Assembly: GCA_008501735.1 (NCBI GenBank)
Contig: QQUF01000002.1
Location: 1 to 64,000 of the forward strand
Direction: 5' to 3'
Origin: Calditrichota bacterium
Lineage (GTDB): Bacteria; CLD3
Length of the DNA: 64,000 nt
In this document: positions 1 through 64,000 of the stretch, one piece after another
Numbering within the stretch: position 1 is the first letter of the stretch
How the letters are laid out: each line of letters begins with the position of its first letter
Translations under genes and position numbers: made by a program
The notes under the pieces: model-generated
What the model saw: only the letters and a program-made list of their open reading frames with translations
What the model was told of the DNA's origin: nothing
Databases searched by the model: none

Positions 1-593
1 GTCAACAAAGTCTCTGTTGAGTCCCACAAAATTGTATCCCAAACTGTCGGTGCATAAGGTGGTAAATCATTTATTTGATTTGTGTATTTTGAAGGGTTCG
101 TTTTTGATGCTTGAAATTCTGAACTTAAATCAAAATCTTTTACAAGTGCTTCAAAATGGGTTTTGTTCTGTGCCTCGTCTAAGCTCTCTGACTTTACAAA
201 ACTAAAACCTCCATCAGTTGTGAAGTAAATTTCTCCGCTCTCACTCTGAACAAAAATGTGCCTTGTGTTTCTTGCACTAACTGAAATCGATTTTACTGGT
301 TCATCGAAAAAGTTGAAACCGTCTTTCAGCAAAACTGTCCATTCATAAGTTGGAACTCCACTTACTACACTTCTGTAAAGTGTTGCTTCTCCATTCTCAG
401 GGTTAGTGATTCCAACCAAAACATAAGTTTCACTACTACCAGAACTTTGGTATCTTTTTGTGATTACTTTTTCATTTGAAAGGTAATTTTCAAATTCCGT
501 GTAAGTTCTCGGAGGACTTTCACCAAAACAAAAACTTACTTGTAAAACGAAAATTAAAGCTACTTCTACTACTCTTAGTTTTGTTTTTAACAT
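1..593 (-). CDS. Secreted BNR/sialidase-like beta-propeller protein, 3' end outside window (partial)
   Basis: This is the N-terminal part of a secreted protein; the frame stays open from the ATG at 593-591 to the left edge. Its first 130 or so residues are near-identical to the N-terminus of the complete gene at 708-2972, including the signal peptide (MLKTKLRVVEVALIFVLQ, cleavage probably after CFG) and the stretch IFVQSESGEIYFTTDGGFSF. It diverges at about residues 130-160 and becomes similar again at PPYAPTVWDTILWDSTETLL. It is the downstream member of a tandem pair on the same strand. By homology with the neighbour it should be a cell-surface or extracellular BNR-repeat propeller carrying a T9SS tail, but the C-terminus is not visible here. 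Substrate unknown. Confidence 0.8.
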   Translation of the reverse strand, partial: MLKTKLRVVEVALIFVLQVSFCFGESPPRTYTEFENYLSNEKVITKRYQSSGSSETYVLVGITNPENGEATLYRSVVSGVPTYEWTVLLKDGFNFFDEPVKSISVSARNTRHIFVQSESGEIYFTTDGGFSFVKSESLDEAQNKTHFEALVKDFDLSSEFQASKTNPSKYTNQINDLPPYAPTVWDTILWDSTETLL

Positions 594-671
594 TTATTTT
601 CTCTATTTTTTTAATGTTTTATTAACACAGTGAATTGAGAGCCTAACTTTGAGTGAGAATCTCAGAATTTT

Positions 672-702
672 TTGAGACTCCGACTTATAGTCGAGTTCTC
701 AA
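672..702 (-). terminator. Stem-loop just downstream of the BNR/T9SS gene
   Basis: TTGAGA (672-677) pairs with TCTCAA (697-702), and an inner CGACT/AGTCG stem (681-685/689-693) is separated from it by a small internal loop. It begins 6 bases after the stop codon of the 708-2972 gene, so it probably marks that transcript's 3' end. It has no clear T-run on the minus strand, so it could instead be an RNA stabiliser between the tandem genes. Confidence 0.4.
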
Positions 703-707
703 TTAAA

Positions 708-2972
708 TCATTTCAACAAAACCATCTTTTGGGTTTTACTAAGACTACCGTTTCTTAGACGGTACAAATAAACTCCTGAACTTACAGGATTCCCAAAATT
801 ATCAGTTCCATTCCAAACTACTGAACCAACTTTCTTAGTTAATTCAAATTCCTTAACCTTCTGACCCAAAACATTAAAAATTGTAAGAGTCGATTTCTCG
901 TAATTCGTAATTTGTAATTCGTAATTTATCGTAGTTGTTGGATTAAATGGATTTGGGTAGTTCTGACTCAAAGAGAACTTATTTGGTAAGTTTTCTTTTT
1001 CTCCCAATTCAGTAATAACAGTATCAACCAAAACAACAAAACTTCTGATTGAATCAATTTGTTGGTTTGTGTGAAAAAGAAGTTCTGCTTCAAGAAGTGG
1101 TTGTGTCAAATCAAGTTGAATTTCGATTTGTTTGGTTGAATCAGGTTGAAGTGTAAAACTTGAATCTGAAAGTAAAGTTATCCAACTTGGAAGCTCTATT
1201 TGTGAAACTTCCAAATCAATTACACCTGTATTTCTAACTGTAAAGTTTGTGCTTAATTGACTTGGTAAAAACTGTGAATTGATTTTCAAAGTATCTGGTT
1301 CAAAACTCAAAAAAGGAAACTTGTAAAAACCTCGACGGAACCTTAGTTTTAATGACTCAAAAGGCGTTCCATTATCATCTACATAAACAACATAAAAAAT
1401 ACTGTCATCTACAGCAGTAGAATACCAAGGAGCTATTCCCAAATAGCTTGGAGCTTGTTGAGAAGCGAGTTGAACTTGAGACCAATTGTCTCCGTTATCT
1501 CTTGAAAACCTTGTTATCAAATAATCTTTTGGTGCATCACTTGGGTCAACAAAAGTAACAAAGACATTATTTTCGTGAGCAGTGAGTTGTTGTTGTTCAG
1601 CAACAGAACAACCATCAATCGAAAGACAAAGCAACCAATGAGGTGTAAAACTGTTTCCATAGTCATCACTTCGATTATAAACTGACCAATTTAAACCCTG
1701 CACAAAATGAAACTTACCCGAATGAAAATAAACATCAGGAAATTGTGCACTTGTCTGGTCACAAGGTGTTGGTGCATTACAATAAAATGTTGATTCCCAA
1801 GTATTACCTAAATCATAAGAACGAGAAATATTAGTTCCTGCAACTTGTGATTCACTTCCGGTTCTTGTAAGAAGTATTGAATTACCACCGATAGCAATTT
1901 TAGGAGTTTGAATTGATGCATAAATTGAGTCTGCAACTGTTTCGTAAGGTTGGAATGTCATTCCTGAATCAAAACTTCTTGCTTGAAAAATACTTCCACC
2001 AGCTCCACTTTCTTGGTAATCATAGGCTGTATCACTACGAGCTGTAAAACCAAAATGAGCTCCAAATGGATGTTTAACTGGTAAGTTCCAAGTTGTTCCT
2101 TTGTCTTGACTAATAAATAAATTTATTTGAGGATTCGGATGAGTTAATGTTGCATTTCCAGAATAAACATAAACATTGTTTTCAGAAACCACAATTTCAG
2201 GCACTCCTCCAATTGTATCTTCCAAAACAACATCAGGTTCAAAACTTACTCCGTAATCTGTGCTTCTGAAATATCTCAAAAGTTCATCTTCCATCACTGC
2301 TGCAATGTGAACAAAACCTGAATCATCAACTTCTATTCTTCCGTGCATAAATGCCAACCAACCTGAAGGAATGTTACTTGTAAGTAAAGTCTCTGTTGAA
2401 TCCCATAAAATTGTGTCCCAAACTGTCGGTGCATAAGGTGGTAAATTATTTATCTGATTTGTGTATTTTGTTGGATTGATTTTCTCAGACTGAAACTCTG
2501 AACTCAGGTCAAATTCTTTTACAAGTGCTTCAAAAACTGTTTTATCATTTGGAGATTCTAAGGATTCTGACTTTACAAAACTAAAACCTCCGTCAGTTGT
2601 GAAGTAAATTTCTCCGCTCTCACTCTGAACAAAAATGTGCCTTGTGTTTCTTGCACTAACTGAAATTGCATTTACAGGCTCATCAAAAAAGTTGAAACCG
2701 TCTTTCAGCAAAACTGTCCATTCATAAGTCGGAACTCCACTTACTAAACTTCTGTAAAGTGTTGCTTCTCCATTCTCAGGATTAGTGATTCCAACTAATA
2801 CATAAGTTTCACTACTACCAGAACTTTGGTATCTTTTTGTGATTACTTTTTCTCGTGAAAGGTAATTCTCAAATTCTGTGTAAGTTCTCGGAGGACTTTC
2901 ACCAAAACAAAAACTTACTTGTAAAACGAAAATTAAAGCTACTTCTACTACTCTTAGTTTTGTTTTTAACAT
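708..2972 (-). CDS. Secreted BNR-repeat beta-propeller protein with T9SS C-terminal sorting domain
   Basis: A 754-residue exported protein. It has an N-terminal signal peptide (residues 1 to about 24) and a long sialidase/BNR-like region with repeated S-x-D-x-G-x-T-W type motifs (RSTDYGVSFEP, SQDKGTTWNLP, RSYDLGNTWES, RSDDYGNSFTP, FSRDNGDNWSQ). An Ig-like segment of about 100 residues follows, resembling choice-of-anchor or ASPM/SPD-2 domains. It ends in a type A T9SS sorting domain of about 90 residues (SLSQNYPNPFNP, then VLGQKVKEF, SSGVYLYRL and KMVLLK). T9SS cargo crosses the outer membrane and is anchored or released at the surface. I use the ATG at 2972; the in-frame TTG three bases upstream is less likely. 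Not a proven sialidase: the BNR fold alone does not give the substrate. A tandem partial copy lies immediately downstream. Confidence 0.88.
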   Translation of the reverse strand: MLKTKLRVVEVALIFVLQVSFCFGESPPRTYTEFENYLSREKVITKRYQSSGSSETYVLVGITNPENGEATLYRSLVSGVPTYEWTVLLKDGFNFFDEPVNAISVSARNTRHIFVQSESGEIYFTTDGGFSFVKSESLESPNDKTVFEALVKEFDLSSEFQSEKINPTKYTNQINNLPPYAPTVWDTILWDSTETLLTSNIPSGWLAFMHGRIEVDDSGFVHIAAVMEDELLRYFRSTDYGVSFEPDVVLEDTIGGVPEIVVSENNVYVYSGNATLTHPNPQINLFISQDKGTTWNLPVKHPFGAHFGFTARSDTAYDYQESGAGGSIFQARSFDSGMTFQPYETVADSIYASIQTPKIAIGGNSILLTRTGSESQVAGTNISRSYDLGNTWESTFYCNAPTPCDQTSAQFPDVYFHSGKFHFVQGLNWSVYNRSDDYGNSFTPHWLLCLSIDGCSVAEQQQLTAHENNVFVTFVDPSDAPKDYLITRFSRDNGDNWSQVQLASQQAPSYLGIAPWYSTAVDDSIFYVVYVDDNGTPFESLKLRFRRGFYKFPFLSFEPDTLKINSQFLPSQLSTNFTVRNTGVIDLEVSQIELPSWITLLSDSSFTLQPDSTKQIEIQLDLTQPLLEAELLFHTNQQIDSIRSFVVLVDTVITELGEKENLPNKFSLSQNYPNPFNPTTTINYELQITNYEKSTLTIFNVLGQKVKEFELTKKVGSVVWNGTDNFGNPVSSGVYLYRLRNGSLSKTQKMVLLK
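899..930. repeat. Short tandem AT-rich repeat inside the T9SS tail coding region
   Basis: Alternating copies of ATTCGTAATT and TTGTAATT, read on the minus strand as AATTACGAATTAC units. They encode NYELQITNYE in frame, between the conserved NPTTT and LTIFNVLGQKV blocks of the sorting domain. It looks like a simple repeat that has been tolerated in a flexible loop. Confidence 0.55.
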
Positions 2973-3154
2973 CAAACTTTCCTTAACGTTTTAATGTTTT
3001 ATTCAAAACAATCTAAGGTTTATTTTGAATAAAGTAAAATTGCCAAATAGATTCTATACATTTTATTTTCAAATTCACTTGTCAATCCTAAACTCTGTTC
3101 TTAATTTTAGTGATGAAATTTCGTCAGTAGGTTAATAAAAAAAGTGTATGTAAA

Positions 3155-6100
3155 ATGTCTGAAATCCTTTTTAATCGCTACCAAGTTCTTGAGACAATTC
3201 AAACAAAATCACAGAACAAACTTTACAAAGTAATTGACACTCTAACAGGTCAAATTCTTGCTTTGAAAAAGCTTAAAAACTTCACCGAGCCACAACTTAA
3301 AGAAGACTTTAAGTTTGAATTTGAGAAATTACAAACTCTGAACTCACCAAACCTTGTGAGAGTTTTTGACTACGGTTTCACACCCGAAGGAGAGACTTAC
3401 TTTACAATGGATTTTGTTGAAGGAGTTCACGTTGACGAACTTTTCCCAAAACTTAAACCTGAAGGACAATCTTTACTCCTAAGGCAAATCGGTTGGGTTT
3501 TGCAATATTTACATTCGCAAAATCTGATTCACGGAGACCTCAAACCTGAAAATATTTTAGTTGTTGAAAAAGAAGGTTTTTACTCGGTTAGACTAATTGA
3601 TTTTGGGCTTTCTAACTTTACCGACAAAACGAGAATTTCAGGAACTTTCGAATACTTACTTCCCGAAGAAATTGAGAAAAAAGACTTTACGCCAAAAGAA
3701 AAAGATTTTTATGCACTTGGGGTTACAATCGTAAAATCCCTTTTTGGCAAAACTCCTTTTGAATCAAAAAATCATAACGAAATTCTTAGAAAGAAAATTA
3801 ACTACACAACTTCTGAAATCGAAGAATTAGTCAAAAATTCAGACAAAGTTTTTCGTCAGTTGATTTTGGAACTCATTCCACGTGAAAGAATAAAACGCCT
3901 TAAAAATTGGCAGGACTTTTTTAAGATTTTACAAGGCGATTTTAACGAACTTCAAAAAAGTAAAGACTTTCACAAAGAAAAGTTTACAGGAAGAGAACAG
4001 GAACTCGAAGCCTTAAAGAATTGTTACAACAAACTCTTTGAATCCAAATCTTCTTCTGTGCTTTTGGAAGGCGTTCTCGGAATCGGTAAATCAAGATTTC
4101 TTGCAGAGTTCAAGTCATTTTTGCAGCTGGAAGAAATGTTGGTTTTTACAGCAGATTCTTTAGCAAACTCGGGCGGAAATTTTTTTACTGCCAACAAAAT
4201 CTTAACACAAATTCTTTACCAAAATGACTTTTCAGAGCTTCTTAGTGAGAAAAGGCAAGAAGTTTTGGCTAAAACTTTTGAAGCAATCGACAAAAATTCT
4301 ACTGACGTAATTTCGTCAAACATTTATAAAGAAGAAGTTTTTCTTAACTTCTTTGAGTTTGCTCACGAGTGTTCTTTGGTTAGACCTTTTGTCATAATTT
4401 TGGACAACGCTCAAAACGAAGACGAAGGTGGAATTGAGCTTTGGAATTATTTTATTAAAAGGCTCAAAAGAAAATCTCGAACTTCAATTTTACTAATTTC
4501 CGCACAACGAGAAGAGGAAAAATCACCACTTTTAGAAAGATTTTTTGATGAAAGAATTACACTCAAAGAACTTACTCTAAAAAATGTTCAGGACTTTTTG
4601 GTTTCTGCAATTGGCGAAACTGACGCAAAGGAACTCGCCGAAGCAATTTTTGAAGAAACAAAAGGACACCCTTTACTTTTGGTGGAAACTCTCGGGTTTT
4701 TAATCCAAAATTTCGCTTCAAATTTTAAGGAAAACCTTAAGAAAATCCCTAAGGCTTTTGAGGAGATTGCCAGAAAAAGAATCGAAGTTTTGACAGAAGA
4801 AGAAACCGAACTTTTACAAGATTTATCAATTTTCGGAAATGGTTTTGAAAAAGAATGGGTAAAACAATTTTTCCACTCAAAAAGCATTGATTACTTGATT
4901 AGCTCTTTAATTCATTCCAAATTTTTGGAAGAATCTGAAAATACAATTGAATTCAAGCACCCGAAATTTCAAGAAATAATTTATGCAGGAATTCCTGACA
5001 ATCAGAAAAAACAAAAACACTCTTTAGTCTCAACTTTTTTTGAACAAAATTTAATTGAACATTCCGAAGTTTTGGCTTTTCACCTTACTCGAAGTCAAGA
5101 GCCTGTAAAAGCAATTCCTTACATTTGGAAATCTTCTCAAAAGGCAATCAACACTTTTGCTTACTTGAATGCAAAAAACTACTTTATCGAAGCTGAAAAT
5201 ATTTTCTCTAAGACTTCTGGAAATAATAAAGACCTTCTTGATTTTGAGTATAATATTTTAGATTCATTTTATGAAATTGCTCAATACGTTAGCTTTGAAG
5301 GTCAGAAAGAACGCCTTCAGAAGAAATTAGAAATTGCACTGAAATTAAAAGAAAACAAACGAATCCTGCAAACTTACACACAAACTTGCAATTTCCATTC
5401 GCTTGTAGAACGGAACTTTGAACCTGTTGAAAAGCTTTACAAAGAAGCTCAAAAATACCTTCCGAAAGACAAGAACAGACCTTTTGCAGATTTATTACAC
5501 GCAAAAGCAAGAGGCTTGAGTTTTCAAAATCCTGAAAGAATTAAGACTTTAAAAGAAGTTTTGGAAATCGCTTATGAATTGAATGATTTCGAACTTCAAA
5601 GTATTGTTTTGAACGACCTTGCAATTTCAGAATCAATGCTTGGTGAAGATTTTCAGGCATTAGATTTTTATGAAAAAGCTTTTGAGTGTGTTTTGAAGAT
5701 TGGTTCAATGGCAGGAATTATCGCTGTAAAGATTAATCAAAATACTTTAATTGGGAAAATATTCTCACCCGAAATTGTTCATAAAAGTACTCAACAAACT
5801 TACGAGCAGTCTAAGAAGTCTGGGTTTTCTTTGCAAGAATTTTATGCTTGCCGTTACTACTTACGAAACAATATTTGGCTTCACAAGTTTGATAAAATTC
5901 TTCCTTTAGTCCAAGAATCGGAATTGCTTGCAGAAGAGTTTCAACACGAGTCTTTTTTGATTGAAACAAAAGTGGATTACGCAAAATATTACTTTGAACT
6001 TGGTTACTTTGAAAAGGTTTTGGAAATCGTTGAGCCTGTGATTCAAGGTGGCAACAGAATGGACTTTTACGACTCTTCTACTTTCAAAGTTTGTGTTTCA

Positions 6101-8224
6101 ATGAAGGCAAAAATCCTTGAGCAAACAGGCAATTTTGAGAAAGCAAAAGAACTTGTTACTTCAGAAGAAATTAACTCTCAACTTTCCGATGGTTTGCAAG
6201 ATTCTTTGAGAATTGATTTGGGTAAACTTCTTCTTTCAAACGGAAATTTAGAAGAAGCGGGAGAAATTTTCAATGAAGTTTTAAAAGGCAAAGTGGATAG
6301 AAATTTTGCCCAAAGAGAACATAAAACAAAATCATTTTTGGCAAGAATTCAAAACAACTTTGGGGAATCTGAAAATTTGGTAAGCAACAAATTTTTCTTT
6401 TCTCATTCAAAAATGGAACGTTGGGAAATTCTTTGGAATCATTACCAAATTGCAATTCAGACCAAACAAGACACAAATTTAATTAAAGAAATCTTGCAAG
6501 AACTTTTTGACTCTGTTTTACAAAGTGTTCCGAGCATTCAATCTAAAATGGACAGAAAGAACTTTCTTACTAAATCGGTAATGCCAAGCAAAGTTATTAA
6601 TGAGTATTTTGAAATGCACTTTCCTCAAACTCCAGAAGAAGCAAAAGAAAAGTTCATTGAAGAAATCTCTGAAAGAAAAAGTCAGGTTTCAATTAATACT
6701 TCAGATACTTCAAAGAAATCACAACTTGAGAACTTTAACCTTGAAAAAATTGTCGAAATAAGTAGGATTTTGAATGAGTACTCTGAACCAAGCCTTGTCT
6801 TAAATAATTTGCTTGATTCTGCAATTTCTTACTTAAAAGCCGACAGAGGTTTGATAATTTTTTATGACAAAGAAACAGAAGGTTTTGTAGTAAAAGCTGG
6901 TCGGAATGTTGAAAAAGAAACAATTTCAGACGTAACAAAAATCTCACGTTCAATCGTCAAAAATGTTAGTGAAGGCGGAAATTCTATTTTCTCTTTCAAA
7001 CTTGACGAAGACGAAAGATTTGCACAAAACGTCAGTGTTGTAAACTTAAAAATTCGCTCATTGCTTTGTGTTCCGCTTAAGAAGAACAAAGAAATTATTG
7101 GCACAATTTACCTTGACTCTTTAACTGAAAAGAAAACCTTCGTAGCCGAAGATGTTGACTTCCTTGAAACTGTCGGAAACTTAGCAGTAATTGCTTTGAC
7201 AAATGCCGAAAGTTTTCAGAAAATTGCTAAAGAAAAAATCCGATTACAAAAGACTGTTGAAGAAAAATTCAGCTTCCACAACATCATTTCTCAAGATGAA
7301 AAAATGCTCGAAATTTTCAGTGAGTTAGTTGAAGTTGCCAAGACTGACATTTCAGTTTTAATAAACGGTGAAAGTGGAACAGGGAAAGAACTAATTGCAA
7401 GAGCAATTCACTTTCAGAGCCATAGGAAAGACAAAAATTTTGTAGCAATTGATTGTGGTGCAATTCCTGAAACGATGATTGAATCCGAACTTTTCGGACA
7501 CAAAAAAGGCTCATTTTCAGGAGCAATTACTGATAAGAAAGGATTATTTGAAGAAGCTGATGAAGGAACGATTTTCCTTGACGAAATTACAAACACAAGT
7601 TTCTCTTTCCAAGCAAGGTTACTTCGTGTTTTACAAGAAAGAGAAATCCGTAGAGTCGGCGAAACAAATTACAAAAAAGTTAATGTTAGAGTAATTGCTG
7701 CTACAAATTTGGACATTCTCAATGCAATTGAAAAAGGAAATTTTAGAGAAGACCTTTACTTTAGGCTAAACAATTTCACAATTCCTTTACCACCACTAAG
7801 AGAACGAAAAGGCGACATTCCTTTGCTTGTAAATAATTTTGTAAAGGAATTTACTGAATCTTACGACAAGGAATTAACTGGAATCTCGGAGAGACTTTTG
7901 GACTATTTGCAGACTTTGGAATGGAAAGGAAATGTTCGTGAATTGCGTTCAGTAATTAGCGAAATGGTTCTTAAAGAAAAAGAGAAATTCCTAAGAGTAG
8001 AAAGTCTGCCAAAAAGAATTCGTATTTCTTACTCGACTCGTGAGAAGGCTGAGAAAGGTGCTTTGCCTTTAGAAATTGGTTTCGTTTCCCTTGATGAATG
8101 CCAAAAAATTTACATTCAAAAAGTCCTCGACTCGGTTGATAACAACCAAACTAAAGCCGCTCAAATTCTTGAACTCCCGAGACCAACTCTGAGGTCAAAA
8201 ATGATAAAATTAGGAATAATTTGA
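3155..8224 (+). CDS. Ser/Thr kinase - AAA ATPase - helical repeat - GAF - sigma-54 activator fusion regulator
   Basis: A 1689-residue cytoplasmic signalling protein. Domains in order: a protein kinase (about 8-265) with ATP-site Lys in LALKKLK (about 38-39), catalytic loop HGDLKPEN (126-133) and DFG (149-151); an AAA/STAND-type ATPase (about 281-560) starting at TGREQELEAL with P-loop GVLGIGKSR; a long TPR-like helical region (about 640-1150); a GAF domain (about 1190-1350); a sigma-54 interacting AAA+ module (about 1370-1600) with Walker A GESGTGKE, the sigma-54 contact loop written GSFSGA, and Walker B GTIFLDEI; and a C-terminal Fis-type helix-turn-helix (NQTKAAQILELPRPTLRSKM). The kinase loop is non-RD (HGD) and has no clear glycine-rich loop. 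It should activate sigma-54 promoters in response to a signal read by the kinase, TPR or GAF part. It is divergent from the T9SS gene pair, with a shared 182-base intergenic region. Confidence 0.9.
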   Translation: MSEILFNRYQVLETIQTKSQNKLYKVIDTLTGQILALKKLKNFTEPQLKEDFKFEFEKLQTLNSPNLVRVFDYGFTPEGETYFTMDFVEGVHVDELFPKLKPEGQSLLLRQIGWVLQYLHSQNLIHGDLKPENILVVEKEGFYSVRLIDFGLSNFTDKTRISGTFEYLLPEEIEKKDFTPKEKDFYALGVTIVKSLFGKTPFESKNHNEILRKKINYTTSEIEELVKNSDKVFRQLILELIPRERIKRLKNWQDFFKILQGDFNELQKSKDFHKEKFTGREQELEALKNCYNKLFESKSSSVLLEGVLGIGKSRFLAEFKSFLQLEEMLVFTADSLANSGGNFFTANKILTQILYQNDFSELLSEKRQEVLAKTFEAIDKNSTDVISSNIYKEEVFLNFFEFAHECSLVRPFVIILDNAQNEDEGGIELWNYFIKRLKRKSRTSILLISAQREEEKSPLLERFFDERITLKELTLKNVQDFLVSAIGETDAKELAEAIFEETKGHPLLLVETLGFLIQNFASNFKENLKKIPKAFEEIARKRIEVLTEEETELLQDLSIFGNGFEKEWVKQFFHSKSIDYLISSLIHSKFLEESENTIEFKHPKFQEIIYAGIPDNQKKQKHSLVSTFFEQNLIEHSEVLAFHLTRSQEPVKAIPYIWKSSQKAINTFAYLNAKNYFIEAENIFSKTSGNNKDLLDFEYNILDSFYEIAQYVSFEGQKERLQKKLEIALKLKENKRILQTYTQTCNFHSLVERNFEPVEKLYKEAQKYLPKDKNRPFADLLHAKARGLSFQNPERIKTLKEVLEIAYELNDFELQSIVLNDLAISESMLGEDFQALDFYEKAFECVLKIGSMAGIIAVKINQNTLIGKIFSPEIVHKSTQQTYEQSKKSGFSLQEFYACRYYLRNNIWLHKFDKILPLVQESELLAEEFQHESFLIETKVDYAKYYFELGYFEKVLEIVEPVIQGGNRMDFYDSSTFKVCVSMKAKILEQTGNFEKAKELVTSEEINSQLSDGLQDSLRIDLGKLLLSNGNLEEAGEIFNEVLKGKVDRNFAQREHKTKSFLARIQNNFGESENLVSNKFFFSHSKMERWEILWNHYQIAIQTKQDTNLIKEILQELFDSVLQSVPSIQSKMDRKNFLTKSVMPSKVINEYFEMHFPQTPEEAKEKFIEEISERKSQVSINTSDTSKKSQLENFNLEKIVEISRILNEYSEPSLVLNNLLDSAISYLKADRGLIIFYDKETEGFVVKAGRNVEKETISDVTKISRSIVKNVSEGGNSIFSFKLDEDERFAQNVSVVNLKIRSLLCVPLKKNKEIIGTIYLDSLTEKKTFVAEDVDFLETVGNLAVIALTNAESFQKIAKEKIRLQKTVEEKFSFHNIISQDEKMLEIFSELVEVAKTDISVLINGESGTGKELIARAIHFQSHRKDKNFVAIDCGAIPETMIESELFGHKKGSFSGAITDKKGLFEEADEGTIFLDEITNTSFSFQARLLRVLQEREIRRVGETNYKKVNVRVIAATNLDILNAIEKGNFREDLYFRLNNFTIPLPPLRERKGDIPLLVNNFVKEFTESYDKELTGISERLLDYLQTLEWKGNVRELRSVISEMVLKEKEKFLRVESLPKRIRISYSTREKAEKGALPLEIGFVSLDECQKIYIQKVLDSVDNNQTKAAQILELPRPTLRSKMIKLGII

Positions 8225-8322
8225 CAGTAAGCAGTAGGTATTCCAAATTTTCTGAAAAGAATTTGTCATTTGGGTGAAAGATTAGAAAAAAGATTGTTGG
8301 TTGAAGTCAGAACCACCGATTC

Positions 8323-10009
<1,687 letters not shown>

Positions 10010-10043
10010 CTATGATTTTCTTTCAAAAATTTAGTGAAAATTT

Positions 10044-10071
10044 TTTATAAAAAATTCGGCAAAAATTACAA
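10044..10071 (-). promoter_or_regulatory. Candidate promoter of pyrG
   Basis: Read on the minus strand: TTGTAA at 10071-10066, a 16-base spacer, then TATAAA at 10049-10044, about 65 bases before the pyrG ATG. The sequence is AT-rich, so chance matches are common. Proposed only because of its position. Confidence 0.3.
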
Positions 10072-10110
10072 CAAGCACTTTTATTCTGCAAGTAGAGTTT
10101 TGAAAATTTT

Positions 10111-10407
10111 CTAATTTCCTTCTTGAACAACTTTCGGAACTTTAAAAAAGCCATTTTGTTTTTCAGGAGCATTTTGCAAACTCTGTTCTTTCGTTAAAGA
10201 AGGAATATTTTCATCTTTCCTCAAGACATTTTCCGTTGGATTAATCGAGTCTAAAGTCTCAACTCCACTTGTGTCAACTTCTTCAAGTTGTTCGATATAA
10301 CCTAAGATTTTGTTCAAATCTTTGTCGAATGTTTTTAACTCTTCTTCTGAAAATTCGAGTTTTGCTAATTGTGCAACTTTTAAAATTTCTTCTTTTGAAA
10401 TCGCCAT
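10111..10407 (-). CDS. gatC: Asp-tRNA(Asn)/Glu-tRNA(Gln) amidotransferase subunit C
   Basis: A small subunit (98 residues from the ATG at 10407) of the GatCAB transamidosome, which converts misacylated Glu-tRNA(Gln) or Asp-tRNA(Asn) into the correct product. Family features are the N-terminal SKEEILKVAQLAKLEFSEEE and the later LNKILGYIEQLEEVDTSGVE, followed by LRKDE. An in-frame ATG at 10419 would add four residues and overlap rsfS by 11 bases. The start at 10407, one base past the rsfS stop, matches the usual MAISKEE beginning better. It is the last gene of a minus-strand unit LytR_C-rsfS-gatC. gatA and gatB are not in the window. Confidence 0.93.
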   Translation of the reverse strand: MAISKEEILKVAQLAKLEFSEEELKTFDKDLNKILGYIEQLEEVDTSGVETLDSINPTENVLRKDENIPSLTKEQSLQNAPEKQNGFFKVPKVVQEGN

Positions 10408-10408
10408 T

Positions 10409-10786
10409 TTACTCTTCATCCTTCAATGATTCATCAGTAATGATTTGAGTTGGAGCATCTTGCCAAAGCCTTTCAAGGCTGAAAAACTCTCTTTGGTCTT
10501 TCTGAAAAATGTGAACAACGAAATCCACGTAATCTAACAAGACCCAAGTTAAATTGTTAAAACCTTCGATATTGATTGGGTTTTCTCCGTATTCAAATTT
10601 TAATTGGTCAGCGACATTTTCTGCGATGGCTTTTACTTGCGTAGTTGAATCTGCCGAGCAAATTACAAAAAAGTCCGTTACTGTTGTTAAAGGTCTTAAA
10701 TCTAAAATTTTTATGTCATTCGCTTTTTTATCCAAAGCGAATTGTGCAGCTAATTTAGCAGTATCGGAAGTATTTAGTTCTATCAA
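10409..10786 (-). CDS. rsfS: Ribosomal silencing factor RsfS (Iojap/YbeB family)
   Basis: A 125-residue protein of the RsfS family, which binds ribosomal protein L14 on the 50S subunit and blocks subunit joining when nutrients are short. Visible family signatures are KILDLRPLTTVTDFFVICSA, STTQVKAIAENV and the C-terminal WVLLDYVDFVVHIF followed by REFFSLERLW. The start codon overlaps the stop of the LytR_C gene (10783-10786), so the two are translationally coupled, and gatC follows directly. Confidence 0.96.
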   Translation of the reverse strand: MIELNTSDTAKLAAQFALDKKANDIKILDLRPLTTVTDFFVICSADSTTQVKAIAENVADQLKFEYGENPINIEGFNNLTWVLLDYVDFVVHIFQKDQREFFSLERLWQDAPTQIITDESLKDEE

Positions 10787-11229
10787 AACTTTTCCTTATT
10801 TTTGAATGGTTTTAAAGACTTGTAGTCTTTTCCAATAATTATTGTTACATCTAAATATAAATAGTCATTAATTTGTTGAATCACGTTATCGTAAGGCACA
10901 TTCAATGCGTAAGCAACTTTTTCTGCATTACGAACTTTGCCTTTTCTGTCAATTATTATCGTTGATTCAAAATTATAATCTTCAGCGTTTCCTTCACTGA
11001 CGACATCATAATCCAAAGTTCTCAAATAATTTCGACATTCGTTTGCAAGCCCATCTGTTCCACTTCCGTTCAAAACCTGAACCTCAATTGGCTTTTTTTT
11101 ATCGTTTTTAGAGTCAACAGGTGGATTCTGAATTCTTTTAACAAAGGTAATCGAGAAAAAAACAGATACCACAACCAACGAAAGAATTAAAGTATTAAGA
11201 AAGAGTTTTTTTGTATTTATTTTTGTCAT
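10783..11229 (-). CDS. Membrane-anchored LytR C-terminal domain protein
   Basis: A 148-residue protein with one N-terminal membrane segment (about 9-30, FLNTLILSLVVVSVFFSITF) and a periplasmic LytR_C domain. The domain begins at IEVQVLNGSGTDGLANECRN and ends near DVTIIIGKDYKSL. LytR_C domains accompany LytR-CpsA-Psr enzymes and cell-envelope proteins; here the catalytic LCP domain is absent, so this is a stand-alone accessory domain. It is the first gene of the LytR_C-rsfS-gatC unit, overlapping rsfS by four bases. Upstream genes of this family often sit next to rsfS. Its molecular role is not established. Confidence 0.85.
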   Translation of the reverse strand: MTKINTKKLFLNTLILSLVVVSVFFSITFVKRIQNPPVDSKNDKKKPIEVQVLNGSGTDGLANECRNYLRTLDYDVVSEGNAEDYNFESTIIIDRKGKVRNAEKVAYALNVPYDNVIQQINDYLYLDVTIIIGKDYKSLKPFKNKEKF

Positions 11230-11364
11230 TAAAATTTTGCATTAAGTTACTTGAAGTTTAAAAATAAGCAATTTTTTTTATTTTAACATTTTCAATTTTT
11301 CTCTTGCTTTAATTGTTTGCCCGAAGTAAATTTTTCTTTAGATTTCTCCTAAGGTTAAGGGTTA

Positions 11365-11419
11365 GTGGAAAAGAAAAGAGGTTTGAGACCTCAAAGTTTT
11401 AGCCTCTTTTCTTTTTTCC
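11365..11419 (+). terminator. Strong hairpin with T-run in the crcB leader (possible attenuator)
   Basis: GGAAAAGAAAAGAGG (11367-11381) is complementary to CCTCTTTTCTTTT (11403 onward), which runs into further T residues. An alternative small hairpin, GAGGT (11378-11382) with ACCTC (11388-11392), uses part of the same left arm, so the two folds exclude each other. The crcB ATG is only 30 bases beyond the T-run, leaving no room for a promoter between them. I saw no match to the fluoride riboswitch consensus upstream. Confidence 0.6.
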
Positions 11420-11449
11420 CTTTTTTTCCAAAATTCAATTCTAATTTTT

Positions 11450-11839
11450 ATGTCAAAAATTCTCTTTGTAATGCTTGGTGGTAGCTTTGGTGCTTTAGCA
11501 AGATATTTTGTTTCAACCTCCAAGATTTTTGAGAGTTCTTTCCCTTTCGGAACTTTAACTGTGAATTTAATCGGTTGCTTTCTGATAGGATTTCTTTTTA
11601 ATATTTTTGAACAAAACAATCTTTTAGCAAACTATAAGTTTTTGATTTTAGTAGGCTTTTTAGGTGCATTTACAACATTTTCAACTTTTGCATTAGACAC
11701 TTTTAATTTGTATAGAATTGGTGAAGTAAGACTTGCTTTGCTTTATTTTATGGGAAATAATATTGGTGGAATTCTACTCGTCTTTTTAGGTTTTTTATTC
11801 TCTAAGTATGTCTTTGATTCTCTTGAGATTATGAAATAG
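11450..11839 (+). CDS. crcB: Fluoride channel CrcB/Fluc
   Basis: A 129-residue integral membrane protein with four hydrophobic segments. Fluc proteins form dual-topology dimers that expel cytoplasmic fluoride. Conserved features seen: GGSFGALARY near the N-terminus, FGTLTVNLIGCFLIGF (with the pore Asn), and GFLGAFTTFSTFALD in the third helix (with the Phe-box and Thr/Ser residues). The length is normal for the single-domain form. It stands alone on the plus strand after a hairpin/T-run structure in its leader. The Shine-Dalgarno sequence is weak. Confidence 0.95.
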   Translation: MSKILFVMLGGSFGALARYFVSTSKIFESSFPFGTLTVNLIGCFLIGFLFNIFEQNNLLANYKFLILVGFLGAFTTFSTFALDTFNLYRIGEVRLALLYFMGNNIGGILLVFLGFLFSKYVFDSLEIMK

Positions 11840-11868
11840 TTTTTTTCAAATTACATAATTATTTTCCT

Positions 11869-11896
11869 TTGAGAAAAATAAAAAATCCCGTATAAT
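11869..11896 (+). promoter_or_regulatory. Candidate promoter of the receiver-DHp gene
   Basis: TTGAGA at 11869-11874, a 16-base spacer and a perfect TATAAT at 11891-11896, about 75 bases before the GTG start at 11970. Confidence 0.4.
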
Positions 11897-11969
11897 GTTT
11901 GACTGATTCAAATAGACTTATGCATTTATTTACATTTTTTAGAACTTTAGGTTAGGAACTTACAAGTAA

Positions 11970-12710
11970 GTGGACTCGAAAAACTATACCGTACTAATCA
12001 TTGAAGACGAATATTATTGCCAACAAGCAATTAAAAGAATGGTCGAAAAAGAAGGCTTAAAAGCTATAGGAACACCTTCTGGTAATCGTGGTTTAGAATA
12101 CCTTAATGATGAAAATATTGACTTAGTTGTTCTTGATTTAGTTTTACCTGACACCGACGGTTTGAGTATTTGTAAAACAATAAAATCTAATGCTAAAACA
12201 TCTCACATTCCTGTAATTATGAGTACTTCTAAAGACAATCTTGAAGATATTATCAAAGGATTTGAAGCAGGAGCAGATGACTACATTACAAAACCCTTCA
12301 AATCTCTTGAGTTGATTGCAAGAATTAGAGCAATGATAAGAACAATTGCTTTACGTCGTGAATTGTTGGAAAAAGAGAAACTTGACTTTATTAACCACAT
12401 TACTGGTGCTATTGCTCACGAAATAAGTCAACCACTTACAACAATTCTCGGAAACTTAGAGCTTGTAAAAATTAAGGGCGAAGAGATAAACCCTGACTCA
12501 AAAAGATTTGAAACTCTTTACAACAACTCTAAAAGAATTGCCGAAATTTTAAAGCAACTCGGAAATATTGATAAACCTGTTTTAAAGACCTATATTCAAG
12601 GCACTGAAATTATAGACCTCAAAAAATCTTCCTCAAGCAGAGACGGAATTACCGAAATTTTTCATAAGCAAGAAAATGACTCGAAGAAAAGCCGTCAAAA
12701 AACTTCTTGA
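11970..12710 (+). CDS. Response regulator with a histidine-kinase dimerisation domain but no ATPase
   Basis: A 246-residue cytoplasmic protein. Residues 7-120 are a receiver domain with acidic pocket IEDE (11-14), phospho-acceptor Asp56 in LVVLDLVLPDTDG, and Lys108 in ITKPF. Residues 134-195 form a HisKA-type helical hairpin with an intact H-box, GAIAHEISQPLTTIL (His150). The protein then ends in a polar tail; no N, G1, F or G2 box of a kinase ATPase is present. It may act as a phosphotransfer or dimerisation partner for a separate kinase ATPase. The start is GTG, with GGAAC upstream. Its last 35 bases overlap the start of the rRNA methyltransferase gene. See the complementary half-kinase at 20381-21439. 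Confidence 0.85.
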   Translation: MDSKNYTVLIIEDEYYCQQAIKRMVEKEGLKAIGTPSGNRGLEYLNDENIDLVVLDLVLPDTDGLSICKTIKSNAKTSHIPVIMSTSKDNLEDIIKGFEAGADDYITKPFKSLELIARIRAMIRTIALRRELLEKEKLDFINHITGAIAHEISQPLTTILGNLELVKIKGEEINPDSKRFETLYNNSKRIAEILKQLGNIDKPVLKTYIQGTEIIDLKKSSSSRDGITEIFHKQENDSKKSRQKTS

Positions 12711-14076
12711 AGTTTCAATCCAAAATTTTGACCTAAAAGGTCAGATGATTTCCACTTTTGAAGAAGATAAATTATTAAAAATAAATAAATTAGGTATTCT
12801 TCCACAAGACAAACTCATTGCAGAGGTCGGAAGAAAAAGAAAAGGCTTTTACCAAGCTTACCCAAAAGAAATTCTTCAAAAATCTCCTTTAGCAGTAGAA
12901 GCCAAATGTCGATACTTTGGCGAATGTGGTGGCTGTCGTTTACAAAATTTAGATTACGAAAAGCAAGTCTTTTACAAATGGCAAGCTCTGCGAAACTTGC
13001 TTGACGAAAGTGGGTTTGCAAATCTAAAATTAGAAGAATTCATTTTAGCAGAAAATATTTTTTACTACCGCAATAAAATGGAATTCAGTTTTTCGCCTTA
13101 CAAATGGTACTCTGAAAAACCCGAAGAACTTCCTGAAAATGATTTTGCACTCGGCTTCCACGCTCCTTCAAGTTTCAAGAAAGTTTTAGACCTCGAAGAA
13201 TGTCATTTGCAATCACTTGAGTCCACGGAAATTCTAAAAGTCGTCAGAAAATTTGCCCTCGAAAAAAATCTCAGACCTTACGACTTTGAAAAACACACTG
13301 GAACTTTACAATTCCTAATTATTAAAGAAGGAAAGTTTACAAAAGAAAGACTTGTGAACTTAGTTACCTCACCAATTGAAAGTGAAATTTTTCAGGAACT
13401 CGCAGAAAGAATCGCTCAAGCAGTTCCGTCCACAACAGGCATTTTACATTCTATAAACGAAACTCTTTCAAGTGCTGCAAACTTGAGTAGAACAACATTA
13501 CTAAAAGGTAAAGAAACAATCTTTGAGCAAATCGGCGATTTCAAATTCAAGATTTCGGCTTCATCATTTTTCCAAGCAAACACAGAACAAACCAAAAAAC
13601 TTTACTCTGCAATCGCTGAATTCGGTAATTTTACAGGCAAGGAAAAAGTCTTAGACCTTTACTGTGGAGCAGGAACAATTTCAATTTTCATTGCAAAACT
13701 CGTCGAAAGAGTAATCGGAATCGAAATTATTCCAGAAGCAGTCGAAGATGCGAAATTCAATGCAAAATTGAATGGAATTACGAACTGTGATTTTTTCAAA
13801 GGAGATGTAAAAGACAAGCTCGGAGAACGGATTCTCAAAATTGCTGATGTTTTGATTCTTGACCCTCCAAGAGCAGGAATGCACCCAAAAGTTCTTGAAA
13901 AAATCCTAAGCGTAAAACCTAAAAAAATCATTTACGTTTCTTGTAATCCAAAATCATTTGTTCAAGACCTCAAAAGTATTTCTCAATTTTACACAGTTGA
14001 AAGAATGCTTCCTTTCGACCTTTTCCCTCACACACCTCATTCTGAACTTCTGGTGGAATTAAAAATTAAAAATTAA
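12676..14076 (+). CDS. rlmD: 23S rRNA (uracil-5-)-methyltransferase, RlmD/RumA family
   Basis: A 466-residue SAM-dependent enzyme that makes 5-methyluridine in RNA. An N-terminal TRAM-like beta-barrel (about 10-60) is followed by a cysteine cluster for an iron-sulfur centre (CRYFGECGGCRLQ, with a further Cys in the ECHLQ segment). The SAM-binding domain has VLDLYCGAGTISIF, and the catalytic site has DPPRAGMHP and VSCNPKSF with the nucleophilic Cys. Which uridine is modified cannot be read from sequence; RlmD-type U1939 or RlmCD-type activity are both possible. The start overlaps the preceding gene by 35 bases, implying co-translation. Confidence 0.9.
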   Translation: MTRRKAVKKLLEVSIQNFDLKGQMISTFEEDKLLKINKLGILPQDKLIAEVGRKRKGFYQAYPKEILQKSPLAVEAKCRYFGECGGCRLQNLDYEKQVFYKWQALRNLLDESGFANLKLEEFILAENIFYYRNKMEFSFSPYKWYSEKPEELPENDFALGFHAPSSFKKVLDLEECHLQSLESTEILKVVRKFALEKNLRPYDFEKHTGTLQFLIIKEGKFTKERLVNLVTSPIESEIFQELAERIAQAVPSTTGILHSINETLSSAANLSRTTLLKGKETIFEQIGDFKFKISASSFFQANTEQTKKLYSAIAEFGNFTGKEKVLDLYCGAGTISIFIAKLVERVIGIEIIPEAVEDAKFNAKLNGITNCDFFKGDVKDKLGERILKIADVLILDPPRAGMHPKVLEKILSVKPKKIIYVSCNPKSFVQDLKSISQFYTVERMLPFDLFPHTPHSELLVELKIKN

Positions 14077-14126
14077 GAATTTTCAATTCTTGAAGATTCT
14101 AGTTTTAGTTAACCTAAACAAAAATT

Positions 14127-14148
14127 TATTAATCATTAGTCATTAGTC
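14127..14148. repeat. Dispersed ATTAATCATTAGT-type intergenic repeat, copy 2
   Basis: TATTAATCATTAGTCATTAG sequence in the 125-base gap after the methyltransferase gene; shares its core with copies at 8323, 17231 and 42581. Confidence 0.6.
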
Positions 14149-14201
14149 GCGAATCATTTTTATATTGTCTTTTGAAAATCAAAACTTACAATAGGTGAAA
14201 A

Positions 14202-15914
14202 ATGGATTCTATTCAAAATCAGCTTGACCAACGTTTAATCGAAATTTCTGACCTTTTTGAGATTAGCCAAACCCTAAATTCTTCTTTGAATCTAAAATCC
14301 GTTCTTGATAATATTCTTCTGACTTCGATGGGAAAAATGATGTTGAGTAAAGGATTAGTTTTACTTTCCGAAAATGGTAACGATTTTGAAATAGTAACAG
14401 CAAAAGGAATTCAGAGGGAATTATTACACAAAAGAATTCACTTAAATAAAATCCCACAAAATGTAACCAAAGTTTCTGAGAAAGAAACTGACGAAGATTT
14501 TACAGAATTTCTTGAAAGCAGAGGAATTGAAATTCTTGTTCCGATTTACTCACGTTCTTCAATTCTCGGTATCCTTTGTTACGGAAAAAAATTAATCAAA
14601 AGTTACACAGAACAAGATTTGGAATTTCTCGAATCTCTTGCAAACATTGCAGGAACAGCGATTCAAAACAGTTTAGTTTATGAAAAACTTCGAGTTTCAA
14701 ATAATTCTTTGGACAAAAAAATCCAAGAACTGAACACACTGTTTGATGTAAGTGGCGAACTTAACTCAACTCTTGACGAAGCTAAAATCCTAAAACTGAT
14801 GAGCTACGTTGTGATGGGTCAAACTTTAGTAAACGTCTTCGTTGTCGCTCACACAGTCGGAGATTCTTTGCAAATTGTTCACCGAAATTCCGTTGCAGAA
14901 ATTGACTTTCCCGAGATTGTCAAAAAGCAAATTTCAAACTTGAAAAAACCAACCTACTCTAAAGAACTTTGTGAAGAGACAAAAAAGTGGTTCACTGAAA
15001 ATAAATTTTCGCTTGCAGTTCCAATGCTCAAAAACGGTGAAGTTCACGGAGCAATTTTACTTGGCAACAAACTTGACAACTCGGATTTTTTGGAAGAAGA
15101 TTTACACTTTCTCACAACACTTTCAAACATTGCGATTACTGCTTTGGAAAACGCAAGGCTTTTTGCAGAAACTCTTGAGAAACAGAAAATCGAAGAAGAA
15201 CTTGCCTTAGCACGTAAAATCCAAGAAAAACTTTTGCCTCCCAAATTGCCTACTGTAAACGGTTTTGACATTTACGGAATGAACATTTCTTCAAAGCAAG
15301 TCGGAGGCGATTACTACGATTTTATAAAATTAGACGAAGATAGATTTTTGCTCACAATCGCTGATGTTTCAGGCAAAGGTTCGCCAGCTTCTTTGATTAT
15401 GGCAACTCTTTACTCGGCAATGAGAGCAATGATTGACTACGCACAAGACCTCAAGGAACTTACCGAAAAACTCAACACTTTGATTTTCGATGCAACGGAT
15501 TACGACAAATTTGTAACTTTTTTCGTTTGCATTTTGAACACCAAAACAGGAGATTTTGAATACGTAAACGCAGGACATAACCCTCCATATTTGGTAAAAG
15601 AGAACAACGAAATTATCGAACTCAACAAAGGTGGAACGATTTTGGGAGTACTTAGACAAATGAACTACGAAAGTGCAAAAATTAAGCTCACAAACGGTGA
15701 TTTATTTTTTGCATTCACAGACGGAATTGTTGAGGCTTTAGACGCAGATGAAGAAGAATACGGAGAGGAAAATCTCAAAGAATTTTTAATTTCTAACAAG
15801 AATTTGGAAATCTCAGAAATCAGCAAAAAGATTGTCCGAACAATTGCAGAGTTCACAAATTCAGATTCTTTCGCCGACGATATTACATTAATTTCAGTTC
15901 TCAAAAAAAGGTAA
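14202..15914 (+). CDS. GAF-GAF-PP2C (SpoIIE/RsbU-type) serine phosphatase
   Basis: A 570-residue cytoplasmic signalling phosphatase. Two tandem GAF sensor domains lie at about 15-160 and 180-320. A coiled linker with LARKIQEKLLPPKLP, typical of RsbU-like enzymes, leads into the PP2C-like SpoIIE domain (about 355-570). Metal-binding aspartates are visible in GGDYYDF, IADVSGKG, FTDGIVEA and DDITLISV. Such enzymes dephosphorylate anti-sigma-factor antagonists in partner-switching pathways. No anti-sigma factor or antagonist gene is next to it, so the target is not visible here. A TPR protein gene follows after six bases and is probably co-transcribed. Confidence 0.92.
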   Translation: MDSIQNQLDQRLIEISDLFEISQTLNSSLNLKSVLDNILLTSMGKMMLSKGLVLLSENGNDFEIVTAKGIQRELLHKRIHLNKIPQNVTKVSEKETDEDFTEFLESRGIEILVPIYSRSSILGILCYGKKLIKSYTEQDLEFLESLANIAGTAIQNSLVYEKLRVSNNSLDKKIQELNTLFDVSGELNSTLDEAKILKLMSYVVMGQTLVNVFVVAHTVGDSLQIVHRNSVAEIDFPEIVKKQISNLKKPTYSKELCEETKKWFTENKFSLAVPMLKNGEVHGAILLGNKLDNSDFLEEDLHFLTTLSNIAITALENARLFAETLEKQKIEEELALARKIQEKLLPPKLPTVNGFDIYGMNISSKQVGGDYYDFIKLDEDRFLLTIADVSGKGSPASLIMATLYSAMRAMIDYAQDLKELTEKLNTLIFDATDYDKFVTFFVCILNTKTGDFEYVNAGHNPPYLVKENNEIIELNKGGTILGVLRQMNYESAKIKLTNGDLFFAFTDGIVEALDADEEEYGEENLKEFLISNKNLEISEISKKIVRTIAEFTNSDSFADDITLISVLKKR

Positions 15915-15920
15915 GCTGAT

Positions 15921-17204
15921 TTGCAGAAATTTATTCTTTTCATACTCTTAACATTCACAACCCAACTCGCTTTTTCACAGTCTCACTACGAAAAAGCGGC
16001 TAAACATTTCGAAAATGCAAAATACCACTTGGCAATTGAAGAAGCAGAGAAAGGAATAAAGTCTGGCGACCAAAATCCTGAACTTTTACACCTAAAACTT
16101 GTTGCTGAATCTTACCAACTTTTCGCTCAAAATAACTTAGTGGAAGCCAAAAAATCATTTGAAAAATCTGTCGAAAAATTCCCGACAAGCTTCTTTGGAA
16201 ATTACGGTTTGGGTCTTGTCTGTTCAGAAATGTTAATTCACACTGAAGCAATTCCGGCACTCAAAAAAGCATTTGAACTGAACTCACAAAATCCTGAAGT
16301 TACTTACAACCTTGCGAATGTTTACCGTTCACTTGGAGACAATGCAAATGCCCAAAAATGGTTTAAGAAAACTTTAGAAATCAATCCTAATTTCGCACAA
16401 GCAAACTTAGGACTTGGAATTTTGGACTACCGAAAAGGTAATTTTGCAGAAGCTGAAAAATTTTACAGAAAAGCCTTAGGCAAAAATTCAGAGATTCCAA
16501 AACTTCATTTTCGTTTGGGACAAACCTTACTAAAGCAGGAAAAAATTCCCGAAGCAATTGCTGAAATTACAAAAGAAATTGAACTTTTCCCCGAAACGCT
16601 TGAGGCTTACAACTTACTCGGAAAAGCCTACATAAAAGCAGGTGAAATTCGCGGAGCAGACAGAGCTTTCAAACTTTTCAAAAAACTTCAACCACTCCAA
16701 GACAGACTAAACTTATTCACTCTTGCACTAAAAGTTTCTCCGAACAATCCACAGAATCACGCAAACCTCGCAAAATTTTACTACAACGCTTACAACAATA
16801 AAAAAGCTGAAGAAAGTTACAAAAAAACCATAGAATTAGATTCCAACTTTTCAGAAGCTCATCTTGGTTTGGGAATGGTTTTGTTTGAGGAGAAAAAAAA
16901 CTTAGAGGCAATCAAATCATTTCTAAAAACTATTGAACTTAACCCAAACGATAGCAGAGCTTACGTTTACTTAGCTTCGGTTTACTTCGAGACAAACACA
17001 AATTTGGACGAAGCAAAAAGCCTCACTGAAAAAGCAATTCAATTAGAACCAACTGCTCCTGCTTTCGACACTTTAGGTTTGATTTACCTAAAACTTGGCG
17101 ACAAAGTAAAAGCTCGTGAGAATTTTCAAAAAGCCATAAACTTAGCACCAACAAACAAAGCCTACCAACAACACTTAGGAATGACAATTAGTAAAGAACA
17201 GTGA
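15921..17204 (+). CDS. Exported tetratricopeptide repeat protein
   Basis: A 427-residue protein with a signal peptide (MQKFILFILLTFTTQLAFSQ) followed by about ten to eleven TPR units. Typical repeats are NPEVTYNLANVYRSLGDNAN, FAQANLGLGILDYRKGNFAE and FSEAHLGLGMVLFEEKKNLE. It should be a periplasmic scaffold for protein-protein contacts. The start is TTG at 15921, since no in-frame ATG precedes the signal peptide; AAAGG lies just upstream. It follows the phosphatase gene by six bases. No catalytic domain is present and the partner is unknown. Confidence 0.88.
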   Translation: MQKFILFILLTFTTQLAFSQSHYEKAAKHFENAKYHLAIEEAEKGIKSGDQNPELLHLKLVAESYQLFAQNNLVEAKKSFEKSVEKFPTSFFGNYGLGLVCSEMLIHTEAIPALKKAFELNSQNPEVTYNLANVYRSLGDNANAQKWFKKTLEINPNFAQANLGLGILDYRKGNFAEAEKFYRKALGKNSEIPKLHFRLGQTLLKQEKIPEAIAEITKEIELFPETLEAYNLLGKAYIKAGEIRGADRAFKLFKKLQPLQDRLNLFTLALKVSPNNPQNHANLAKFYYNAYNNKKAEESYKKTIELDSNFSEAHLGLGMVLFEEKKNLEAIKSFLKTIELNPNDSRAYVYLASVYFETNTNLDEAKSLTEKAIQLEPTAPAFDTLGLIYLKLGDKVKARENFQKAINLAPTNKAYQQHLGMTISKEQ

Positions 17205-17207
17205 AAA

Positions 17208-17233
17208 AGTTGAGCAAATCTCAATTCTTTTTA
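17208..17233 (+). terminator. Probable rho-independent terminator after the TPR gene
   Basis: AGTTGAG (17208-17214) pairs with CTCAATT (17220-17226) around a five-base loop, followed by CTTTTTATT. It ends the phosphatase-TPR unit. Confidence 0.5.
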
Positions 17234-17266
17234 TTAATCATTAGTCATTAATTATTAAACATTATT
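17231..17266. repeat. Dispersed ATTAATCATTAGT-type intergenic repeat, copy 3
   Basis: The longest copy, containing ATTAATCATTAGTCATTAA followed by TTATTAAACATTATT. It overlaps the T-run of the preceding terminator and is an imperfect inverse of the copy at 42581-42613. Confidence 0.6.
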
Positions 17267-17344
17267 CTTGTAAGAAATAACTAAAATTTTTACCTTTAGC
17301 TTGCTTTTACGAAAAAGAGATTTTTCAAAAAAATAGGAACAAAA

Positions 17345-18532
17345 ATGGACGATTTAATAAAATATCGCAGTCAATTTCCGATTTTGGAAAACACTGTTTA
17401 TATGATTTCAAACTCACTTGGTGCAATGCCGAAAACTGTTTTTGACAAAATGCACGAATACGCAGAAACTTGGGCAACCCGTGGAGTTCGTGCTTGGGCA
17501 GAAGGTTGGTGGGAACTTCCGATTAAAGCTGGAGAAAATATCGCCAAAATTCTCAATGTAAATCCTGGCGAAATCACAATGCACCAAAACGTAACAATCG
17601 CAGAATCAATTATTCTTTCTTGCTTCGACTTCAAAGGCAAACGAAATAAAATCGTTTATACCGATATGAATTTTCCTTCTGTGATGTATTTGTTTGAAGC
17701 TCAAAAAGCAAACGGTGCAAAAATCGAAATGGTGAAATCTGACGACGGAGTTACTGTTGACACACAAAAATTACTTGATGCGATTGACGAAGAAACTTTA
17801 CTTGTGCCAATTTCTCACGTTCTTTTCAGAAGTTCTTACATTCAAGACGTAAAAGCAATTATCGCAAAAGCTCATTCAGTTGGTGCAAAAGTAATTCTTG
17901 ACACTTACCAATCTGCCGGAACTGTTCCTGTTGACTTGAAAGCTTTGAATGTTGACTTTGCAGTTGGTGGGGTTTTGAAATGGCTTTGTGGTGGACCTGG
18001 TGGAGGATTTCTTTACGTAAGAAAAGATTTGGTTTCAGAACTTGAACCAAAATTTAGAGGTTGGCAAGGAGATTCTGACCCTTTTGCTTTCCGAGTTGGC
18101 GAGATTGATTTCAAACCTGACTCTTGGAAATTTCTCAACGGAACTCCTGCAATTCCGACTCTTTACGCAACTCAAGAAGGTCCGAGAATTATCAATGAAG
18201 TCGGAGTTGATAATATTCGTAAAAAGTCAATTCACCAAACTGAAATTTTGATTAGACTTGCTGACGAAAATGGTTTTCAAGTTACAGTTCCAAGAGAATC
18301 TTCAAAACGTGGCGGAACAGTTGCCTTCGATTTACCGAATGCTTACCCAATTGCAAGAGAATTGAACGACCGAGATTTTGTAATTGATTACAGACCAAAA
18401 GCTGGAATCAGAGTTTCACCTCACTTTTACACAAAAGACGACGAGCTTCACGCAATCGTTGACGAGATTAAAGAAATTATCAAAACAAAGGCTTACGAAA
18501 AACACTTAAACGTAAAGTCTGTTGTAACTTAG
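17345..18532 (+). CDS. Kynureninase-like class V aminotransferase (PLP enzyme)
   Basis: A 395-residue fold-type I PLP enzyme of the class V family, closest in motif pattern to kynureninases and related hydrolases. Seen: N-terminal SNSLGAMP, HQNVTIAESI, the PLP-contact Asp in VILDTYQSAGTVPVDL, and the Schiff-base Lys in GGVLKWLCGGPGGGFLYV. The C-terminal domain has RGGTVAFDLPNA and the substrate Arg in GIRVSPHFYT. Kynureninase cleaves kynurenine to anthranilate and alanine. No other tryptophan-catabolism gene is nearby, so the substrate remains open. Good AT-rich leader; the toxin-antitoxin pair follows after 12 bases. Confidence 0.8.
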   Translation: MDDLIKYRSQFPILENTVYMISNSLGAMPKTVFDKMHEYAETWATRGVRAWAEGWWELPIKAGENIAKILNVNPGEITMHQNVTIAESIILSCFDFKGKRNKIVYTDMNFPSVMYLFEAQKANGAKIEMVKSDDGVTVDTQKLLDAIDEETLLVPISHVLFRSSYIQDVKAIIAKAHSVGAKVILDTYQSAGTVPVDLKALNVDFAVGGVLKWLCGGPGGGFLYVRKDLVSELEPKFRGWQGDSDPFAFRVGEIDFKPDSWKFLNGTPAIPTLYATQEGPRIINEVGVDNIRKKSIHQTEILIRLADENGFQVTVPRESSKRGGTVAFDLPNAYPIARELNDRDFVIDYRPKAGIRVSPHFYTKDDELHAIVDEIKEIIKTKAYEKHLNVKSVVT

Positions 18533-18544
18533 AAAGGCTACAAA

Positions 18545-18739
18545 ATGTTAGACCGAGAACTAATAAAAAAAGAATTAGACTTAATTCCAGAAGAGCAATT
18601 AGATGCAATTTACAATTTGCTTAAAACATTAAACAAGTCTCATCAAGGAAATATTCAAAAACCTAAAATCAATCTTCCTTCGCTGAAATTAGGCAAAGAA
18701 ATGGATAAAATGGATATTCGTAAAGAAGCAAATGAGTAA
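18545..18739 (+). CDS. Putative antitoxin of a PIN toxin-antitoxin pair
   Basis: A 64-residue charged, mainly helical protein. The N-terminal half (LIKKELDLIPEEQLDAIYNL) resembles the short helical region found in many small antitoxins of VapB-like and DUF2281-like types. The C-terminal half is basic and proline-containing. No clear DNA-binding motif can be named. The assignment rests on its size, its eight-base overlap with the PIN-domain gene downstream and this classic antitoxin-toxin order. AAAGG lies at a good distance upstream of the ATG. Confidence 0.65.
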   Translation: MLDRELIKKELDLIPEEQLDAIYNLLKTLNKSHQGNIQKPKINLPSLKLGKEMDKMDIRKEANE

Positions 18740-19148
18740 AATTTTAATTGATACAAACATTATGATTTATTCAATAAATGAAGAATCTATTTTCTATGAA
18801 GCCTCAAGAAATTTATTGAATAACTCTGAACATTCTTTTTTTATTAGTTCGAAAAATGTTTCCGAATTCTTGGCAGTCGTTACAAAAAAGATAAAACAGC
18901 CTCTCTCTGTTACTAAAGCTTTGGAGATAATCGAAAATTTCCTAACATTTTCGACCTTAATTTATCCTAATAATTTTAGTTTTTTCTTTTTTCAAGTTTT
19001 ACTCAGGAAATACAATCCAAAAGGCTTAAAAATTTACGATTTCGAAATTGCAAGTATTGCTTTAAGTAATGGAATTAACCAAATCGCAACAATTAATAAA
19101 AAAGATTTTAAACAGATTGACGAAATTGAATTGGTCAATCTTTCTTAA
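18732..19148 (+). CDS. PIN-domain ribonuclease toxin (VapC-like)
   Basis: A 138-residue PIN-domain protein. The acidic residues that bind metal in the family are present: Asp7 in ILIDTN, Glu45 in NVSEFLAVV, Asp103 in KIYDFEIASIAL and Asp125 in ATINKKDF. VapC toxins cut tRNA or rRNA and are held inactive by the cognate antitoxin. Its start overlaps the antitoxin gene by eight bases. The pair lies between a PLP-enzyme gene and mrp, all on the same strand with gaps of only 12 and 17 bases, so it may be expressed from the housekeeping transcript. Confidence 0.82.
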   Translation: MSKILIDTNIMIYSINEESIFYEASRNLLNNSEHSFFISSKNVSEFLAVVTKKIKQPLSVTKALEIIENFLTFSTLIYPNNFSFFFFQVLLRKYNPKGLKIYDFEIASIALSNGINQIATINKKDFKQIDEIELVNLS

Positions 19149-19165
19149 AAACACAAAGGCAAAAA

Positions 19166-20311
19166 ATGATAACCAAAGAACAGGTTCTTAAAGCACTCAA
19201 ATTCGTTCAATATGCAGGAATGCAAAAAAATATTGTTGATTACGGATTTGTAAAAGATTTAGAAGTTGACGAAAATGGCAAAGTAACTTTCAGAATCGTC
19301 TTCACTACAAATCAAAAACAAATCGAAGAACCTCTCAAAAAAATGATTCTCGAAAACCTTGCAGATGAGGACATTACAAATGTTGAAGTAACAATGGACA
19401 TCACTTTAGCTGATGCACCCAAACCTCCTTCTCAAGAACAACCGAAACAACCGCAAAAGCCACAACCTCCAGGACCAATTGACAAAGACCCAAGTATGAT
19501 TCCTCAAGTTAGAAATACTTTGCTCGTTTCAAGTGCGAAAGGTGGAGTTGGGAAATCAACTGTAAGTCTAAACCTTGCTTTGGCTCTGGCAAAGAAAGGA
19601 ATGAAAGTTGGGCTTTTAGACTCAGACATTTACGGTCCAAGTTTGCCGATTATGACAGGTCTTGAAGGAAAACAACCAAAATCAGACGGCAAGCAAATTG
19701 AACCTCTTGAAAAATTTGGAATCAAATTAATGTCAATCGGATTTTTGGTTTCAAAAGACGATGCTCTTATTTGGAGAGGTCCAATGGTAATGCAAGCTGT
19801 TCAACAACTTCTCAAAGATGTAAATTGGGGCGACCTCGATTACTTAGTAATTGATTTACCTCCCGGAACAGGTGACACACAACTCACTTTTGCACAGAAA
19901 TTAAATATTTCAGGGGCGATAATCGTAACAACTCCTCAGGACGTTGCCTTGATTGACACAATTCGTGGAATTGATATGTTTAATAAAACTAATGTTCCGA
20001 TTATTGGCTTAATTGAAAATATGAGTTATTTCCTCTGTCCAAGTTGTGGCAACAAAGATGAAATTTTTAGCTCTCAAGGAGCAAGAAAACAGAGTAAAGA
20101 ATTGAGTATTCCGTTTTTAGGAGAAATTCCTCTTAATTTAGAAGTTCGAGAAGGTGGCGACAACGGCGAACCTGTTGTAATTGGAAAACCAGACTCTGAA
20201 ATTTCAAAAGTGTTTTTGAGTTGTGCAGATAACGTAATTGAAGCACTTCCAAAAGATGGAAAAGCATCTAAAAAAGGCCTTCTCTCAAAAATGAAATCAC
20301 TCCTTAATTAA
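19166..20311 (+). CDS. mrp: Mrp/ApbC family iron-sulfur carrier ATPase
   Basis: A 381-residue P-loop protein. The N-terminal MIP18/DUF59 domain (about 1-85) is joined by a proline-rich linker (about 88-110, QEQPKQPQKPQPP) to an Mrp/NBP35-type ATPase domain. That domain has the deviant Walker A motif SSAKGGVGKST, LDSDIYGPSLP, and VIDLPPGTGD. Cys-x-x-Cys in FLCPSCGNKD is the site where related proteins carry an Fe4S4 cluster between subunits. Mrp proteins transfer iron-sulfur clusters to apoproteins. It is followed by a terminator. Confidence 0.95.
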   Translation: MITKEQVLKALKFVQYAGMQKNIVDYGFVKDLEVDENGKVTFRIVFTTNQKQIEEPLKKMILENLADEDITNVEVTMDITLADAPKPPSQEQPKQPQKPQPPGPIDKDPSMIPQVRNTLLVSSAKGGVGKSTVSLNLALALAKKGMKVGLLDSDIYGPSLPIMTGLEGKQPKSDGKQIEPLEKFGIKLMSIGFLVSKDDALIWRGPMVMQAVQQLLKDVNWGDLDYLVIDLPPGTGDTQLTFAQKLNISGAIIVTTPQDVALIDTIRGIDMFNKTNVPIIGLIENMSYFLCPSCGNKDEIFSSQGARKQSKELSIPFLGEIPLNLEVREGGDNGEPVVIGKPDSEISKVFLSCADNVIEALPKDGKASKKGLLSKMKSLLN

Positions 20312-20317
20312 TCTTTT

Positions 20318-20354
20318 GTCTGCGAGAGTTTCAAATTTTCGCAGACTCTTTTTT
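20318..20354 (+). terminator. Rho-independent terminator of mrp
   Basis: GTCTGCGA (20318-20325) pairs perfectly with TCGCAGAC (20339-20346), followed by TCTTTTTT. It lies between convergent genes; only the plus strand has the T-run. Confidence 0.85.
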
Positions 20355-20380
20355 AGAAAGATATTGAGGTTTTAAACTAA

Positions 20381-21439
20381 TTAGACGACAGGCAATTCAA
20401 TTGTAACAACTGTTCCTTGTTGGTTCAGACTATCAATTTCGACGTTTCCGCCGAAATGCTTGACCTTTTGATAAACTAACCAAAGTCCTAAGCCTGTTGC
20501 TTTTGTGCCTTTTGTTGTAAAAAATGGAGTAAAAACTTTATCAATAAATTCATTTGGAATTCCTTCTCCGTTATCAGCAAAACTAATCCGAATTACACCG
20601 TTTACCTTTTCCAAATTAATTGTTACTTCGATTGACTTTTTAATTGAAGCTTCAACAGAGTTTTCGATTAGAGCGTCAAAGCATTCAGCTAATTGCTCGT
20701 CTTGTCCAATCACTTCGTCCGTAATTTCTTCGCCAGTAATATTAATCGTAACATCAGAATGCCTCGAAGGTAGTTGATTTATAAGTAAACCAATGTCAAC
20801 TTTGTCGTTCACACTAACAAATTCAGAAGTGTATTCGCTTAACTTTGTTGCGATTTCAAGGACTCTTTCAAGGCTTTCTTTTAAAACTTGAAGTTGTTCT
20901 GCTTCTTCCTCTTCAAGTTTATCTGCAAGAGCTTCTTCAACAAAATCTCGTGTCCAAATTGCTGCTGTGATTCTGTTTACTAATTTATCTTTCAGTCCTT
21001 CGACAAGCTCAAGAATTGATTTTTGCTTTTCGTATTCTTTCTCTTTCCTAAGAGCTTCTTTGATTTTGAAGGCTCTTTTTACAGAAATCATAATTTCTTC
21101 AATTGTAAAAGGTTTACGAATAAAATCGAAAGTTCCTTCTTTCATTCCTTTAATTGCCAAATCTAAGTCAGCAAAACCTGTTATCAAAATTATGTAAGTC
21201 GATGGTGAAACATTGTTGACTTTGTTGCAAATGTCAAAGCCATCGTATTTAGGCATTTTTATATCTGTGATTACCAAATCAAATTCTTCTCTGTCAAGAA
21301 TCTGCATTGCTTCTTCTGAATCCGTTGTGCTAACTGTGTCGTATTCGAGCGAAAGGAAACTGTCTAAAACATTACAAATGTCTTTTTCGTCATCAACAAT
21401 GAGAATTTTAGGTTGTCTTTTACTTAAAACTTCAGTCAT
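20381..21439 (-). CDS. Receiver-ATPase hybrid (response regulator with HATPase domain, DHp His missing)
   Basis: A 352-residue cytoplasmic protein. Residues 10-125 form a receiver domain with acidic pocket VDDE (15-18), Asp59 in LVITDIKMP and Lys in IRKPF. A helical linker (about 130-210) occupies the place of a dimerisation domain but has no His in an H-box. A GHKL ATPase domain (about 225-352) follows, with N-box ALIENSVEAS, G1 box FADNGEGIP, F-box FTPFFTT and G2 box ATGLGLWL. It can bind ATP by motif, but cannot self-phosphorylate on a conserved His. It is the last gene after hsp20 and lon, five bases behind lon. It could phosphorylate a separate DHp protein such as that at 11970-12710. 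Confidence 0.87.
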   Translation of the reverse strand: MTEVLSKRQPKILIVDDEKDICNVLDSFLSLEYDTVSTTDSEEAMQILDREEFDLVITDIKMPKYDGFDICNKVNNVSPSTYIILITGFADLDLAIKGMKEGTFDFIRKPFTIEEIMISVKRAFKIKEALRKEKEYEKQKSILELVEGLKDKLVNRITAAIWTRDFVEEALADKLEEEEAEQLQVLKESLERVLEIATKLSEYTSEFVSVNDKVDIGLLINQLPSRHSDVTINITGEEITDEVIGQDEQLAECFDALIENSVEASIKKSIEVTINLEKVNGVIRISFADNGEGIPNEFIDKVFTPFFTTKGTKATGLGLWLVYQKVKHFGGNVEIDSLNQQGTVVTIELPVV

Positions 21440-21444
21440 TAAGA

Positions 21445-23808
21445 TTAACTCGTCAATTTTTTGATTTCACTAAAAACCTGGTTAATATTTTCTGCAAAGA
21501 TAAAATCTAAACCTACTAAGTATTCTTCTTTAACTTCATAAAGTTCTGCTTTATTTCTAAAAGGTAAAATCACTTTTGAAATTCCTGCTCTTTTCGCTGC
21601 AAGAACTTTTTCCTTAATCCCGCCAACAGGAAGCACTTTTCCTTTAATTGTAATTTCGCCAGTCATCGCAAGATTTGAAGGAACAACTTCTTCTTTAATT
21701 AAAGAGAACAAAGCCGTTGCAATTGTAATTCCCGCAGAAGGTCCATCTTTCGGAACTGCTCCAGCAGGAAAATGAATGTGAAGATCGTTTTGACTAAAAA
21801 AGTCGGTTGGAATTTTGAGTGCTTCTGCACTTGCTTTCAAAAAACTCAAAGCAGCTTGTGCAGATTCTTGCATCACATTTCCGAGTTGCCCTGTAAGAGT
21901 TAGTTTACCTTTTCCAGCCATTTTATTTGCTTCGATAAAAAGAATGTCTCCTCCAACCGCTGTCCAAGCTAAACCTGTAACAACTCCGGGAAGATTCGTT
22001 CTTTCCGCAATTTCATTGATGAACTTTGGCGAGCCAAACATTTCTTCAATTTTTTTAGCTTTGATAGTTCTTGGACTTCTTTTCCCTTCAGCAACAAGTC
22101 TTCCGATTTTTCTAAAGACACTGTTGATTTTTGAGGAAAGTTGCCTAACACCAGCTTCACGAGTGTAATCAGAAATTATTATTTTTATCGCATCATCTTC
22201 TAAAGTAATTTTTCTTTTGCCCAAACCTGTCGCTTCTTTTTCCTTTGGGATAAGGTAACTTTTGGCAATTATCACTTTTTCTTCAAGAGTATAACCCGAA
22301 ATATTAATTATTTCCATTCTGTCTCTTAAAGGTCCAGGAATTGTGTCAACAACATTTGCTGTTGCAATGAAAAGTATTTTTGAAAGATCAAATTCTGTAT
22401 CTAAATAGTGGTCTGCAAAAGTGTTGTTTTGCTCAGGGTCAAGAACTTCAAGCAAAGCAGAAGAAGGGTCGCCTCGATTGTCTCTTCCAAGTTTGTCGAT
22501 TTCGTCAAGCATAATTACAGGATTTCGGACTTCGACTTTACGAAGGTTTTGCAAAATCCTTCCCGGCAAAGCTCCGACGTAAGTTCTTCTGTGTCCACGG
22601 ATTTCCGCTTCATCGTGAACTCCGCCAAGTGAAATTCTCGCAAATTTTCTACCCAAAGCCAAAGCAATTGATTTTCCGACAGAAGTTTTACCAACTCCAG
22701 GAGGTCCAACCAAACAAAGAATTGGTCCTTTCATATCTTTTTTTAATTTGCGAATTGCCAGGAACTCAATGATTCTTTCTTTGACTTCTTCCAAACCGTA
22801 GTGGTCTTTTTCCAATTGTTTTTCCGCATCAAGTAAACTCCAGTCGTCAGAAGTTTCTTTGTTCCAAGGCAATGAAATCATCCAATCAAGGTAATTTCTT
22901 GCGACTGAGTATTCGGCAGAACTTTGGTGCATTCGAGAAAGGTTTTTCAATTCACGTAAAGCGTATTCCTCTGCACTTTCAGGCATTTTGGTTTCAAGAA
23001 TTTGTTTCTTTAGCTCTTCGTGTTCAGCAGAAACATCATTTTCTTCGCCAAGTTCTTTGCGGATTGCACGAAGCTGTTCACGCAGCAAAAATTCTCTTTG
23101 GGATTTTCCTAACTCTGTTTCAACATCTTCTTGAATTTTTGAGCCAAGTTCCAAAACTTGCAATTCTTGCGTTAGCCAACCAATAATTTTTATGAGTTTG
23201 TCAGGAACAGACACTGTCTCGAGTAATTCTTGTCTCTGTTTGAGATCTAGATTAACGTGAACTGAAATCATATCTGCTAATTTATCTGGAGATTTTATTT
23301 CTAAAATTAAACTTAAAATCTCATCAGGGAAATCAGGTATAAGGGAAACAAAATTCTTAAAGTAATTTACTAAACTTCTTGTTAGAGCTTCAAGTTCAAC
23401 CGCTTTGCCAACATTTTTATTTTTTAATATTTTTACTTTAGCTTCAAAATATTCATCTTTTTCTGTTATTTGTGTAGCTTTAAATCGTTTAATTCCTTGA
23501 ATCAAAACTCGTTGAGTTCCATCGGGGAATTTCAACATTTTCAAAACATTTCCAACACAGCCAACTTTGTAGAGGTCTTTTTTGGTTGGTTCTTCGATTG
23601 CAGGGTTTTCTTGAGCAAGGAAGCCAACAAGTTTATCGGAAATCAAAGCCTTGTTAACTGCATCAATTGATTTTTTTCTCGCAATTGCCAACGGCAAAAG
23701 AACTCCTGGATAAAGCACAATTCCTCTTAAAGGAACAATTGGCAAAATCGCTGGAATTTTTTCCGTGCTATCACTTCCTGAAATTTGTACTGAAAATTCG
23801 CCTTCCAT
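21445..23808 (-). CDS. lon: ATP-dependent protease Lon
   Basis: A 787-residue LonA protease that degrades damaged and regulatory proteins. The N-terminal substrate domain starts at [19 protein letters not shown]. The AAA+ module has Walker [13 protein letters not shown] and Walker [11 protein letters not shown]. The protease domain carries the catalytic dyad Ser691 in KDGPSAGIT and Lys734 in [10 protein letters not shown]. Length and order are normal for bacterial Lon. It sits 17 bases downstream of hsp20 and five bases upstream of a receiver-ATPase gene, forming a likely stress operon. The ATG at 23808 gives [11 protein letters not shown] before the conserved domain. Confidence 0.98.
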
Positions 23809-23825
23809 TCTGAACCAATAACTTT

Positions 23826-24272
23826 CTACTTTTCTACTATAATTTCTATTTCTTTATAACTTTTGGACTTTGGTTTGAGAATTGTAATTTCCAAAAACCC
23901 ATTTTTATAATTTGCATTAATCTGTTGTTTATTCACTCGAACTGATAGTTCAATCGCTCTCTCAAAGTAACCGTAACCTATTTCGATTTGGTGAACTTTT
24001 GTTTTTAAATTATTTGCTACGTTTTCTTTACGAATTCCACTTACAATTAATCTTTTATCTTCCAAAATCAATTTTATATCATCTTGTGAAACACCTGCAA
24101 CTTCGATTTGAATGAAAATTTCATTCTCATTTTCCCAAACATCAGTAGGAGGAAGCCAAGTTGAATTTGAAAATAGTGAATTTACAGGATTAGGGATTAA
24201 AATCTCAAGAATCGCTCTACTAAATTCATTTTTTAAATCTTGGGAAAGTTCGAAATCTTCATCGTAGTTCAT
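23826..24272 (-). CDS. Small heat-shock protein (Hsp20/alpha-crystallin family)
   Basis: A 148-residue ATP-independent chaperone. The alpha-crystallin domain (about 42-148) shows the usual pattern: WLPPTDVWENENEIFIQIEV, then GVSQDDIKLILEDKRLIVSG, and near the end the A-x-x-x-x-G-x-L motif as ANYKNGFLEITI. The IXI-like C-terminal extension is short. It is the first gene of the hsp20-lon-receiver/ATPase cluster. The pairing of a holdase with Lon suggests heat or misfolding stress control, though I see no CIRCE element (the HrcA inverted repeat) in the 75 bases upstream. Confidence 0.92.
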   Translation of the reverse strand: MNYDEDFELSQDLKNEFSRAILEILIPNPVNSLFSNSTWLPPTDVWENENEIFIQIEVAGVSQDDIKLILEDKRLIVSGIRKENVANNLKTKVHQIEIGYGYFERAIELSVRVNKQQINANYKNGFLEITILKPKSKSYKEIEIIVEK

Positions 24273-24292
24273 AAAAATACTCGAAATATTTA

Positions 24293-24327
24293 TAAAAAAA
24301 TTAGGGAATAACTAAAAGCTATTCCCT
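24293..24327 (-). terminator. Rho-independent terminator of mdh
   Basis: On the minus strand AGGGAATA (24327-24320) pairs with TATTCCCT (24310-24303), followed by AATTTTTTTATA. It lies between the mdh stop and the hsp20 start. Confidence 0.8.
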
Positions 24328-24347
24328 TTAACTTTGGAAATCTAAAT

Positions 24348-25271
<924 letters not shown>

Positions 25272-25435
25272 TTAATTTAACTCCGATAATTACTTTTAAT
25301 TTAAGTTCTAATTCTAATACAACAGAATTTAATACAGCAAAAGATTTTTCAAAACCACTAAAATAAAATTTTGAACTAAATCTATCTATTAAATTCTAAG
25401 AAATGTGATATTTGATTTTTCATCAATTTTTGCAA

Positions 25436-25467
25436 ATAAAAAAGCCTTTCAGAAAAACTGAAAGGCT
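25436..25467 (-). terminator. Terminator of the secG-tRNA-Leu unit
   Basis: A perfect 11-bp stem, AAGCCTTTCAG (25441-25451) with CTGAAAGGCTT (25457-25467), and a five-base loop. On the minus strand it is followed by a T-run, four bases after the tRNA 3' end. Confidence 0.9.
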
Positions 25468-25470
25468 TAA

Positions 25471-25554
25471 GTGCGAAAGGGGAGACTTGAACTCCCACGA
25501 CCTTACGATCACTACCCCCTCAAGATAGCGTGTCTACCGATTCCACCACTTTCG
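25471..25554 (-). tRNA. tRNA-Leu(GAG)
   Basis: Type II tRNA with a long variable arm. Acceptor stem GCGAAAG (25554-25548) pairs with CTTTCGC (25478-25472), discriminator A at 25471. Anticodon stem CTATC/GGTAG encloses the loop TTGAGGG, giving anticodon GAG. The T-arm reads GGGAG-TTCAAGT-CTCCC. The 3' CCA is not encoded. It lies 10 bases downstream of the secG stop on the same strand, so it is probably cut from the secG transcript. Confidence 0.95.
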
Positions 25555-25564
25555 CATAAAAAAA

Positions 25565-25915
25565 TTAATTTCCGTCAATTGGTAATGTGGTATTACCGTC
25601 GTCAATTGGGTTAACAGGAAGTTCTTGTGCAGGTTGATTTGATAGATTCTCTTGAAGAACGCTATCAGCTGAAACATTTGCACTACTTGAACTTAAATAA
25701 GTTATCGTAATTGAAATCAAAAAAAATGCAACTGCCAAGCCAATAGTGGATTTCTGTAAGAAGTTTGCTGCTTCTCGTCCAGAAAAAGCACCTGTGTCTC
25801 CTCCACCCATTCCACCGAATGCAGAACCCATTCCATCTCCTTTACTTGACTGCATCAAAATTACAGCCATAAGGAGGATACAAATAATTATGTGAACGAC
25901 GATTAAAACGCCCAT
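25565..25915 (-). CDS. secG: Preprotein translocase subunit SecG
   Basis: A 116-residue membrane subunit of the SecYEG channel. Two transmembrane segments lie at about 3-20 (VLIVVHIIICILLMAVIL) and 52-72, joined by the conserved cytoplasmic loop QSSKGDGMGSAFGG. The C-terminal tail is acidic and proline/asparagine-rich, as in many members of this phylum. A tRNA-Leu(GAG) gene follows at once. A TTGACA promoter candidate lies upstream. Confidence 0.96.
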   Translation of the reverse strand: MGVLIVVHIIICILLMAVILMQSSKGDGMGSAFGGMGGGDTGAFSGREAANFLQKSTIGLAVAFFLISITITYLSSSSANVSADSVLQENLSNQPAQELPVNPIDDGNTTLPIDGN

Positions 25916-25950
25916 TTGAAGTTCCTAAGTTTTAATTTTTCAGGGCTTGG

Positions 25951-25979
25951 AAAATAAGCCTATTTAGTCAATCTGTCAA
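25951..25979 (-). promoter_or_regulatory. Candidate sigma-70-type promoter of secG
   Basis: On the minus strand a perfect TTGACA (25979-25974), a 17-base spacer, then TATTTT (25956-25951), about 35 bases before the secG ATG. Confidence 0.5.
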
Positions 25980-26057
25980 GAAGAAAAATCTACTTTTTTG
26001 ATAAGTTTTTTAATGTTACTTTAGGCTTTTCAACAAAAAACATAAAATAAAGCTATA

Positions 26058-27083
26058 ATGGAAATAATTTTACCTGTCGCCTTAATTAAAATTAATATTT
26101 TTCTAATTCCTTTAGCTGGATTTTTTATCGGTTTGGTTGCTGGAATGTTTGGAGTCGGAGGAGGAATAATCGCAGTTCCAACAATGATTGCACTTGGAGT
26201 TTCTCCTTTTGTTACAACTGCAACTTCAATCTCCCAAACAATTGGAACGACTTTCTCAGGAGCTTTGACTCAGTATTCAAATGGAAATCTTAACCTTAAA
26301 GTTGCTCTTTCACTAATTTGTGGAGGAATTGTTGGTGGGCTTTCAGGCGTTTTATTAATTTCATCTTTAGGTAGCATCGATAATTTTAACCAAATTTTCG
26401 ATTACGTTTTTTACTCATTTTTACTTTTTGTAAGCATAAGATTAATTCTCTCCAATCGTAAAAAAGACAATTCGGTAAAAGAATCAAAAGTTCGGAATCT
26501 CCTTAAATCTCTACCTTTTCAAATTTCTGATGAAAAATCAAATGATTCTGTAACCTTTTTCGCACTCTTTTTACTCGGAGTATTAGCTGGACTTTTAGCA
26601 GAGTTGACTGGGCTTGGAGGCGGAATTCTTGTTGTTCCTGTTTTATCATATTTTTTCCCGAATAATTTCAATCTCGCAGTTGCTGCTTCATTTGTATATA
26701 TGGTTGTTTTGAATACAATTTTAACTTTTATGAATATTGTAAACACGCAAAATGTTGACGTAATTTTGTGTTCTTTGCTTCTTATTGGTAGTGTAATTGG
26801 AGTTCAGTTTGGTGTAAAAATTGGAAACAAACTTGGTGCAAGACTGCAAAAGCTACTTTTTGGTTTTTTTATCATTTTAGTTTTTGCTAAAAAAATTCTT
26901 AGTAAATTTGGTTACTTGCAATTTGAATCTGAAAATTCAATACAAGAAGTTTTAGTCCCAAACACTCTTTCAGACACTTTGGCAACTTGGGCAAGTGAGC
27001 AACAAATTTTTTATTTTTTTATTGTAATTGGATTAAGTTTGGTTCTCGGTTTCGGTGGGAAATACATTTTTTCTAAAAAATGA
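26058..27083 (+). CDS. TauE/SafE (TSUP) family anion permease
   Basis: A 341-residue integral membrane protein with eight to nine hydrophobic segments in two related halves. Each half carries the family's glycine-rich motif: FGVGGGIIAVPTMIALG at about 30-46 and LTGLGGGILVVPVLSYFF at about 185-202. TSUP proteins move sulfite, sulfoacetate, thiosulfate-like or other anions; the substrate cannot be told from the sequence, and no sulfur-metabolism gene is adjacent. It is divergent from secG, and comEC follows after 63 bases. Confidence 0.88.
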   Translation: MEIILPVALIKINIFLIPLAGFFIGLVAGMFGVGGGIIAVPTMIALGVSPFVTTATSISQTIGTTFSGALTQYSNGNLNLKVALSLICGGIVGGLSGVLLISSLGSIDNFNQIFDYVFYSFLLFVSIRLILSNRKKDNSVKESKVRNLLKSLPFQISDEKSNDSVTFFALFLLGVLAGLLAELTGLGGGILVVPVLSYFFPNNFNLAVAASFVYMVVLNTILTFMNIVNTQNVDVILCSLLLIGSVIGVQFGVKIGNKLGARLQKLLFGFFIILVFAKKILSKFGYLQFESENSIQEVLVPNTLSDTLATWASEQQIFYFFIVIGLSLVLGFGGKYIFSKK

Positions 27084-27146
27084 GAAATTCTTGAAATAAA
27101 GAGAAACCAAATTTAAATTTGCAATTTCTAACTTTAGTAATTTCAA

Positions 27147-29525
27147 ATGCCTGCTTTAAATTTTTTCATTCCACTTATTTTAGGAATTTTTACCTCAACG
27201 TTTTTCGGAACGCCACTTTACTTTTGGCTAATATTTACCTCTATTTTTTGTGTCCTTTCATTTATAATAAAAAAATACTCAAATCCATTAATTCTGATTT
27301 CAATTTTCACTCTTGGAATTTCACTCGGAATTAACACCAAACCAATTGTTCAACAAAATCATATCAAAAACTTTGTTGATTTAAATCAGAAAATCTCGCT
27401 AAAGGGAGTTGTTTCTAATCAACCGCAGAACTACTCGAAAGGGAAGAAATTAGAAGTTGAAACCTTTGAGCTAATTTTAAAAGAGAAGCCGATTAAAGTA
27501 GTTGGAAAGATTCTTGTTTACCTCAAAGGTTTTGAGCAGATTCCAAGTTATGGCGATTCAATTCAGATTTTTTCTAAAATTTACGCTCCAAAGGATGCGA
27601 GAAATCCCGGAGAGTTTGACTTCCAAAAATTTCTTGTTCAAAAAGGAATTTATGGAATTGCTTACCTGAACAACCACAAACAGCTTCAAATTTTAGGTTC
27701 AAGTGAAGGAAGTTTTCTTTGGGCAAAAATCATCTTTCCACTCCGTAAAAAAATCAATAAAGTTTTCCACAAGTTGTACACAAATGAATCGGCAGGCTTC
27801 TTGGGTGGAATTATTTTAGGTGATAAATCAGAAATTTCACCTGAGATGAAAGAAGATTTTGCAAATTCAGGAATCATTCACTTGCTTGCAGTTAGTGGAC
27901 TTCATGTTGGTTTTATTGCTTTGATAATTTTAACTTTAGGCTCAGTTTTTAGATTCCCACTTGGTGGTAAAATCCTGTTCCTTTTTGGAAGTCTTTTATT
28001 TTACAGTTTGCTGACCGATTTGAGACCTTCTGTGATTCGAGCCTCTTTGATGCTTTTCATTTTTTATCTCGGAACTTACTTACAAAGGCGTTCGAATGGT
28101 TTAAATTCGGTTTCTGCGGCTGGAGTTCTAATTTTAATTTTTGCACCTTCACAAGCCTTTGACTTAGGTTTCCAACTTTCATTTTCAGCAGTTTTTGGAA
28201 TTTTGATTTTTGAGCCAATAATTTGGCAAAGAGTCAGAATGAAATTCCCAATCCTACAAAATGAAGAAAAATTAAATTCTAAAACTTTAACTTTCTTCGT
28301 CAGACTCGGACTCGTTTCGGTAACTGCCCAACTTGGAACTTTGGTTCCTGTTCTACTTTATTTCGGGAAAATTCCTGTTGGCGGAGTTCTAACAAATTTC
28401 TTTGCTATTCCACTTGCAGGTTTAATTGTTGGAGTCGGAGTTTTTAGCTTGCTCATTTCTCCATTTGAATTTTTGGCAAAAATTTATGCAAACGCAAACG
28501 AGTTTTTCGTTTCGACTCTTTTCAAAATCGCAGAGTTTTTCGGAAGTTTTGATTTTCTTGTTTGGCAGTTAAAGAATCCAAACAAATTTGAACTTTTACT
28601 TGCAACTCTTTTGGTAGTTTTGGTTTTCTGCCTTTTCAAATTTGGCACAAAGAAAAGAATTTTTGCACTTTTGACTTACGCTTTATTTTTTAGTTCTTAC
28701 TTGGTTTTCAAACAATTCCAAGAACCAAAACTTAAAGTAACTTTTATTGATGTTGGCCAAGGCGATGCAAGTTTGATTCAATTTCCAAACGGACAAAATT
28801 GGCTTTACGATGGCGGAGTTGCAGGTTTCAATTTTGATTCGGGTGAGAAAATAATTTTACCGCTTTTGGAAACTTATAGAATTGACACTTTAGACGCAGT
28901 TTTAGTTTCGCATCCTGACGCAGACCATTTAGGTGGAATCGTAAAAGTTTTAGAGAAATTTCCGGTAAAAAAAGTTTTCGATTCGGGACAAAGGCACACT
29001 TCCAAACTTTTCCAAAGTTACGAAACTATCTTGAAACAAAAACAAATTCCAAGACGACGACCAAATTTAGGGGAACAGATTGAAATTGGAGAAGTTAAAG
29101 GAATTTTTATTCACCCTAATTTCGAGTTTGTTTCCGAAAATGGAGAAAGTTTGTCAAATAAAAATAACGGTTCACTCTCTTTGCAATTGATTTTTAACGA
29201 AGCAGAAGTTTTATTTCTTGGAGACTGTGAACACGAAGCAGAAAATTCGATTGTTGAAAAGTTTGGTAAAAGATTAGAATCCGATTTGATAAAAGTCGGT
29301 CATCACGGAAGTGTAACAAGTAGTTCTTTAAAACTTTTGAAAAATGTGAAACCAAAATTTGCAGTGATTCAAGTCGGAAAATTTAACAGATACAACCACC
29401 CTTCCGATTTAATTTTGAATCGTTACAAATTGTTTGGAGCAGAAATTTCTCGAAACGATTTTGAAGGTGCTGTAATTTTTGAAACTGACGGTAAAAATTT
29501 TAGAAAAATAAATTGGCGTGAATAA
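27147..29525 (+). CDS. comEC: ComEC/Rec2 DNA uptake channel
   Basis: A 792-residue inner-membrane protein of natural transformation. It has N-terminal membrane segments and an OB-like DUF4131 part (to about 200). The competence domain follows (about 220-480), with GFLGGIILGDKSEISPEM and HLLAVSGLHVGFIAL. A C-terminal metallo-beta-lactamase domain (about 528-792) carries FIDVGQGDASLIQFP, VSHPDADHLGGI and KVGHHGSVTSSS. The fused beta-lactamase domain is thought to degrade the non-transported strand. Full length, no frameshift. No other competence gene is in the window. Confidence 0.95.
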   Translation: MPALNFFIPLILGIFTSTFFGTPLYFWLIFTSIFCVLSFIIKKYSNPLILISIFTLGISLGINTKPIVQQNHIKNFVDLNQKISLKGVVSNQPQNYSKGKKLEVETFELILKEKPIKVVGKILVYLKGFEQIPSYGDSIQIFSKIYAPKDARNPGEFDFQKFLVQKGIYGIAYLNNHKQLQILGSSEGSFLWAKIIFPLRKKINKVFHKLYTNESAGFLGGIILGDKSEISPEMKEDFANSGIIHLLAVSGLHVGFIALIILTLGSVFRFPLGGKILFLFGSLLFYSLLTDLRPSVIRASLMLFIFYLGTYLQRRSNGLNSVSAAGVLILIFAPSQAFDLGFQLSFSAVFGILIFEPIIWQRVRMKFPILQNEEKLNSKTLTFFVRLGLVSVTAQLGTLVPVLLYFGKIPVGGVLTNFFAIPLAGLIVGVGVFSLLISPFEFLAKIYANANEFFVSTLFKIAEFFGSFDFLVWQLKNPNKFELLLATLLVVLVFCLFKFGTKKRIFALLTYALFFSSYLVFKQFQEPKLKVTFIDVGQGDASLIQFPNGQNWLYDGGVAGFNFDSGEKIILPLLETYRIDTLDAVLVSHPDADHLGGIVKVLEKFPVKKVFDSGQRHTSKLFQSYETILKQKQIPRRRPNLGEQIEIGEVKGIFIHPNFEFVSENGESLSNKNNGSLSLQLIFNEAEVLFLGDCEHEAENSIVEKFGKRLESDLIKVGHHGSVTSSSLKLLKNVKPKFAVIQVGKFNRYNHPSDLILNRYKLFGAEISRNDFEGAVIFETDGKNFRKINWRE

Positions 29526-29545
29526 TTTTTTTAAAAAGGTTCAAA

Positions 29546-30331
29546 ATGAAAACTAACGGATTAGTTGTAATGCTTACAGATTTTGGTGAGCAAGATTTTT
29601 ATGTCGGAGCAATGAAAGGCGTAATTTACAAAACCTTCCCACAAGCAAAAATTGAGTCAATTTCTCATTCCGTTTCAAAATTTAATCTTCGTGAAACAGC
29701 TTTTACCCTTTTTAACTCTGCGAAAGAATTTTCTAAAGGAACAACTTTTCTCGTTGTTGTTGACCCAGGAGTTGGAACTCAAAGAAAAGAAATCGTTTTG
29801 CAAACTGAGAATAATTTGAACTTTGTAGCTCCAGATAACGGAGTTTTAACTTTAGTAGCTCAAGAATTTGGAACTAAAAAAATATTTGAAATTCTCTCTA
29901 AAAGATTGGGTAAGAGTCTTTCTTCTACTTTTCACGGAAGAGATATTTTTGCTCCAGTTTCTGCGAAAATCTCAAAAGGTGAGAAATTAGATTTCTTACG
30001 TAAAATTTCCAGAATGAAGACTTTAAAGATTCAAAAAGCTAAAGTTAGAAACGGTAAAATTTATGGAGAAATTCTTTCCATTGATTCTTTCGGAAATTGC
30101 ATTACAAATATTCCAAATAACCTTTTGAAAAATGATTTTGGGAGAGTTTTACTGACTCAAATAGTTGATAAAAAGTTTTCATTTAAATTTTCTAAAACTT
30201 ATGGGAATTCTAAAAAGGGTGATTCCTTAAATTTGATTTCAAGTTCAGATTTTCTTGAATTTGCAACTAATCAAGGGAATTTTGCAAAAGAATTTGGAAT
30301 TGAGATTGGAATGAAAGTTAGAGTAAATTAA
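29546..30331 (+). CDS. SAM hydrolase / SAM hydroxide adenosyltransferase family protein (DUF62)
   Basis: A 261-residue protein of the fluorinase/chlorinase superfamily whose common bacterial members hydrolyse S-adenosylmethionine to adenosine and methionine. Seen: MLTDFGEQDFYVGAMKGVI with the conserved Asp, the segment VVVDPGVGTQRKE, VAPDNGVLTLV, and STFHGRDIFAPVSA. The long loop and residues of true halogenases are not evident, so the hydroxide-type reaction is more likely. It starts 20 bases after comEC with AAAAAGG upstream and is probably co-transcribed. Confidence 0.88.
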   Translation: MKTNGLVVMLTDFGEQDFYVGAMKGVIYKTFPQAKIESISHSVSKFNLRETAFTLFNSAKEFSKGTTFLVVVDPGVGTQRKEIVLQTENNLNFVAPDNGVLTLVAQEFGTKKIFEILSKRLGKSLSSTFHGRDIFAPVSAKISKGEKLDFLRKISRMKTLKIQKAKVRNGKIYGEILSIDSFGNCITNIPNNLLKNDFGRVLLTQIVDKKFSFKFSKTYGNSKKGDSLNLISSSDFLEFATNQGNFAKEFGIEIGMKVRVN

Positions 30332-30332
30332 T

Positions 30333-30352
30333 ATTATCAAAAATTTGATAAT
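30333..30352 (+). terminator. AT-rich 9-bp inverted repeat after the DUF62 gene
   Basis: ATTATCAAA and TTTGATAAT flank two bases, one base after the stop codon. No T-run follows, so termination is uncertain; it could also be a protein-binding site. Confidence 0.35.
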
Positions 30353-30420
30353 GATTCAGATTTCTGATAATTTATTCAAATTTTAACTCCTTAAAACCAA
30401 ACTAAACGAGGTTTCACTTT

Positions 30421-30436
30421 TGGCACGAAATTTCTT
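30421..30436 (+). promoter_or_regulatory. Possible degenerate sigma-54 promoter before the outer-membrane-like gene
   Basis: TGGCACG, identical to the sigma-54 -24 consensus, is followed at the right distance by TTCTT instead of TTGCA/T. The invariant GC of the -12 element is not matched. It lies about 50 bases upstream of the ATG at 30488, near a gene for an NtrC-type activator. Confidence 0.25.
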
Positions 30437-30487
30437 AGAGTTAATTCTAACTTTAGAACTAACCTTTAACCTTAGGAGAAATCCAAA

Positions 30488-32293
30488 ATGGAGAAATTAA
30501 CATCTTTTAGCCTTGTCTTGATTTTGGCAAATTTAAGTTTTGGTCAATACTACGACCAAAACGTAACTGAACAGAGTTTTGAAAATTCAGGACTTTTTTT
30601 CAAAAAACAAAGTCTCAATACACTTGGAGTTTCAAAGTTCAAAAATGTTGCTGTCGGCTTAGTTGACGAACCATTTCTGAATTTACAATTAAACCCTGCA
30701 AGATTGCCAAAATTAGGCGATAAAAAGACTTACACTTACTTAGATTTTCGTGGAGACAGAACTGAATCAGAAGTTTCAGAGATTTCTTACGGTTCATACG
30801 GAAACGATGCTTTGTATTCTTATTCTTTACCTTACTACAATCCAAAATGGTACGATGTAACAAGAGAAGAACCCGAACCTGTTTTCTCTCTTGGAATACT
30901 TTCTTATCCGTTTGGCGATAAATTAATGATTGGAGGAAGCTACCAAGTTACTTACAAAAATGAGGACTTTTACCAAGTTCCAAGTTGGATTTACTATGAA
31001 AAATATGGTGTTGATTCTTTCGGAAATGCAGCAGTTGATGCAGAATTTAATGGTCCAATTACTGACGTTTCTTTAGGAAATGATGAACTGACTACAAAAT
31101 CGCATAATTTTAACGGATTTTTAGGATTTAACTTGAGCGAGAGAATTAGTTTAGGAGCTTCCTTAAACCTTCTAAAACATTCGCGAGAAGGAAATTACTT
31201 GGATGTGAATAATCAACCTTACGACACTTACTACGACCAAGAATCAAAATATTACAACGAAGAATCAAGAGATTTGGACTACAATCATTTTGATTTAAAC
31301 ACAGGTTTGGAGTACAAATTTACAGACAGTTTTTTAGGTGGAATTAGTATTGGTTATCTCAAAGGGAAAGCAGAACAAAGCCATTTTGACGCAGATTCTT
31401 CACTTTACAAACACAATGAAGAAAACATTGACGATGAATGGAGTTTGAGTTATAACAGACGTTCACAAGACCAAGATTGGACTCACGACGGAAAAAGTTA
31501 TTACGGAGGTTTGAACTTTGAGAAAAAAATAAATGATAAACAAACTCTCAAAGGTTACTACAAATTCACAAACCGAAATATTGATTTAGAAAATTCTTCA
31601 ACAATCGCAGATACAAATTATTACTCAAGTCGTTACTACGGTTCTTGGGATTCAACTTACTACGAATATTTTAGTAAGTCTTCTACTTTAGACAAAAGAA
31701 GTGGCGACGGAACTCGTAAAGAAAAGCTACACGAATTAATGCTTGCGATGGATTTTCAAGTAACTGAAAAAAGCTCGGTTACAGCAGGTTTTTACGTTAA
31801 ACAAAAGAATAATGAAATCAACAGTTCAGAACCTGTAAGTGCAAATCGTTCATCAATTTACCAAAATTATTGGTCAAACAATGGACAACAAGAAAACCTT
31901 TCGGTTAGTGAAAACAAAACCCTTGAGTGGAAATACAAAGTTGACTACCTTTCAATTCAAATCCCGATTCTCTTCAAGTTTAAGTTTAATGAAAACTGGA
32001 GTACAACAATCGGAGTGAATAGAATTTTGAATGCTTGGGAAGTTGAAGACGAAACTATCGCTTACTTTACTAACAAAACTGAAACTCAAAATGGTCAAAC
32101 TACAACTCAAACAAATTTTGCTGAACGCTACAAAAAACCAACTCAAACAATCACCGAAGACCACACAGATGTGATTACAAAACTTGACGTAAAAGTCTCT
32201 GAGAACTTCGGGATTGGTCTTTTGGTTGACCCTGAATTTAAAGATGAATTTAGAATTGCACAGTGGTGGTTAAGTTTTACAGCTAATTTTTAG
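30488..32293 (+). CDS. Outer-membrane beta-barrel-like protein of unknown function
   Basis: A 601-residue protein with a signal peptide (MEKLTSFSLVLILANLSFGQ). The mature part is rich in Tyr, Asn, Ser and Asp with many alternating-polarity strands (for example YYGGLNFEKKINDKQTLKGY and SSVTAGFYVKQKNNEI) and ends in LSFTANF, a terminal aromatic typical of outer-membrane barrels. Early residues include LNPARLPKLGDKKTYTYL, similar to the N-terminal region of FadL/PorV-like barrels in this phylum. I do not recognise a specific family. GGAG lies upstream at a good distance. It precedes the two-component unit by 58 bases and may be related to it. Confidence 0.72.
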   Translation: MEKLTSFSLVLILANLSFGQYYDQNVTEQSFENSGLFFKKQSLNTLGVSKFKNVAVGLVDEPFLNLQLNPARLPKLGDKKTYTYLDFRGDRTESEVSEISYGSYGNDALYSYSLPYYNPKWYDVTREEPEPVFSLGILSYPFGDKLMIGGSYQVTYKNEDFYQVPSWIYYEKYGVDSFGNAAVDAEFNGPITDVSLGNDELTTKSHNFNGFLGFNLSERISLGASLNLLKHSREGNYLDVNNQPYDTYYDQESKYYNEESRDLDYNHFDLNTGLEYKFTDSFLGGISIGYLKGKAEQSHFDADSSLYKHNEENIDDEWSLSYNRRSQDQDWTHDGKSYYGGLNFEKKINDKQTLKGYYKFTNRNIDLENSSTIADTNYYSSRYYGSWDSTYYEYFSKSSTLDKRSGDGTRKEKLHELMLAMDFQVTEKSSVTAGFYVKQKNNEINSSEPVSANRSSIYQNYWSNNGQQENLSVSENKTLEWKYKVDYLSIQIPILFKFKFNENWSTTIGVNRILNAWEVEDETIAYFTNKTETQNGQTTTQTNFAERYKKPTQTITEDHTDVITKLDVKVSENFGIGLLVDPEFKDEFRIAQWWLSFTANF

Positions 32294-32307
32294 AAAGTAA
32301 ATTCGAG

Positions 32308-32338
32308 CTAAGAAACTCTTTTTAAAGGAGTTTCTTAG
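32308..32338 (+). other. Perfect 11-bp inverted repeat before the histidine kinase gene
   Basis: CTAAGAAACTC (32308-32318) and GAGTTTCTTAG (32328-32338) around nine bases, ending 13 bases before the ATG at 32352. No T-run follows. It can be the 3' end structure of the preceding mRNA, an RNA element covering the ribosome site, or an operator. Confidence 0.5.
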
Positions 32339-32351
32339 TGGAAAAGCCTAA

Positions 32352-33758
32352 ATGCTAAAGTCATTAAAAAAATCATACTACAAATCTCAAATAATTTTGA
32401 CTTTTAGTCTTTTAACTGCTTTAATGATTTTTGGAATAGCAAAAACAAGCTACAATTTTGTAAAGAAAACTTACCTTGAACAACTTAGCGAGCAAGTTCA
32501 AATCCTTACGCAACTAATTGCAAATCAAACAGAGACAAAATTCTTAGATTTCATTAACACTGAAACCGAAAATTCATTTGCAAAAAATTTTTACAGAAAG
32601 ACGTTACAAGATTTAACTCAAAAAACAAAAGTACACTCAGCATTCATTTTCAGCGAGAAATTTGTCATTCTTGCGAATTCGGATTCAATAGATTTTTCTG
32701 GCAAAGTAGAACCAAGATTGCTTTTAAATCGAAAAGAAATTTTTGAGTTAGAGCAAAATAATTTTACAACTTCACTACCCTTCAAAGCTAACGAGAGATG
32801 GTATTTGTGGGGATTTTACAGGCTTTCTGAAACTCATTGGCTTGGAGTCCAAGAAAGTGCAAACAGGCTTGAGCAAGTCGAAGAATTTGGAGAATATTTT
32901 TGGTGGTTTGGAGGAATTGGAATAGTTTTAACATTCCTTGCTGGTTGGCTTCTTGCACAAACCTTGTCGAAGCCAATTGACAAATTAGTGCATTTTAGTT
33001 CCGAATTAGAAGCAGGAAAATTCAATGCTCAAATTCCTCCGAACATCAAAGGCGAACTCTTGATTTTGGCAAAAGCAATGGACAAAATGCGAGAAGGGCT
33101 TTCTAATAAACAAAAAGAGAAAGAGCAAATGCTTGCACAAATTGCTCACGAAATCCAAAACCCACTTGGCGGAATCGAACTACTTGCAGGATTAGTGAAA
33201 GAAGATTCGGCAAAAGATTCCCAAAACTCAATTTACTTGGAGAAAATTAGCCGCGAGATTTCGGGTTTAAAGTCATTAATTTCTTCTTACCTAAATTTTA
33301 GCAGACCGAGGAAACCTGAACCTCAGAATGTTTCAATACCTAAAATTATCGAAGAATCTTTTGAACTGCTCAAAGATAAAATTGAAATTAAAAAGCCAAA
33401 AATTCAATTAGAAATTGAAACCGAAAAGGTTTATTTTGATGAACAGCAACTAAGGCAAATTTTGATAAATCTTATCTCTAATAGCCTTTACTCAATCCAA
33501 ACAGAAGGTCAGATAAAAATTAGTTGCACAGAGAAACACAACTCAACAAAACTTGAAGTAACTGATAACGGAAATGGCATTTCAGAACTGGATTCCACTA
33601 AAATATTTGAACCATTCTTCACAAACAAAACCGAAGGAACAGGTTTGGGTCTGGCAATTGCTAAAAAAATCTGCATTGAAAACAACGCTGAAATATCCGT
33701 AAAAAATAATTCACAAGGCTGCACTTTCACGATTAAAGTCTTAAGGAATAATAAATGA
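32352..33758 (+). CDS. Membrane sensor histidine kinase
   Basis: A 468-residue kinase with transmembrane segments at about 14-36 and 182-204 enclosing a periplasmic sensor of about 145 residues. A HAMP-like linker (AQTLSKPIDKLVHFSSELEA) leads to the HisKA domain with His in IAHEIQNPLGGIEL (about 267). The ATPase domain has N-box LISNSLYSIQ, G1 DNGNGIS, F-box FEPFFTNK and G2 GTGLGLAIA. The periplasmic part shows no named fold. The stop codon overlaps the start of the NtrC-type regulator by four bases, so the two form a cognate NtrB/NtrC-like pair. Confidence 0.93.
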   Translation: MLKSLKKSYYKSQIILTFSLLTALMIFGIAKTSYNFVKKTYLEQLSEQVQILTQLIANQTETKFLDFINTETENSFAKNFYRKTLQDLTQKTKVHSAFIFSEKFVILANSDSIDFSGKVEPRLLLNRKEIFELEQNNFTTSLPFKANERWYLWGFYRLSETHWLGVQESANRLEQVEEFGEYFWWFGGIGIVLTFLAGWLLAQTLSKPIDKLVHFSSELEAGKFNAQIPPNIKGELLILAKAMDKMREGLSNKQKEKEQMLAQIAHEIQNPLGGIELLAGLVKEDSAKDSQNSIYLEKISREISGLKSLISSYLNFSRPRKPEPQNVSIPKIIEESFELLKDKIEIKKPKIQLEIETEKVYFDEQQLRQILINLISNSLYSIQTEGQIKISCTEKHNSTKLEVTDNGNGISELDSTKIFEPFFTNKTEGTGLGLAIAKKICIENNAEISVKNNSQGCTFTIKVLRNNK

Positions 33759-35125
33759 AACCGAATGAAATCTTTGTAATTGAAGACAATGACACAATGC
33801 GTCTTGGAATGGTTGAGACTTTAAAACGCGAAAATTATAATGTAAATGAATTTGCAAACCCTTCTGATGCTTTAGAAAGTTTCTTCCAAAATCCTGTTTC
33901 AATTTTAATTACTGACTTAAAAATGGAGCCGATTAGTGGAATTGAGGTTTTGCAGAAGGTAAAAAAATTTAGCCCACAAACAGAAGTTTTAGTAGTTTCG
34001 GCTTTCGGAAATGTGGAAAATGCTGTGAATGCGATGAAGCTTGGAGCAGCAGATTTTTTGACAAAACCATTTTCAACGGAAGAACTTAGACTTCGTGTAA
34101 AAAAGATGTTCGAGAAAGTTCAAAATAAAAATGAATTAGAAAAGCTCCACGAGAAAAATAGATTTTTGAATCAAGAACTTTTTCCGCACTATGAAAATTT
34201 AATTGGCAAGTCAGAGGCAATTGAAAATGTTTTTGAAATGATTGAACGAGTTGCAAAAGAAGACTGTTCGGTTTTGCTTGAAGGTGAAAGTGGAACAGGA
34301 AAAGAACTTGTTGCAAGTGCAATCCACCAAAAAAGCCTTCGTAAAAATGAATCTTTCATCAAAGTAAATTGTGGTGCATTAAATGACAACTTACTTGAGT
34401 CTGAACTTTTTGGACACGAAAAAGGTGCATTTACAAATGCTTTCAGGCAAAAGAAAGGTCGTTTTGAACTTTCGGATAAAGGCACACTTTTTATGGACGA
34501 AATTGGAGATATTTCGCAAGTAATGCAAGTGAAGTTGCTTCGTGTGCTTCAAGAAGGAGAATTTGAAAGAGTTGGTGGCGAAACTACACTTAAAACCGAT
34601 GTTAGAATAATTTCAGCTACTCACAGAAATTTCACAAAATTAATTAGTGAGCAGAAATTTCGTGAAGACCTTTACTACCGTTTGAATGTGATTCCGATAA
34701 AAATTCCTGCTTTGAGAGAAAGGCGTGAAGACATTCCTCTTTTAGTTAATTATTTTTTCCAAAAACTTGCAAAGAAGCGGAATCAGCCACCAAAAGTGAT
34801 TTCCGAAGAAGGAATGAATTTGTTACAAAATTACTCTTGGAATGGAAATGTTCGTGAGTTAGAAAATGTCGTAGAACGCCTAAACGTTGTTTCACCAAAA
34901 GATGAAATTGATACAAATTTAGTGGCTCAATTTCTTGGAGAGCCGATTTCAGGTTTAACAACTTTTGAAAACTTGCCTTTAATGGAAGCAGTTGATTCTT
35001 TTGAAAAAAACTTAATTGTCAATGCTTTAAAAAAATGTAATGGAGTAAAAAACCAAGCAGCGAAAATGCTCGGAGTTAGGACAAGTGCTTTGTATTACAA
35101 ATTAGAGAAATACGGTTTAATGTAA
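33755..35125 (+). CDS. NtrC-family sigma-54 response regulator
   Basis: A 456-residue regulator. The receiver domain (1 to about 120) has IEDND, Asp about 53 in LITDLKME and Lys in LTKPF. The AAA+ domain (about 148-375) carries Walker A GESGTGKEL, the sigma-54 contact loop written GAFTNA instead of GAFTGA, and Walker B GTLFMDEIGD. A Fis-type helix-turn-helix ends the protein (NQAAKMLGVRTSALYYKLEK). Its kinase partner lies directly upstream with a four-base overlap; the next gene begins at the base after its stop. Direct targets probably include the two downstream secreted-protein genes. Confidence 0.94.
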   Translation: MKPNEIFVIEDNDTMRLGMVETLKRENYNVNEFANPSDALESFFQNPVSILITDLKMEPISGIEVLQKVKKFSPQTEVLVVSAFGNVENAVNAMKLGAADFLTKPFSTEELRLRVKKMFEKVQNKNELEKLHEKNRFLNQELFPHYENLIGKSEAIENVFEMIERVAKEDCSVLLEGESGTGKELVASAIHQKSLRKNESFIKVNCGALNDNLLESELFGHEKGAFTNAFRQKKGRFELSDKGTLFMDEIGDISQVMQVKLLRVLQEGEFERVGGETTLKTDVRIISATHRNFTKLISEQKFREDLYYRLNVIPIKIPALRERREDIPLLVNYFFQKLAKKRNQPPKVISEEGMNLLQNYSWNGNVRELENVVERLNVVSPKDEIDTNLVAQFLGEPISGLTTFENLPLMEAVDSFEKNLIVNALKKCNGVKNQAAKMLGVRTSALYYKLEKYGLM

Positions 35126-36106
35126 ATGTACACACTAAAATACATTTTTTCTATACAATCAAGAAGGCTAAAGTTTTCAAGTATAATTTTATGCTTTGTT
35201 TTATTGAGTTTATGTGGAAAATTTTCATTTAGTAAGGATTTGATTTCTATTGAGACCGAATTGAACTCTCATATTTTGGATTTACAAAATGAAAAATTGA
35301 AACTTGATTCTCTAAATTTTGTTTTGATAAAACAAACAAAACAAATTGATTCTGAGAAAACGCAATCAAACCCAAGCCAAAATAAATTAAAAAAACTTTT
35401 CAGCAAATCTCTAGAAACCTCTGAAAACATAATTTTCCAACAAGAGAAAGTGGATTTGCAAAGGGTAAAAATTGACTCATTAAAATTAATTTTAGTGCAA
35501 GAATACGCTACAAGCCTTGATTCTCTAAAGAAGTTACCGAAATCTAATTTTAATGAAAATGAGATTATTAAAATCTCAGAAAAGTATCTTTTAGTTTCTT
35601 CTAAAGAACATTCACTTAGCTTTGAAATCGAAAAAATAACTAATCTTTTGCCTTCTGAAAATGAACTCGAAAATGCAATATTTTTAAATTACTTGGAAAA
35701 TTCACTTAAGGAAGTAAACGAGAAAATTGAAAGTATTACAAAAACAAAAGATGAATTAGAAGAAATAACATTTTTGGAGTCAGCAACAAATGAATTCTTA
35801 GAAGAAATTGACGAACAGGAAAGATTAGGAGTTTTTTCTTCCCAGTCAGCTTTTGAAAACTCCTTTGACCAAACTTCATTAGAAAACCTTGGAATTGACA
35901 AGTCTTCACTTTCGTCTCCACCTGAAAACTCAATTTTCAACCTACAAATTTATTCTTTCCATTCTCTACTGAACCAATTACAAATTGAAAGTTCTCTAGG
36001 GGAAACAATAACTTCCGAAAATTACGTTAAGATTCTTAAAAGGGCTAAAAATAAACTAATCGATTACAAAGAAATTATCTTAGAAAAGAGAACTCTTTTT
36101 AAATGA
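35126..36106 (+). CDS. Exported coiled-coil protein of unknown function
   Basis: A 326-residue protein with an N-terminal hydrophobic segment (about 19-40, SSIILCFVLLSLCGKFSF) that could be a signal peptide or anchor. The rest is rich in Glu, Lys, Leu and Ser with long heptad-like helices (for example LILVQEYATSLDSLKKLPKS and NYLENSLKEVNEKIESITKT). No enzymatic motif or known domain is visible. It starts at the base following the regulator stop and overlaps the next gene by four bases, so its expression is tied to the two-component system. It may be a periplasmic spacer or partner of the barrel-like protein. Confidence 0.75.
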   Translation: MYTLKYIFSIQSRRLKFSSIILCFVLLSLCGKFSFSKDLISIETELNSHILDLQNEKLKLDSLNFVLIKQTKQIDSEKTQSNPSQNKLKKLFSKSLETSENIIFQQEKVDLQRVKIDSLKLILVQEYATSLDSLKKLPKSNFNENEIIKISEKYLLVSSKEHSLSFEIEKITNLLPSENELENAIFLNYLENSLKEVNEKIESITKTKDELEEITFLESATNEFLEEIDEQERLGVFSSQSAFENSFDQTSLENLGIDKSSLSSPPENSIFNLQIYSFHSLLNQLQIESSLGETITSENYVKILKRAKNKLIDYKEIILEKRTLFK

Positions 36107-37119
36107 AAGTTTTGAGTCCGAATTTTAGAAAAGTAGTGCAAGGAATAATTTCATTCATCATTTTAGTCCTCTTCAGCGACTCTTTTGCAAAAGTGATTTT
36201 TGAGTTAGAAAATGAAATTGGTTTTTTCAATACTTCTGCTTCTGAGTCTTTAAACGGAAGTTTAATTTTTGATGGCAAAATTAAACTAAATCAAAAATTT
36301 AGAAATAATGATTTCTCACTTCAAGCTAATTTGAAACCTGAATTTTATAGTTCTTTTAAGACCTTAAAGTTTAACACAAAAGGAAGTTTTTCCCAGAATT
36401 TTAAAAAGTCTGCTTTTATTTCGAGTATAAATTTCAGAAAAAACTTTTACTTCCTTGAGAACTCTAACTTCAATTATGATATTTTCAAAATCTCTTTAGA
36501 AGGTTCACATTTATTAGATCATAAAAATCTCATTCTCGGAAGTTTAAACTTTTATTATCGTGATTTTCGAAATGGAGCTCGTAATAATTTTGATGTAATC
36601 TCTTCTGAGGTTAATCTTGTAAAGCCAATTTCAAGGTATAAAAAATACAAAATTGGTTTTTATAGCGAGAATTTCTCAATTAAGACGAAAAAATCTTATC
36701 AAACGGGAAAGAATGAAGGTTTCCGTTTGGGGACTCAATTCGGTTTTGATTACAAGAAAAAATTTGTTTTGAATTTTAATTACAGAATTTTGTGGCACTC
36801 TGACAAACTCAATGGTTTAAAATCTTATGAAAATTGGATTCGTGTTTTATTTGCGAAAGTAATTTTTAAAAAAGTAACTCTTTTAGTGTTAGCAGACTTT
36901 TATTTGAGGAATTTTGATACTCAAGAAGGAGCAAATCTAAACTTACTTTATACTTCAATTGACACAGAAAACAGAGTGCATTTAAAAATTGAAAAAATGA
37001 TTACTAAAGGGTTAGATTTTTATATGAAAACAGGTTATCAGAAAGAAGAATTGGTTTATAACAATTCTTCTCTTTCAGGTTGGAATGCAAATATTGGTGT
37101 TGAAATAAAACACAAATAA
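36103..37119 (+). CDS. Outer-membrane barrel-like protein of unknown function
   Basis: A 338-residue protein with an N-terminal hydrophobic signal (about 12-28, IISFIILVLFSDSFA). The mature part has regularly spaced amphipathic strands rich in Phe, Tyr, Lys and Asn (FKFNTKGSF-like, FVLNFNYRILWHSDKL, VTLLVLADFYLRNF) and ends in ANIGVEIKHK. The strand pattern fits an outer-membrane beta-barrel of roughly 14-16 strands, but this cannot be counted reliably by eye. It is the last gene of the kinase-regulator-coiled-coil-barrel unit and converges on the SBBP genes. Confidence 0.7.
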   Translation: MKVLSPNFRKVVQGIISFIILVLFSDSFAKVIFELENEIGFFNTSASESLNGSLIFDGKIKLNQKFRNNDFSLQANLKPEFYSSFKTLKFNTKGSFSQNFKKSAFISSINFRKNFYFLENSNFNYDIFKISLEGSHLLDHKNLILGSLNFYYRDFRNGARNNFDVISSEVNLVKPISRYKKYKIGFYSENFSIKTKKSYQTGKNEGFRLGTQFGFDYKKKFVLNFNYRILWHSDKLNGLKSYENWIRVLFAKVIFKKVTLLVLADFYLRNFDTQEGANLNLLYTSIDTENRVHLKIEKMITKGLDFYMKTGYQKEELVYNNSSLSGWNANIGVEIKHK

Positions 37120-37129
37120 AATTTAATAT

Positions 37130-38746
37130 TTAATCTTCCCAAGTGACAAAGTAATAATACTTTGAATTACTTTGAAGAGCTCCGGAATCTGTATAAACTG
37201 GTTGATTTCCACTTGGAGCTAAGTTCCCAATATTTGTCGCACTATTAAAATCAGGAAGTGTATTTCTATAAATTTTATAATTAGTTGCAGTTGGTATTTC
37301 TGACCAATTAAGAACTACATCTGAATTAGAATACGAAATTTCAACATCATCAAGTTCTTTGGGAAAATCCATTCTGAAAACAAAAATATCCCAACCACCA
37401 TTAAAATTTTGGTCATAAGAACCCTGCGTTGTGGGAAATGTGCTACCATTTGTACTTCCACCACAATAGATACTGCCATTTCGATAAATAATATTACCTA
37501 CAGATTCACTAGCAGTTCCACCAATAAAACTTCCATAAAGCAAATTTGAACCATCCGAGCTAATTTTAGAAATTGATAGCCCTATATATGTTGTGTCGAA
37601 AGCATTACTAGTTGTAATAAAATTTTGATAAGGATATCCAATAATATACATATTGCCACTATTATCTAAATCCAAACATTTGCTATCAGTACCTAAATAT
37701 GTCGCATAATTTAAAGCACTTCCATCACTTGTATAAGAAAATAATGCTCCATAACCTGTGACTGTATCAAAAACTCCACTTGATAAAGGATAAGCTTGAC
37801 CAAGTCCAGAACCTGATACTATTACATCATCGTTATAAAAATTTACCGTATTTCCACCCATATAAGTAGAGAAATCTATATTTGAACCATTATTTGAAAA
37901 AGATGTAGTGAAAGATCCAATGCCACCTATACTATTTGGATAAAATGCATTAGGTGTTGTTGGAAAATTAATTGAATTAGTAGTCCCTGTGACAACTACT
38001 TCACCATTTATTCCAACATCTAAATCTTGTCCAATATCCTCGTTACTCGTTCCCAAATAAGTAGAGAAAACAAGAGAACTTAAATCATTATTCAAAGATG
38101 AAATGAAAACATCTTGCCCGCCTGCAAAATTTTGCGAAAAAGCTCCGGTATTAGTCGGAAAATTTACTGAATTTGTTTTACCTGTTACATAAACATCGCC
38201 ATTAGAACCCAATTCAAGCGAATATGCCTCATCTCCTTGACTTCCACCAAAATATGTTGAATATATTATTGAAGAACCATCCCCTGATAAAACTGAAATA
38301 AAAAAATCTGCACTGCCAATTAAATTTGGAGAAAAAGCATTGTTAGTTGTGGGAATTACACCTTTACCTAGGATATAGTAATTTCCATTATTATCTATTT
38401 TCAATTTAATTCCTTGATCAGTTCCTGAACCACCTCCATAATATGTTGAGAAATTTAAAGCACTTCCATCATTTGTAAATGATGCAACAACAATATCCCA
38501 ATAACTATTCGTATAATTACCTAAGGGAGGAATTTCTAATAAAGCTCCACTTGTCGTAGGGAATTGATTTTGGACTATGTATAGGTAATATGCACTTCCT
38601 AATATTATCGAATTTCCGTTTGAATCAACATCTAAATCATCAATAAAATCATTTAAGTTAGTTCCAATAAAAGTTGAAAAATTTAATGTAGCTGCAGACG
38701 AAGAGCTTACTAAGAGTAATAGTGTTAAAACATTAACTATTTTCAT
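37130..38746 (-). CDS. Secreted SBBP beta-propeller repeat protein with Fn3-like C-terminus (copy A)
   Basis: A 538-residue exported protein. Signal peptide about 1-18 (MKIVNVLTLLLLVSSSSA). Residues 20-440 hold seven or so SBBP-type propeller repeats with the patterns LNFSTYYGGGSGTD, DNNGNYYILG and NFPTNTGAFSQNFAGGQDVF. The C-terminal 85 residues form an Fn3-like module (ISYSNSDVVLNWSEIPTATN, then FVTWED). There is no T9SS tail; the protein stops within the Fn3-like module. The function is unknown; such proteins are usually surface or extracellular. It is the last of three tandem relatives and shares a 155-base identical stretch with copy B. Confidence 0.85.
   Translation of the reverse strand: MKIVNVLTLLLLVSSSSAATLNFSTFIGTNLNDFIDDLDVDSNGNSIILGSAYYLYIVQNQFPTTSGALLEIPPLGNYTNSYWDIVVASFTNDGSALNFSTYYGGGSGTDQGIKLKIDNNGNYYILGKGVIPTTNNAFSPNLIGSADFFISVLSGDGSSIIYSTYFGGSQGDEAYSLELGSNGDVYVTGKTNSVNFPTNTGAFSQNFAGGQDVFISSLNNDLSSLVFSTYLGTSNEDIGQDLDVGINGEVVVTGTTNSINFPTTPNAFYPNSIGGIGSFTTSFSNNGSNIDFSTYMGGNTVNFYNDDVIVSGSGLGQAYPLSSGVFDTVTGYGALFSYTSDGSALNYATYLGTDSKCLDLDNSGNMYIIGYPYQNFITTSNAFDTTYIGLSISKISSDGSNLLYGSFIGGTASESVGNIIYRNGSIYCGGSTNGSTFPTTQGSYDQNFNGGWDIFVFRMDFPKELDDVEISYSNSDVVLNWSEIPTATNYKIYRNTLPDFNSATNIGNLAPSGNQPVYTDSGALQSNSKYYYFVTWED
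37200..37354. repeat. 155-base identical segment shared by copies A and B (A copy)
   Basis: Identical, base for base as far as I could check, to 38936-39090. It encodes most of the Fn3-like module of both genes, although flanking sequence differs. Confidence 0.85.
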
Positions 38747-38851
38747 AACATTGAATCCCTTTCAAAAGATTTAATTTTAAATTTCTATCTTAAACATATA
38801 ATTGAGATTTGTAAAAAAGTCAAGGTCAAAAAAATATTTTTTATAAAAACA

Positions 38852-38937
38852 AACTGATTAGAATTCTAATTTTCCCAAGTAACAAAGTAATAATAATTTA
38901 AATTACTCTGCAGTATTCCGACATCGGTAAAAGATGG
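38852..38937. repeat. 86-base identical segment shared by copies B and C (B copy)
   Basis: Identical to 40578-40663. It includes the perfect palindrome ATTAGAATTCTAAT over the stop codon and the last 24 or so codons. Confidence 0.85.
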
Positions 38938-40479
38938 TTGATTTCCACTTGGAGCTAAGTTCCCAATATTTGTCGCACTATTAAAATCAGGAAGTGTATT
39001 TCTATAAATTTTATAATTAGTTGCAGTTGGTATTTCTGACCAATTAAGAACTACATCTGAATTAGAATACGAAATTTCAACATCATCAAGCTCTTTAGGA
39101 AAGTCCATTCTGAAAACAAAAATATCATCATTTCCGTTAAAATTCTGGCTATAAGCACCTTGAGTTGTAGGAAACGTACTCCCTTGAGTATTTCCTATAC
39201 AGTAAATATTACCATTTTTATAAACTAAATTTTTCGCATTATTAGATACAGTACTTCCAATGAAAGAGCCATAAATCAAATTCGAGCCATCTGAACTAAT
39301 TTTTGAAATTGTTAAACTTTTCCAATTTTGGTCGAAAGCATCACTAGTAGTGCTAAAAGTTGTTGAAGTTGAAGTTTTTCCAAATATATAACTATTACCT
39401 GAATCATCAATATCCAAAGAGACACCACCAGTTCCACCAAGGTAAGTTGAGTAGTTTAAAGAGCTTCCATCATTTGCATAAGAGAATAAATATCCATAAT
39501 TTGTTACAGAATCAAAAGCACCACTTGAAATTGGATAGTTTTGTCCAACTGAATAGCCAATTAGAACCATTTCATCATTAAAAAACTTTACTCCTTTTCC
39601 TCCCAAATAAGTTGAGAAATCTAAAGTTGAACCATTATTTGATATAGAAGCTGTGAAAGATTCAACTCCTCCGGTGTTATTTGTACTAAAAGCATTAGTT
39701 GTTGTTGGAAAATTACTCGACTTGGTTTCTCCTGTGACAACTACTTTCCCTGTTGAATGAACATCTAAATAAAATCCAATATCATCATCACTTGAACCTA
39801 AATAAGTTGAAAATACAAAACTACTTAAATCATTACTTAACGATGATACAAATACATCTTGTCCTCCAGCTAAATTTTGTGAATAAGCACCTGTATTAGT
39901 TGGAAAATTTAATGCATTTGTTTTGCCTGTAAGATAAATATTGTCGTTTGAGTCAATTTCCATTGAATACCCAACATCAGCTTTACTTCCTCCATAATAT
40001 GTTGAGTTCAATAAAGAACTTCCGTCACTAGAAAACTTTGATATGTATATATCCTTACTACCAATAGGACTTGTTGCATATGCATTATTTGTAGTAGTTA
40101 TTCCTCCCTCACCCTGAATAAAGATATTACCATTACTATCTAATTCAATATTATCTCCAGAATCCGAATAAGTAGAGCCACCAAAAAAAGTTGAAAAATT
40201 TAAGGAACTTCCATCACTTGTAAATGAAGTGATTAAAATAATAAAACTATTATTGCTCCCTATTGGAGGATTACTTAAATAAGATCCGCTCGTTGTAGGG
40301 TATGAAGCACCATTTGCATTAAATGTTTCCCCTACTATGATAATGTTTCCATTATTGTCAATTGCCACATCACCAGCATAATCATTCATAAAACTGCCAA
40401 TAAAAGTTGAAAAATTTAATGTAGCTGCAAAAGAAGTACTTACGAAAAGAAATGGAGTTAAAAAATTAACTATTTTCAT
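38866..40479 (-). CDS. Secreted SBBP beta-propeller repeat protein with Fn3-like C-terminus (copy B)
   Basis: A 537-residue paralogue of copy A with the same layout: signal peptide (MKIVNFLTPFLFVSTSFA), SBBP propeller repeats (FSTYLGSSDDDIG, STGKVVVTGETKSSNFPTTT, NLAGGQDVFVSSLSNDLS) and an Fn3-like end. The C-terminal module is a mosaic: the last 24 or so codons and the 3' flank are identical to copy C, whereas the preceding 155 bases are identical to copy A. This points to gene conversion or unequal crossing-over. Leader sequences just before the ATGs of A and B are also alike (ACATTGA-TCCCTTTCA on the plus strand), so the two are probably regulated alike. Confidence 0.86.
   Translation of the reverse strand: MKIVNFLTPFLFVSTSFAATLNFSTFIGSFMNDYAGDVAIDNNGNIIIVGETFNANGASYPTTSGSYLSNPPIGSNNSFIILITSFTSDGSSLNFSTFFGGSTYSDSGDNIELDSNGNIFIQGEGGITTTNNAYATSPIGSKDIYISKFSSDGSSLLNSTYYGGSKADVGYSMEIDSNDNIYLTGKTNALNFPTNTGAYSQNLAGGQDVFVSSLSNDLSSFVFSTYLGSSDDDIGFYLDVHSTGKVVVTGETKSSNFPTTTNAFSTNNTGGVESFTASISNNGSTLDFSTYLGGKGVKFFNDEMVLIGYSVGQNYPISSGAFDSVTNYGYLFSYANDGSSLNYSTYLGGTGGVSLDIDDSGNSYIFGKTSTSTTFSTTSDAFDQNWKSLTISKISSDGSNLIYGSFIGSTVSNNAKNLVYKNGNIYCIGNTQGSTFPTTQGAYSQNFNGNDDIFVFRMDFPKELDDVEISYSNSDVVLNWSEIPTATNYKIYRNTLPDFNSATNIGNLAPSGNQPSFTDVGILQSNLNYYYFVTWEN
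38936..39090. repeat. 155-base identical segment shared by copies A and B (B copy)
   Basis: Counterpart of 37200-37354. It abuts the 86-base segment shared with copy C; the two tracts meet at 38936-38937. Confidence 0.85.
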
Positions 40480-40577
40480 AACATTGAGTCCCTTTCAATG
40501 AAAGTTATTTTAAAATTCTATCTTTAAATGATAAATGGAATTTGTAAAAAAATCAAGACCTAACTGAAAAAATGATG

Positions 40578-40663
40578 AACTGATTAGAATTCTAATTTTC
40601 CCAAGTAACAAAGTAATAATAATTTAAATTACTCTGCAGTATTCCGACATCGGTAAAAGATGG
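40578..40663. repeat. 86-base identical segment shared by copies B and C (C copy)
   Basis: Counterpart of 38852-38937, spanning the stop codon and final codons of copy C. Confidence 0.85.
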
Positions 40664-41077
40664 CTGACTTCCATTTGGAATTAAGTTACCAATATTTGTA
40701 GCACTTGTAAAATCAGGAGTTGTATTTCTGTAAATTCTATAGTTTGTAGCACTTGGTATCTCTGCCCAGTTAATTAAAATATCAGAATTTGAATGTGAAA
40801 TCTTTATACCTTCTAATTTTTGAAGTGTATTGGATAAGATATTTTCAAAAGTACCTTTATCTATATCTTCTAATTTGACATCAAAATTATTCATATTTAT
40901 AAGAGAAATTCTTAATGAATCATTATTTACAAAAGAAATTTTTTGAATATTGTTTAACAAAAAATTATAGGAGTTTCCATCATTTTTATCAACTTTTAAC
41001 TCAGGTAGTCCCTGTGAAAAACTTTTTGAAGTCAAAAGTAAAATAATTGTTAGAGAGAGAAAATAAAATGCCTTCAT
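40592..41077 (-). CDS. Small secreted protein with Fn3-like C-terminus (copy C)
   Basis: A 161-residue exported protein. Signal peptide about 1-21 (FYFLSLTIILLLTSKSFSQG). A segment of about 60 residues follows with DGNSYNFLLNNIQKISF, a motif common in secreted proteins of this superphylum. The final 80 residues are the Fn3-like module shared with copies A and B (ISHSNSDILINWAEIP, then YYYFVTWEN). The SBBP propeller is absent. It is first in the three-gene tandem array. It could be a stand-alone partner or a reservoir for C-terminal module exchange. Confidence 0.78.
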   Translation of the reverse strand: MKAFYFLSLTIILLLTSKSFSQGLPELKVDKNDGNSYNFLLNNIQKISFVNNDSLRISLINMNNFDVKLEDIDKGTFENILSNTLQKLEGIKISHSNSDILINWAEIPSATNYRIYRNTTPDFTSATNIGNLIPNGSQPSFTDVGILQSNLNYYYFVTWEN

Positions 41078-41146
41078 TTCTAAACCTTTATTCTAATGTC
41101 ATTAACTTAGGGTAGTAAAAGTAAAACCATAGACAAGTAAAAAAAT

Positions 41147-42301
41147 TTAAATCACGTTCTTTTCTTCAACCAATTCGCCTTTAGCAAATCTTTCAAAACG
41201 TAGTGAATCCATTTCCAAAAATGTTGGTTTCCCGTCAACGATTTCTTCTGCAAGGCAAATTCCAACTGCTGGAGCGTGCATTACTCCGTGTCCACTAAAA
41301 CCAAAAGCACAAATGACTTGTGGCATTTTTTCGATTTTTCCAAGAATTGCGTGGTGGTCAGGAGTTACTGAGTAAAGTCCAGCCCAATCTGACAAAATTT
41401 CTGCTTCTTCGATTATCGGAAGTCTTGCCATTGAACGTTCAACAACTTCCATTGTGTAATCGAAATCAGGCTCAATTCCCAAACCTTCTTTTGTGTTCGG
41501 GTCTGCCCAACCCATCAAAATTCCGCCGCTTTCTCTGTGCAAGTAAGAACCTGAATCCATATTTACAACCATTGGAAAACCTTCCGGAATTCCGATTGGT
41601 TTTGTTGTTACAATTTGCCTTTTCATTGGAATCGCAGGAAAATCAAAATCAAGCATTTTACCGATTCTCTTTGACCAAGCTCCAGAAGCCAAAACAACTG
41701 TTTGCGGTTTAATCTTACCTTTATCTGTTACAATCGAATCAATTTTCCCATCTGACATTTCAAAGCCTGTAACTTCTGTGTTGTTCACAAATTTTACACC
41801 AGCTTGAATAGACTTTTTTTCATAACCTACAAGAATTGCACTTGGGTCAAGGATTCCATCTCTTTGCCAAAATGTTCCTCCTAACAATCCTTCCACATCA
41901 ACTAAAGGAACTTTCTCTTTTATTTGTTCAGGAGTTAAGGTTACAGAATCAACTCCAAGTGAATTTTGAAGTTTAACGTTCTCTTGAAAAGACTGCCAAA
42001 GTTTTTCATTTTCAGTCATAAAAAGATAACCGCATTGACTAAAGTAAGGGTCTTGTCCTGTAATTTCTTCAAATTTCTCAAAGATTTTGATGGACTCCAA
42101 AGCGAATTGAATATTCACTTTGGTTCCGAATTGAGCACGAACTCCACCTGCATTTTTGCCTGTTGATTCAAGTCCGAGCATTTGATTTCGCTCAAGAACG
42201 ACAACATCTTTACAGCCTTTTTGAGTAAGGTAGTAAGCAATTGCAGTCCCAATAACTCCTCCACCAATTATAACGACATCAGCTTTATTCGGTAAATCCA
42301 T
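41147..42301 (-). CDS. FAD-dependent oxidoreductase, sarcosine/glycine oxidase-like (DAO family)
   Basis: A 384-residue flavoenzyme. The N-terminal dinucleotide-binding fold is VVIIGGGVIGTAIAYYL with the FAD-ribose Glu in VVLERN. It continues through TGKNAGGVRAQFGT and ends with FGFSGHGVMHAPAVG, the C-terminal FAD-contact motif of DAO enzymes. The overall pattern is closest to sarcosine oxidase beta-subunit-like proteins, which oxidise secondary amino acids. Substrate is not determined, and no other sarcosine oxidase subunit is near. A 63-residue membrane protein gene lies just upstream on the same strand. Confidence 0.87.
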   Translation of the reverse strand: MDLPNKADVVIIGGGVIGTAIAYYLTQKGCKDVVVLERNQMLGLESTGKNAGGVRAQFGTKVNIQFALESIKIFEKFEEITGQDPYFSQCGYLFMTENEKLWQSFQENVKLQNSLGVDSVTLTPEQIKEKVPLVDVEGLLGGTFWQRDGILDPSAILVGYEKKSIQAGVKFVNNTEVTGFEMSDGKIDSIVTDKGKIKPQTVVLASGAWSKRIGKMLDFDFPAIPMKRQIVTTKPIGIPEGFPMVVNMDSGSYLHRESGGILMGWADPNTKEGLGIEPDFDYTMEVVERSMARLPIIEEAEILSDWAGLYSVTPDHHAILGKIEKMPQVICAFGFSGHGVMHAPAVGICLAEEIVDGKPTFLEMDSLRFERFAKGELVEEKNVI

Positions 42302-42327
42302 TTTTAAAATTCCTAAAATTTATTTAG

Positions 42328-42519
42328 CTAACTTGTAGCACTGTTTCTAATTCTTGTTCCGATTACAAATAAAATTAAACCGATTCCTGCAAGTAACATT
42401 TCTTGTGTCATTTTGGACATTGGAGTAGTTTCGTAAATTCCTTCGTAAAGCCCAAAAAGTGTCATTCCCATTCCGATGAGTTGCATAAACATTGCAAAAT
42501 ATAAAAGAAAAGATTTCAT
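42328..42519 (-). CDS. Small membrane protein of unknown function
   Basis: A 63-residue protein with two hydrophobic segments (about 3-25, FLLYFAMFMQLIGMGMTLFGL, and 41-55, MLLAGIGLILFVIG) and a basic C-terminus. No family recognised. The gene is 26 bases upstream of the flavoenzyme gene on the same strand, so the two may be co-transcribed. Its hydrophobic pattern supports a real gene despite its size. Confidence 0.65.
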   Translation of the reverse strand: MKSFLLYFAMFMQLIGMGMTLFGLYEGIYETTPMSKMTQEMLLAGIGLILFVIGTRIRNSATS

Positions 42520-42580
42520 TTTTTATCCGTTCAAGATTTTTGTTAACAGGGAAATTTACAAAAAAACTTAATTTTTTAAC

Positions 42581-42613
42581 AATGATTAATGACCAATGAT
42601 TAATGTTTAATAG
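42581..42613. repeat. Dispersed ATTAATCATT-type intergenic repeat, copy 4 (inverted)
   Basis: AATGATTAATGACCAATGAT followed by TAATGTTTAATAG. Its complement, TATTAAACATTAATCATTGG and onward, matches parts of the copy at 17231-17266. Confidence 0.55.
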
Positions 42614-42669
42614 AGTAAGTTTTTTAAAGTTAAAGAACCAGCTAAAACTAGCAATCCAATTTGTTTTTT

Positions 42670-43593
42670 TTAGTTTTTCAAAGCAAAAGCTGCAGCTCCA
42701 AGAATTCCTGCTTCATTGGAAAAATTTGTAGCAAGAATATTTGTTTGACGAATGAACGGTGAATATTTGTCAAAATTAATTTTAACAGGTTCGAGCATCA
42801 AATCTTTTGACTGTGTAATTCCACCTGCAAGAACAATTGTGTCCAAATCAATCAAGTTGTTCACACTCGCCAAAAAATGCCCTAAAATTTTCATCTTTTT
42901 GTTCCAAATCTTATTCGCAAGTTCGTCGCCGTTTCTGACTTCTTGAGTTAAGTGGTGATAATTTACAGGCTCAGTAAAATTTGAAAGTGTAGTTTTTCCG
43001 TCGTAGTTTGCAATTTCTTCTTCAACTTCTTGTGCCAAATAAGCAGCTCCCAAGTAAGTTTCGACGCAACCAACTCCTCCGCAATTACATTTTTTTCCGT
43101 TCAAGTCAATTGAAACGTGTCCGACTTCTCCACCCGAACCGAAAGCACCTGTGAAAAGTTTGTCGTCCAAAATAATTCCTCCACCAACTCCTGTTCCAAG
43201 AGTAATCGAAAGAAATTTTTCACTGCCTTTTCCTTGTCCAAAAATGAACTCACCAAAAGCAGCTGCGTTTGCATCGTTTAGAATAAAAATTTTGGATTCA
43301 ATTTGTTTTTCGAGTTCATCAGCAAGCGGGAAATTTTTCCAACCAACAATTTGTGGAGCTGTAAGCATAACTCTTGAATCTTTGTTTAACATTCCAGCAA
43401 CAGCAATTCCAATCGGCAATTTTTCTTCTGACTTATTTTGGATTTCTTTAACCAAATCGGCAATCGCAGTAATCACGTCAATTCCCGAAGTTTTTGGTGT
43501 TACAACTCTACTCTCGTGAGAAATTTTTCCATTTTCGTCAACAACTGCACCTTTGATTGTTTGTCCGCCAACGTCAATTCCGATTGCTTTCAT
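42670..43593 (-). CDS. ROK-family sugar kinase (glucokinase-like)
   Basis: A 307-residue ROK protein. The phosphate loop is GIDVGGQTIKGAVVDENG. The active-site region is LNDANAAAFGEFIFG with the catalytic Asp, followed by LGTGVGGGIILDDKL. The zinc-binding motif is GHVSIDLNGKKCNCGGVGC with a downstream Glu in ETYLGA. Without a helix-turn-helix it is a kinase, not a repressor; glucose is the usual substrate but ManNAc or others are possible. The start codon overlaps the methyltransferase stop by four bases. Confidence 0.9.
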   Translation of the reverse strand: MKAIGIDVGGQTIKGAVVDENGKISHESRVVTPKTSGIDVITAIADLVKEIQNKSEEKLPIGIAVAGMLNKDSRVMLTAPQIVGWKNFPLADELEKQIESKIFILNDANAAAFGEFIFGQGKGSEKFLSITLGTGVGGGIILDDKLFTGAFGSGGEVGHVSIDLNGKKCNCGGVGCVETYLGAAYLAQEVEEEIANYDGKTTLSNFTEPVNYHHLTQEVRNGDELANKIWNKKMKILGHFLASVNNLIDLDTIVLAGGITQSKDLMLEPVKINFDKYSPFIRQTNILATNFSNEAGILGAAAFALKN

Positions 43594-44154
43594 TTTCTTT
43601 TCCTTAAAATGTAATTGTCTAAAAATACTTCGTTTTCGGTCTGCTCAAATTTCACAAGTTCAAAATCATTGAATGCTTCAAGAATTTCATTTTCTTGCAA
43701 ACAAAACTCTTTTCTAAAACCTGTTGCTTCGTGTTGTTTCAGGTTAAAAGTCGAGTAAACTAAAGTTCCGCCTACTTTTAAAATCTTTTTCAAGTTTTCA
43801 AAAAACTTGCCTTGTAAAAGGAAATGACTTACTAAAACAGAATCAAAGCAATTTTCAAATCCTTCAAAGTTGTAAGTTTCCAAATCACAAAGAGTCGTTT
43901 CAATCTTGATTTTCTTTTCAAAAGTGAATGTGTTTAGCTTTTGAAAAGCCACCTCTGAAAAGTCAAAACAAGAAACATCAAAGCCATTTTCAGCTAAATA
44001 AACTGCATTTCTTCCGTCTCCACAAGCTACGTCTGCAAGTTTACCTTTTTTTAGAAGTGCAAGATTTTCAGTTAAAAATTTATCTGGTTTTAGAAGTTCA
44101 TTTTCCCTTTCAGAAAACTTGAGATTCCATTTAGCTTTTTGTTTATTCATCAGT
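43590..44154 (-). CDS. Class I SAM-dependent methyltransferase (TehB-like)
   Basis: A 187-residue methyltransferase counted from the ATG at 44154 (MNKQKAKWNLKFSE). The SAM-binding motif is KLADVACGDGRNAVYLAENG, with an acidic motif II region SCFDFSE and motif IV FDSVLVSHFLLQ. An ORF extending further upstream adds a hydrophobic, poorly conserved N-terminus and is less likely. It resembles TehB and other small-molecule methyltransferases; the substrate is unknown. It overlaps the ROK kinase gene by four bases. Confidence 0.82.
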
Positions 44155-44333
44155 AAAAACTTAATCTTTTTTGTTAATAAGAAATTTGTGAACAAAACTA
44201 ATAGTTTTAGGAAAAAACCACAAATTTTAAATTCAAAATTCGGCAAAACTAAAAAGTAAAAAAATATGTGTTTAGAGTCTGAATTCTATTTATATTTGAA
44301 ACTTAATATTTGCATCTCAACTGGAGAAAATAA

Positions 44334-45773
44334 ATGAAAAAATTTTTAGGTTTTACTCTCATTTCACTTGGTTTAATCGCTTGTGGCGGAACTAAGAAAG
44401 CACCTGTAAACACAGGACTTCCAACGGAAACTCAATCTGAAACTACTGCTGAAGGAGTTGTTGACGAAGGAACAAATGCGATTGAAACAGCAACTGACGA
44501 AACAACTGATGAAGTTTCAATCGGCGAATACGATATTCCTGAAGTGGACACAAACTTAGACGATTCAGGTTTGGACGCTGAAACAGCAGCTAAATTAGCA
44601 GAACTCGAAAAACTCGCTCAAGATAATCCAAAAGATAAAGACGCTCTTTTCTCACTCGGAATGGAATATTTCAATGCAGAAATTTGGGACGAAGCTCTTA
44701 AGAATTTCGAATTAGTTTTGGAAAAAGATAAAAAGCACAAACAAGCCTTAGTCAAAGCAGGAGTTTGTTCAAAAGTTCTCGGACAAGACTTTGAAGCAAC
44801 TGAATATTTTAAAAGAGCGGTTGACAGACTCAAAGGTAAAGACCAAGAACTAATTGATCAAGTTGCGTCTTTTATTGATGAAGCTTTTCCGATTACACAA
44901 ATTACTTTTGGCGACTACCACAACGCTTTAGCAAAATTCTCTTCTTACGATGACAAAATTGTTTACCAAACAAACAGAAATGGTAACTGGGATATTATTA
45001 TTGCAGACGCAAATGGAGAAAATGAAATCAACTTAACAGAAGCAAGTGAATCTGACGAAGAAAATCCTTCTTTTAATTCTACTGCAACAGCAATTCTTTT
45101 CACTTCAACTGAAAATGGTTCAGGTCCAAAAGAAAGTAAATACAGAGATATTCACGAAATTGATTTAAATGAATACACTCAATCTTTGGTAATCGAAGAC
45201 ATTGCTGATGATTGGGCTCCAACTTACTCTTCTGACGGAAGTCAAATCGCTTTTACTTCTGAAAGAAACGACTTACGCAGGGCTAAGTTTTACACACTGC
45301 AAAGTGATGTTTACCTTTATGACACAGCACTTGGCAACGTCTCAAGAGTTTCAAACCAAAATTATGATACAGGAAATCCGATTTTTGCTTCAACAAGTGA
45401 GTTAATCGTTTCAGCAAGTAAAAATGGCAATTTCGATTTGATGAAAATCGGAACTGATGGAACAGAGATTTCAACTTTGACAAAATCAATTGCAGACGAC
45501 GGTTCACCTTCACTTTCAGGAAATAAAGAAAAAATAGCTTTTGCTTCGGAACGTTACGGCAACACTGAAATTTTTGTGATGAATGCAGACGGCTCGAATT
45601 TGATGAAAGTAACAACAAATTCTGCACTTGACGGTTATCCTTCAATTTCTTACAACGGCGACAGAATCATTTTCACTTCAAAACGCGGTGGAACTTACCA
45701 AATTTATGAAGCGAATCTCTTGGGTAAAAAGAATTACTCAAAAGACGATTTAGAAAATCTACTTGGAATGTAA
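44334..45773 (+). CDS. TPR and TolB-like (PD40) propeller lipoprotein
   Basis: A 479-residue lipoprotein. The signal peptide ends in lipobox LIAC with Cys at about 17. A low-complexity acidic linker (about 25-85) follows, then about three TPR helices (about 86-180) and a WD40-like PD40 propeller (about 195-470) with the repeats DKIVYQTNRNGNWDIII, GSQIAFTSERND, KEKIAFASERYGNTEIFVMN and GDRIIFTSKRGGTYQIY. The layout resembles OmpA-associated TPR-PD40 proteins of the PorE/TolB type, but there is no C-terminal OmpA domain. It may be an envelope scaffold. GGAG precedes the ATG by a proper distance. Confidence 0.88.
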   Translation: MKKFLGFTLISLGLIACGGTKKAPVNTGLPTETQSETTAEGVVDEGTNAIETATDETTDEVSIGEYDIPEVDTNLDDSGLDAETAAKLAELEKLAQDNPKDKDALFSLGMEYFNAEIWDEALKNFELVLEKDKKHKQALVKAGVCSKVLGQDFEATEYFKRAVDRLKGKDQELIDQVASFIDEAFPITQITFGDYHNALAKFSSYDDKIVYQTNRNGNWDIIIADANGENEINLTEASESDEENPSFNSTATAILFTSTENGSGPKESKYRDIHEIDLNEYTQSLVIEDIADDWAPTYSSDGSQIAFTSERNDLRRAKFYTLQSDVYLYDTALGNVSRVSNQNYDTGNPIFASTSELIVSASKNGNFDLMKIGTDGTEISTLTKSIADDGSPSLSGNKEKIAFASERYGNTEIFVMNADGSNLMKVTTNSALDGYPSISYNGDRIIFTSKRGGTYQIYEANLLGKKNYSKDDLENLLGM

Positions 45774-45778
45774 AAATA

Positions 45779-45809
45779 AAAAAAGCCTCTAAAAATTAGA
45801 GGCTTTTTT
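45779..45809. terminator. Bidirectional terminator between convergent genes
   Basis: Perfect 14-bp stem AAAAAAGCCTCTAA (45779-45792) with TTAGAGGCTTTTTT (45796-45809) and a three-base loop. T-runs on both strands serve the lipoprotein gene and the 45822-46718 gene. Confidence 0.93.
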
Positions 45810-45821
45810 GTTTATCTGATT

Positions 45822-46718
45822 TTAGTACTCTCGTTGTTTTTTTACCACATTTCCTGTGGCTTCAAGAAAGTCAATTTTGTTGCTTCTGAAAATATCTCTC
45901 ACTGTAAATCTCAAAACTCCTTCGAATTCTTCATCATTAACTTTTGCATTGTAAAGTGAAATTGTTACAAAGTAAAGATTGAGGTAAAATCCGTCATCAA
46001 CTCCGACACTGTAAATCGAAGGGTTCAACTTTCCACGAGTAATTTCAACAACACTTGAAGTTCTTCTTCCCCATTTGCAATGACGAGTAAATTCATTTCT
46101 AAATTTTTCAGACATTTCGGGAAAACGTTCAATAATATTTTGTGAATCTTCCTCAAAAAGCTTGCTCATCATAAAAGCAATTTGACCGACCATTAAAAAA
46201 TCATACTTTTCTGAAATATACATTTGTGAGCCACCAAGTGAGAGCAAAATATCTTTTGGCGGCAAACCAATTTTAACTGAACCTGGAACAAGAAAATCAC
46301 CATTTTCTTTCGTCTGAAAATATACACTAAAATCTCGGTCAAAGTCTGTGTCCAAATCTTTATAAAAACTTACCCAATAAGCTAAGTAACCTGTTGTATC
46401 ACGAATTACAGATTCTTCTGAAATCTCAACGCTCATCGAATCAAAAGTTACATTTTGAAAAAAACTCTCCCACATAAATTTATTTTCAGCAAAAAAATTT
46501 ACTTCTTTCGGTAAACTTCGATTCTTAAGGTTTTGAATAAAATCTTGACCTGTAACTTGAATGTGCTTTTTCGGTGGAACTAAAAAATCATCAGTAATTT
46601 CTTCGGGTAAAAAGACAGTACGATTTTGGGCATTAAGTGGAAATGAAAGTGTGATTACACTAAAAATTGTTAAAAGGACAATTTTTAGAATCTTGGTTTT
46701 GGCAATAATTTTTGGCAA
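45822..46718 (-). CDS. Exported protein of unknown function
   Basis: A 298-residue protein with an N-terminal signal peptide (about 1-30, ILKIVLLTIFSVITLSFPLNA). The rest is a soluble region with no recognised domain; notable segments are EEITDDFLVPPKKHIQVTGQ and HCKWGRRTSSVVEIT. The start is TTG at 46718, the only codon that preserves the whole signal peptide. The gene therefore overlaps the 3' end of the DUF2851 gene by 59 bases, in a different frame. It is likely co-transcribed with that gene and ends at a bidirectional terminator. Confidence 0.72.
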   Translation of the reverse strand: MPKIIAKTKILKIVLLTIFSVITLSFPLNAQNRTVFLPEEITDDFLVPPKKHIQVTGQDFIQNLKNRSLPKEVNFFAENKFMWESFFQNVTFDSMSVEISEESVIRDTTGYLAYWVSFYKDLDTDFDRDFSVYFQTKENGDFLVPGSVKIGLPPKDILLSLGGSQMYISEKYDFLMVGQIAFMMSKLFEEDSQNIIERFPEMSEKFRNEFTRHCKWGRRTSSVVEITRGKLNPSIYSVGVDDGFYLNLYFVTISLYNAKVNDEEFEGVLRFTVRDIFRSNKIDFLEATGNVVKKQREY

Positions 46719-47916
46719 TGTGTAAAAGTCCTTGTTGATAAAAGGCTGATTTTTTTAGAAATTTTTCAAGAGCTGGTTCAAGTGTAAGATTTTCCAAAAC
46801 TTTCTTCACTGCTGAATTTTGCTCACCTGAATTTAAGTTTTGCAGAAGCATTTTTAAAGAACTAAGAATCGAGGTTTCATTTTTTTCTTCTGCATAAATT
46901 CTTAAAACAGGAATTAAGACATTAAGCACTAAAGTCTCTTTTCTGTTTTTACCGAGAGAAGATTTTAGTGGCAGGAAATAGTTTAAAACAAATTTTTCAA
47001 GTTCTTTTGGAGTTTCAAGTTCGCTGATTCCCAAGACCAAATTTTGCAAATAATTTTCTTGAAGAAAAGACTTCACAAAAATTGTAAGAATTTCAATTCT
47101 CTTCTTCGGGTGATTGTTTGGTCTTACTTGAAACAAGTTCCAATCTTTTCTTTGTAAAGGGATAACGGCAAACATCTTTTCAAAATTTCTTAGAAAATTA
47201 ATTTCCTTACTTTTTATTTCTTCATTCAAGAAGCCTGATGTTTGTAAAAAAAGAAGTTCTAAGGCTTTTTCTGGTGGAATTTCTGTAGAGTTCAAAACTC
47301 CACGTAAAAGTGAAAGTGGTAATTTTCTTGCCAATTTGAGCATTGGAGTTTGATTTTTTGAGTAACCAAGAGCTTCGGCAGTTTTCTCGTAAAGTAAAGT
47401 TGTAAAATCCGGTGAGTCCGCAAACCTTTGCTGTAAATCTTTATACTTTTGGTTTAACCGAGTTTCAGCTTGTTTTTCGATAATTTGCAAAATTTCAGGA
47501 ACTGGCAGATTATCAGTTTTCTCACTGCAACTGTATTTTTTAGTAGAAAATTTTTGTGGGACGATATTTTTTTCAAGAAATTTCTCAAGTGAAACTGTTG
47601 GAATCGTTCTACCGTTCTCAGTCCAAATTTCTGCATTCGGATTTACAACGACGTGAAGAATCACCGAATTGTAATTTGGGTCTGAGAAGTGTAAGTGTTG
47701 ATTCCAATCTGAAGAATTTTTGTGGATTTCGATGTCTCCTCTTAAAACCTGCTTGCCAATTTGAATTTCAGATTCTAAAAAGTCAGGACCTTTTCCAAAA
47801 TTTCGCAAACCTGTTGTTAAGATTTTTAGTGGCTCTTTGGTTGTTAAACACAACTTTTTACCGATTAGAAATCCACTCTCCCAAAATTTTTGAATGCTCT
47901 CTTCCGATGGCATCAT
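46660..47916 (-). CDS. DUF2851 family protein
   Basis: A 418-residue protein with the family pattern FWESGFLIGKKLCLTT near the N-terminus, then GPDFLESEIQIG, GDIEIHKNSSDWNQH and NYNSVILHVVVN. The family is widespread in Bacteroidota and has a nuclease-like look in the acidic/His motif GDIEIH-SDW, but its activity is unknown. AAGGAG lies eight bases before the ATG at 47916, an unusually good ribosome-binding site for this window. The C-terminus (AKNYCQNQDSKNCPF) overlaps the signal-peptide codons of the next gene. Confidence 0.85.
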   Translation of the reverse strand: MMPSEESIQKFWESGFLIGKKLCLTTKEPLKILTTGLRNFGKGPDFLESEIQIGKQVLRGDIEIHKNSSDWNQHLHFSDPNYNSVILHVVVNPNAEIWTENGRTIPTVSLEKFLEKNIVPQKFSTKKYSCSEKTDNLPVPEILQIIEKQAETRLNQKYKDLQQRFADSPDFTTLLYEKTAEALGYSKNQTPMLKLARKLPLSLLRGVLNSTEIPPEKALELLFLQTSGFLNEEIKSKEINFLRNFEKMFAVIPLQRKDWNLFQVRPNNHPKKRIEILTIFVKSFLQENYLQNLVLGISELETPKELEKFVLNYFLPLKSSLGKNRKETLVLNVLIPVLRIYAEEKNETSILSSLKMLLQNLNSGEQNSAVKKVLENLTLEPALEKFLKKSAFYQQGLLHIAKNYCQNQDSKNCPFNNF

Positions 47917-47936
47917 AATTTTTTCTCCTTTTGTAA

Positions 47937-47975
47937 ATTACCTATCAAATGGATTAAAGCCACCAGATAGGTAAT
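47937..47975 (-). terminator. 10-bp perfect stem-loop between pyrB and the DUF2851 gene
   Basis: ATTACCTATC (47937-47946) and GATAGGTAAT (47966-47975) are perfectly complementary around a 19-base loop. It lies 10 bases after the pyrB stop. The following bases on the minus strand are only weakly T-rich (TTTACAAAAGG), so termination is probable but not certain. Confidence 0.5.
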
Positions 47976-47984
47976 ATTTTATTT

Positions 47985-48929
47985 TTAAATTTGTTCGTCT
48001 GTAACCTCTTGTCCACCCGAAAGTAAGTAAAGAACTGCCATTCTTACTGCAACACCATTTGTAACTTGTTCTAAAATTACCGAACTGTTTCCATCAGCAA
48101 CATCTGAGTCAAGTTCAACTCCACGATTTATTGGTCCAGGATGAAGAATTAAAACATCAGGATTTATTTTGAGTCTTTCTTTTGAAACTCCAAAAAACCT
48201 GTTGTATTCTCGTAAGGTTGGGAAAAGCCCAGTTCCATTTTGTCTTTCAAGCTGAATTCGAAGAACGTTTAGTGCATCTGCAAACTCAATTGCTTCCTCA
48301 ACTCTGTAAGAAACTTTAACACCTAACTCTTCGATATTTCTTGGAATCAAGGTTGAAGGGCCACAAACCATAACATCTGCTCCAAGTGTTTTCAAGCCGT
48401 AAATATTTGAAAGAGCAACTCTTCCAAAAGCAATGTCTCCAACGATTGCAATTTTTTTGCCTTCAAGATCGCCAAGTTTTTCTCGTAAAGTCATTATGTC
48501 AAGAAGCCCTTGAGTTGGGTGTTCGTGAGAACCATCGCCAGCATTTATGATTACGGAATCCAAACATTCAGTCAAATATTTTGCTGCTCCGGGAGAACTG
48601 TGCCTGCAAACAACCATATCAATTTTCATCGCTTCAATGTTTCTAACAGTGTCTTTGAGAGTTTCACCTTTACTAACGCTGCTACCACTTGCTGAGAAAT
48701 TTACCGTATCGGCAGAAAGCCTTTTTTCAGCAAGTTCAAAAGAAACTCGTGTTCTTGTCGAGTTTTCAAAGAACAAATTTGCAATTGTCTTTCCTCTTAA
48801 AGTCGGGACTTTTTTGACAGGTCTTTCTAAGATTTGTCTAAATGAATTTGCTGTGTCAAGAATGGTAATAAGGTCATTTTGAGAAACACCTTCCAAACCA
48901 AGCAAGTGGTTAATTTTAAGAATTCCCAA
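47985..48929 (-). CDS. pyrB: Aspartate carbamoyltransferase catalytic chain
   Basis: A 314-residue enzyme for the first committed step of UMP synthesis, carbamoyl phosphate plus aspartate to carbamoylaspartate. Carbamoyl-phosphate site FFENSTRTRVSFELA, then FSASGSSVSKGETLKDT, the catalytic His in HEHPTQGLLDI, and the aspartate site HPGPINRGVELD. No regulatory chain PyrI is present, so control is likely through the adjacent pyrR. The gene starts three bases after the pyrR stop. Confidence 0.97.
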   Translation of the reverse strand: MGILKINHLLGLEGVSQNDLITILDTANSFRQILERPVKKVPTLRGKTIANLFFENSTRTRVSFELAEKRLSADTVNFSASGSSVSKGETLKDTVRNIEAMKIDMVVCRHSSPGAAKYLTECLDSVIINAGDGSHEHPTQGLLDIMTLREKLGDLEGKKIAIVGDIAFGRVALSNIYGLKTLGADVMVCGPSTLIPRNIEELGVKVSYRVEEAIEFADALNVLRIQLERQNGTGLFPTLREYNRFFGVSKERLKINPDVLILHPGPINRGVELDSDVADGNSSVILEQVTNGVAVRMAVLYLLSGGQEVTDEQI

Positions 48930-48931
48930 TT

Positions 48932-49493
48932 CTAATTTTCCTCCTCAATAATTTCTACAAGGTGAACTGCATCTTCTTCTTCATCGTATTCTTTAATTTT
49001 TACACGAACTTCTTCATTGAGCAAAGTCCTAACTCTTTTGCCCACAAAATCTGCTTTTATTGGAAGTTCTCTGTGTCCTCTATCGACCATAATTACAAGT
49101 TGAATTCTTGAAGGTCTTCCGTAATCCATTAAAGCATCAAGTGCCGAACGAACTGTTCTTCCAGTAAAAAGCACGTCATCAACAAGAATTATATTTTTTC
49201 TGTCAATTGAAAATGGCAAATCGGTAACGAGAATTTCAGGCTGTTTTAGATTTGTCCGAAAGTCATCTCGGTAAAGAGTAACATCGAGAACACCAACAGG
49301 AATTTCAGTTCCTTCAATTTCTTCAATCTTTTTTGCAAGCCTTTTTGCTAAAAATTCACCTCTTGTTCTCATTCCGACAACGGCTAAATTTTCGGTGCCT
49401 TGGTTTTCCTCAAGAATCTCGTGAGCTAAACGAGAAATAGTTCTCGAAAAAGCCTTAGAATTGAGTAAAGTATCTTTAATTTTAACTTTCATT
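48932..49493 (-). CDS. pyrR: Bifunctional pyr operon regulator / uracil phosphoribosyltransferase PyrR
   Basis: A 186-residue protein from the ATG at 49493. PyrR proteins bind pyr mRNA leaders in a UMP-dependent way and many also have uracil phosphoribosyltransferase activity. Features: VVGMRTRGEFLAKRL, the PRPP loop IILVDDVLFTGRTVRSAL and LVIMVDRGHRELPIKADFVG. Start choice: GAGGT lies five bases before the ATG; the longer frame from a TTG at 49513 starts inside the T-run of a terminator and is rejected. The terminator ends only 18 bases before this ATG, suggesting attenuation of pyrRB. pyrB follows after three bases. Confidence 0.95.
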
Positions 49494-49511
49494 TGACCTC
49501 TAGATTTTGAC

Positions 49512-49548
49512 AAAAAAAAACCTCCCCGAAGATTTCAGGGAGGTTTTT
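49512..49548 (-). terminator. Leader terminator immediately upstream of pyrR (candidate attenuator)
   Basis: On the minus strand AAAAACCTCCC (49548-49538) pairs with GGGAGGTTTTT (49526-49516) around an 11-base loop, followed by further T residues to 49512. The pyrR Shine-Dalgarno sequence begins about nine bases later, so no promoter fits in between. Transcripts reaching pyrR must read through this structure. It also terminates any transcript from the upstream heptose genes. Confidence 0.8.
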
Positions 49549-49651
49549 CATTTATTTGACAATTTTTATAGACATTTTTAAAACGACTTCATTAAAATTT
49601 CTGCCGAATTTAAAAAGAAATGCCTTGTTTTCAAAAGAGAAAACTTTGCAA

Positions 49652-50212
49652 TTAAGAATTAATTTTTTGCTTCATTTCAGTTGCAATGTAATGAAAGATA
49701 ATTGAATGAACTGACTCAACCATACACATATCACCACAAGGAACGTGCATTTGGTGAGTTGAAATTTCATTAATTTTTCCACCACTGAAACCTGTTACCG
49801 AAACACTCTCAATTCCGTGAGCATTTGCATATTCAAGGGCTTTTACTACATTAGGACTATTTCCAGAGCCTGAAATAATAACCAACAAATCACCTTCATT
49901 TGCAAATGAAATTAGAGGTTGAGTAAAAACAGTGTCGTACCCTTCATCATTTGCTTGAGCAGTCATAAAAGAAGCATTTGAGAAACTCATCGCTTTAATT
50001 CTATTTGTTTGCTCCATACTCATAAGAGTACCTTTTGCTAAGTCTTGTGCAAAATGCTCTGCATTCGCATAACTTCCACCGTTTCCAATTACGAAAACCA
50101 TTTTTCCATTTTCGTAAGCTTTATAAAGAACATCCATAAAATTATTAATTTGGTTATGGTCAACTTTATCTAAGATTTTGTTTAATTCTGCAAAATATGG
50201 ACTTATTTCCAC
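49652..50212 (-). CDS. gmhA: Sedoheptulose 7-phosphate isomerase (GmhA-like SIS protein)
   Basis: A 186-residue SIS-domain isomerase converting sedoheptulose 7-phosphate to D-glycero-D-manno-heptose 7-phosphate. The phosphate-binding motifs are FVIGNGGSYANAEHFAQDL and LVIISGSGNSPNVVKAL, and SVHSIIFHYI near the C-terminus holds the family His and Glu. It overlaps the heptose kinase gene by ten bases. Together with the two upstream genes it forms a heptose-nucleotide module. It is somewhat shorter than the typical enzyme but all motifs are present. Confidence 0.9.
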   Translation of the reverse strand: MEISPYFAELNKILDKVDHNQINNFMDVLYKAYENGKMVFVIGNGGSYANAEHFAQDLAKGTLMSMEQTNRIKAMSFSNASFMTAQANDEGYDTVFTQPLISFANEGDLLVIISGSGNSPNVVKALEYANAHGIESVSVTGFSGGKINEISTHQMHVPCGDMCMVESVHSIIFHYIATEMKQKINS

Positions 50213-51192
50213 GTGTACCTCGCTATGTTAAATATTACTTTACTTCCACTATCTTCGAGCATAAAAGGCATTTCTTTAAAATCTTTTAAGCCCTTTCTTA
50301 AATTTGTTTGTTTTTCTCTTGAACAAGAAGTTAGCAAAAAACCTCCACCTCCTGCACCACAAATTTTTCCACCTATAGCACCAAAATCTCTTGCAATTTG
50401 GTACATCTCATTAATTGAAGGGTTGGATATTTTTGAAGCAAGAGATTTCTTTAGCTCCCAACCACTGTGTAGGATTTTTCCAACTTCATGAAAATTATCA
50501 TTTTCCAAACTCTCAACAATTTTATCAACTTGGTTTTTCATTTCAAGTAAAGCATCTTGTTTATTCACTGTTGTTCTTTTTTGTTCTGAAAGAATCGCAT
50601 CTGCTTTTCTTGTAATATCTGTAAAAAAAAGTTGAATTTGAGAGCCAAATCGTCTTTTCTCTTCATTGTTAAGATTTATCAATCTATTTTCAACTGTCTC
50701 ATCTTTTTTGAAAGTGAATTTTCTTAAGCCACCATAAGCGGCAATATATTGGTCTTGTTTACCAATTGGTTTTCCTAGAATTTCAATTTCGATTTTGCAA
50801 GCATCTTGAGCAAGTCTTTCTGCAGGTTGCGGATTATTTGCATAAACATAAAGTGCATTCAAAAGCCCAACTGTGAAACTACTCGAAGAACCAAGTCCTG
50901 AACCTGAAGAAGGAATATCTGCCAATGAAGTAATTTCAACACCACTCTCAACTCCAACCAAACGAAGTGCTTCACGAAAGATATCGTGCTGAATTTCGTC
51001 AACAGAGTCAACAATTTCTTTAGTTGAATAATTCAAATAAATTTTACTGTCAAATCTTTCTTTTACAATTAAAAAAACATATTTGTCAATCGCAGTTGAA
51101 ACAACTGCTCCTTCGTGCAATCCGTAGAAAGCTTGAAGGTCTGTTCCTCCACCAGCAAAACTAACTCTAAGAGGTGTTTGAGTAATAATCAT
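50203..51192 (-). CDS. hddA: D-glycero-D-manno-heptose 7-phosphate kinase (HddA-like GHMP kinase)
   Basis: A 329-residue GHMP-family kinase. It starts with TPLRVSFAGGGTDLQAFY, the usual substrate-site motif of heptose and fucose kinases, carries the ATP loop PSSGSGLGSSSSFTVGLLN, and ends with the third GHMP motif GGKICGAGGGGFLLT. The expected reaction is phosphorylation at C1 to give the 1,7-bisphosphate. It lies between the nucleotidyltransferase and the isomerase with overlaps or gaps of only a few bases. Confidence 0.9.
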   Translation of the reverse strand: MIITQTPLRVSFAGGGTDLQAFYGLHEGAVVSTAIDKYVFLIVKERFDSKIYLNYSTKEIVDSVDEIQHDIFREALRLVGVESGVEITSLADIPSSGSGLGSSSSFTVGLLNALYVYANNPQPAERLAQDACKIEIEILGKPIGKQDQYIAAYGGLRKFTFKKDETVENRLINLNNEEKRRFGSQIQLFFTDITRKADAILSEQKRTTVNKQDALLEMKNQVDKIVESLENDNFHEVGKILHSGWELKKSLASKISNPSINEMYQIARDFGAIGGKICGAGGGGFLLTSCSREKQTNLRKGLKDFKEMPFMLEDSGSKVIFNIARYTWK

Positions 51193-51195
51193 CTT

Positions 51196-51891
51196 TTAAA
51201 ATTCCTTGAGTAACTTTTCGGCTTTTGCCAAATTTTCATGAGTTCCTATATCGTGTAAAATTCCGTCAATTTCCCAAGCCTTCATTCGGCTGACAAATTG
51301 TGGCAACAGGTCGTAACCTACATCAATTATATCACCTTTCGCAATGCTGTCTATCACTTTTGAATCAAAAATGTAAACACCACCATTTGCAAGGTTTGAT
51401 TTGGGATTTTGAGGTTTTTCTTCAAAACTAACGACTGTTTGGGTAGAATCGGTTTCGAGAATTCCACAGGCTTTTGGAGTCTCTGTTCTGAAAACTCCGA
51501 CTGTTACAGGGAATTTATGTGATTTATGAAAGTTTTCCAAATTCTGAATGTTCAAATTTGTAAGATTATCAGCATAAAAAACAGCAAAATACTCTTCTCC
51601 TTTTACAAACTCTTTATTGTCCCGAATTGTTCCTGCACTTCCAAGAAGTTTCTTTTCATTAATTAAGGTAATTTTAATTCCGTCATTTTTGCGATTAGTA
51701 AAATAACTTTCTACTTCTTCGACAAGGTAATGAGTGTTAATTAGAACTTCTGTAACACCATATTTTTTGAAAAGGTCAAACCAAAATTCAATTAAAGGTC
51801 TACCTGAAATCGGAACAAGACATTTAGGAACAGAATCTGTTATCGGCTTAAGGCGAGTTCCAAAACCCGCTGCAAGTAAAAATGCTTTCAT
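51196..51891 (-). CDS. hddC: Heptose 1-phosphate nucleotidyltransferase (HddC-like)
   Basis: A 231-residue sugar-nucleotide pyrophosphorylase-type transferase. Signature LAAGFGTRLKPITDSVPKCL, substrate region GRPLIEFWFDLF, metal-site Asp in VFYADNLTNL, and SFEEKPQNP. In this operon the likely product is GDP-D-glycero-alpha-D-manno-heptose, though mannose or glucose 1-phosphate cannot be excluded from sequence alone. It is first of the three-gene heptose unit, after a terminator that closes the preceding unit. Confidence 0.82.
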   Translation of the reverse strand: MKAFLLAAGFGTRLKPITDSVPKCLVPISGRPLIEFWFDLFKKYGVTEVLINTHYLVEEVESYFTNRKNDGIKITLINEKKLLGSAGTIRDNKEFVKGEEYFAVFYADNLTNLNIQNLENFHKSHKFPVTVGVFRTETPKACGILETDSTQTVVSFEEKPQNPKSNLANGGVYIFDSKVIDSIAKGDIIDVGYDLLPQFVSRMKAWEIDGILHDIGTHENLAKAEKLLKEF

Positions 51892-51975
51892 TTTGCTTTC
51901 ATTTTTGAAATTGAGTGCCTAAGGTAAGTAATTTTTGTAAAATTTTTAATAGGAACTTTTGTAATTTTTGCAAAC

Positions 51976-52005
51976 AAAAATCCGCAAGAGGTATTGCGGA
52001 TTTCT
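51976..52005 (-). terminator. Rho-independent terminator after the epimerase gene
   Basis: AAATCCGCAA (51978-51987) pairs with TTGCGGATTT (51994-52003) around six bases; on the minus strand it is followed by TTTTTG. It separates the 52049-55170 unit from the heptose unit. Confidence 0.85.
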
Positions 52006-52048
52006 TAAAAAGATATAAAATTTAGTTAGAACCTAAAATTGAACTAAA

Positions 52049-53164
52049 TTACTTCTTGACACTTCGGACAACATTCAATTTTTTCATTTGTTTTTCGGCA
52101 AAATCAAGAATGTCGTCAATGTCTGTTTGTTGATTTAAGTAACCTAAGTAATCAGCAACAGATTTTTCAGGAGTATGTTTTGGCGACCAACCAAGACTTT
52201 GGAGTTTTGTAATGTCTGAAATCTGATGTCTTGTGTCTCCAAATCGGAATTCACCTGAAACTTTTGGAAGAATGTCTTTACCAAAAACATCGGCAACAAT
52301 TTTTCCGAATTCAAGAACTGTGTAAGGCTTTCCACCACCGACATTAAAAACTTCGTAATTCGCTCTGTCATCTTTAAGAACAAGGTAATTCGCTTCTATT
52401 ACATCTTCGATGTTTACGTAATCTCGAATCGCTCCACCGTCTTCGTAAGCCGTTGGTTGACGGTCAAAGTAAAGATTTAAACAGAAAATCCTACAAGCTC
52501 CACTGTAAGCGTTATAAAAAGACTGTCTTGGACCTTGAACAATTGAGTAACGCATCGCAACTGATGGAATGTTATAACGTCTTCCGAGAGTAATTGCCAT
52601 TTGCTCTTGTGAATATTTACTCATTCCGTAAGGGTTTGGAGGATTTACAAAAGATTCGGGATTTGGTAAATTCGTTGCGACCGCTCCACAAGTCGGACAA
52701 TGATGTTCCCAATCACCTTTTTCGAGTTGAGAAATCGGTCTTATTTGTGGTTGGAAAGTTCCGTGTTCCTCGCAAGTGTAAGTTCCTTCTCCTGCAGCCA
52801 TTTGCGAAGAAGCGACAATCACTTTTTTAACAGGTAATTTTTTCTCTAAGATAATTTCATAAATTAAAGCTGTAGAAACAGCGTTTGTGTGAAAGAATGT
52901 CGAGAAATCTGGTAAATAATCTTGGTAAGCCGCTAAGTGATAAACGTAATCAACACCTTCAAGAGCAAACTCAAGTGTAGTTTTATCTCTTACATCTCCG
53001 AAGATAAATTCTGCTTCTTTTGGTATATAAGTAGGTTTTCCTTTAAGATGAACTGGTTTTTTGAGAAGGTCTAAAATTTTTACTTCGTAACCTTCAGAGA
53101 TTAATTTATCTACTAAATGCGAGCCAATAAATCCTGCTCCACCTGTAACTAATACTTTTGCCAT
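52049..53164 (-). CDS. NDP-sugar epimerase/dehydratase with CCHC insert (dTDP-L-rhamnose 4-epimerase-like)
   Basis: A 371-residue extended short-chain dehydrogenase. NAD fold VTGGAGFIGSHLVDKL, active-site Ser in VASSQMAAGEG, and Tyr179-Lys183 in NPYGMSKYSQE. Between them lies an insert with Cys131-x-x-His134 and Cys156-x-x-Cys159 (TCEEHG and CPTCG), a potential zinc site. This insert is known in WbiB-like dTDP-L-rhamnose 4-epimerases and relatives. The substrate is therefore a nucleotide sugar, probably a 6-deoxyhexose, but not proven. It is last in the formyltransferase-deacetylase-epimerase unit, followed by a terminator. Confidence 0.85.
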   Translation of the reverse strand: MAKVLVTGGAGFIGSHLVDKLISEGYEVKILDLLKKPVHLKGKPTYIPKEAEFIFGDVRDKTTLEFALEGVDYVYHLAAYQDYLPDFSTFFHTNAVSTALIYEIILEKKLPVKKVIVASSQMAAGEGTYTCEEHGTFQPQIRPISQLEKGDWEHHCPTCGAVATNLPNPESFVNPPNPYGMSKYSQEQMAITLGRRYNIPSVAMRYSIVQGPRQSFYNAYSGACRIFCLNLYFDRQPTAYEDGGAIRDYVNIEDVIEANYLVLKDDRANYEVFNVGGGKPYTVLEFGKIVADVFGKDILPKVSGEFRFGDTRHQISDITKLQSLGWSPKHTPEKSVADYLGYLNQQTDIDDILDFAEKQMKKLNVVRSVKK

Positions 53165-53178
53165 TTTTTTACCTAAAT

Positions 53179-54264
53179 TTAAATTATTTCTAATCCGTCT
53201 TTTTTAAATTTGAATTTAATCATTGAAACTGAATCTTGACTAAAACCTGAATTATTCTTTTCCTCACCACGACTAAAACTATCTCTAAACTTCCACCAAG
53301 AAGCTACTTCTTGTGGAAGAGCCTTCCACATACCATTTGTTTCATTTTTCAAATATTTTAGAAAGTCTAAGTATGTGTTTAATTTTTTATCCGTTTCTAA
53401 GTAATCTGGGTGAGTATTCAAAAGAACTAAAGCGTGATTTCTAATAAGCCATTTTGTTTTTTGTTTCCAAATTTCACTACTAACATTTTCTAAAGTAACA
53501 AAAAGAGTATGGTCTTGTGGAAGAGTGTAAGGAAGCTCTACATAATTTTTGTAAATGAAAGGAAAAATGGAATAAGTTCCCCCTGGAAGAGGCTGAAAAG
53601 GGTCAACATCAAAAGTCGAAAGGTCGTGAGTAATTTCCAAATCCGCGATCCAATCCAAATTTCTATGGAATTGTGGAGAACGAAATCCTTTTGCACCAAG
53701 TTCTGCCAGTTTTTTATTTATTAGTTTTGCACGTTTATCGAAAGTCGATTTTGAAAAATACAATTTTCCATCGTGATTATAACCGTGAACTCCGATTTCA
53801 AAACCACGATTTTGTAAATCTTTAACCAAACCTTTATCAATTTTGTATTTATTTGCAATTAACGTCCACGAAGAACGAAAACCTAATTCCTCTTCCAAAT
53901 CTGCAATCTTTGCAATTCTGTCAAATCCTTCTTGTTCCTCAACATCGTGTGTAGTTACAAAACAAAAATTTGCTTTATCTTTCCAAAAATATGGAATCTC
54001 AAACTCTTGTCCTTGTGTTAACTCTGTCAGTTTTGGGAAAAGCTTGTTTTCCATAAACCAATTTTCGGGAATCTCACCGTAATCTTTTCTTTTTTGTAGA
54101 AATTGTCTTACAAAAATCGGAATAATTGGTCTTAGTAAGTAATAAATTTTGTATTGAGATGAAAAAGTAAGGGAGTATTCTTTTTCAAGAAGAGAATTTT
54201 CAAGGACAGAAATTAGATTTTTGTCCTTGAAAAAAAATTGTGAGTCAGAAAAAGTCATATTCAA
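53179..54264 (-). CDS. Polysaccharide deacetylase-like protein (NodB homology)
   Basis: A 361-residue protein. The NodB-like region (about 90-300) has the first Asp in FVTTHDVEEQEG, the metal-binding His motif in EIGVHGYNHDGK (H-x-x-x-H type), and FRSPQFHRNLDW in the place of motif 3. A C-terminal segment LVLLNTHPDYLE holds the later His. These features suggest a deacetylase acting on N-acetyl groups of a glycan, without a visible signal peptide, so action in the cytoplasm is likely. It sits between a formyltransferase and an epimerase gene with gaps of 9 and 14 bases. Confidence 0.8.
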   Translation of the reverse strand: MNMTFSDSQFFFKDKNLISVLENSLLEKEYSLTFSSQYKIYYLLRPIIPIFVRQFLQKRKDYGEIPENWFMENKLFPKLTELTQGQEFEIPYFWKDKANFCFVTTHDVEEQEGFDRIAKIADLEEELGFRSSWTLIANKYKIDKGLVKDLQNRGFEIGVHGYNHDGKLYFSKSTFDKRAKLINKKLAELGAKGFRSPQFHRNLDWIADLEITHDLSTFDVDPFQPLPGGTYSIFPFIYKNYVELPYTLPQDHTLFVTLENVSSEIWKQKTKWLIRNHALVLLNTHPDYLETDKKLNTYLDFLKYLKNETNGMWKALPQEVASWWKFRDSFSRGEEKNNSGFSQDSVSMIKFKFKKDGLEII

Positions 54265-54273
54265 GTTTCTAAG

Positions 54274-55170
54274 TTAATCGGTTACAAAGTCACCGACTTT
54301 AAAGCTACACTCAGCAAAATTATCAATTTCTAAAGTGAAAATTTCACCTCGTAACTGAACAGAAATACTTTTTCCGTCAATCCCGATAATTTGAAATTCT
54401 TCACCTTTAACCTCTTTCGTAACACTTCTGCTAATTCTTTTCACTAAAGCATTTTGTCCTTTAAAAACAAAGTAAGGAAATTGAATTGGGTCAAAAATAT
54501 ATCCTCGAACCCAGTTGAAAAGTGCATCGTTTGCTTTTGTCCAATCAAGTTGTTTTTTCTTAAAATCTAATGCGTGCATATTGTAATAAAGAGAGTCAAT
54601 ATCACTTTGAGGCATTCTTGGGAAAGAACCATCTTTGATTGTCGAAAAAGTATGTTTGAAAAGTTTAACAGAAATATCTGTAACTTTTTGGTAAAGAGAG
54701 TAAGCCGTATCAGAATCTTCAATTTTTACTTTCATTTGACTAACAACATCACCAGTGTCAACTCCTGGATCAATGTAATGAACTGTTGCTCCAGCATACT
54801 CTTCACCGTTTATTAAATTCCAAGCAATTGGAGCACAACCACGATATTTTGGTAAAAGTGCAAAATGTAAATTTAGGCAAGCCAACTTCGGAACGTCAAT
54901 TACGTTTTGGCGAAGAATTTGGTCATATTGAACCGAAAACATTAAATCAATATCCAATGTTTTTAAGTATTCTACAGATTTTACAGAACTAATTCTTTTC
55001 GGTGCAAAGACTTCAATATTTTTAGATTCAGCGTATTCACAAATTGAAGGATACCAACTACCTTTTTCATTTTTATTTGGAATCACACAAACAACATTTT
55101 CACCTGATTCGACCAAAAACTTAAGACACTCAACACCTGCTCTTTGCATTCCTAAAAAAGCTATTCGCAT
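54274..55170 (-). CDS. Formyltransferase, probably sugar N-formyltransferase
   Basis: A 298-residue enzyme of the N10-formyltetrahydrofolate-dependent family. Catalytic Asn and His are in LNLHFALLPKYRGCAPIAWN and the Asp in IDPGVDTGDVVSQ. The C-terminal part (about 210-298) resembles the Fmt-type barrel. The position in a glycan locus and the short C-terminal domain favour formylation of an amino sugar over tRNA formylation; the initiator-tRNA enzyme is usually about 310 residues. An aminotransferase that could supply the amine is in the preceding unit. Confidence 0.8.
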   Translation of the reverse strand: MRIAFLGMQRAGVECLKFLVESGENVVCVIPNKNEKGSWYPSICEYAESKNIEVFAPKRISSVKSVEYLKTLDIDLMFSVQYDQILRQNVIDVPKLACLNLHFALLPKYRGCAPIAWNLINGEEYAGATVHYIDPGVDTGDVVSQMKVKIEDSDTAYSLYQKVTDISVKLFKHTFSTIKDGSFPRMPQSDIDSLYYNMHALDFKKKQLDWTKANDALFNWVRGYIFDPIQFPYFVFKGQNALVKRISRSVTKEVKGEEFQIIGIDGKSISVQLRGEIFTLEIDNFAECSFKVGDFVTD

Positions 55171-55213
55171 TTATTTTTTACTCCAAAGTAAGATTTTAAA
55201 AGTTTTCTAAAAT

Positions 55214-55242
55214 AAAAAAACCCGAGAAAAACTCAGGCTTAA
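55214..55242 (-). terminator. Terminator after the 55246-56244 dehydrogenase gene
   Basis: On the minus strand AAGCCTGAG pairs with CTCGGGTTT (two G-U pairs) around TTTTT, followed by a T-run. It starts right after the stop codon, closing the long upstream transcription unit. Confidence 0.82.
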
Positions 55243-55245
55243 AAG

Positions 55246-56244
55246 TTAAGAAAGTTTTGTCCATTTTCCGTCATTTTTCATACTTTCAGCTCCTGCCGAA
55301 AGTATCTGAACAACATTTAGCCCTGAGACTCCATCAGCAATTGGTTTTGCTCTACCTTGACAAGAATCAATGAAATTAATTAGCTCTGCTTTTAAAGGTT
55401 CAGTTGGTGGAAGTTCAACAACTGACTTTGTTCCTTCACGGTAAGACAAACTTCCACTGCCTTGTCCTTTGTCTCTGTCGTCAATTCCCAAACCATAATG
55501 AATTAATTTATCTTCAGCCATTTCATCAAAAACAAGTGTTCCTTTTGAGCCAAAGATTTTCATAAATCTGTGTTTGAAAGGTGAAAGCCAAGAAACTTCA
55601 ATCATTGCATAAGCATTATTTTCGTAATCAAGCCTCATCGTTACTGTGTCATTCAAGTCAACAGTGTGATTTTTTCCAAAAGCAGAAACACGGTTAGGAA
55701 TTTCAGGCATTAAATAATTAATAATTGAAAGGTCGTGAGTTGCTAAATCCCAAGAAACATCAACTTCATACTTTCCTGCACCTTGATTCATTCTTGAAGC
55801 AGAAATGTAATTTATTTTGCCAAGTTCACCTGAATCAATGATTTCTTTCATTTTCTGAACTGCAGGATGAAATTGAAAGATGTGTCCTGTGCAAAGAGTT
55901 TTGTTATTCTTTTTAGCAGATTCAACGAGGTCTTTTGCTTCTTGAACATTAAATGTCAAAGGTTTTTCAATGAAAACGTTTTTACCTTTTTCAAGGAACT
56001 CAATTCCAAGTTTTTTATGAGTAGTAACAGGCGTTACAATGCAAACTGCGTGCAATTCCTCATCATTCAGAAGTTCTTTGTAATCAGTTGTAATATTTTG
56101 GTCAGGATAATTCTTTTTAATAAATTCGAGCCTTTCAGTATTCATATCACAAACGTATTTGAGATTACAAGATTCGATATTTCTTAAATTTCTAACTGTA
56201 TTTGGTCCCCAATAACCAACTCCTAAAACTGCAATGTTAATCAT
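55246..56244 (-). CDS. Gfo/Idh/MocA family sugar dehydrogenase
   Basis: A 332-residue NAD(P)-dependent oxidoreductase. Rossmann motif VLGVGYWGPNTVRNL, cofactor-site VTPVTTHKKLGIEFL, the catalytic-Lys motif FIEKPLTFNVQEA, and the substrate His in SWDLATHDLSIINYL. The pattern resembles WlbA/WbpB-type UDP-N-acetylglucosaminuronate 3-dehydrogenases but also many other sugar dehydrogenases. A second family member is at 59917-60945. It ends at a terminator and is the last gene of the long unit that starts at 63969. Confidence 0.85.
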   Translation of the reverse strand: MINIAVLGVGYWGPNTVRNLRNIESCNLKYVCDMNTERLEFIKKNYPDQNITTDYKELLNDEELHAVCIVTPVTTHKKLGIEFLEKGKNVFIEKPLTFNVQEAKDLVESAKKNNKTLCTGHIFQFHPAVQKMKEIIDSGELGKINYISASRMNQGAGKYEVDVSWDLATHDLSIINYLMPEIPNRVSAFGKNHTVDLNDTVTMRLDYENNAYAMIEVSWLSPFKHRFMKIFGSKGTLVFDEMAEDKLIHYGLGIDDRDKGQGSGSLSYREGTKSVVELPPTEPLKAELINFIDSCQGRAKPIADGVSGLNVVQILSAGAESMKNDGKWTKLS

Positions 56245-56246
56245 AA

Positions 56247-57686
56247 TTAATAACCACCTTTACCGGTAACAACAACACCGATAGTTTTAAATAAAATTTT
56301 TAAGTCTAACCATAGTGAAAAATTTTCTATGTAATAAATATCTAATACAACCATATCGTTGAAGCTAACTTCGCTTCTTCCGCTAACTTGCCAAAGTCCT
56401 GTCATTCCAGGAATCGCTTGGAATCGTTTTTTGTGCCAATCATCATAAAGTTCATACTCCCAAGGAAGGCAAGGTCTTGGACCTATCAAACTCATTTCAC
56501 CACGCATTACATTAATCAATTGAGGAAATTCATCTAAACTAAACTTCCTTAAGAACTTACCAATTGCCGTAATTCGTGGGTCATTTTGAATTTTTGTAGC
56601 TCCACTATCTCCTCCACCTTCTTTTATTAATTTCTTAATGAATTCTTTGTGTTGAGAATTATCGTTATCTACAAACATTGTACGAAATTTGTACCACTCA
56701 AATGGTTTTCCAGCTTCCCCAATAACTTTTGTTTTATAAAAGATAGGACCTTTTGAAGTCAACTTGATAATGATTGCGAAAATTAGAAATATAGGCAAAA
56801 GGACTAGAATAATTATGCTTGTAAAAATTTTATCAAAAAACATTTTTACTTTTTTGTTTATTTTGTATAAATCAGCTCTTTTGACCTTAAGTCCCTGTAA
56901 ATCTTTATATTCCGCATCACTAACTTTGTTACTAACGACTGTAAAATGTTCAGAAAATACGTGAACAGGCAATCCTGTTTGGCTACATTTCTGAATTAAA
57001 TCTAACAAAGCTGAGTGCGAAATTGAATTTATTGTAATAAATATCTCATCCGGATTCGCAAGTTCAATTAATTCGTCTAGTTCCTCTATTGTTCCAAGGA
57101 CTCTAATGCCTAAAATTCTTTTGTTACTTTTCTCAGAGTCATTATCAATGAATCCAATTATCTTAAGCCCTAAACTTGGGTCATTAAAAACCTTACCAAC
57201 AAATTCTTCCCCTGCATTTCCTGCTCCAATCACAATAACTCTTCGAGAAACTGTCTTTTCTTTCGAAAACTTCCCTAACAAAGGCTTCATTAAAACTAAC
57301 CTTACAAATGCGTGAAGTCCAAATGAAATTGTAGCAAATAAAACTGAATTTACTCTACTATGTTCAATAAATTCTTCACGTAAAAAGAATAAAGCCACAA
57401 CAGTCAATAAAAAGACATAAAAATGCCCTTTTATCAATTGGATAATTTGGTCGAAAATTGAAAAAATAACTCTATGCTTATAAAGTTGCAATTCACGAAA
57501 AACAAATGGAGAAATTAAAGCAATACAAGCTAAGGCAATCAATTTAGTTGTAGGAAATTCATTTGGTGAATCTCCCCAAAGAGTACTATAATACCTAACC
57601 CACAATGCTAGAAAAGCAGATGTAAAAAGGACTAAAGAGTCAGTTATGTAAAGTGCTAATTTATATGTATGAAGCCTTTTAAACAT
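56247..57686 (-). CDS. Polyprenyl-phosphate glycosyl-1-phosphate transferase (WbaP/WcaJ type)
   Basis: A 479-residue membrane enzyme that starts glycan assembly by placing a sugar 1-phosphate on undecaprenyl phosphate. Four N-terminal transmembrane segments (about 10-130), a Rossmann-like middle domain (RVIVIGAGNAGEEFVGKV), a further membrane segment at about 287-310, and the C-terminal catalytic domain with WYKFRTMF, FLRKFSLDEFPQLINVM, RGEMSLIGPRPCLP and the motif GLWQVSGRS. The first sugar (glucose, galactose or an acetamido sugar) cannot be read. It sits between dehydrogenase and aminotransferase genes with 2-3 base gaps. Confidence 0.93.
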   Translation of the reverse strand: MFKRLHTYKLALYITDSLVLFTSAFLALWVRYYSTLWGDSPNEFPTTKLIALACIALISPFVFRELQLYKHRVIFSIFDQIIQLIKGHFYVFLLTVVALFFLREEFIEHSRVNSVLFATISFGLHAFVRLVLMKPLLGKFSKEKTVSRRVIVIGAGNAGEEFVGKVFNDPSLGLKIIGFIDNDSEKSNKRILGIRVLGTIEELDELIELANPDEIFITINSISHSALLDLIQKCSQTGLPVHVFSEHFTVVSNKVSDAEYKDLQGLKVKRADLYKINKKVKMFFDKIFTSIIILVLLPIFLIFAIIIKLTSKGPIFYKTKVIGEAGKPFEWYKFRTMFVDNDNSQHKEFIKKLIKEGGGDSGATKIQNDPRITAIGKFLRKFSLDEFPQLINVMRGEMSLIGPRPCLPWEYELYDDWHKKRFQAIPGMTGLWQVSGRSEVSFNDMVVLDIYYIENFSLWLDLKILFKTIGVVVTGKGGY

Positions 57687-57689
57687 TTT

Positions 57690-58790
57690 TTATTTGTAGA
57701 ATTCCTTAATTGCATCCGCCACATATTTAATGTGTTCTTTTGTAAGTTCAGGATACATTGGTAAAGACAAAATTTTTGATGCTTCAGCTTCAACTCTTGG
57801 AAATTCACCCTTTTTATAACCATAATCTTTGAACGCTTCAAGCAAATGTAATGGAATTGGATAATGCAACCCAGATGCAATTCCTTTTGAAGATAAAAAC
57901 TCCATCAATTCCTCGCGTCTTTCAACTTGACAAACATAAAGGTGATAAACGTGTTTTGCAAATTCAGCTTCTTTTGGAGTCTCAAGTTGTGGAATGCCCG
58001 CGAGTAACTCATTGTAAAGTGACGCATTTGCACGACGCATTTCAGTCCATTTCTCGATATAATTAATTTTCACACCAAGCACTGCACCTTGAATTCCTGA
58101 CATTCTGTAATTGTGTCCCATTACAATATGGTGATATTTTTCTTCAGCTCCGTGGTCTCGAATCAATTTCATTTTTCTACCAAAATCAACATCTTTTGAA
58201 ATGACTCCACCAGCTTCTCCGAAAGCTCCGAGGTTTTTCCCTGGATAAAAACTAAAACAACCTGCAACACCAAATGTCCCAACTCTTTGCCCATTAAATT
58301 CTGCACAATGAGCTTGAGCACAATCTTCTGCTAACAAAAGATTATGTTTGTCAGCAATTTCTTTAATTTTACCAACATTTGCTGGCTGCCCATAAAGGTG
58401 GACAGGAAGAATCATTTTTGTCTTAGAAGTAATTTTATCTTCAATCTGATTTACATCAATATTGTAATATTCATCATTATCAACTAAAACTGGCTTTGCA
58501 CCTGTTAAAGCTACAGCTTCTGCAGTTGCAAAAAAAGTGTTTGCAGGAATAATAACTTCATCACCACTTTTAATTCCAGCTGCCCAAAGTGCAACGTGTA
58601 AAGCAGAAGTTCCGTTGTTTGTTGCTAAACAAAAATTAGCATCGTGCAATTTGGCAAAGTTACTTTCGAAATCGAAAACTCTTTTTCCAAGAACAAAAGC
58701 TGTGTTATCCAAAACATCATTAATTGCTTCTTGAACTTCTTCTTTTATTGAATTGTATTGAATTTTTAAATCTACAAATGGTACGTTCAT
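57690..58790 (-). CDS. DegT/DnrJ/EryC1-family sugar aminotransferase (second copy)
   Basis: A 366-residue PLP-dependent enzyme that adds an amino group to a keto-sugar nucleotide. FVDLKIQYNSIKEEVQEAI starts the protein; the cofactor Asp lies in LLAEDCAQAHCAEFNG, and the Schiff-base Lys in SFYPGKNLGAFGEAGG. It is a close paralogue of the gene at 58810-59910, with the same length and layout (GLHYPIPLHLLEAFKDYGYK near the end). Two copies in one operon suggest two amination steps or two different sugars. It lies three bases before the polyprenyl transferase gene. Confidence 0.9.
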   Translation of the reverse strand: MNVPFVDLKIQYNSIKEEVQEAINDVLDNTAFVLGKRVFDFESNFAKLHDANFCLATNNGTSALHVALWAAGIKSGDEVIIPANTFFATAEAVALTGAKPVLVDNDEYYNIDVNQIEDKITSKTKMILPVHLYGQPANVGKIKEIADKHNLLLAEDCAQAHCAEFNGQRVGTFGVAGCFSFYPGKNLGAFGEAGGVISKDVDFGRKMKLIRDHGAEEKYHHIVMGHNYRMSGIQGAVLGVKINYIEKWTEMRRANASLYNELLAGIPQLETPKEAEFAKHVYHLYVCQVERREELMEFLSSKGIASGLHYPIPLHLLEAFKDYGYKKGEFPRVEAEASKILSLPMYPELTKEHIKYVADAIKEFYK

Positions 58791-58809
58791 ATTTTTACTC
58801 TTAGATTTT

Positions 58810-59910
58810 TTATTTAAAATTTTTAATTGTTTGAGCTACAAATTGAATTTGCTCTTCTGTCATTTCAGGGAAAATTGGAAGACTTAGAATTTCACCCGTA
58901 AATTTGTTTGCATTTGGGAAATCTTCTGGCTTGTGTCCCAAATACTTGTAAGCATTTAAATTATGTAAAGCTATCGGATAATGAATTCCAGATTGAATTC
59001 CATTTTCATTAAGAAAAGATTGCAATTCATCTCTCTTTTTAGAACGAATTACAAATAGGTGATAAACGTGTCTTGCATACTCCATCTCCTTTGGCAAAAC
59101 AATATGCTCGCAATCTGCTAAAAGTTCATTATAACGCTTTGCAACAGTACGTCGCCTCTCAGTCCATTCTGCAATATATTTTAGCTTTACACTAAGAACT
59201 GCACCTTGAATTCCGTCAAGTCTGCTATTTACACCTTCAAACTCGTGGTCATATTTTGCAATTCTTCCGTGGTTAGCATACATTCGTGCTTTGATAGCTA
59301 ATTTTTCATTATTTGTTACAATTGCTCCAGCATCTCCATAAGCTCCAAGATTCTTCCCTGGGTAAAAGCTAAAAGTAGCGAAATCACCAAAGTTTCCAAC
59401 TTTTTTACCTTTGTATTCAGCAACAACTCCTTGAGCTGAGTCTTCCATTACACTTAAGTTATATTTTTTTGCAATTCGTGTAATTTCCTCCATATTCGCA
59501 GGCTGCCCATAAAGATGAACAGGAATAATGACTTTTGTTTTTTCAGTTATTTTAGCTTCAATTTGGGCAGTATCAATGTTGTAAGAATCAGCTTCACAAT
59601 CAACGAGTACTGGCTTACCTCCAAGTAACGAAATGGCTTCTGTTGTAGCAATGAATGAGTTTGCAACTGTAATTACTTCATCTCCTTGCTTTACTCCAAG
59701 TGCAAAAAGTGCGATGGAAATTGCATCTGTTCCATTACCAACTGCAATTGTAAATTTTACATCTTGAGCTTTCGAGAAATCTTCTTCAAATTTTTTTGCA
59801 AATTTACCACTAACAAAAGCGGTTTGATCAATAACATTTTGAATTGCAGAATCAATCTCATCTTTAATAGATAAGTATTGAGCTTTTAAATCTAAAAAAG
59901 GGACTTGCAT
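58810..59910 (-). CDS. DegT/DnrJ/EryC1-family sugar aminotransferase (first copy, WbpE-like)
   Basis: A 366-residue PLP aminotransferase. It begins FLDLKAQYLSIKDEI, has the cofactor Asp in SVMEDSAQGVVAEYKGKK and the Schiff-base Lys in SFYPGKNLGAYGDAGA. GIHYPIALHNLNAYKYLGHK near the C-terminus is typical of the WbpE/FdtB/QdtB branch that makes 3-amino sugars. The adjacent dehydrogenase and acyltransferase genes suggest it aminates C3 of a UDP-3-keto-uronic acid, but the related 3-amino-6-deoxyhexoses are a real alternative. Confidence 0.9.
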   Translation of the reverse strand: MQVPFLDLKAQYLSIKDEIDSAIQNVIDQTAFVSGKFAKKFEEDFSKAQDVKFTIAVGNGTDAISIALFALGVKQGDEVITVANSFIATTEAISLLGGKPVLVDCEADSYNIDTAQIEAKITEKTKVIIPVHLYGQPANMEEITRIAKKYNLSVMEDSAQGVVAEYKGKKVGNFGDFATFSFYPGKNLGAYGDAGAIVTNNEKLAIKARMYANHGRIAKYDHEFEGVNSRLDGIQGAVLSVKLKYIAEWTERRRTVAKRYNELLADCEHIVLPKEMEYARHVYHLFVIRSKKRDELQSFLNENGIQSGIHYPIALHNLNAYKYLGHKPEDFPNANKFTGEILSLPIFPEMTEEQIQFVAQTIKNFK

Positions 59911-59916
59911 AATTTA

Positions 59917-60945
59917 TTACCTAATGTAAATTTTCTTGTTAATCTTCATAGACTCATAACAGGCTTCAATAATTTGAACTGTTTTCATTCCTTCAAAGGC
60001 GCTTGTAGCAATTACATCTTCACCCCTTAAAGTTCTTACAACATTCTTAATAACCTTATCGTGATTTGACATTGAACCTCTATAAAACCCATAATCATTT
60101 GATGGATTTCCTGGTTCAAGTTCTTCGATGACTACATCTTTTATTTTGTAATAATCCAAAACGTTAAGATATTGACCTGCTATTTTAATTGAGCCATTTT
60201 CTGCAAAAACTGTAATTGAGCCTTCCATATTTTGTTCAAAAGAACAAGTTGTATAATTGAATGTTCCAATTGCTTCATTTGCGAGTTCGAAATTGATAAC
60301 TCCTGTATCTTCAAAATCGATCATTGAATGATCATAATTTCTTCCTTGTGCATTAACCGAAATAACATCACCAAATAAGTAGTAAAGAAGGTCTATAAAA
60401 TGGCTAAATTGTGTAAAAAGAGTACCTCCATCTAAATCTAGTGTCCCTTTCCAATCAGAATCATTGTAGTAATTTTCATTACGATTCCAAAAACAATTAA
60501 CTGTAACCATAAAAATCTTACCTAATTCACCTTTCTCAATTAACTCTTTAAGTTTAACAATTGGAGGATTAAAACGGTTCTGCTTGACAACGAAAAGTTT
60601 CTGATTAGTTCTTTGAGCTGTCATTATCATCTCATTACAATTCAAAACCGATAAAGCCATTGGCTTTTCACAAACTACGTGTTTTCCTTTTTTCAAAGCG
60701 TCAATTGTCATTTGATAGTGCAAACCATTTGGTGAAGTTACACAAACAACTTCGACATCTTTGTTATCTAAAATTTCCTGATAATTGGTTGTTTTGAATA
60801 TATTTTCATTTGTGTTATCAGCAAATCTGTCTTCTTTTATATCACAAATTGCGACAAGTTCAGCACCTTCGGTTTCATCAATTCTCTGATGATGACGTTT
60901 TCCAATGCTTCCATAACCAATAATTCCAAATTTTGTATTATCCAT
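59917..60945 (-). CDS. Gfo/Idh/MocA family dehydrogenase (WlbA/WbpB-like)
   Basis: A 342-residue NAD-dependent oxidoreductase. Rossmann motif GIIGYGSIGKRHHQRI, cofactor site VTSPNGLHYQMTIDAL, catalytic-Lys motif VCEKPMALSV, and the stretch KQNRFNPPIVKLKELIEKGE with FWNRNENYY further on. That pattern fits UDP-N-acetyl-glucosaminuronate 3-dehydrogenases (WlbA/WbpB) well, which oxidise C3 before amination by a WbpE-type enzyme. It stands between an acyltransferase and the first aminotransferase, as in Wbp-like loci. Confidence 0.85.
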   Translation of the reverse strand: MDNTKFGIIGYGSIGKRHHQRIDETEGAELVAICDIKEDRFADNTNENIFKTTNYQEILDNKDVEVVCVTSPNGLHYQMTIDALKKGKHVVCEKPMALSVLNCNEMIMTAQRTNQKLFVVKQNRFNPPIVKLKELIEKGELGKIFMVTVNCFWNRNENYYNDSDWKGTLDLDGGTLFTQFSHFIDLLYYLFGDVISVNAQGRNYDHSMIDFEDTGVINFELANEAIGTFNYTTCSFEQNMEGSITVFAENGSIKIAGQYLNVLDYYKIKDVVIEELEPGNPSNDYGFYRGSMSNHDKVIKNVVRTLRGEDVIATSAFEGMKTVQIIEACYESMKINKKIYIR

Positions 60946-60953
60946 TAATTAAT

Positions 60954-61562
60954 TTATTCCTTGTATGGTAGATTTGACATTTTATTAATTTGTTTTGCAG
61001 GGTTTCCAACGACAACTGTGTTTTCAGCTACACTTTTAGTAACTACACTTCCTGCTCCAACAAGAGCATTTTTGCCGATATTTACTCCAGGAAGCAAAGT
61101 TGAGTTTGCACCAATCTTAGCACCTTCGTCAATTGTTGCTCCAAATAATTCATTTTTTACATTAGGTGACTGTGGATATTTTGCATTCGTGACAACAACA
61201 TTGGGACCAAGCCAACATTTTTTCTTGAGAAATGAATACTCTGGCACAAAAACTTGTGAGTGAATTCTAACTCCATCTTCAATTTTTACGTGGTGTTCAA
61301 CGATTGAAAGAGTTCCGACACTCACATTATCACCAATTTCATTTAATTCACGAATATTAGCTTTATTCCCCGTTTGAAAATTCTTGCCAATTTTATTACC
61401 CGCATAAATTACAGTATGTGAACGAATTACTGAGTCATCACCAATTACTGTTTCAAGTTCCCCATCTTCGTAGCCTTTAGGAGGAATTCCAATTATTGCA
61501 TAGTCTTCAATGACAACATTTTTGCCGAGAGTAACATTTTTATAAAGTTTAAAATTTTCCAT
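60954..61562 (-). CDS. Left-handed beta-helix acyltransferase (WbpD/WlbB-like)
   Basis: A 202-residue hexapeptide-repeat transferase from the ATG at 61562 (MENFKLYKNVTLG). Repeats of the type [LIV]-G-x-x-x-x are visible throughout: VTLGKNVVIEDYAIIG, NVSVGTLSIVEHHVKIEDG, IGANSTLLPGVNIGKNALVG and VVVGNPAKQI at the end. A longer frame begins at a TTG at 61601. The neighbours (dehydrogenase and aminotransferase) suggest N-acetylation of a 3-amino sugar, as by WbpD; the acyl group is not proven. Confidence 0.86.
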   Translation of the reverse strand: MENFKLYKNVTLGKNVVIEDYAIIGIPPKGYEDGELETVIGDDSVIRSHTVIYAGNKIGKNFQTGNKANIRELNEIGDNVSVGTLSIVEHHVKIEDGVRIHSQVFVPEYSFLKKKCWLGPNVVVTNAKYPQSPNVKNELFGATIDEGAKIGANSTLLPGVNIGKNALVGAGSVVTKSVAENTVVVGNPAKQINKMSNLPYKE

Positions 61563-61609
61563 TAAATTACCAATTTTATTAGAGCCGTGAAATTTACTCA
61601 ATTATTGAA

Positions 61610-62782
61610 TTAGTTTCCAATTAATTCGTAAACCATTCGTCTATATTTTTCTTTTTCTTTTTCACCACTAAATTCTTCGTTAAACTTTTGAACTCCTAAG
61701 GAATACTTTTCCCTTTCAGCTTTACTTTTATAAAGGAAAAGAATTTTATCAGCTAAATCTTCAGCATTTTGCGGCTCAAAAAATAGAATCATTTTATCAT
61801 CAAAATATTTTGTAACTGTGTAAATTTTTGAACAAATTATTGCTTTGTGCATAGCCGCATATTCAAGGAGTTTTACAGGAAGCATCAATTCACTTCCTTT
61901 TTCTTCTTTCGTTGGAACAATTCCCAAATCTGCTTCAGCAATTATTGGCGGTAATTTTTCATAAGGAATATAACCAGGGTGAAAATCTACAAAATCTCCA
62001 ATTGCCAACTCTTTAATCATTTGCGAAAATCCGTCAACGAATTCACCACCACCGTAAACAACTAATTTCAGCTCAGGAATTTGAGGTGCTAGTTTTTTAA
62101 CTGCAATCGCCAACAAATCAATTCCAAGTCTCTCCGCTATTGCACCGTGATAAACGAGTTGGAAAGAATCGTCTTTTCTTGTTTTGGGAAGGTAGTGGAA
62201 GACTTCTTGAGTCGCACAATTAAGAATACATTTTATTTTTTTAGCAGGAATTCCATAACTAACAAATTCCTCTTTGATAGGCTCGTGGACAGTTATTACC
62301 AAGTCTGCAAACTTACAACATAAAATTGTTTGAAAAGTGATTAGGCGAATCAGCCAATGCTCTTTAGGAACATCAAATTTTGCAGTAAAAGTATTCGGCA
62401 TTGAATCGTGTAAATCTAGAATAATTTTACTACCTGAAATTTTTGGAATAAATGCTGAAAAGACTAGAAAATCTGGAATGTTATTAATGTGAATACAATC
62501 ATAATCTTTTTCGAAATGAAAAAATGACATTTTGAAAAAGATTTTGAAGAAAAATATTAGATAACTAAGAAGATAATTAAATTTATTACCGCCAAAATAT
62601 CTCACAATCTTTAGACGATAAACATTTACACCATTAATTTGCTCATAGCTTTTTTGTGAGTCATCATTCAAAATAGAAAAAAAATCAACAGAATCACCAT
62701 TACTTGCTAATGCTTCTGCTTCGTATTTACACCTTGTATCTGAGACATAATCGGTGTAAGCCACCATACAAATTTTTTTCAT
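61610..62782 (-). CDS. Glycosyltransferase family 4 enzyme
   Basis: A 390-residue GT-B glycosyltransferase. The N-terminal half has a GT4-like start (KICMVAYTDYVSDTRCKYEA) and the donor half holds FQLVYHGAIAERLGIDLL and the E-x7-E motif region EEKGSELMLPVKLLEYAAMH. A hydrophobic patch at about 66-84 (FNYLLSYLIFFFKIFFKMSF) would bind the inner membrane. It transfers a sugar to a lipid-linked glycan; donor and linkage are unknown. A 41-base gap separates it from the amidotransferase gene upstream. Confidence 0.88.
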   Translation of the reverse strand: MKKICMVAYTDYVSDTRCKYEAEALASNGDSVDFFSILNDDSQKSYEQINGVNVYRLKIVRYFGGNKFNYLLSYLIFFFKIFFKMSFFHFEKDYDCIHINNIPDFLVFSAFIPKISGSKIILDLHDSMPNTFTAKFDVPKEHWLIRLITFQTILCCKFADLVITVHEPIKEEFVSYGIPAKKIKCILNCATQEVFHYLPKTRKDDSFQLVYHGAIAERLGIDLLAIAVKKLAPQIPELKLVVYGGGEFVDGFSQMIKELAIGDFVDFHPGYIPYEKLPPIIAEADLGIVPTKEEKGSELMLPVKLLEYAAMHKAIICSKIYTVTKYFDDKMILFFEPQNAEDLADKILFLYKSKAEREKYSLGVQKFNEEFSGEKEKEKYRRMVYELIGN

Positions 62783-62823
62783 ATTTTTTTAATAAACTTA
62801 AATTGAGTTAAAGGAAGCAGATT

Positions 62824-63969
62824 TTAGCGTTTTTGGATTCCACCTTGAAACAATCCTGGAAGTAAATTCATTTTCATTGCAAACTCAATTATCCCTTTAA
62901 GTTTTTGTAACATAGGATTATAAGTCGGATAATCGCTGAATTTTTTAGGAGGCAAAGCAATAATTTCTTTGAACTCTTCAAGTGATAAATCAAATTTTTT
63001 AGCAATGTACTCAAAATCTTTTTCTAAAATTTCAGGGTCATAAGAAAGTTCTTTCATATGACTAATTCCTTCTTCGCGAGTCATTAAACCAAGTCTAGCT
63101 TTTGCCGAATAATTTACGCGTCTCCTGTCCATATTAAATTTGACTGGAGCATAATAAGATTGAAAAAATCTAGTGTAAATCGATTCGTGATGATGTCCAC
63201 CATAATCTTTCCAACCGACTTCTTTAATTAGAACTTTCTTGGCTTCTTCTTTACTGTAAGGCAGATAATTGAGCAATCTTACAATTTTAATTCTTTTGAG
63301 TAAAATATAATTTATTGCATTAAATAAGGAAACATTTGGAAAAGTCTCTAGCTTAACTTTACCGAATATCTTTTGCACTGAGCTAATATATTTTCCATCT
63401 TTATATCCCCAACTATGCGGAATTACACCTTCTGTCCTAAAAGAGTTTCCACTAATTGAATATTTTATCCCCTCTTCTGCCGCCGTTCGATAAAGTACTG
63501 CGTGAATTCCCATATCAGTTGGAGCTTCTGCGTCAGGAGTTGAAGCCTTTAGGAAAGAGACTTGTAAATCTTTAAACTCTTCCCAATTGACCACATAAGT
63601 GTAAAGGTCAATATCTAAGATATTTGTTGCATTTTCAATATTGCTTACGGCTATTTCTGTATTCCAACCATTGTCAAAATGAACTGCTAAAGGTCTTAAA
63701 CCATATTTTTTTGCCATATAAAGTGAATAGATACTATCTGTTCCACCACTAACTCCAATAATACAATCATAATCTTTACCTTTTCCAGAAGCCTTAATTT
63801 CATCTATTAATTTTTCTAAGTCCTCTTTTCCATTGTCATTCAATGGGTATTCAGCTTCTAAAGTATCGTGAATTGCACAAAAATTACAAACTCCTTTGTC
63901 ATCAAACTCAATTCCGGGAACAGATGTATCCATAATACATCTAGTACAAATTTTATATTCTTGAGACAT
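62824..63969 (-). CDS. N-acetyl sugar amidotransferase (WbpG/PseA-like)
   Basis: A 381-residue enzyme of the PP-loop ATP pyrophosphatase fold. The N-terminal zinc-type cysteine motif is CTRCIMDTSVPGIEFDDKGV with a second pair at CNFCAIHD. The ATP loop is IIGVSGGTDSIYSLYMAKKYG, followed by VHFDNGWNTEIAVSNI. These proteins act with glutaminase/synthase subunits resembling HisH and HisF to turn an N-acetyl group of a sugar into an acetamidino group. Such partners are not in the window but could lie upstream, past the right edge. It is the first visible gene of the glycan unit. Confidence 0.9.
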   Translation of the reverse strand: MSQEYKICTRCIMDTSVPGIEFDDKGVCNFCAIHDTLEAEYPLNDNGKEDLEKLIDEIKASGKGKDYDCIIGVSGGTDSIYSLYMAKKYGLRPLAVHFDNGWNTEIAVSNIENATNILDIDLYTYVVNWEEFKDLQVSFLKASTPDAEAPTDMGIHAVLYRTAAEEGIKYSISGNSFRTEGVIPHSWGYKDGKYISSVQKIFGKVKLETFPNVSLFNAINYILLKRIKIVRLLNYLPYSKEEAKKVLIKEVGWKDYGGHHHESIYTRFFQSYYAPVKFNMDRRRVNYSAKARLGLMTREEGISHMKELSYDPEILEKDFEYIAKKFDLSLEEFKEIIALPPKKFSDYPTYNPMLQKLKGIIEFAMKMNLLPGLFQGGIQKR

Positions 63970-64000
63970 TTTTTCCTAAAACCTTATTTTGTTGGGAAAA

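Follow-up and report, generated by a model that had tools for sequence, protein, structure and literature searches.

Results

The analyzed window, 64,000 nucleotides of contig QQUF01000002.1 from a Calditrichota bacterium (assembly GCA_008501735.1, genome G000 below), carries on its minus strand a pyrR gene (48932..49492, ATG at 49492-49490) whose 186-amino-acid product belongs to the PyrR family, scoring 235.7 bits against the NCBIfam PyrR equivalog NF003549, above the cut-off of 138. Next on the same strand is an ORF for pyrB, the aspartate carbamoyltransferase catalytic subunit (47985..48929; NF002032, 395 bits, cut-off 263), with a TTG start codon 2 nt past the pyrR stop. Upstream of this pair, also on the minus strand, are three heptose-type sugar-phosphate genes, the last of which is phosphoheptose isomerase-like (gmhA-like; 49652..50212; TIGR00441, 101.6 bits, below the cut-off of 209). 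As the final member of its cluster, the gmhA-like gene reads into the pyrR leader across a spacing of 159 bases. Two genes inside the sugar-phosphate cluster are likewise preceded, at 84 and 43 nt, by terminator-like hairpins on the same strand (51980 and 55220, minus strand).

As in an attenuator, a terminator lies directly before the pyr gene. Folding, the sequence itself, and a terminator scan all place an intrinsic terminator at 49512..49548 (minus strand): the stem, AAAAACCTCCC / GGGGAGGTTTTT, pairs perfectly, and the nine T residues behind it (49520-49512) stop 19 nt short of the pyrR ATG. The first-pass annotation had described a strong terminator 18 bases from the ATG; the strength was borne out, and the distance is 19 nt. 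Shuffled versions of the leader (49494-49651) fold at -25.3 kcal/mol on average, and none of 200 matched the -41.6 kcal/mol of the real sequence (z = -4.85). This stability comes from the hairpin, because the 55 nt before it fold at chance level (z = 0.18). The AT-rich stretch from the candidate start site to the hairpin (49549..49600, minus strand) is unstructured, with neither a PyrR binding loop nor an antiterminator. A Shine-Dalgarno-like AGAGG (49497..49501, minus strand) sits between the terminator and the ATG, as had been claimed.

In some bacteria, the PyrR protein switches a terminator before pyr genes by binding RNA. The first-pass annotation proposed such control of readthrough here, in the Firmicutes manner, in which PyrR with UMP binds the leader and favors the terminator. 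Much about the locus invites this reading: pyrR adjoins pyrB, the terminator is at the right distance, the terminator 3' arm holds GGGAGGTT, which fits GNGAGGYU, binding loops are common in related phyla, and the attenuator family RF00515 has a weak match exactly on the leader. The consensus for the top of the binding loop is given as ARUCCAGAGAGGYU in an excerpt of PMC7430163. A hairpin top of the ARUCCNGNGAGGYU type was absent from the leader, and absent above noise from the whole genome when searched with the covariance model R1. The likeness of the 3' half to GNGAGGYU is a genuine match, found in 2 of 54 terminator-like sites across 263 kb of this genome, both being the pyrR terminator, one per strand, but it does not mark a binding loop, since the sequence is the paired arm of a perfect stem and no hexaloop hairpin is formed.

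All 110 pyrR loci were kept after orientation by tblastn, and a binding-loop hairpin was found by pattern at 83 of them; counting covariance-model matches as well raised this to 89. Of the 72 regex-positive named loci, 60 went into R1, and those left out were one duplicate and 11 others mostly of odd length or shape. The R1 hairpin covaries: 7 of 10 pairs have changed at both positions and 97% of cells are paired, a result that none of 500 shuffles equaled. The model, one search round of which covered 61 sources and not all, found nothing above noise in the leader or genome of G000 (best match 19.8 bits, inside an unrelated ORF), no match in G001, which is the one same-family genome compared, and none at pyrR of seven other genomes of the class, among them G007, where pyrR itself had no match. 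In G003 there was one 20.2-bit match, on a contig other than that of pyrR; positive genomes included G062 (46.5 bits) and G053 (25.2 bits).

The RF00515 match on the window leader is the best in G000 at 31.5 bits and falls short of the gathering cut-off of 54; the loop is deleted in its alignment, so that the score comes from the terminator, and matches away from pyrR in G005 and G003 reach the same level (32.2 and 31.8 bits). In a scan of 20 loci with this family, all 19 named loci matched at pyrR at E<=10, 4 over the cut-off and 15 under, and the G001 locus had no match. The first-pass annotation called PyrR-controlled readthrough little described in this group; among related groups (Ignavibacteria, Melioribacteraceae, and others), binding loops proved to be widespread. 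Two loci (L109 at 870 and 1530, L190 at 724 and 1399) carry a second binding loop farther downstream in addition to the one before pyrR, an arrangement like that of multi-attenuator pyr operons.

The antiterminator that PyrR attenuation would use was also missing. The best duplex between the leader and the 5' arm of the terminator reached -2.4 kcal/mol, with 346 of 500 shuffles as good (416 of 500 for G001), so an RNA antiterminator is very unlikely, and a hidden antiterminator was rejected on the same result. The duplex test has little power for Bacillus-type pairing, because it is weak in loop-bearing relatives too, where 6 of 59 had z < -1.64 and the median z was -0.38. Many Ignavibacteria pyrR leaders (L046-L061, L112) have GGAATG or GGATTG right after the AAGG of the loop, and attenuation in that group may be translation linked instead of antiterminator based.

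The protein has changed as well. At residues 146-156, in a numbering that we take to be that of the B. subtilis sequence, solved PyrRs read RAD(Y/F)VGKNVPT, the G000 protein reads KADFVGKRVRT, and the G001 protein reads QADFIGKKVIT. G000 PyrR thus has R153 and R155 while keeping H22 and K146, and G001 PyrR has K153, I155, and Q146 while keeping H22; neither has the full set of loop-associated residues (N153, P155, R/K146, and H22). Of 109 distinct proteins, 88 came from loci with a binding loop and 21 from loci without. N153 occurred in 85 of the 88 versus 5 of the 21, and the counts for R/K146 and for P155 were both 87 of 88 versus 7 of 21. A second set of 67 genomes, from which G000 and G001 were left out and which shares 28 loci with the first, gave both N153 and P155 in 24 of 26 with the loop versus 7 of 41 without (Fisher test, P = 7e-10), P155 in 26 of 26 versus 14 of 41, and H22 in 26 of 26 versus 18 of 41. 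Two of the seven exceptions lacking a model match, L021 and L037, do show a binding loop, of divergent form, when judged by eye or pattern.

When the signature columns were left out of the tree, the binding-loop label took 19 changes to place on it, compared with an average of 21.1 after shuffling; because the labels are unclustered, relatedness should inflate the association little. Supported branches were too few for an independent-pairs test of loop against signature (3 pairs, P = 0.5), which leaves the Fisher test and the unclustered labels as the basis of the association. A separate uracil phosphoribosyltransferase, Upp, is present in G000 and G001, and G062, whose pyrR has a binding loop, has no full Upp match. 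PyrR is not decaying and is still in use in G000, because its identity between G000 and G001 (78%) is near that of PyrB (82%) and H22 and K146 are kept. PyrR-controlled readthrough, then, meets a genome with no binding loop, an unstructured leader with no antiterminator, and a PyrR lacking N153 and P155 in both family members, and we regard Firmicutes-type attenuation as highly improbable at this locus.

A terminator this close to a gene could belong to the gene before it. One alternative is that the hairpin ends the heptose operon and the pyrRB promoter overlaps it, giving a nearly leaderless transcript. In favor of this, gmhA lies directly upstream in G000 with no other terminator, and closely spaced starts occur elsewhere: in a 263-kb sample of this genome, 3 of 16 intergenic terminators end <=25 nt before the start of the following same-strand gene. 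Two such terminators (L186 at 16593; window at 24300, minus strand) end 16 and 21 nt before genes and 47 to 54 nt after the preceding stop; judged from translations alone, the genes are RNase Z-like and Hsp20-like. In this genome, either promoters overlap terminators or operons hold leaky ones. That the pyrR leader has "no space for a promoter" after its terminator is literally correct, but it is not decisive in this genome, because two other genes likewise follow terminators closely.

The G001 genome, which makes the family comparison one of two genomes, bears directly on this question. Heptose genes and pyrRB share one neighborhood there as in G000, and GmhA identity (81%) is like that of the Pyr proteins, but in G001 a 766-amino-acid ORF in the opposite direction separates gmhA from pyrR, so that the gene upstream of pyrR is divergent; this ORF (L149 3909-6209, minus strand) is sensor histidine kinase-like. 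In G001, gmhA has a terminator of its own, and the pyrR terminator is kept with its U9, ending 16 nt before the ATG with no codirectional gene directly before it. The U9 and the GT(C/A)AAAAT after it are conserved between the genomes, and in both the pyrR strand has a run of 9 T where the other strand has <=5. Aligned over their whole length, the leaders score well beyond shuffled sequence (0 of 500 as good), an alignment driven by the terminator, and the portion upstream of the hairpin aligns weakly on its own (51 of 500 shuffles as good).

Position points the same way. Where a binding loop is present, the terminator lies a median of 16 nt from pyrR, compared with 19 nt in G000 and 16 nt in G001. 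Terminators ended <=45 nt before pyrR at 61 of 103 loci with a binding loop and at 7 of 46 without one, G000 and G001 being among the 7; for this count L021 and L037 were placed in the binding-loop group by eye or pattern. Two further loci without a binding loop and with a changed PyrR signature, L012 and L020 (in G081 and G061), have terminators 23 and 15 nt before pyrR that, by eye, come immediately after the end of an upstream ORF, at its stop codon.

Promoter sequence can be suggested upstream of the hairpin, not over it. A pattern match at 49605..49634 (minus strand) pairs TTG (49634-49632) with TAAATTCG (49612-49605) over 19 nt, and the corresponding place in the G001 leader reads TTG-N20-TAACTTCA, making the common pattern TTG-N19/20-TAA(A/C)TTC(G/A). 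A version of this pattern loosened after both leaders had been inspected was seen 26 times in 105 upstream regions of this genome versus 7.5 expected (maximum 14 in 30 shuffles), and would occur by chance in shuffled G000 and G001 leaders with frequencies of 0.047 and 0.059. The strict Bacteroidota promoter TAnnTTTG was not enriched before genes of this genome (21 seen, 15.4 expected). Because the terminator persists in G001 behind a divergent gene, with its U9 and its distance intact, it is most simply read as part of the pyrR leader; sequence comparison makes this most likely, in agreement with the first-pass annotation, and we consider its assignment to the end of the heptose operon somewhat unlikely.

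Translation offers another way to control such a hairpin. As in attenuation of E. coli pyrBI, or in the scheme proposed for Thermus Z05, a ribosome following closely on a polymerase that waits for UTP would block the hairpin. A possible 20-codon leader ORF in G000 (49489..49551, minus strand) starts at 49551, crosses the hairpin and U9, and ends with a TGA that overlaps the pyrR ATG (ATGA). G001 also has an ORF through the terminator, ending inside pyrR, and ribosomes near a terminator repress it, according to PMC4824070. On the other side, neither the peptide sequence nor the end of the ORF is conserved between the genomes, no clear ribosome binding site precedes the start, and ATG-initiated ORFs cross 12 of 54 terminators in the 263-kb sample, so that finding one in two of two leaders has a chance probability of about 5%. 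A leader peptide was rejected as the main explanation on this background, and we judge translation-coupled attenuation quite unlikely. By eye, the stretches upstream of carA, pyrC, and pyrE in G000 and G001 showed no hairpin with a T run near the start.

Discussion

The reading we prefer, to which we give about an even chance of being right, is that G000 has a PyrR-type pyrR-pyrB leader that kept its terminator and lost its PyrR-RNA switch, leaving readthrough at a basal level or set in another way. With no RNA binding site left and the corresponding part of PyrR altered, the familiar PyrR switch is probably gone or replaced here.

Under this retained-terminator reading, the leader would consist of a promoter, about 50 nt of unstructured RNA, the terminator, 19 nt, and pyrR, a layout that presumably descends from a PyrR attenuator or was built like one. 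The PyrR half would have been lost on both sides, the binding loop disappearing genome-wide and the RNA-contact loop of the protein being altered. We infer that transcripts of pyrRB pass through the terminator, starting at a dedicated promoter a short way upstream of it and, in G000, probably at the heptose genes too. Readthrough may be basal, or it may respond to something other than PyrR and UMP, in which case the most plausible signals would be a ribosome that starts on or moves across the hairpin's 5' arm, or a polymerase slowed at low UTP.

A bolder version holds that the lineage swapped the PyrR-RNA switch in place for a PyrR-independent one, combining leader-ORF translation with a UTP-limited polymerase, that PyrR stays beside pyrB in a new non-RNA role despite the presence of Upp, and that N153-x-P155 separates RNA-regulating PyrRs from those that do not regulate across bacteria. 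We hold this combination to be rather improbable.

The first-pass annotation called the genome Bacteroidota-like, which does not agree with the taxonomy used here, where we found 9 genomes of the phylum, all in one class, and the group is therefore a small phylum of its own. Among named records outside the class, the best PyrR matches came from an unclassified bacterium, a Calditrichota, and several Ignavibacteria genomes. No such leader was described in the open-licence literature searched on PyrR and attenuation, Ignavibacteria, Bacteroidetes, and Chlorobi, an absence that carries little weight, and excerpts of PMC3766115 and PMC2965389 do not settle whether this group has one.

At this locus a PyrR-type leader may have been caught lacking the PyrR half that close relatives of the lineage retain, and the missing RNA site can be linked to particular positions in the protein. 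Should this residue rule be correct, sequence alone would predict which proteins annotated as "bifunctional pyr operon regulator/uracil phosphoribosyltransferase" really regulate. The locus also serves as a warning that finding pyrR together with a terminator is not enough to make a PyrR attenuator.

Each of the closest known systems resembles this leader in part. Attenuation of E. coli pyrBI needs no regulatory protein and uses a terminator just before the gene with a leader ORF running through it; G000 has the terminator and possibly such an ORF, although its ORF is short, unconserved, and not above background. The Thermus Z05 pyr leader is reportedly translation coupled and, like G000, without an RNA antiterminator, but unlike G000 it is said still to use a PyrR binding site. 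Compared with RF00515 and the B. subtilis pyr attenuator, G000 shares the order of pyrR and pyrB, a terminator about 16 to 19 nt before pyrR, and a candidate promoter upstream, and it differs in having no anti-antiterminator (the binding loop), no antiterminator, and altered RNA-contact residues in PyrR. Ignavibacteria, Melioribacteraceae, and other relatives (L039-L060, L112) have the same gene pair and terminator position, and their leaders, unlike that of G000, carry CCTTTAA-...-ATCCNGNGAG-...-AAGG hairpins with covariation.
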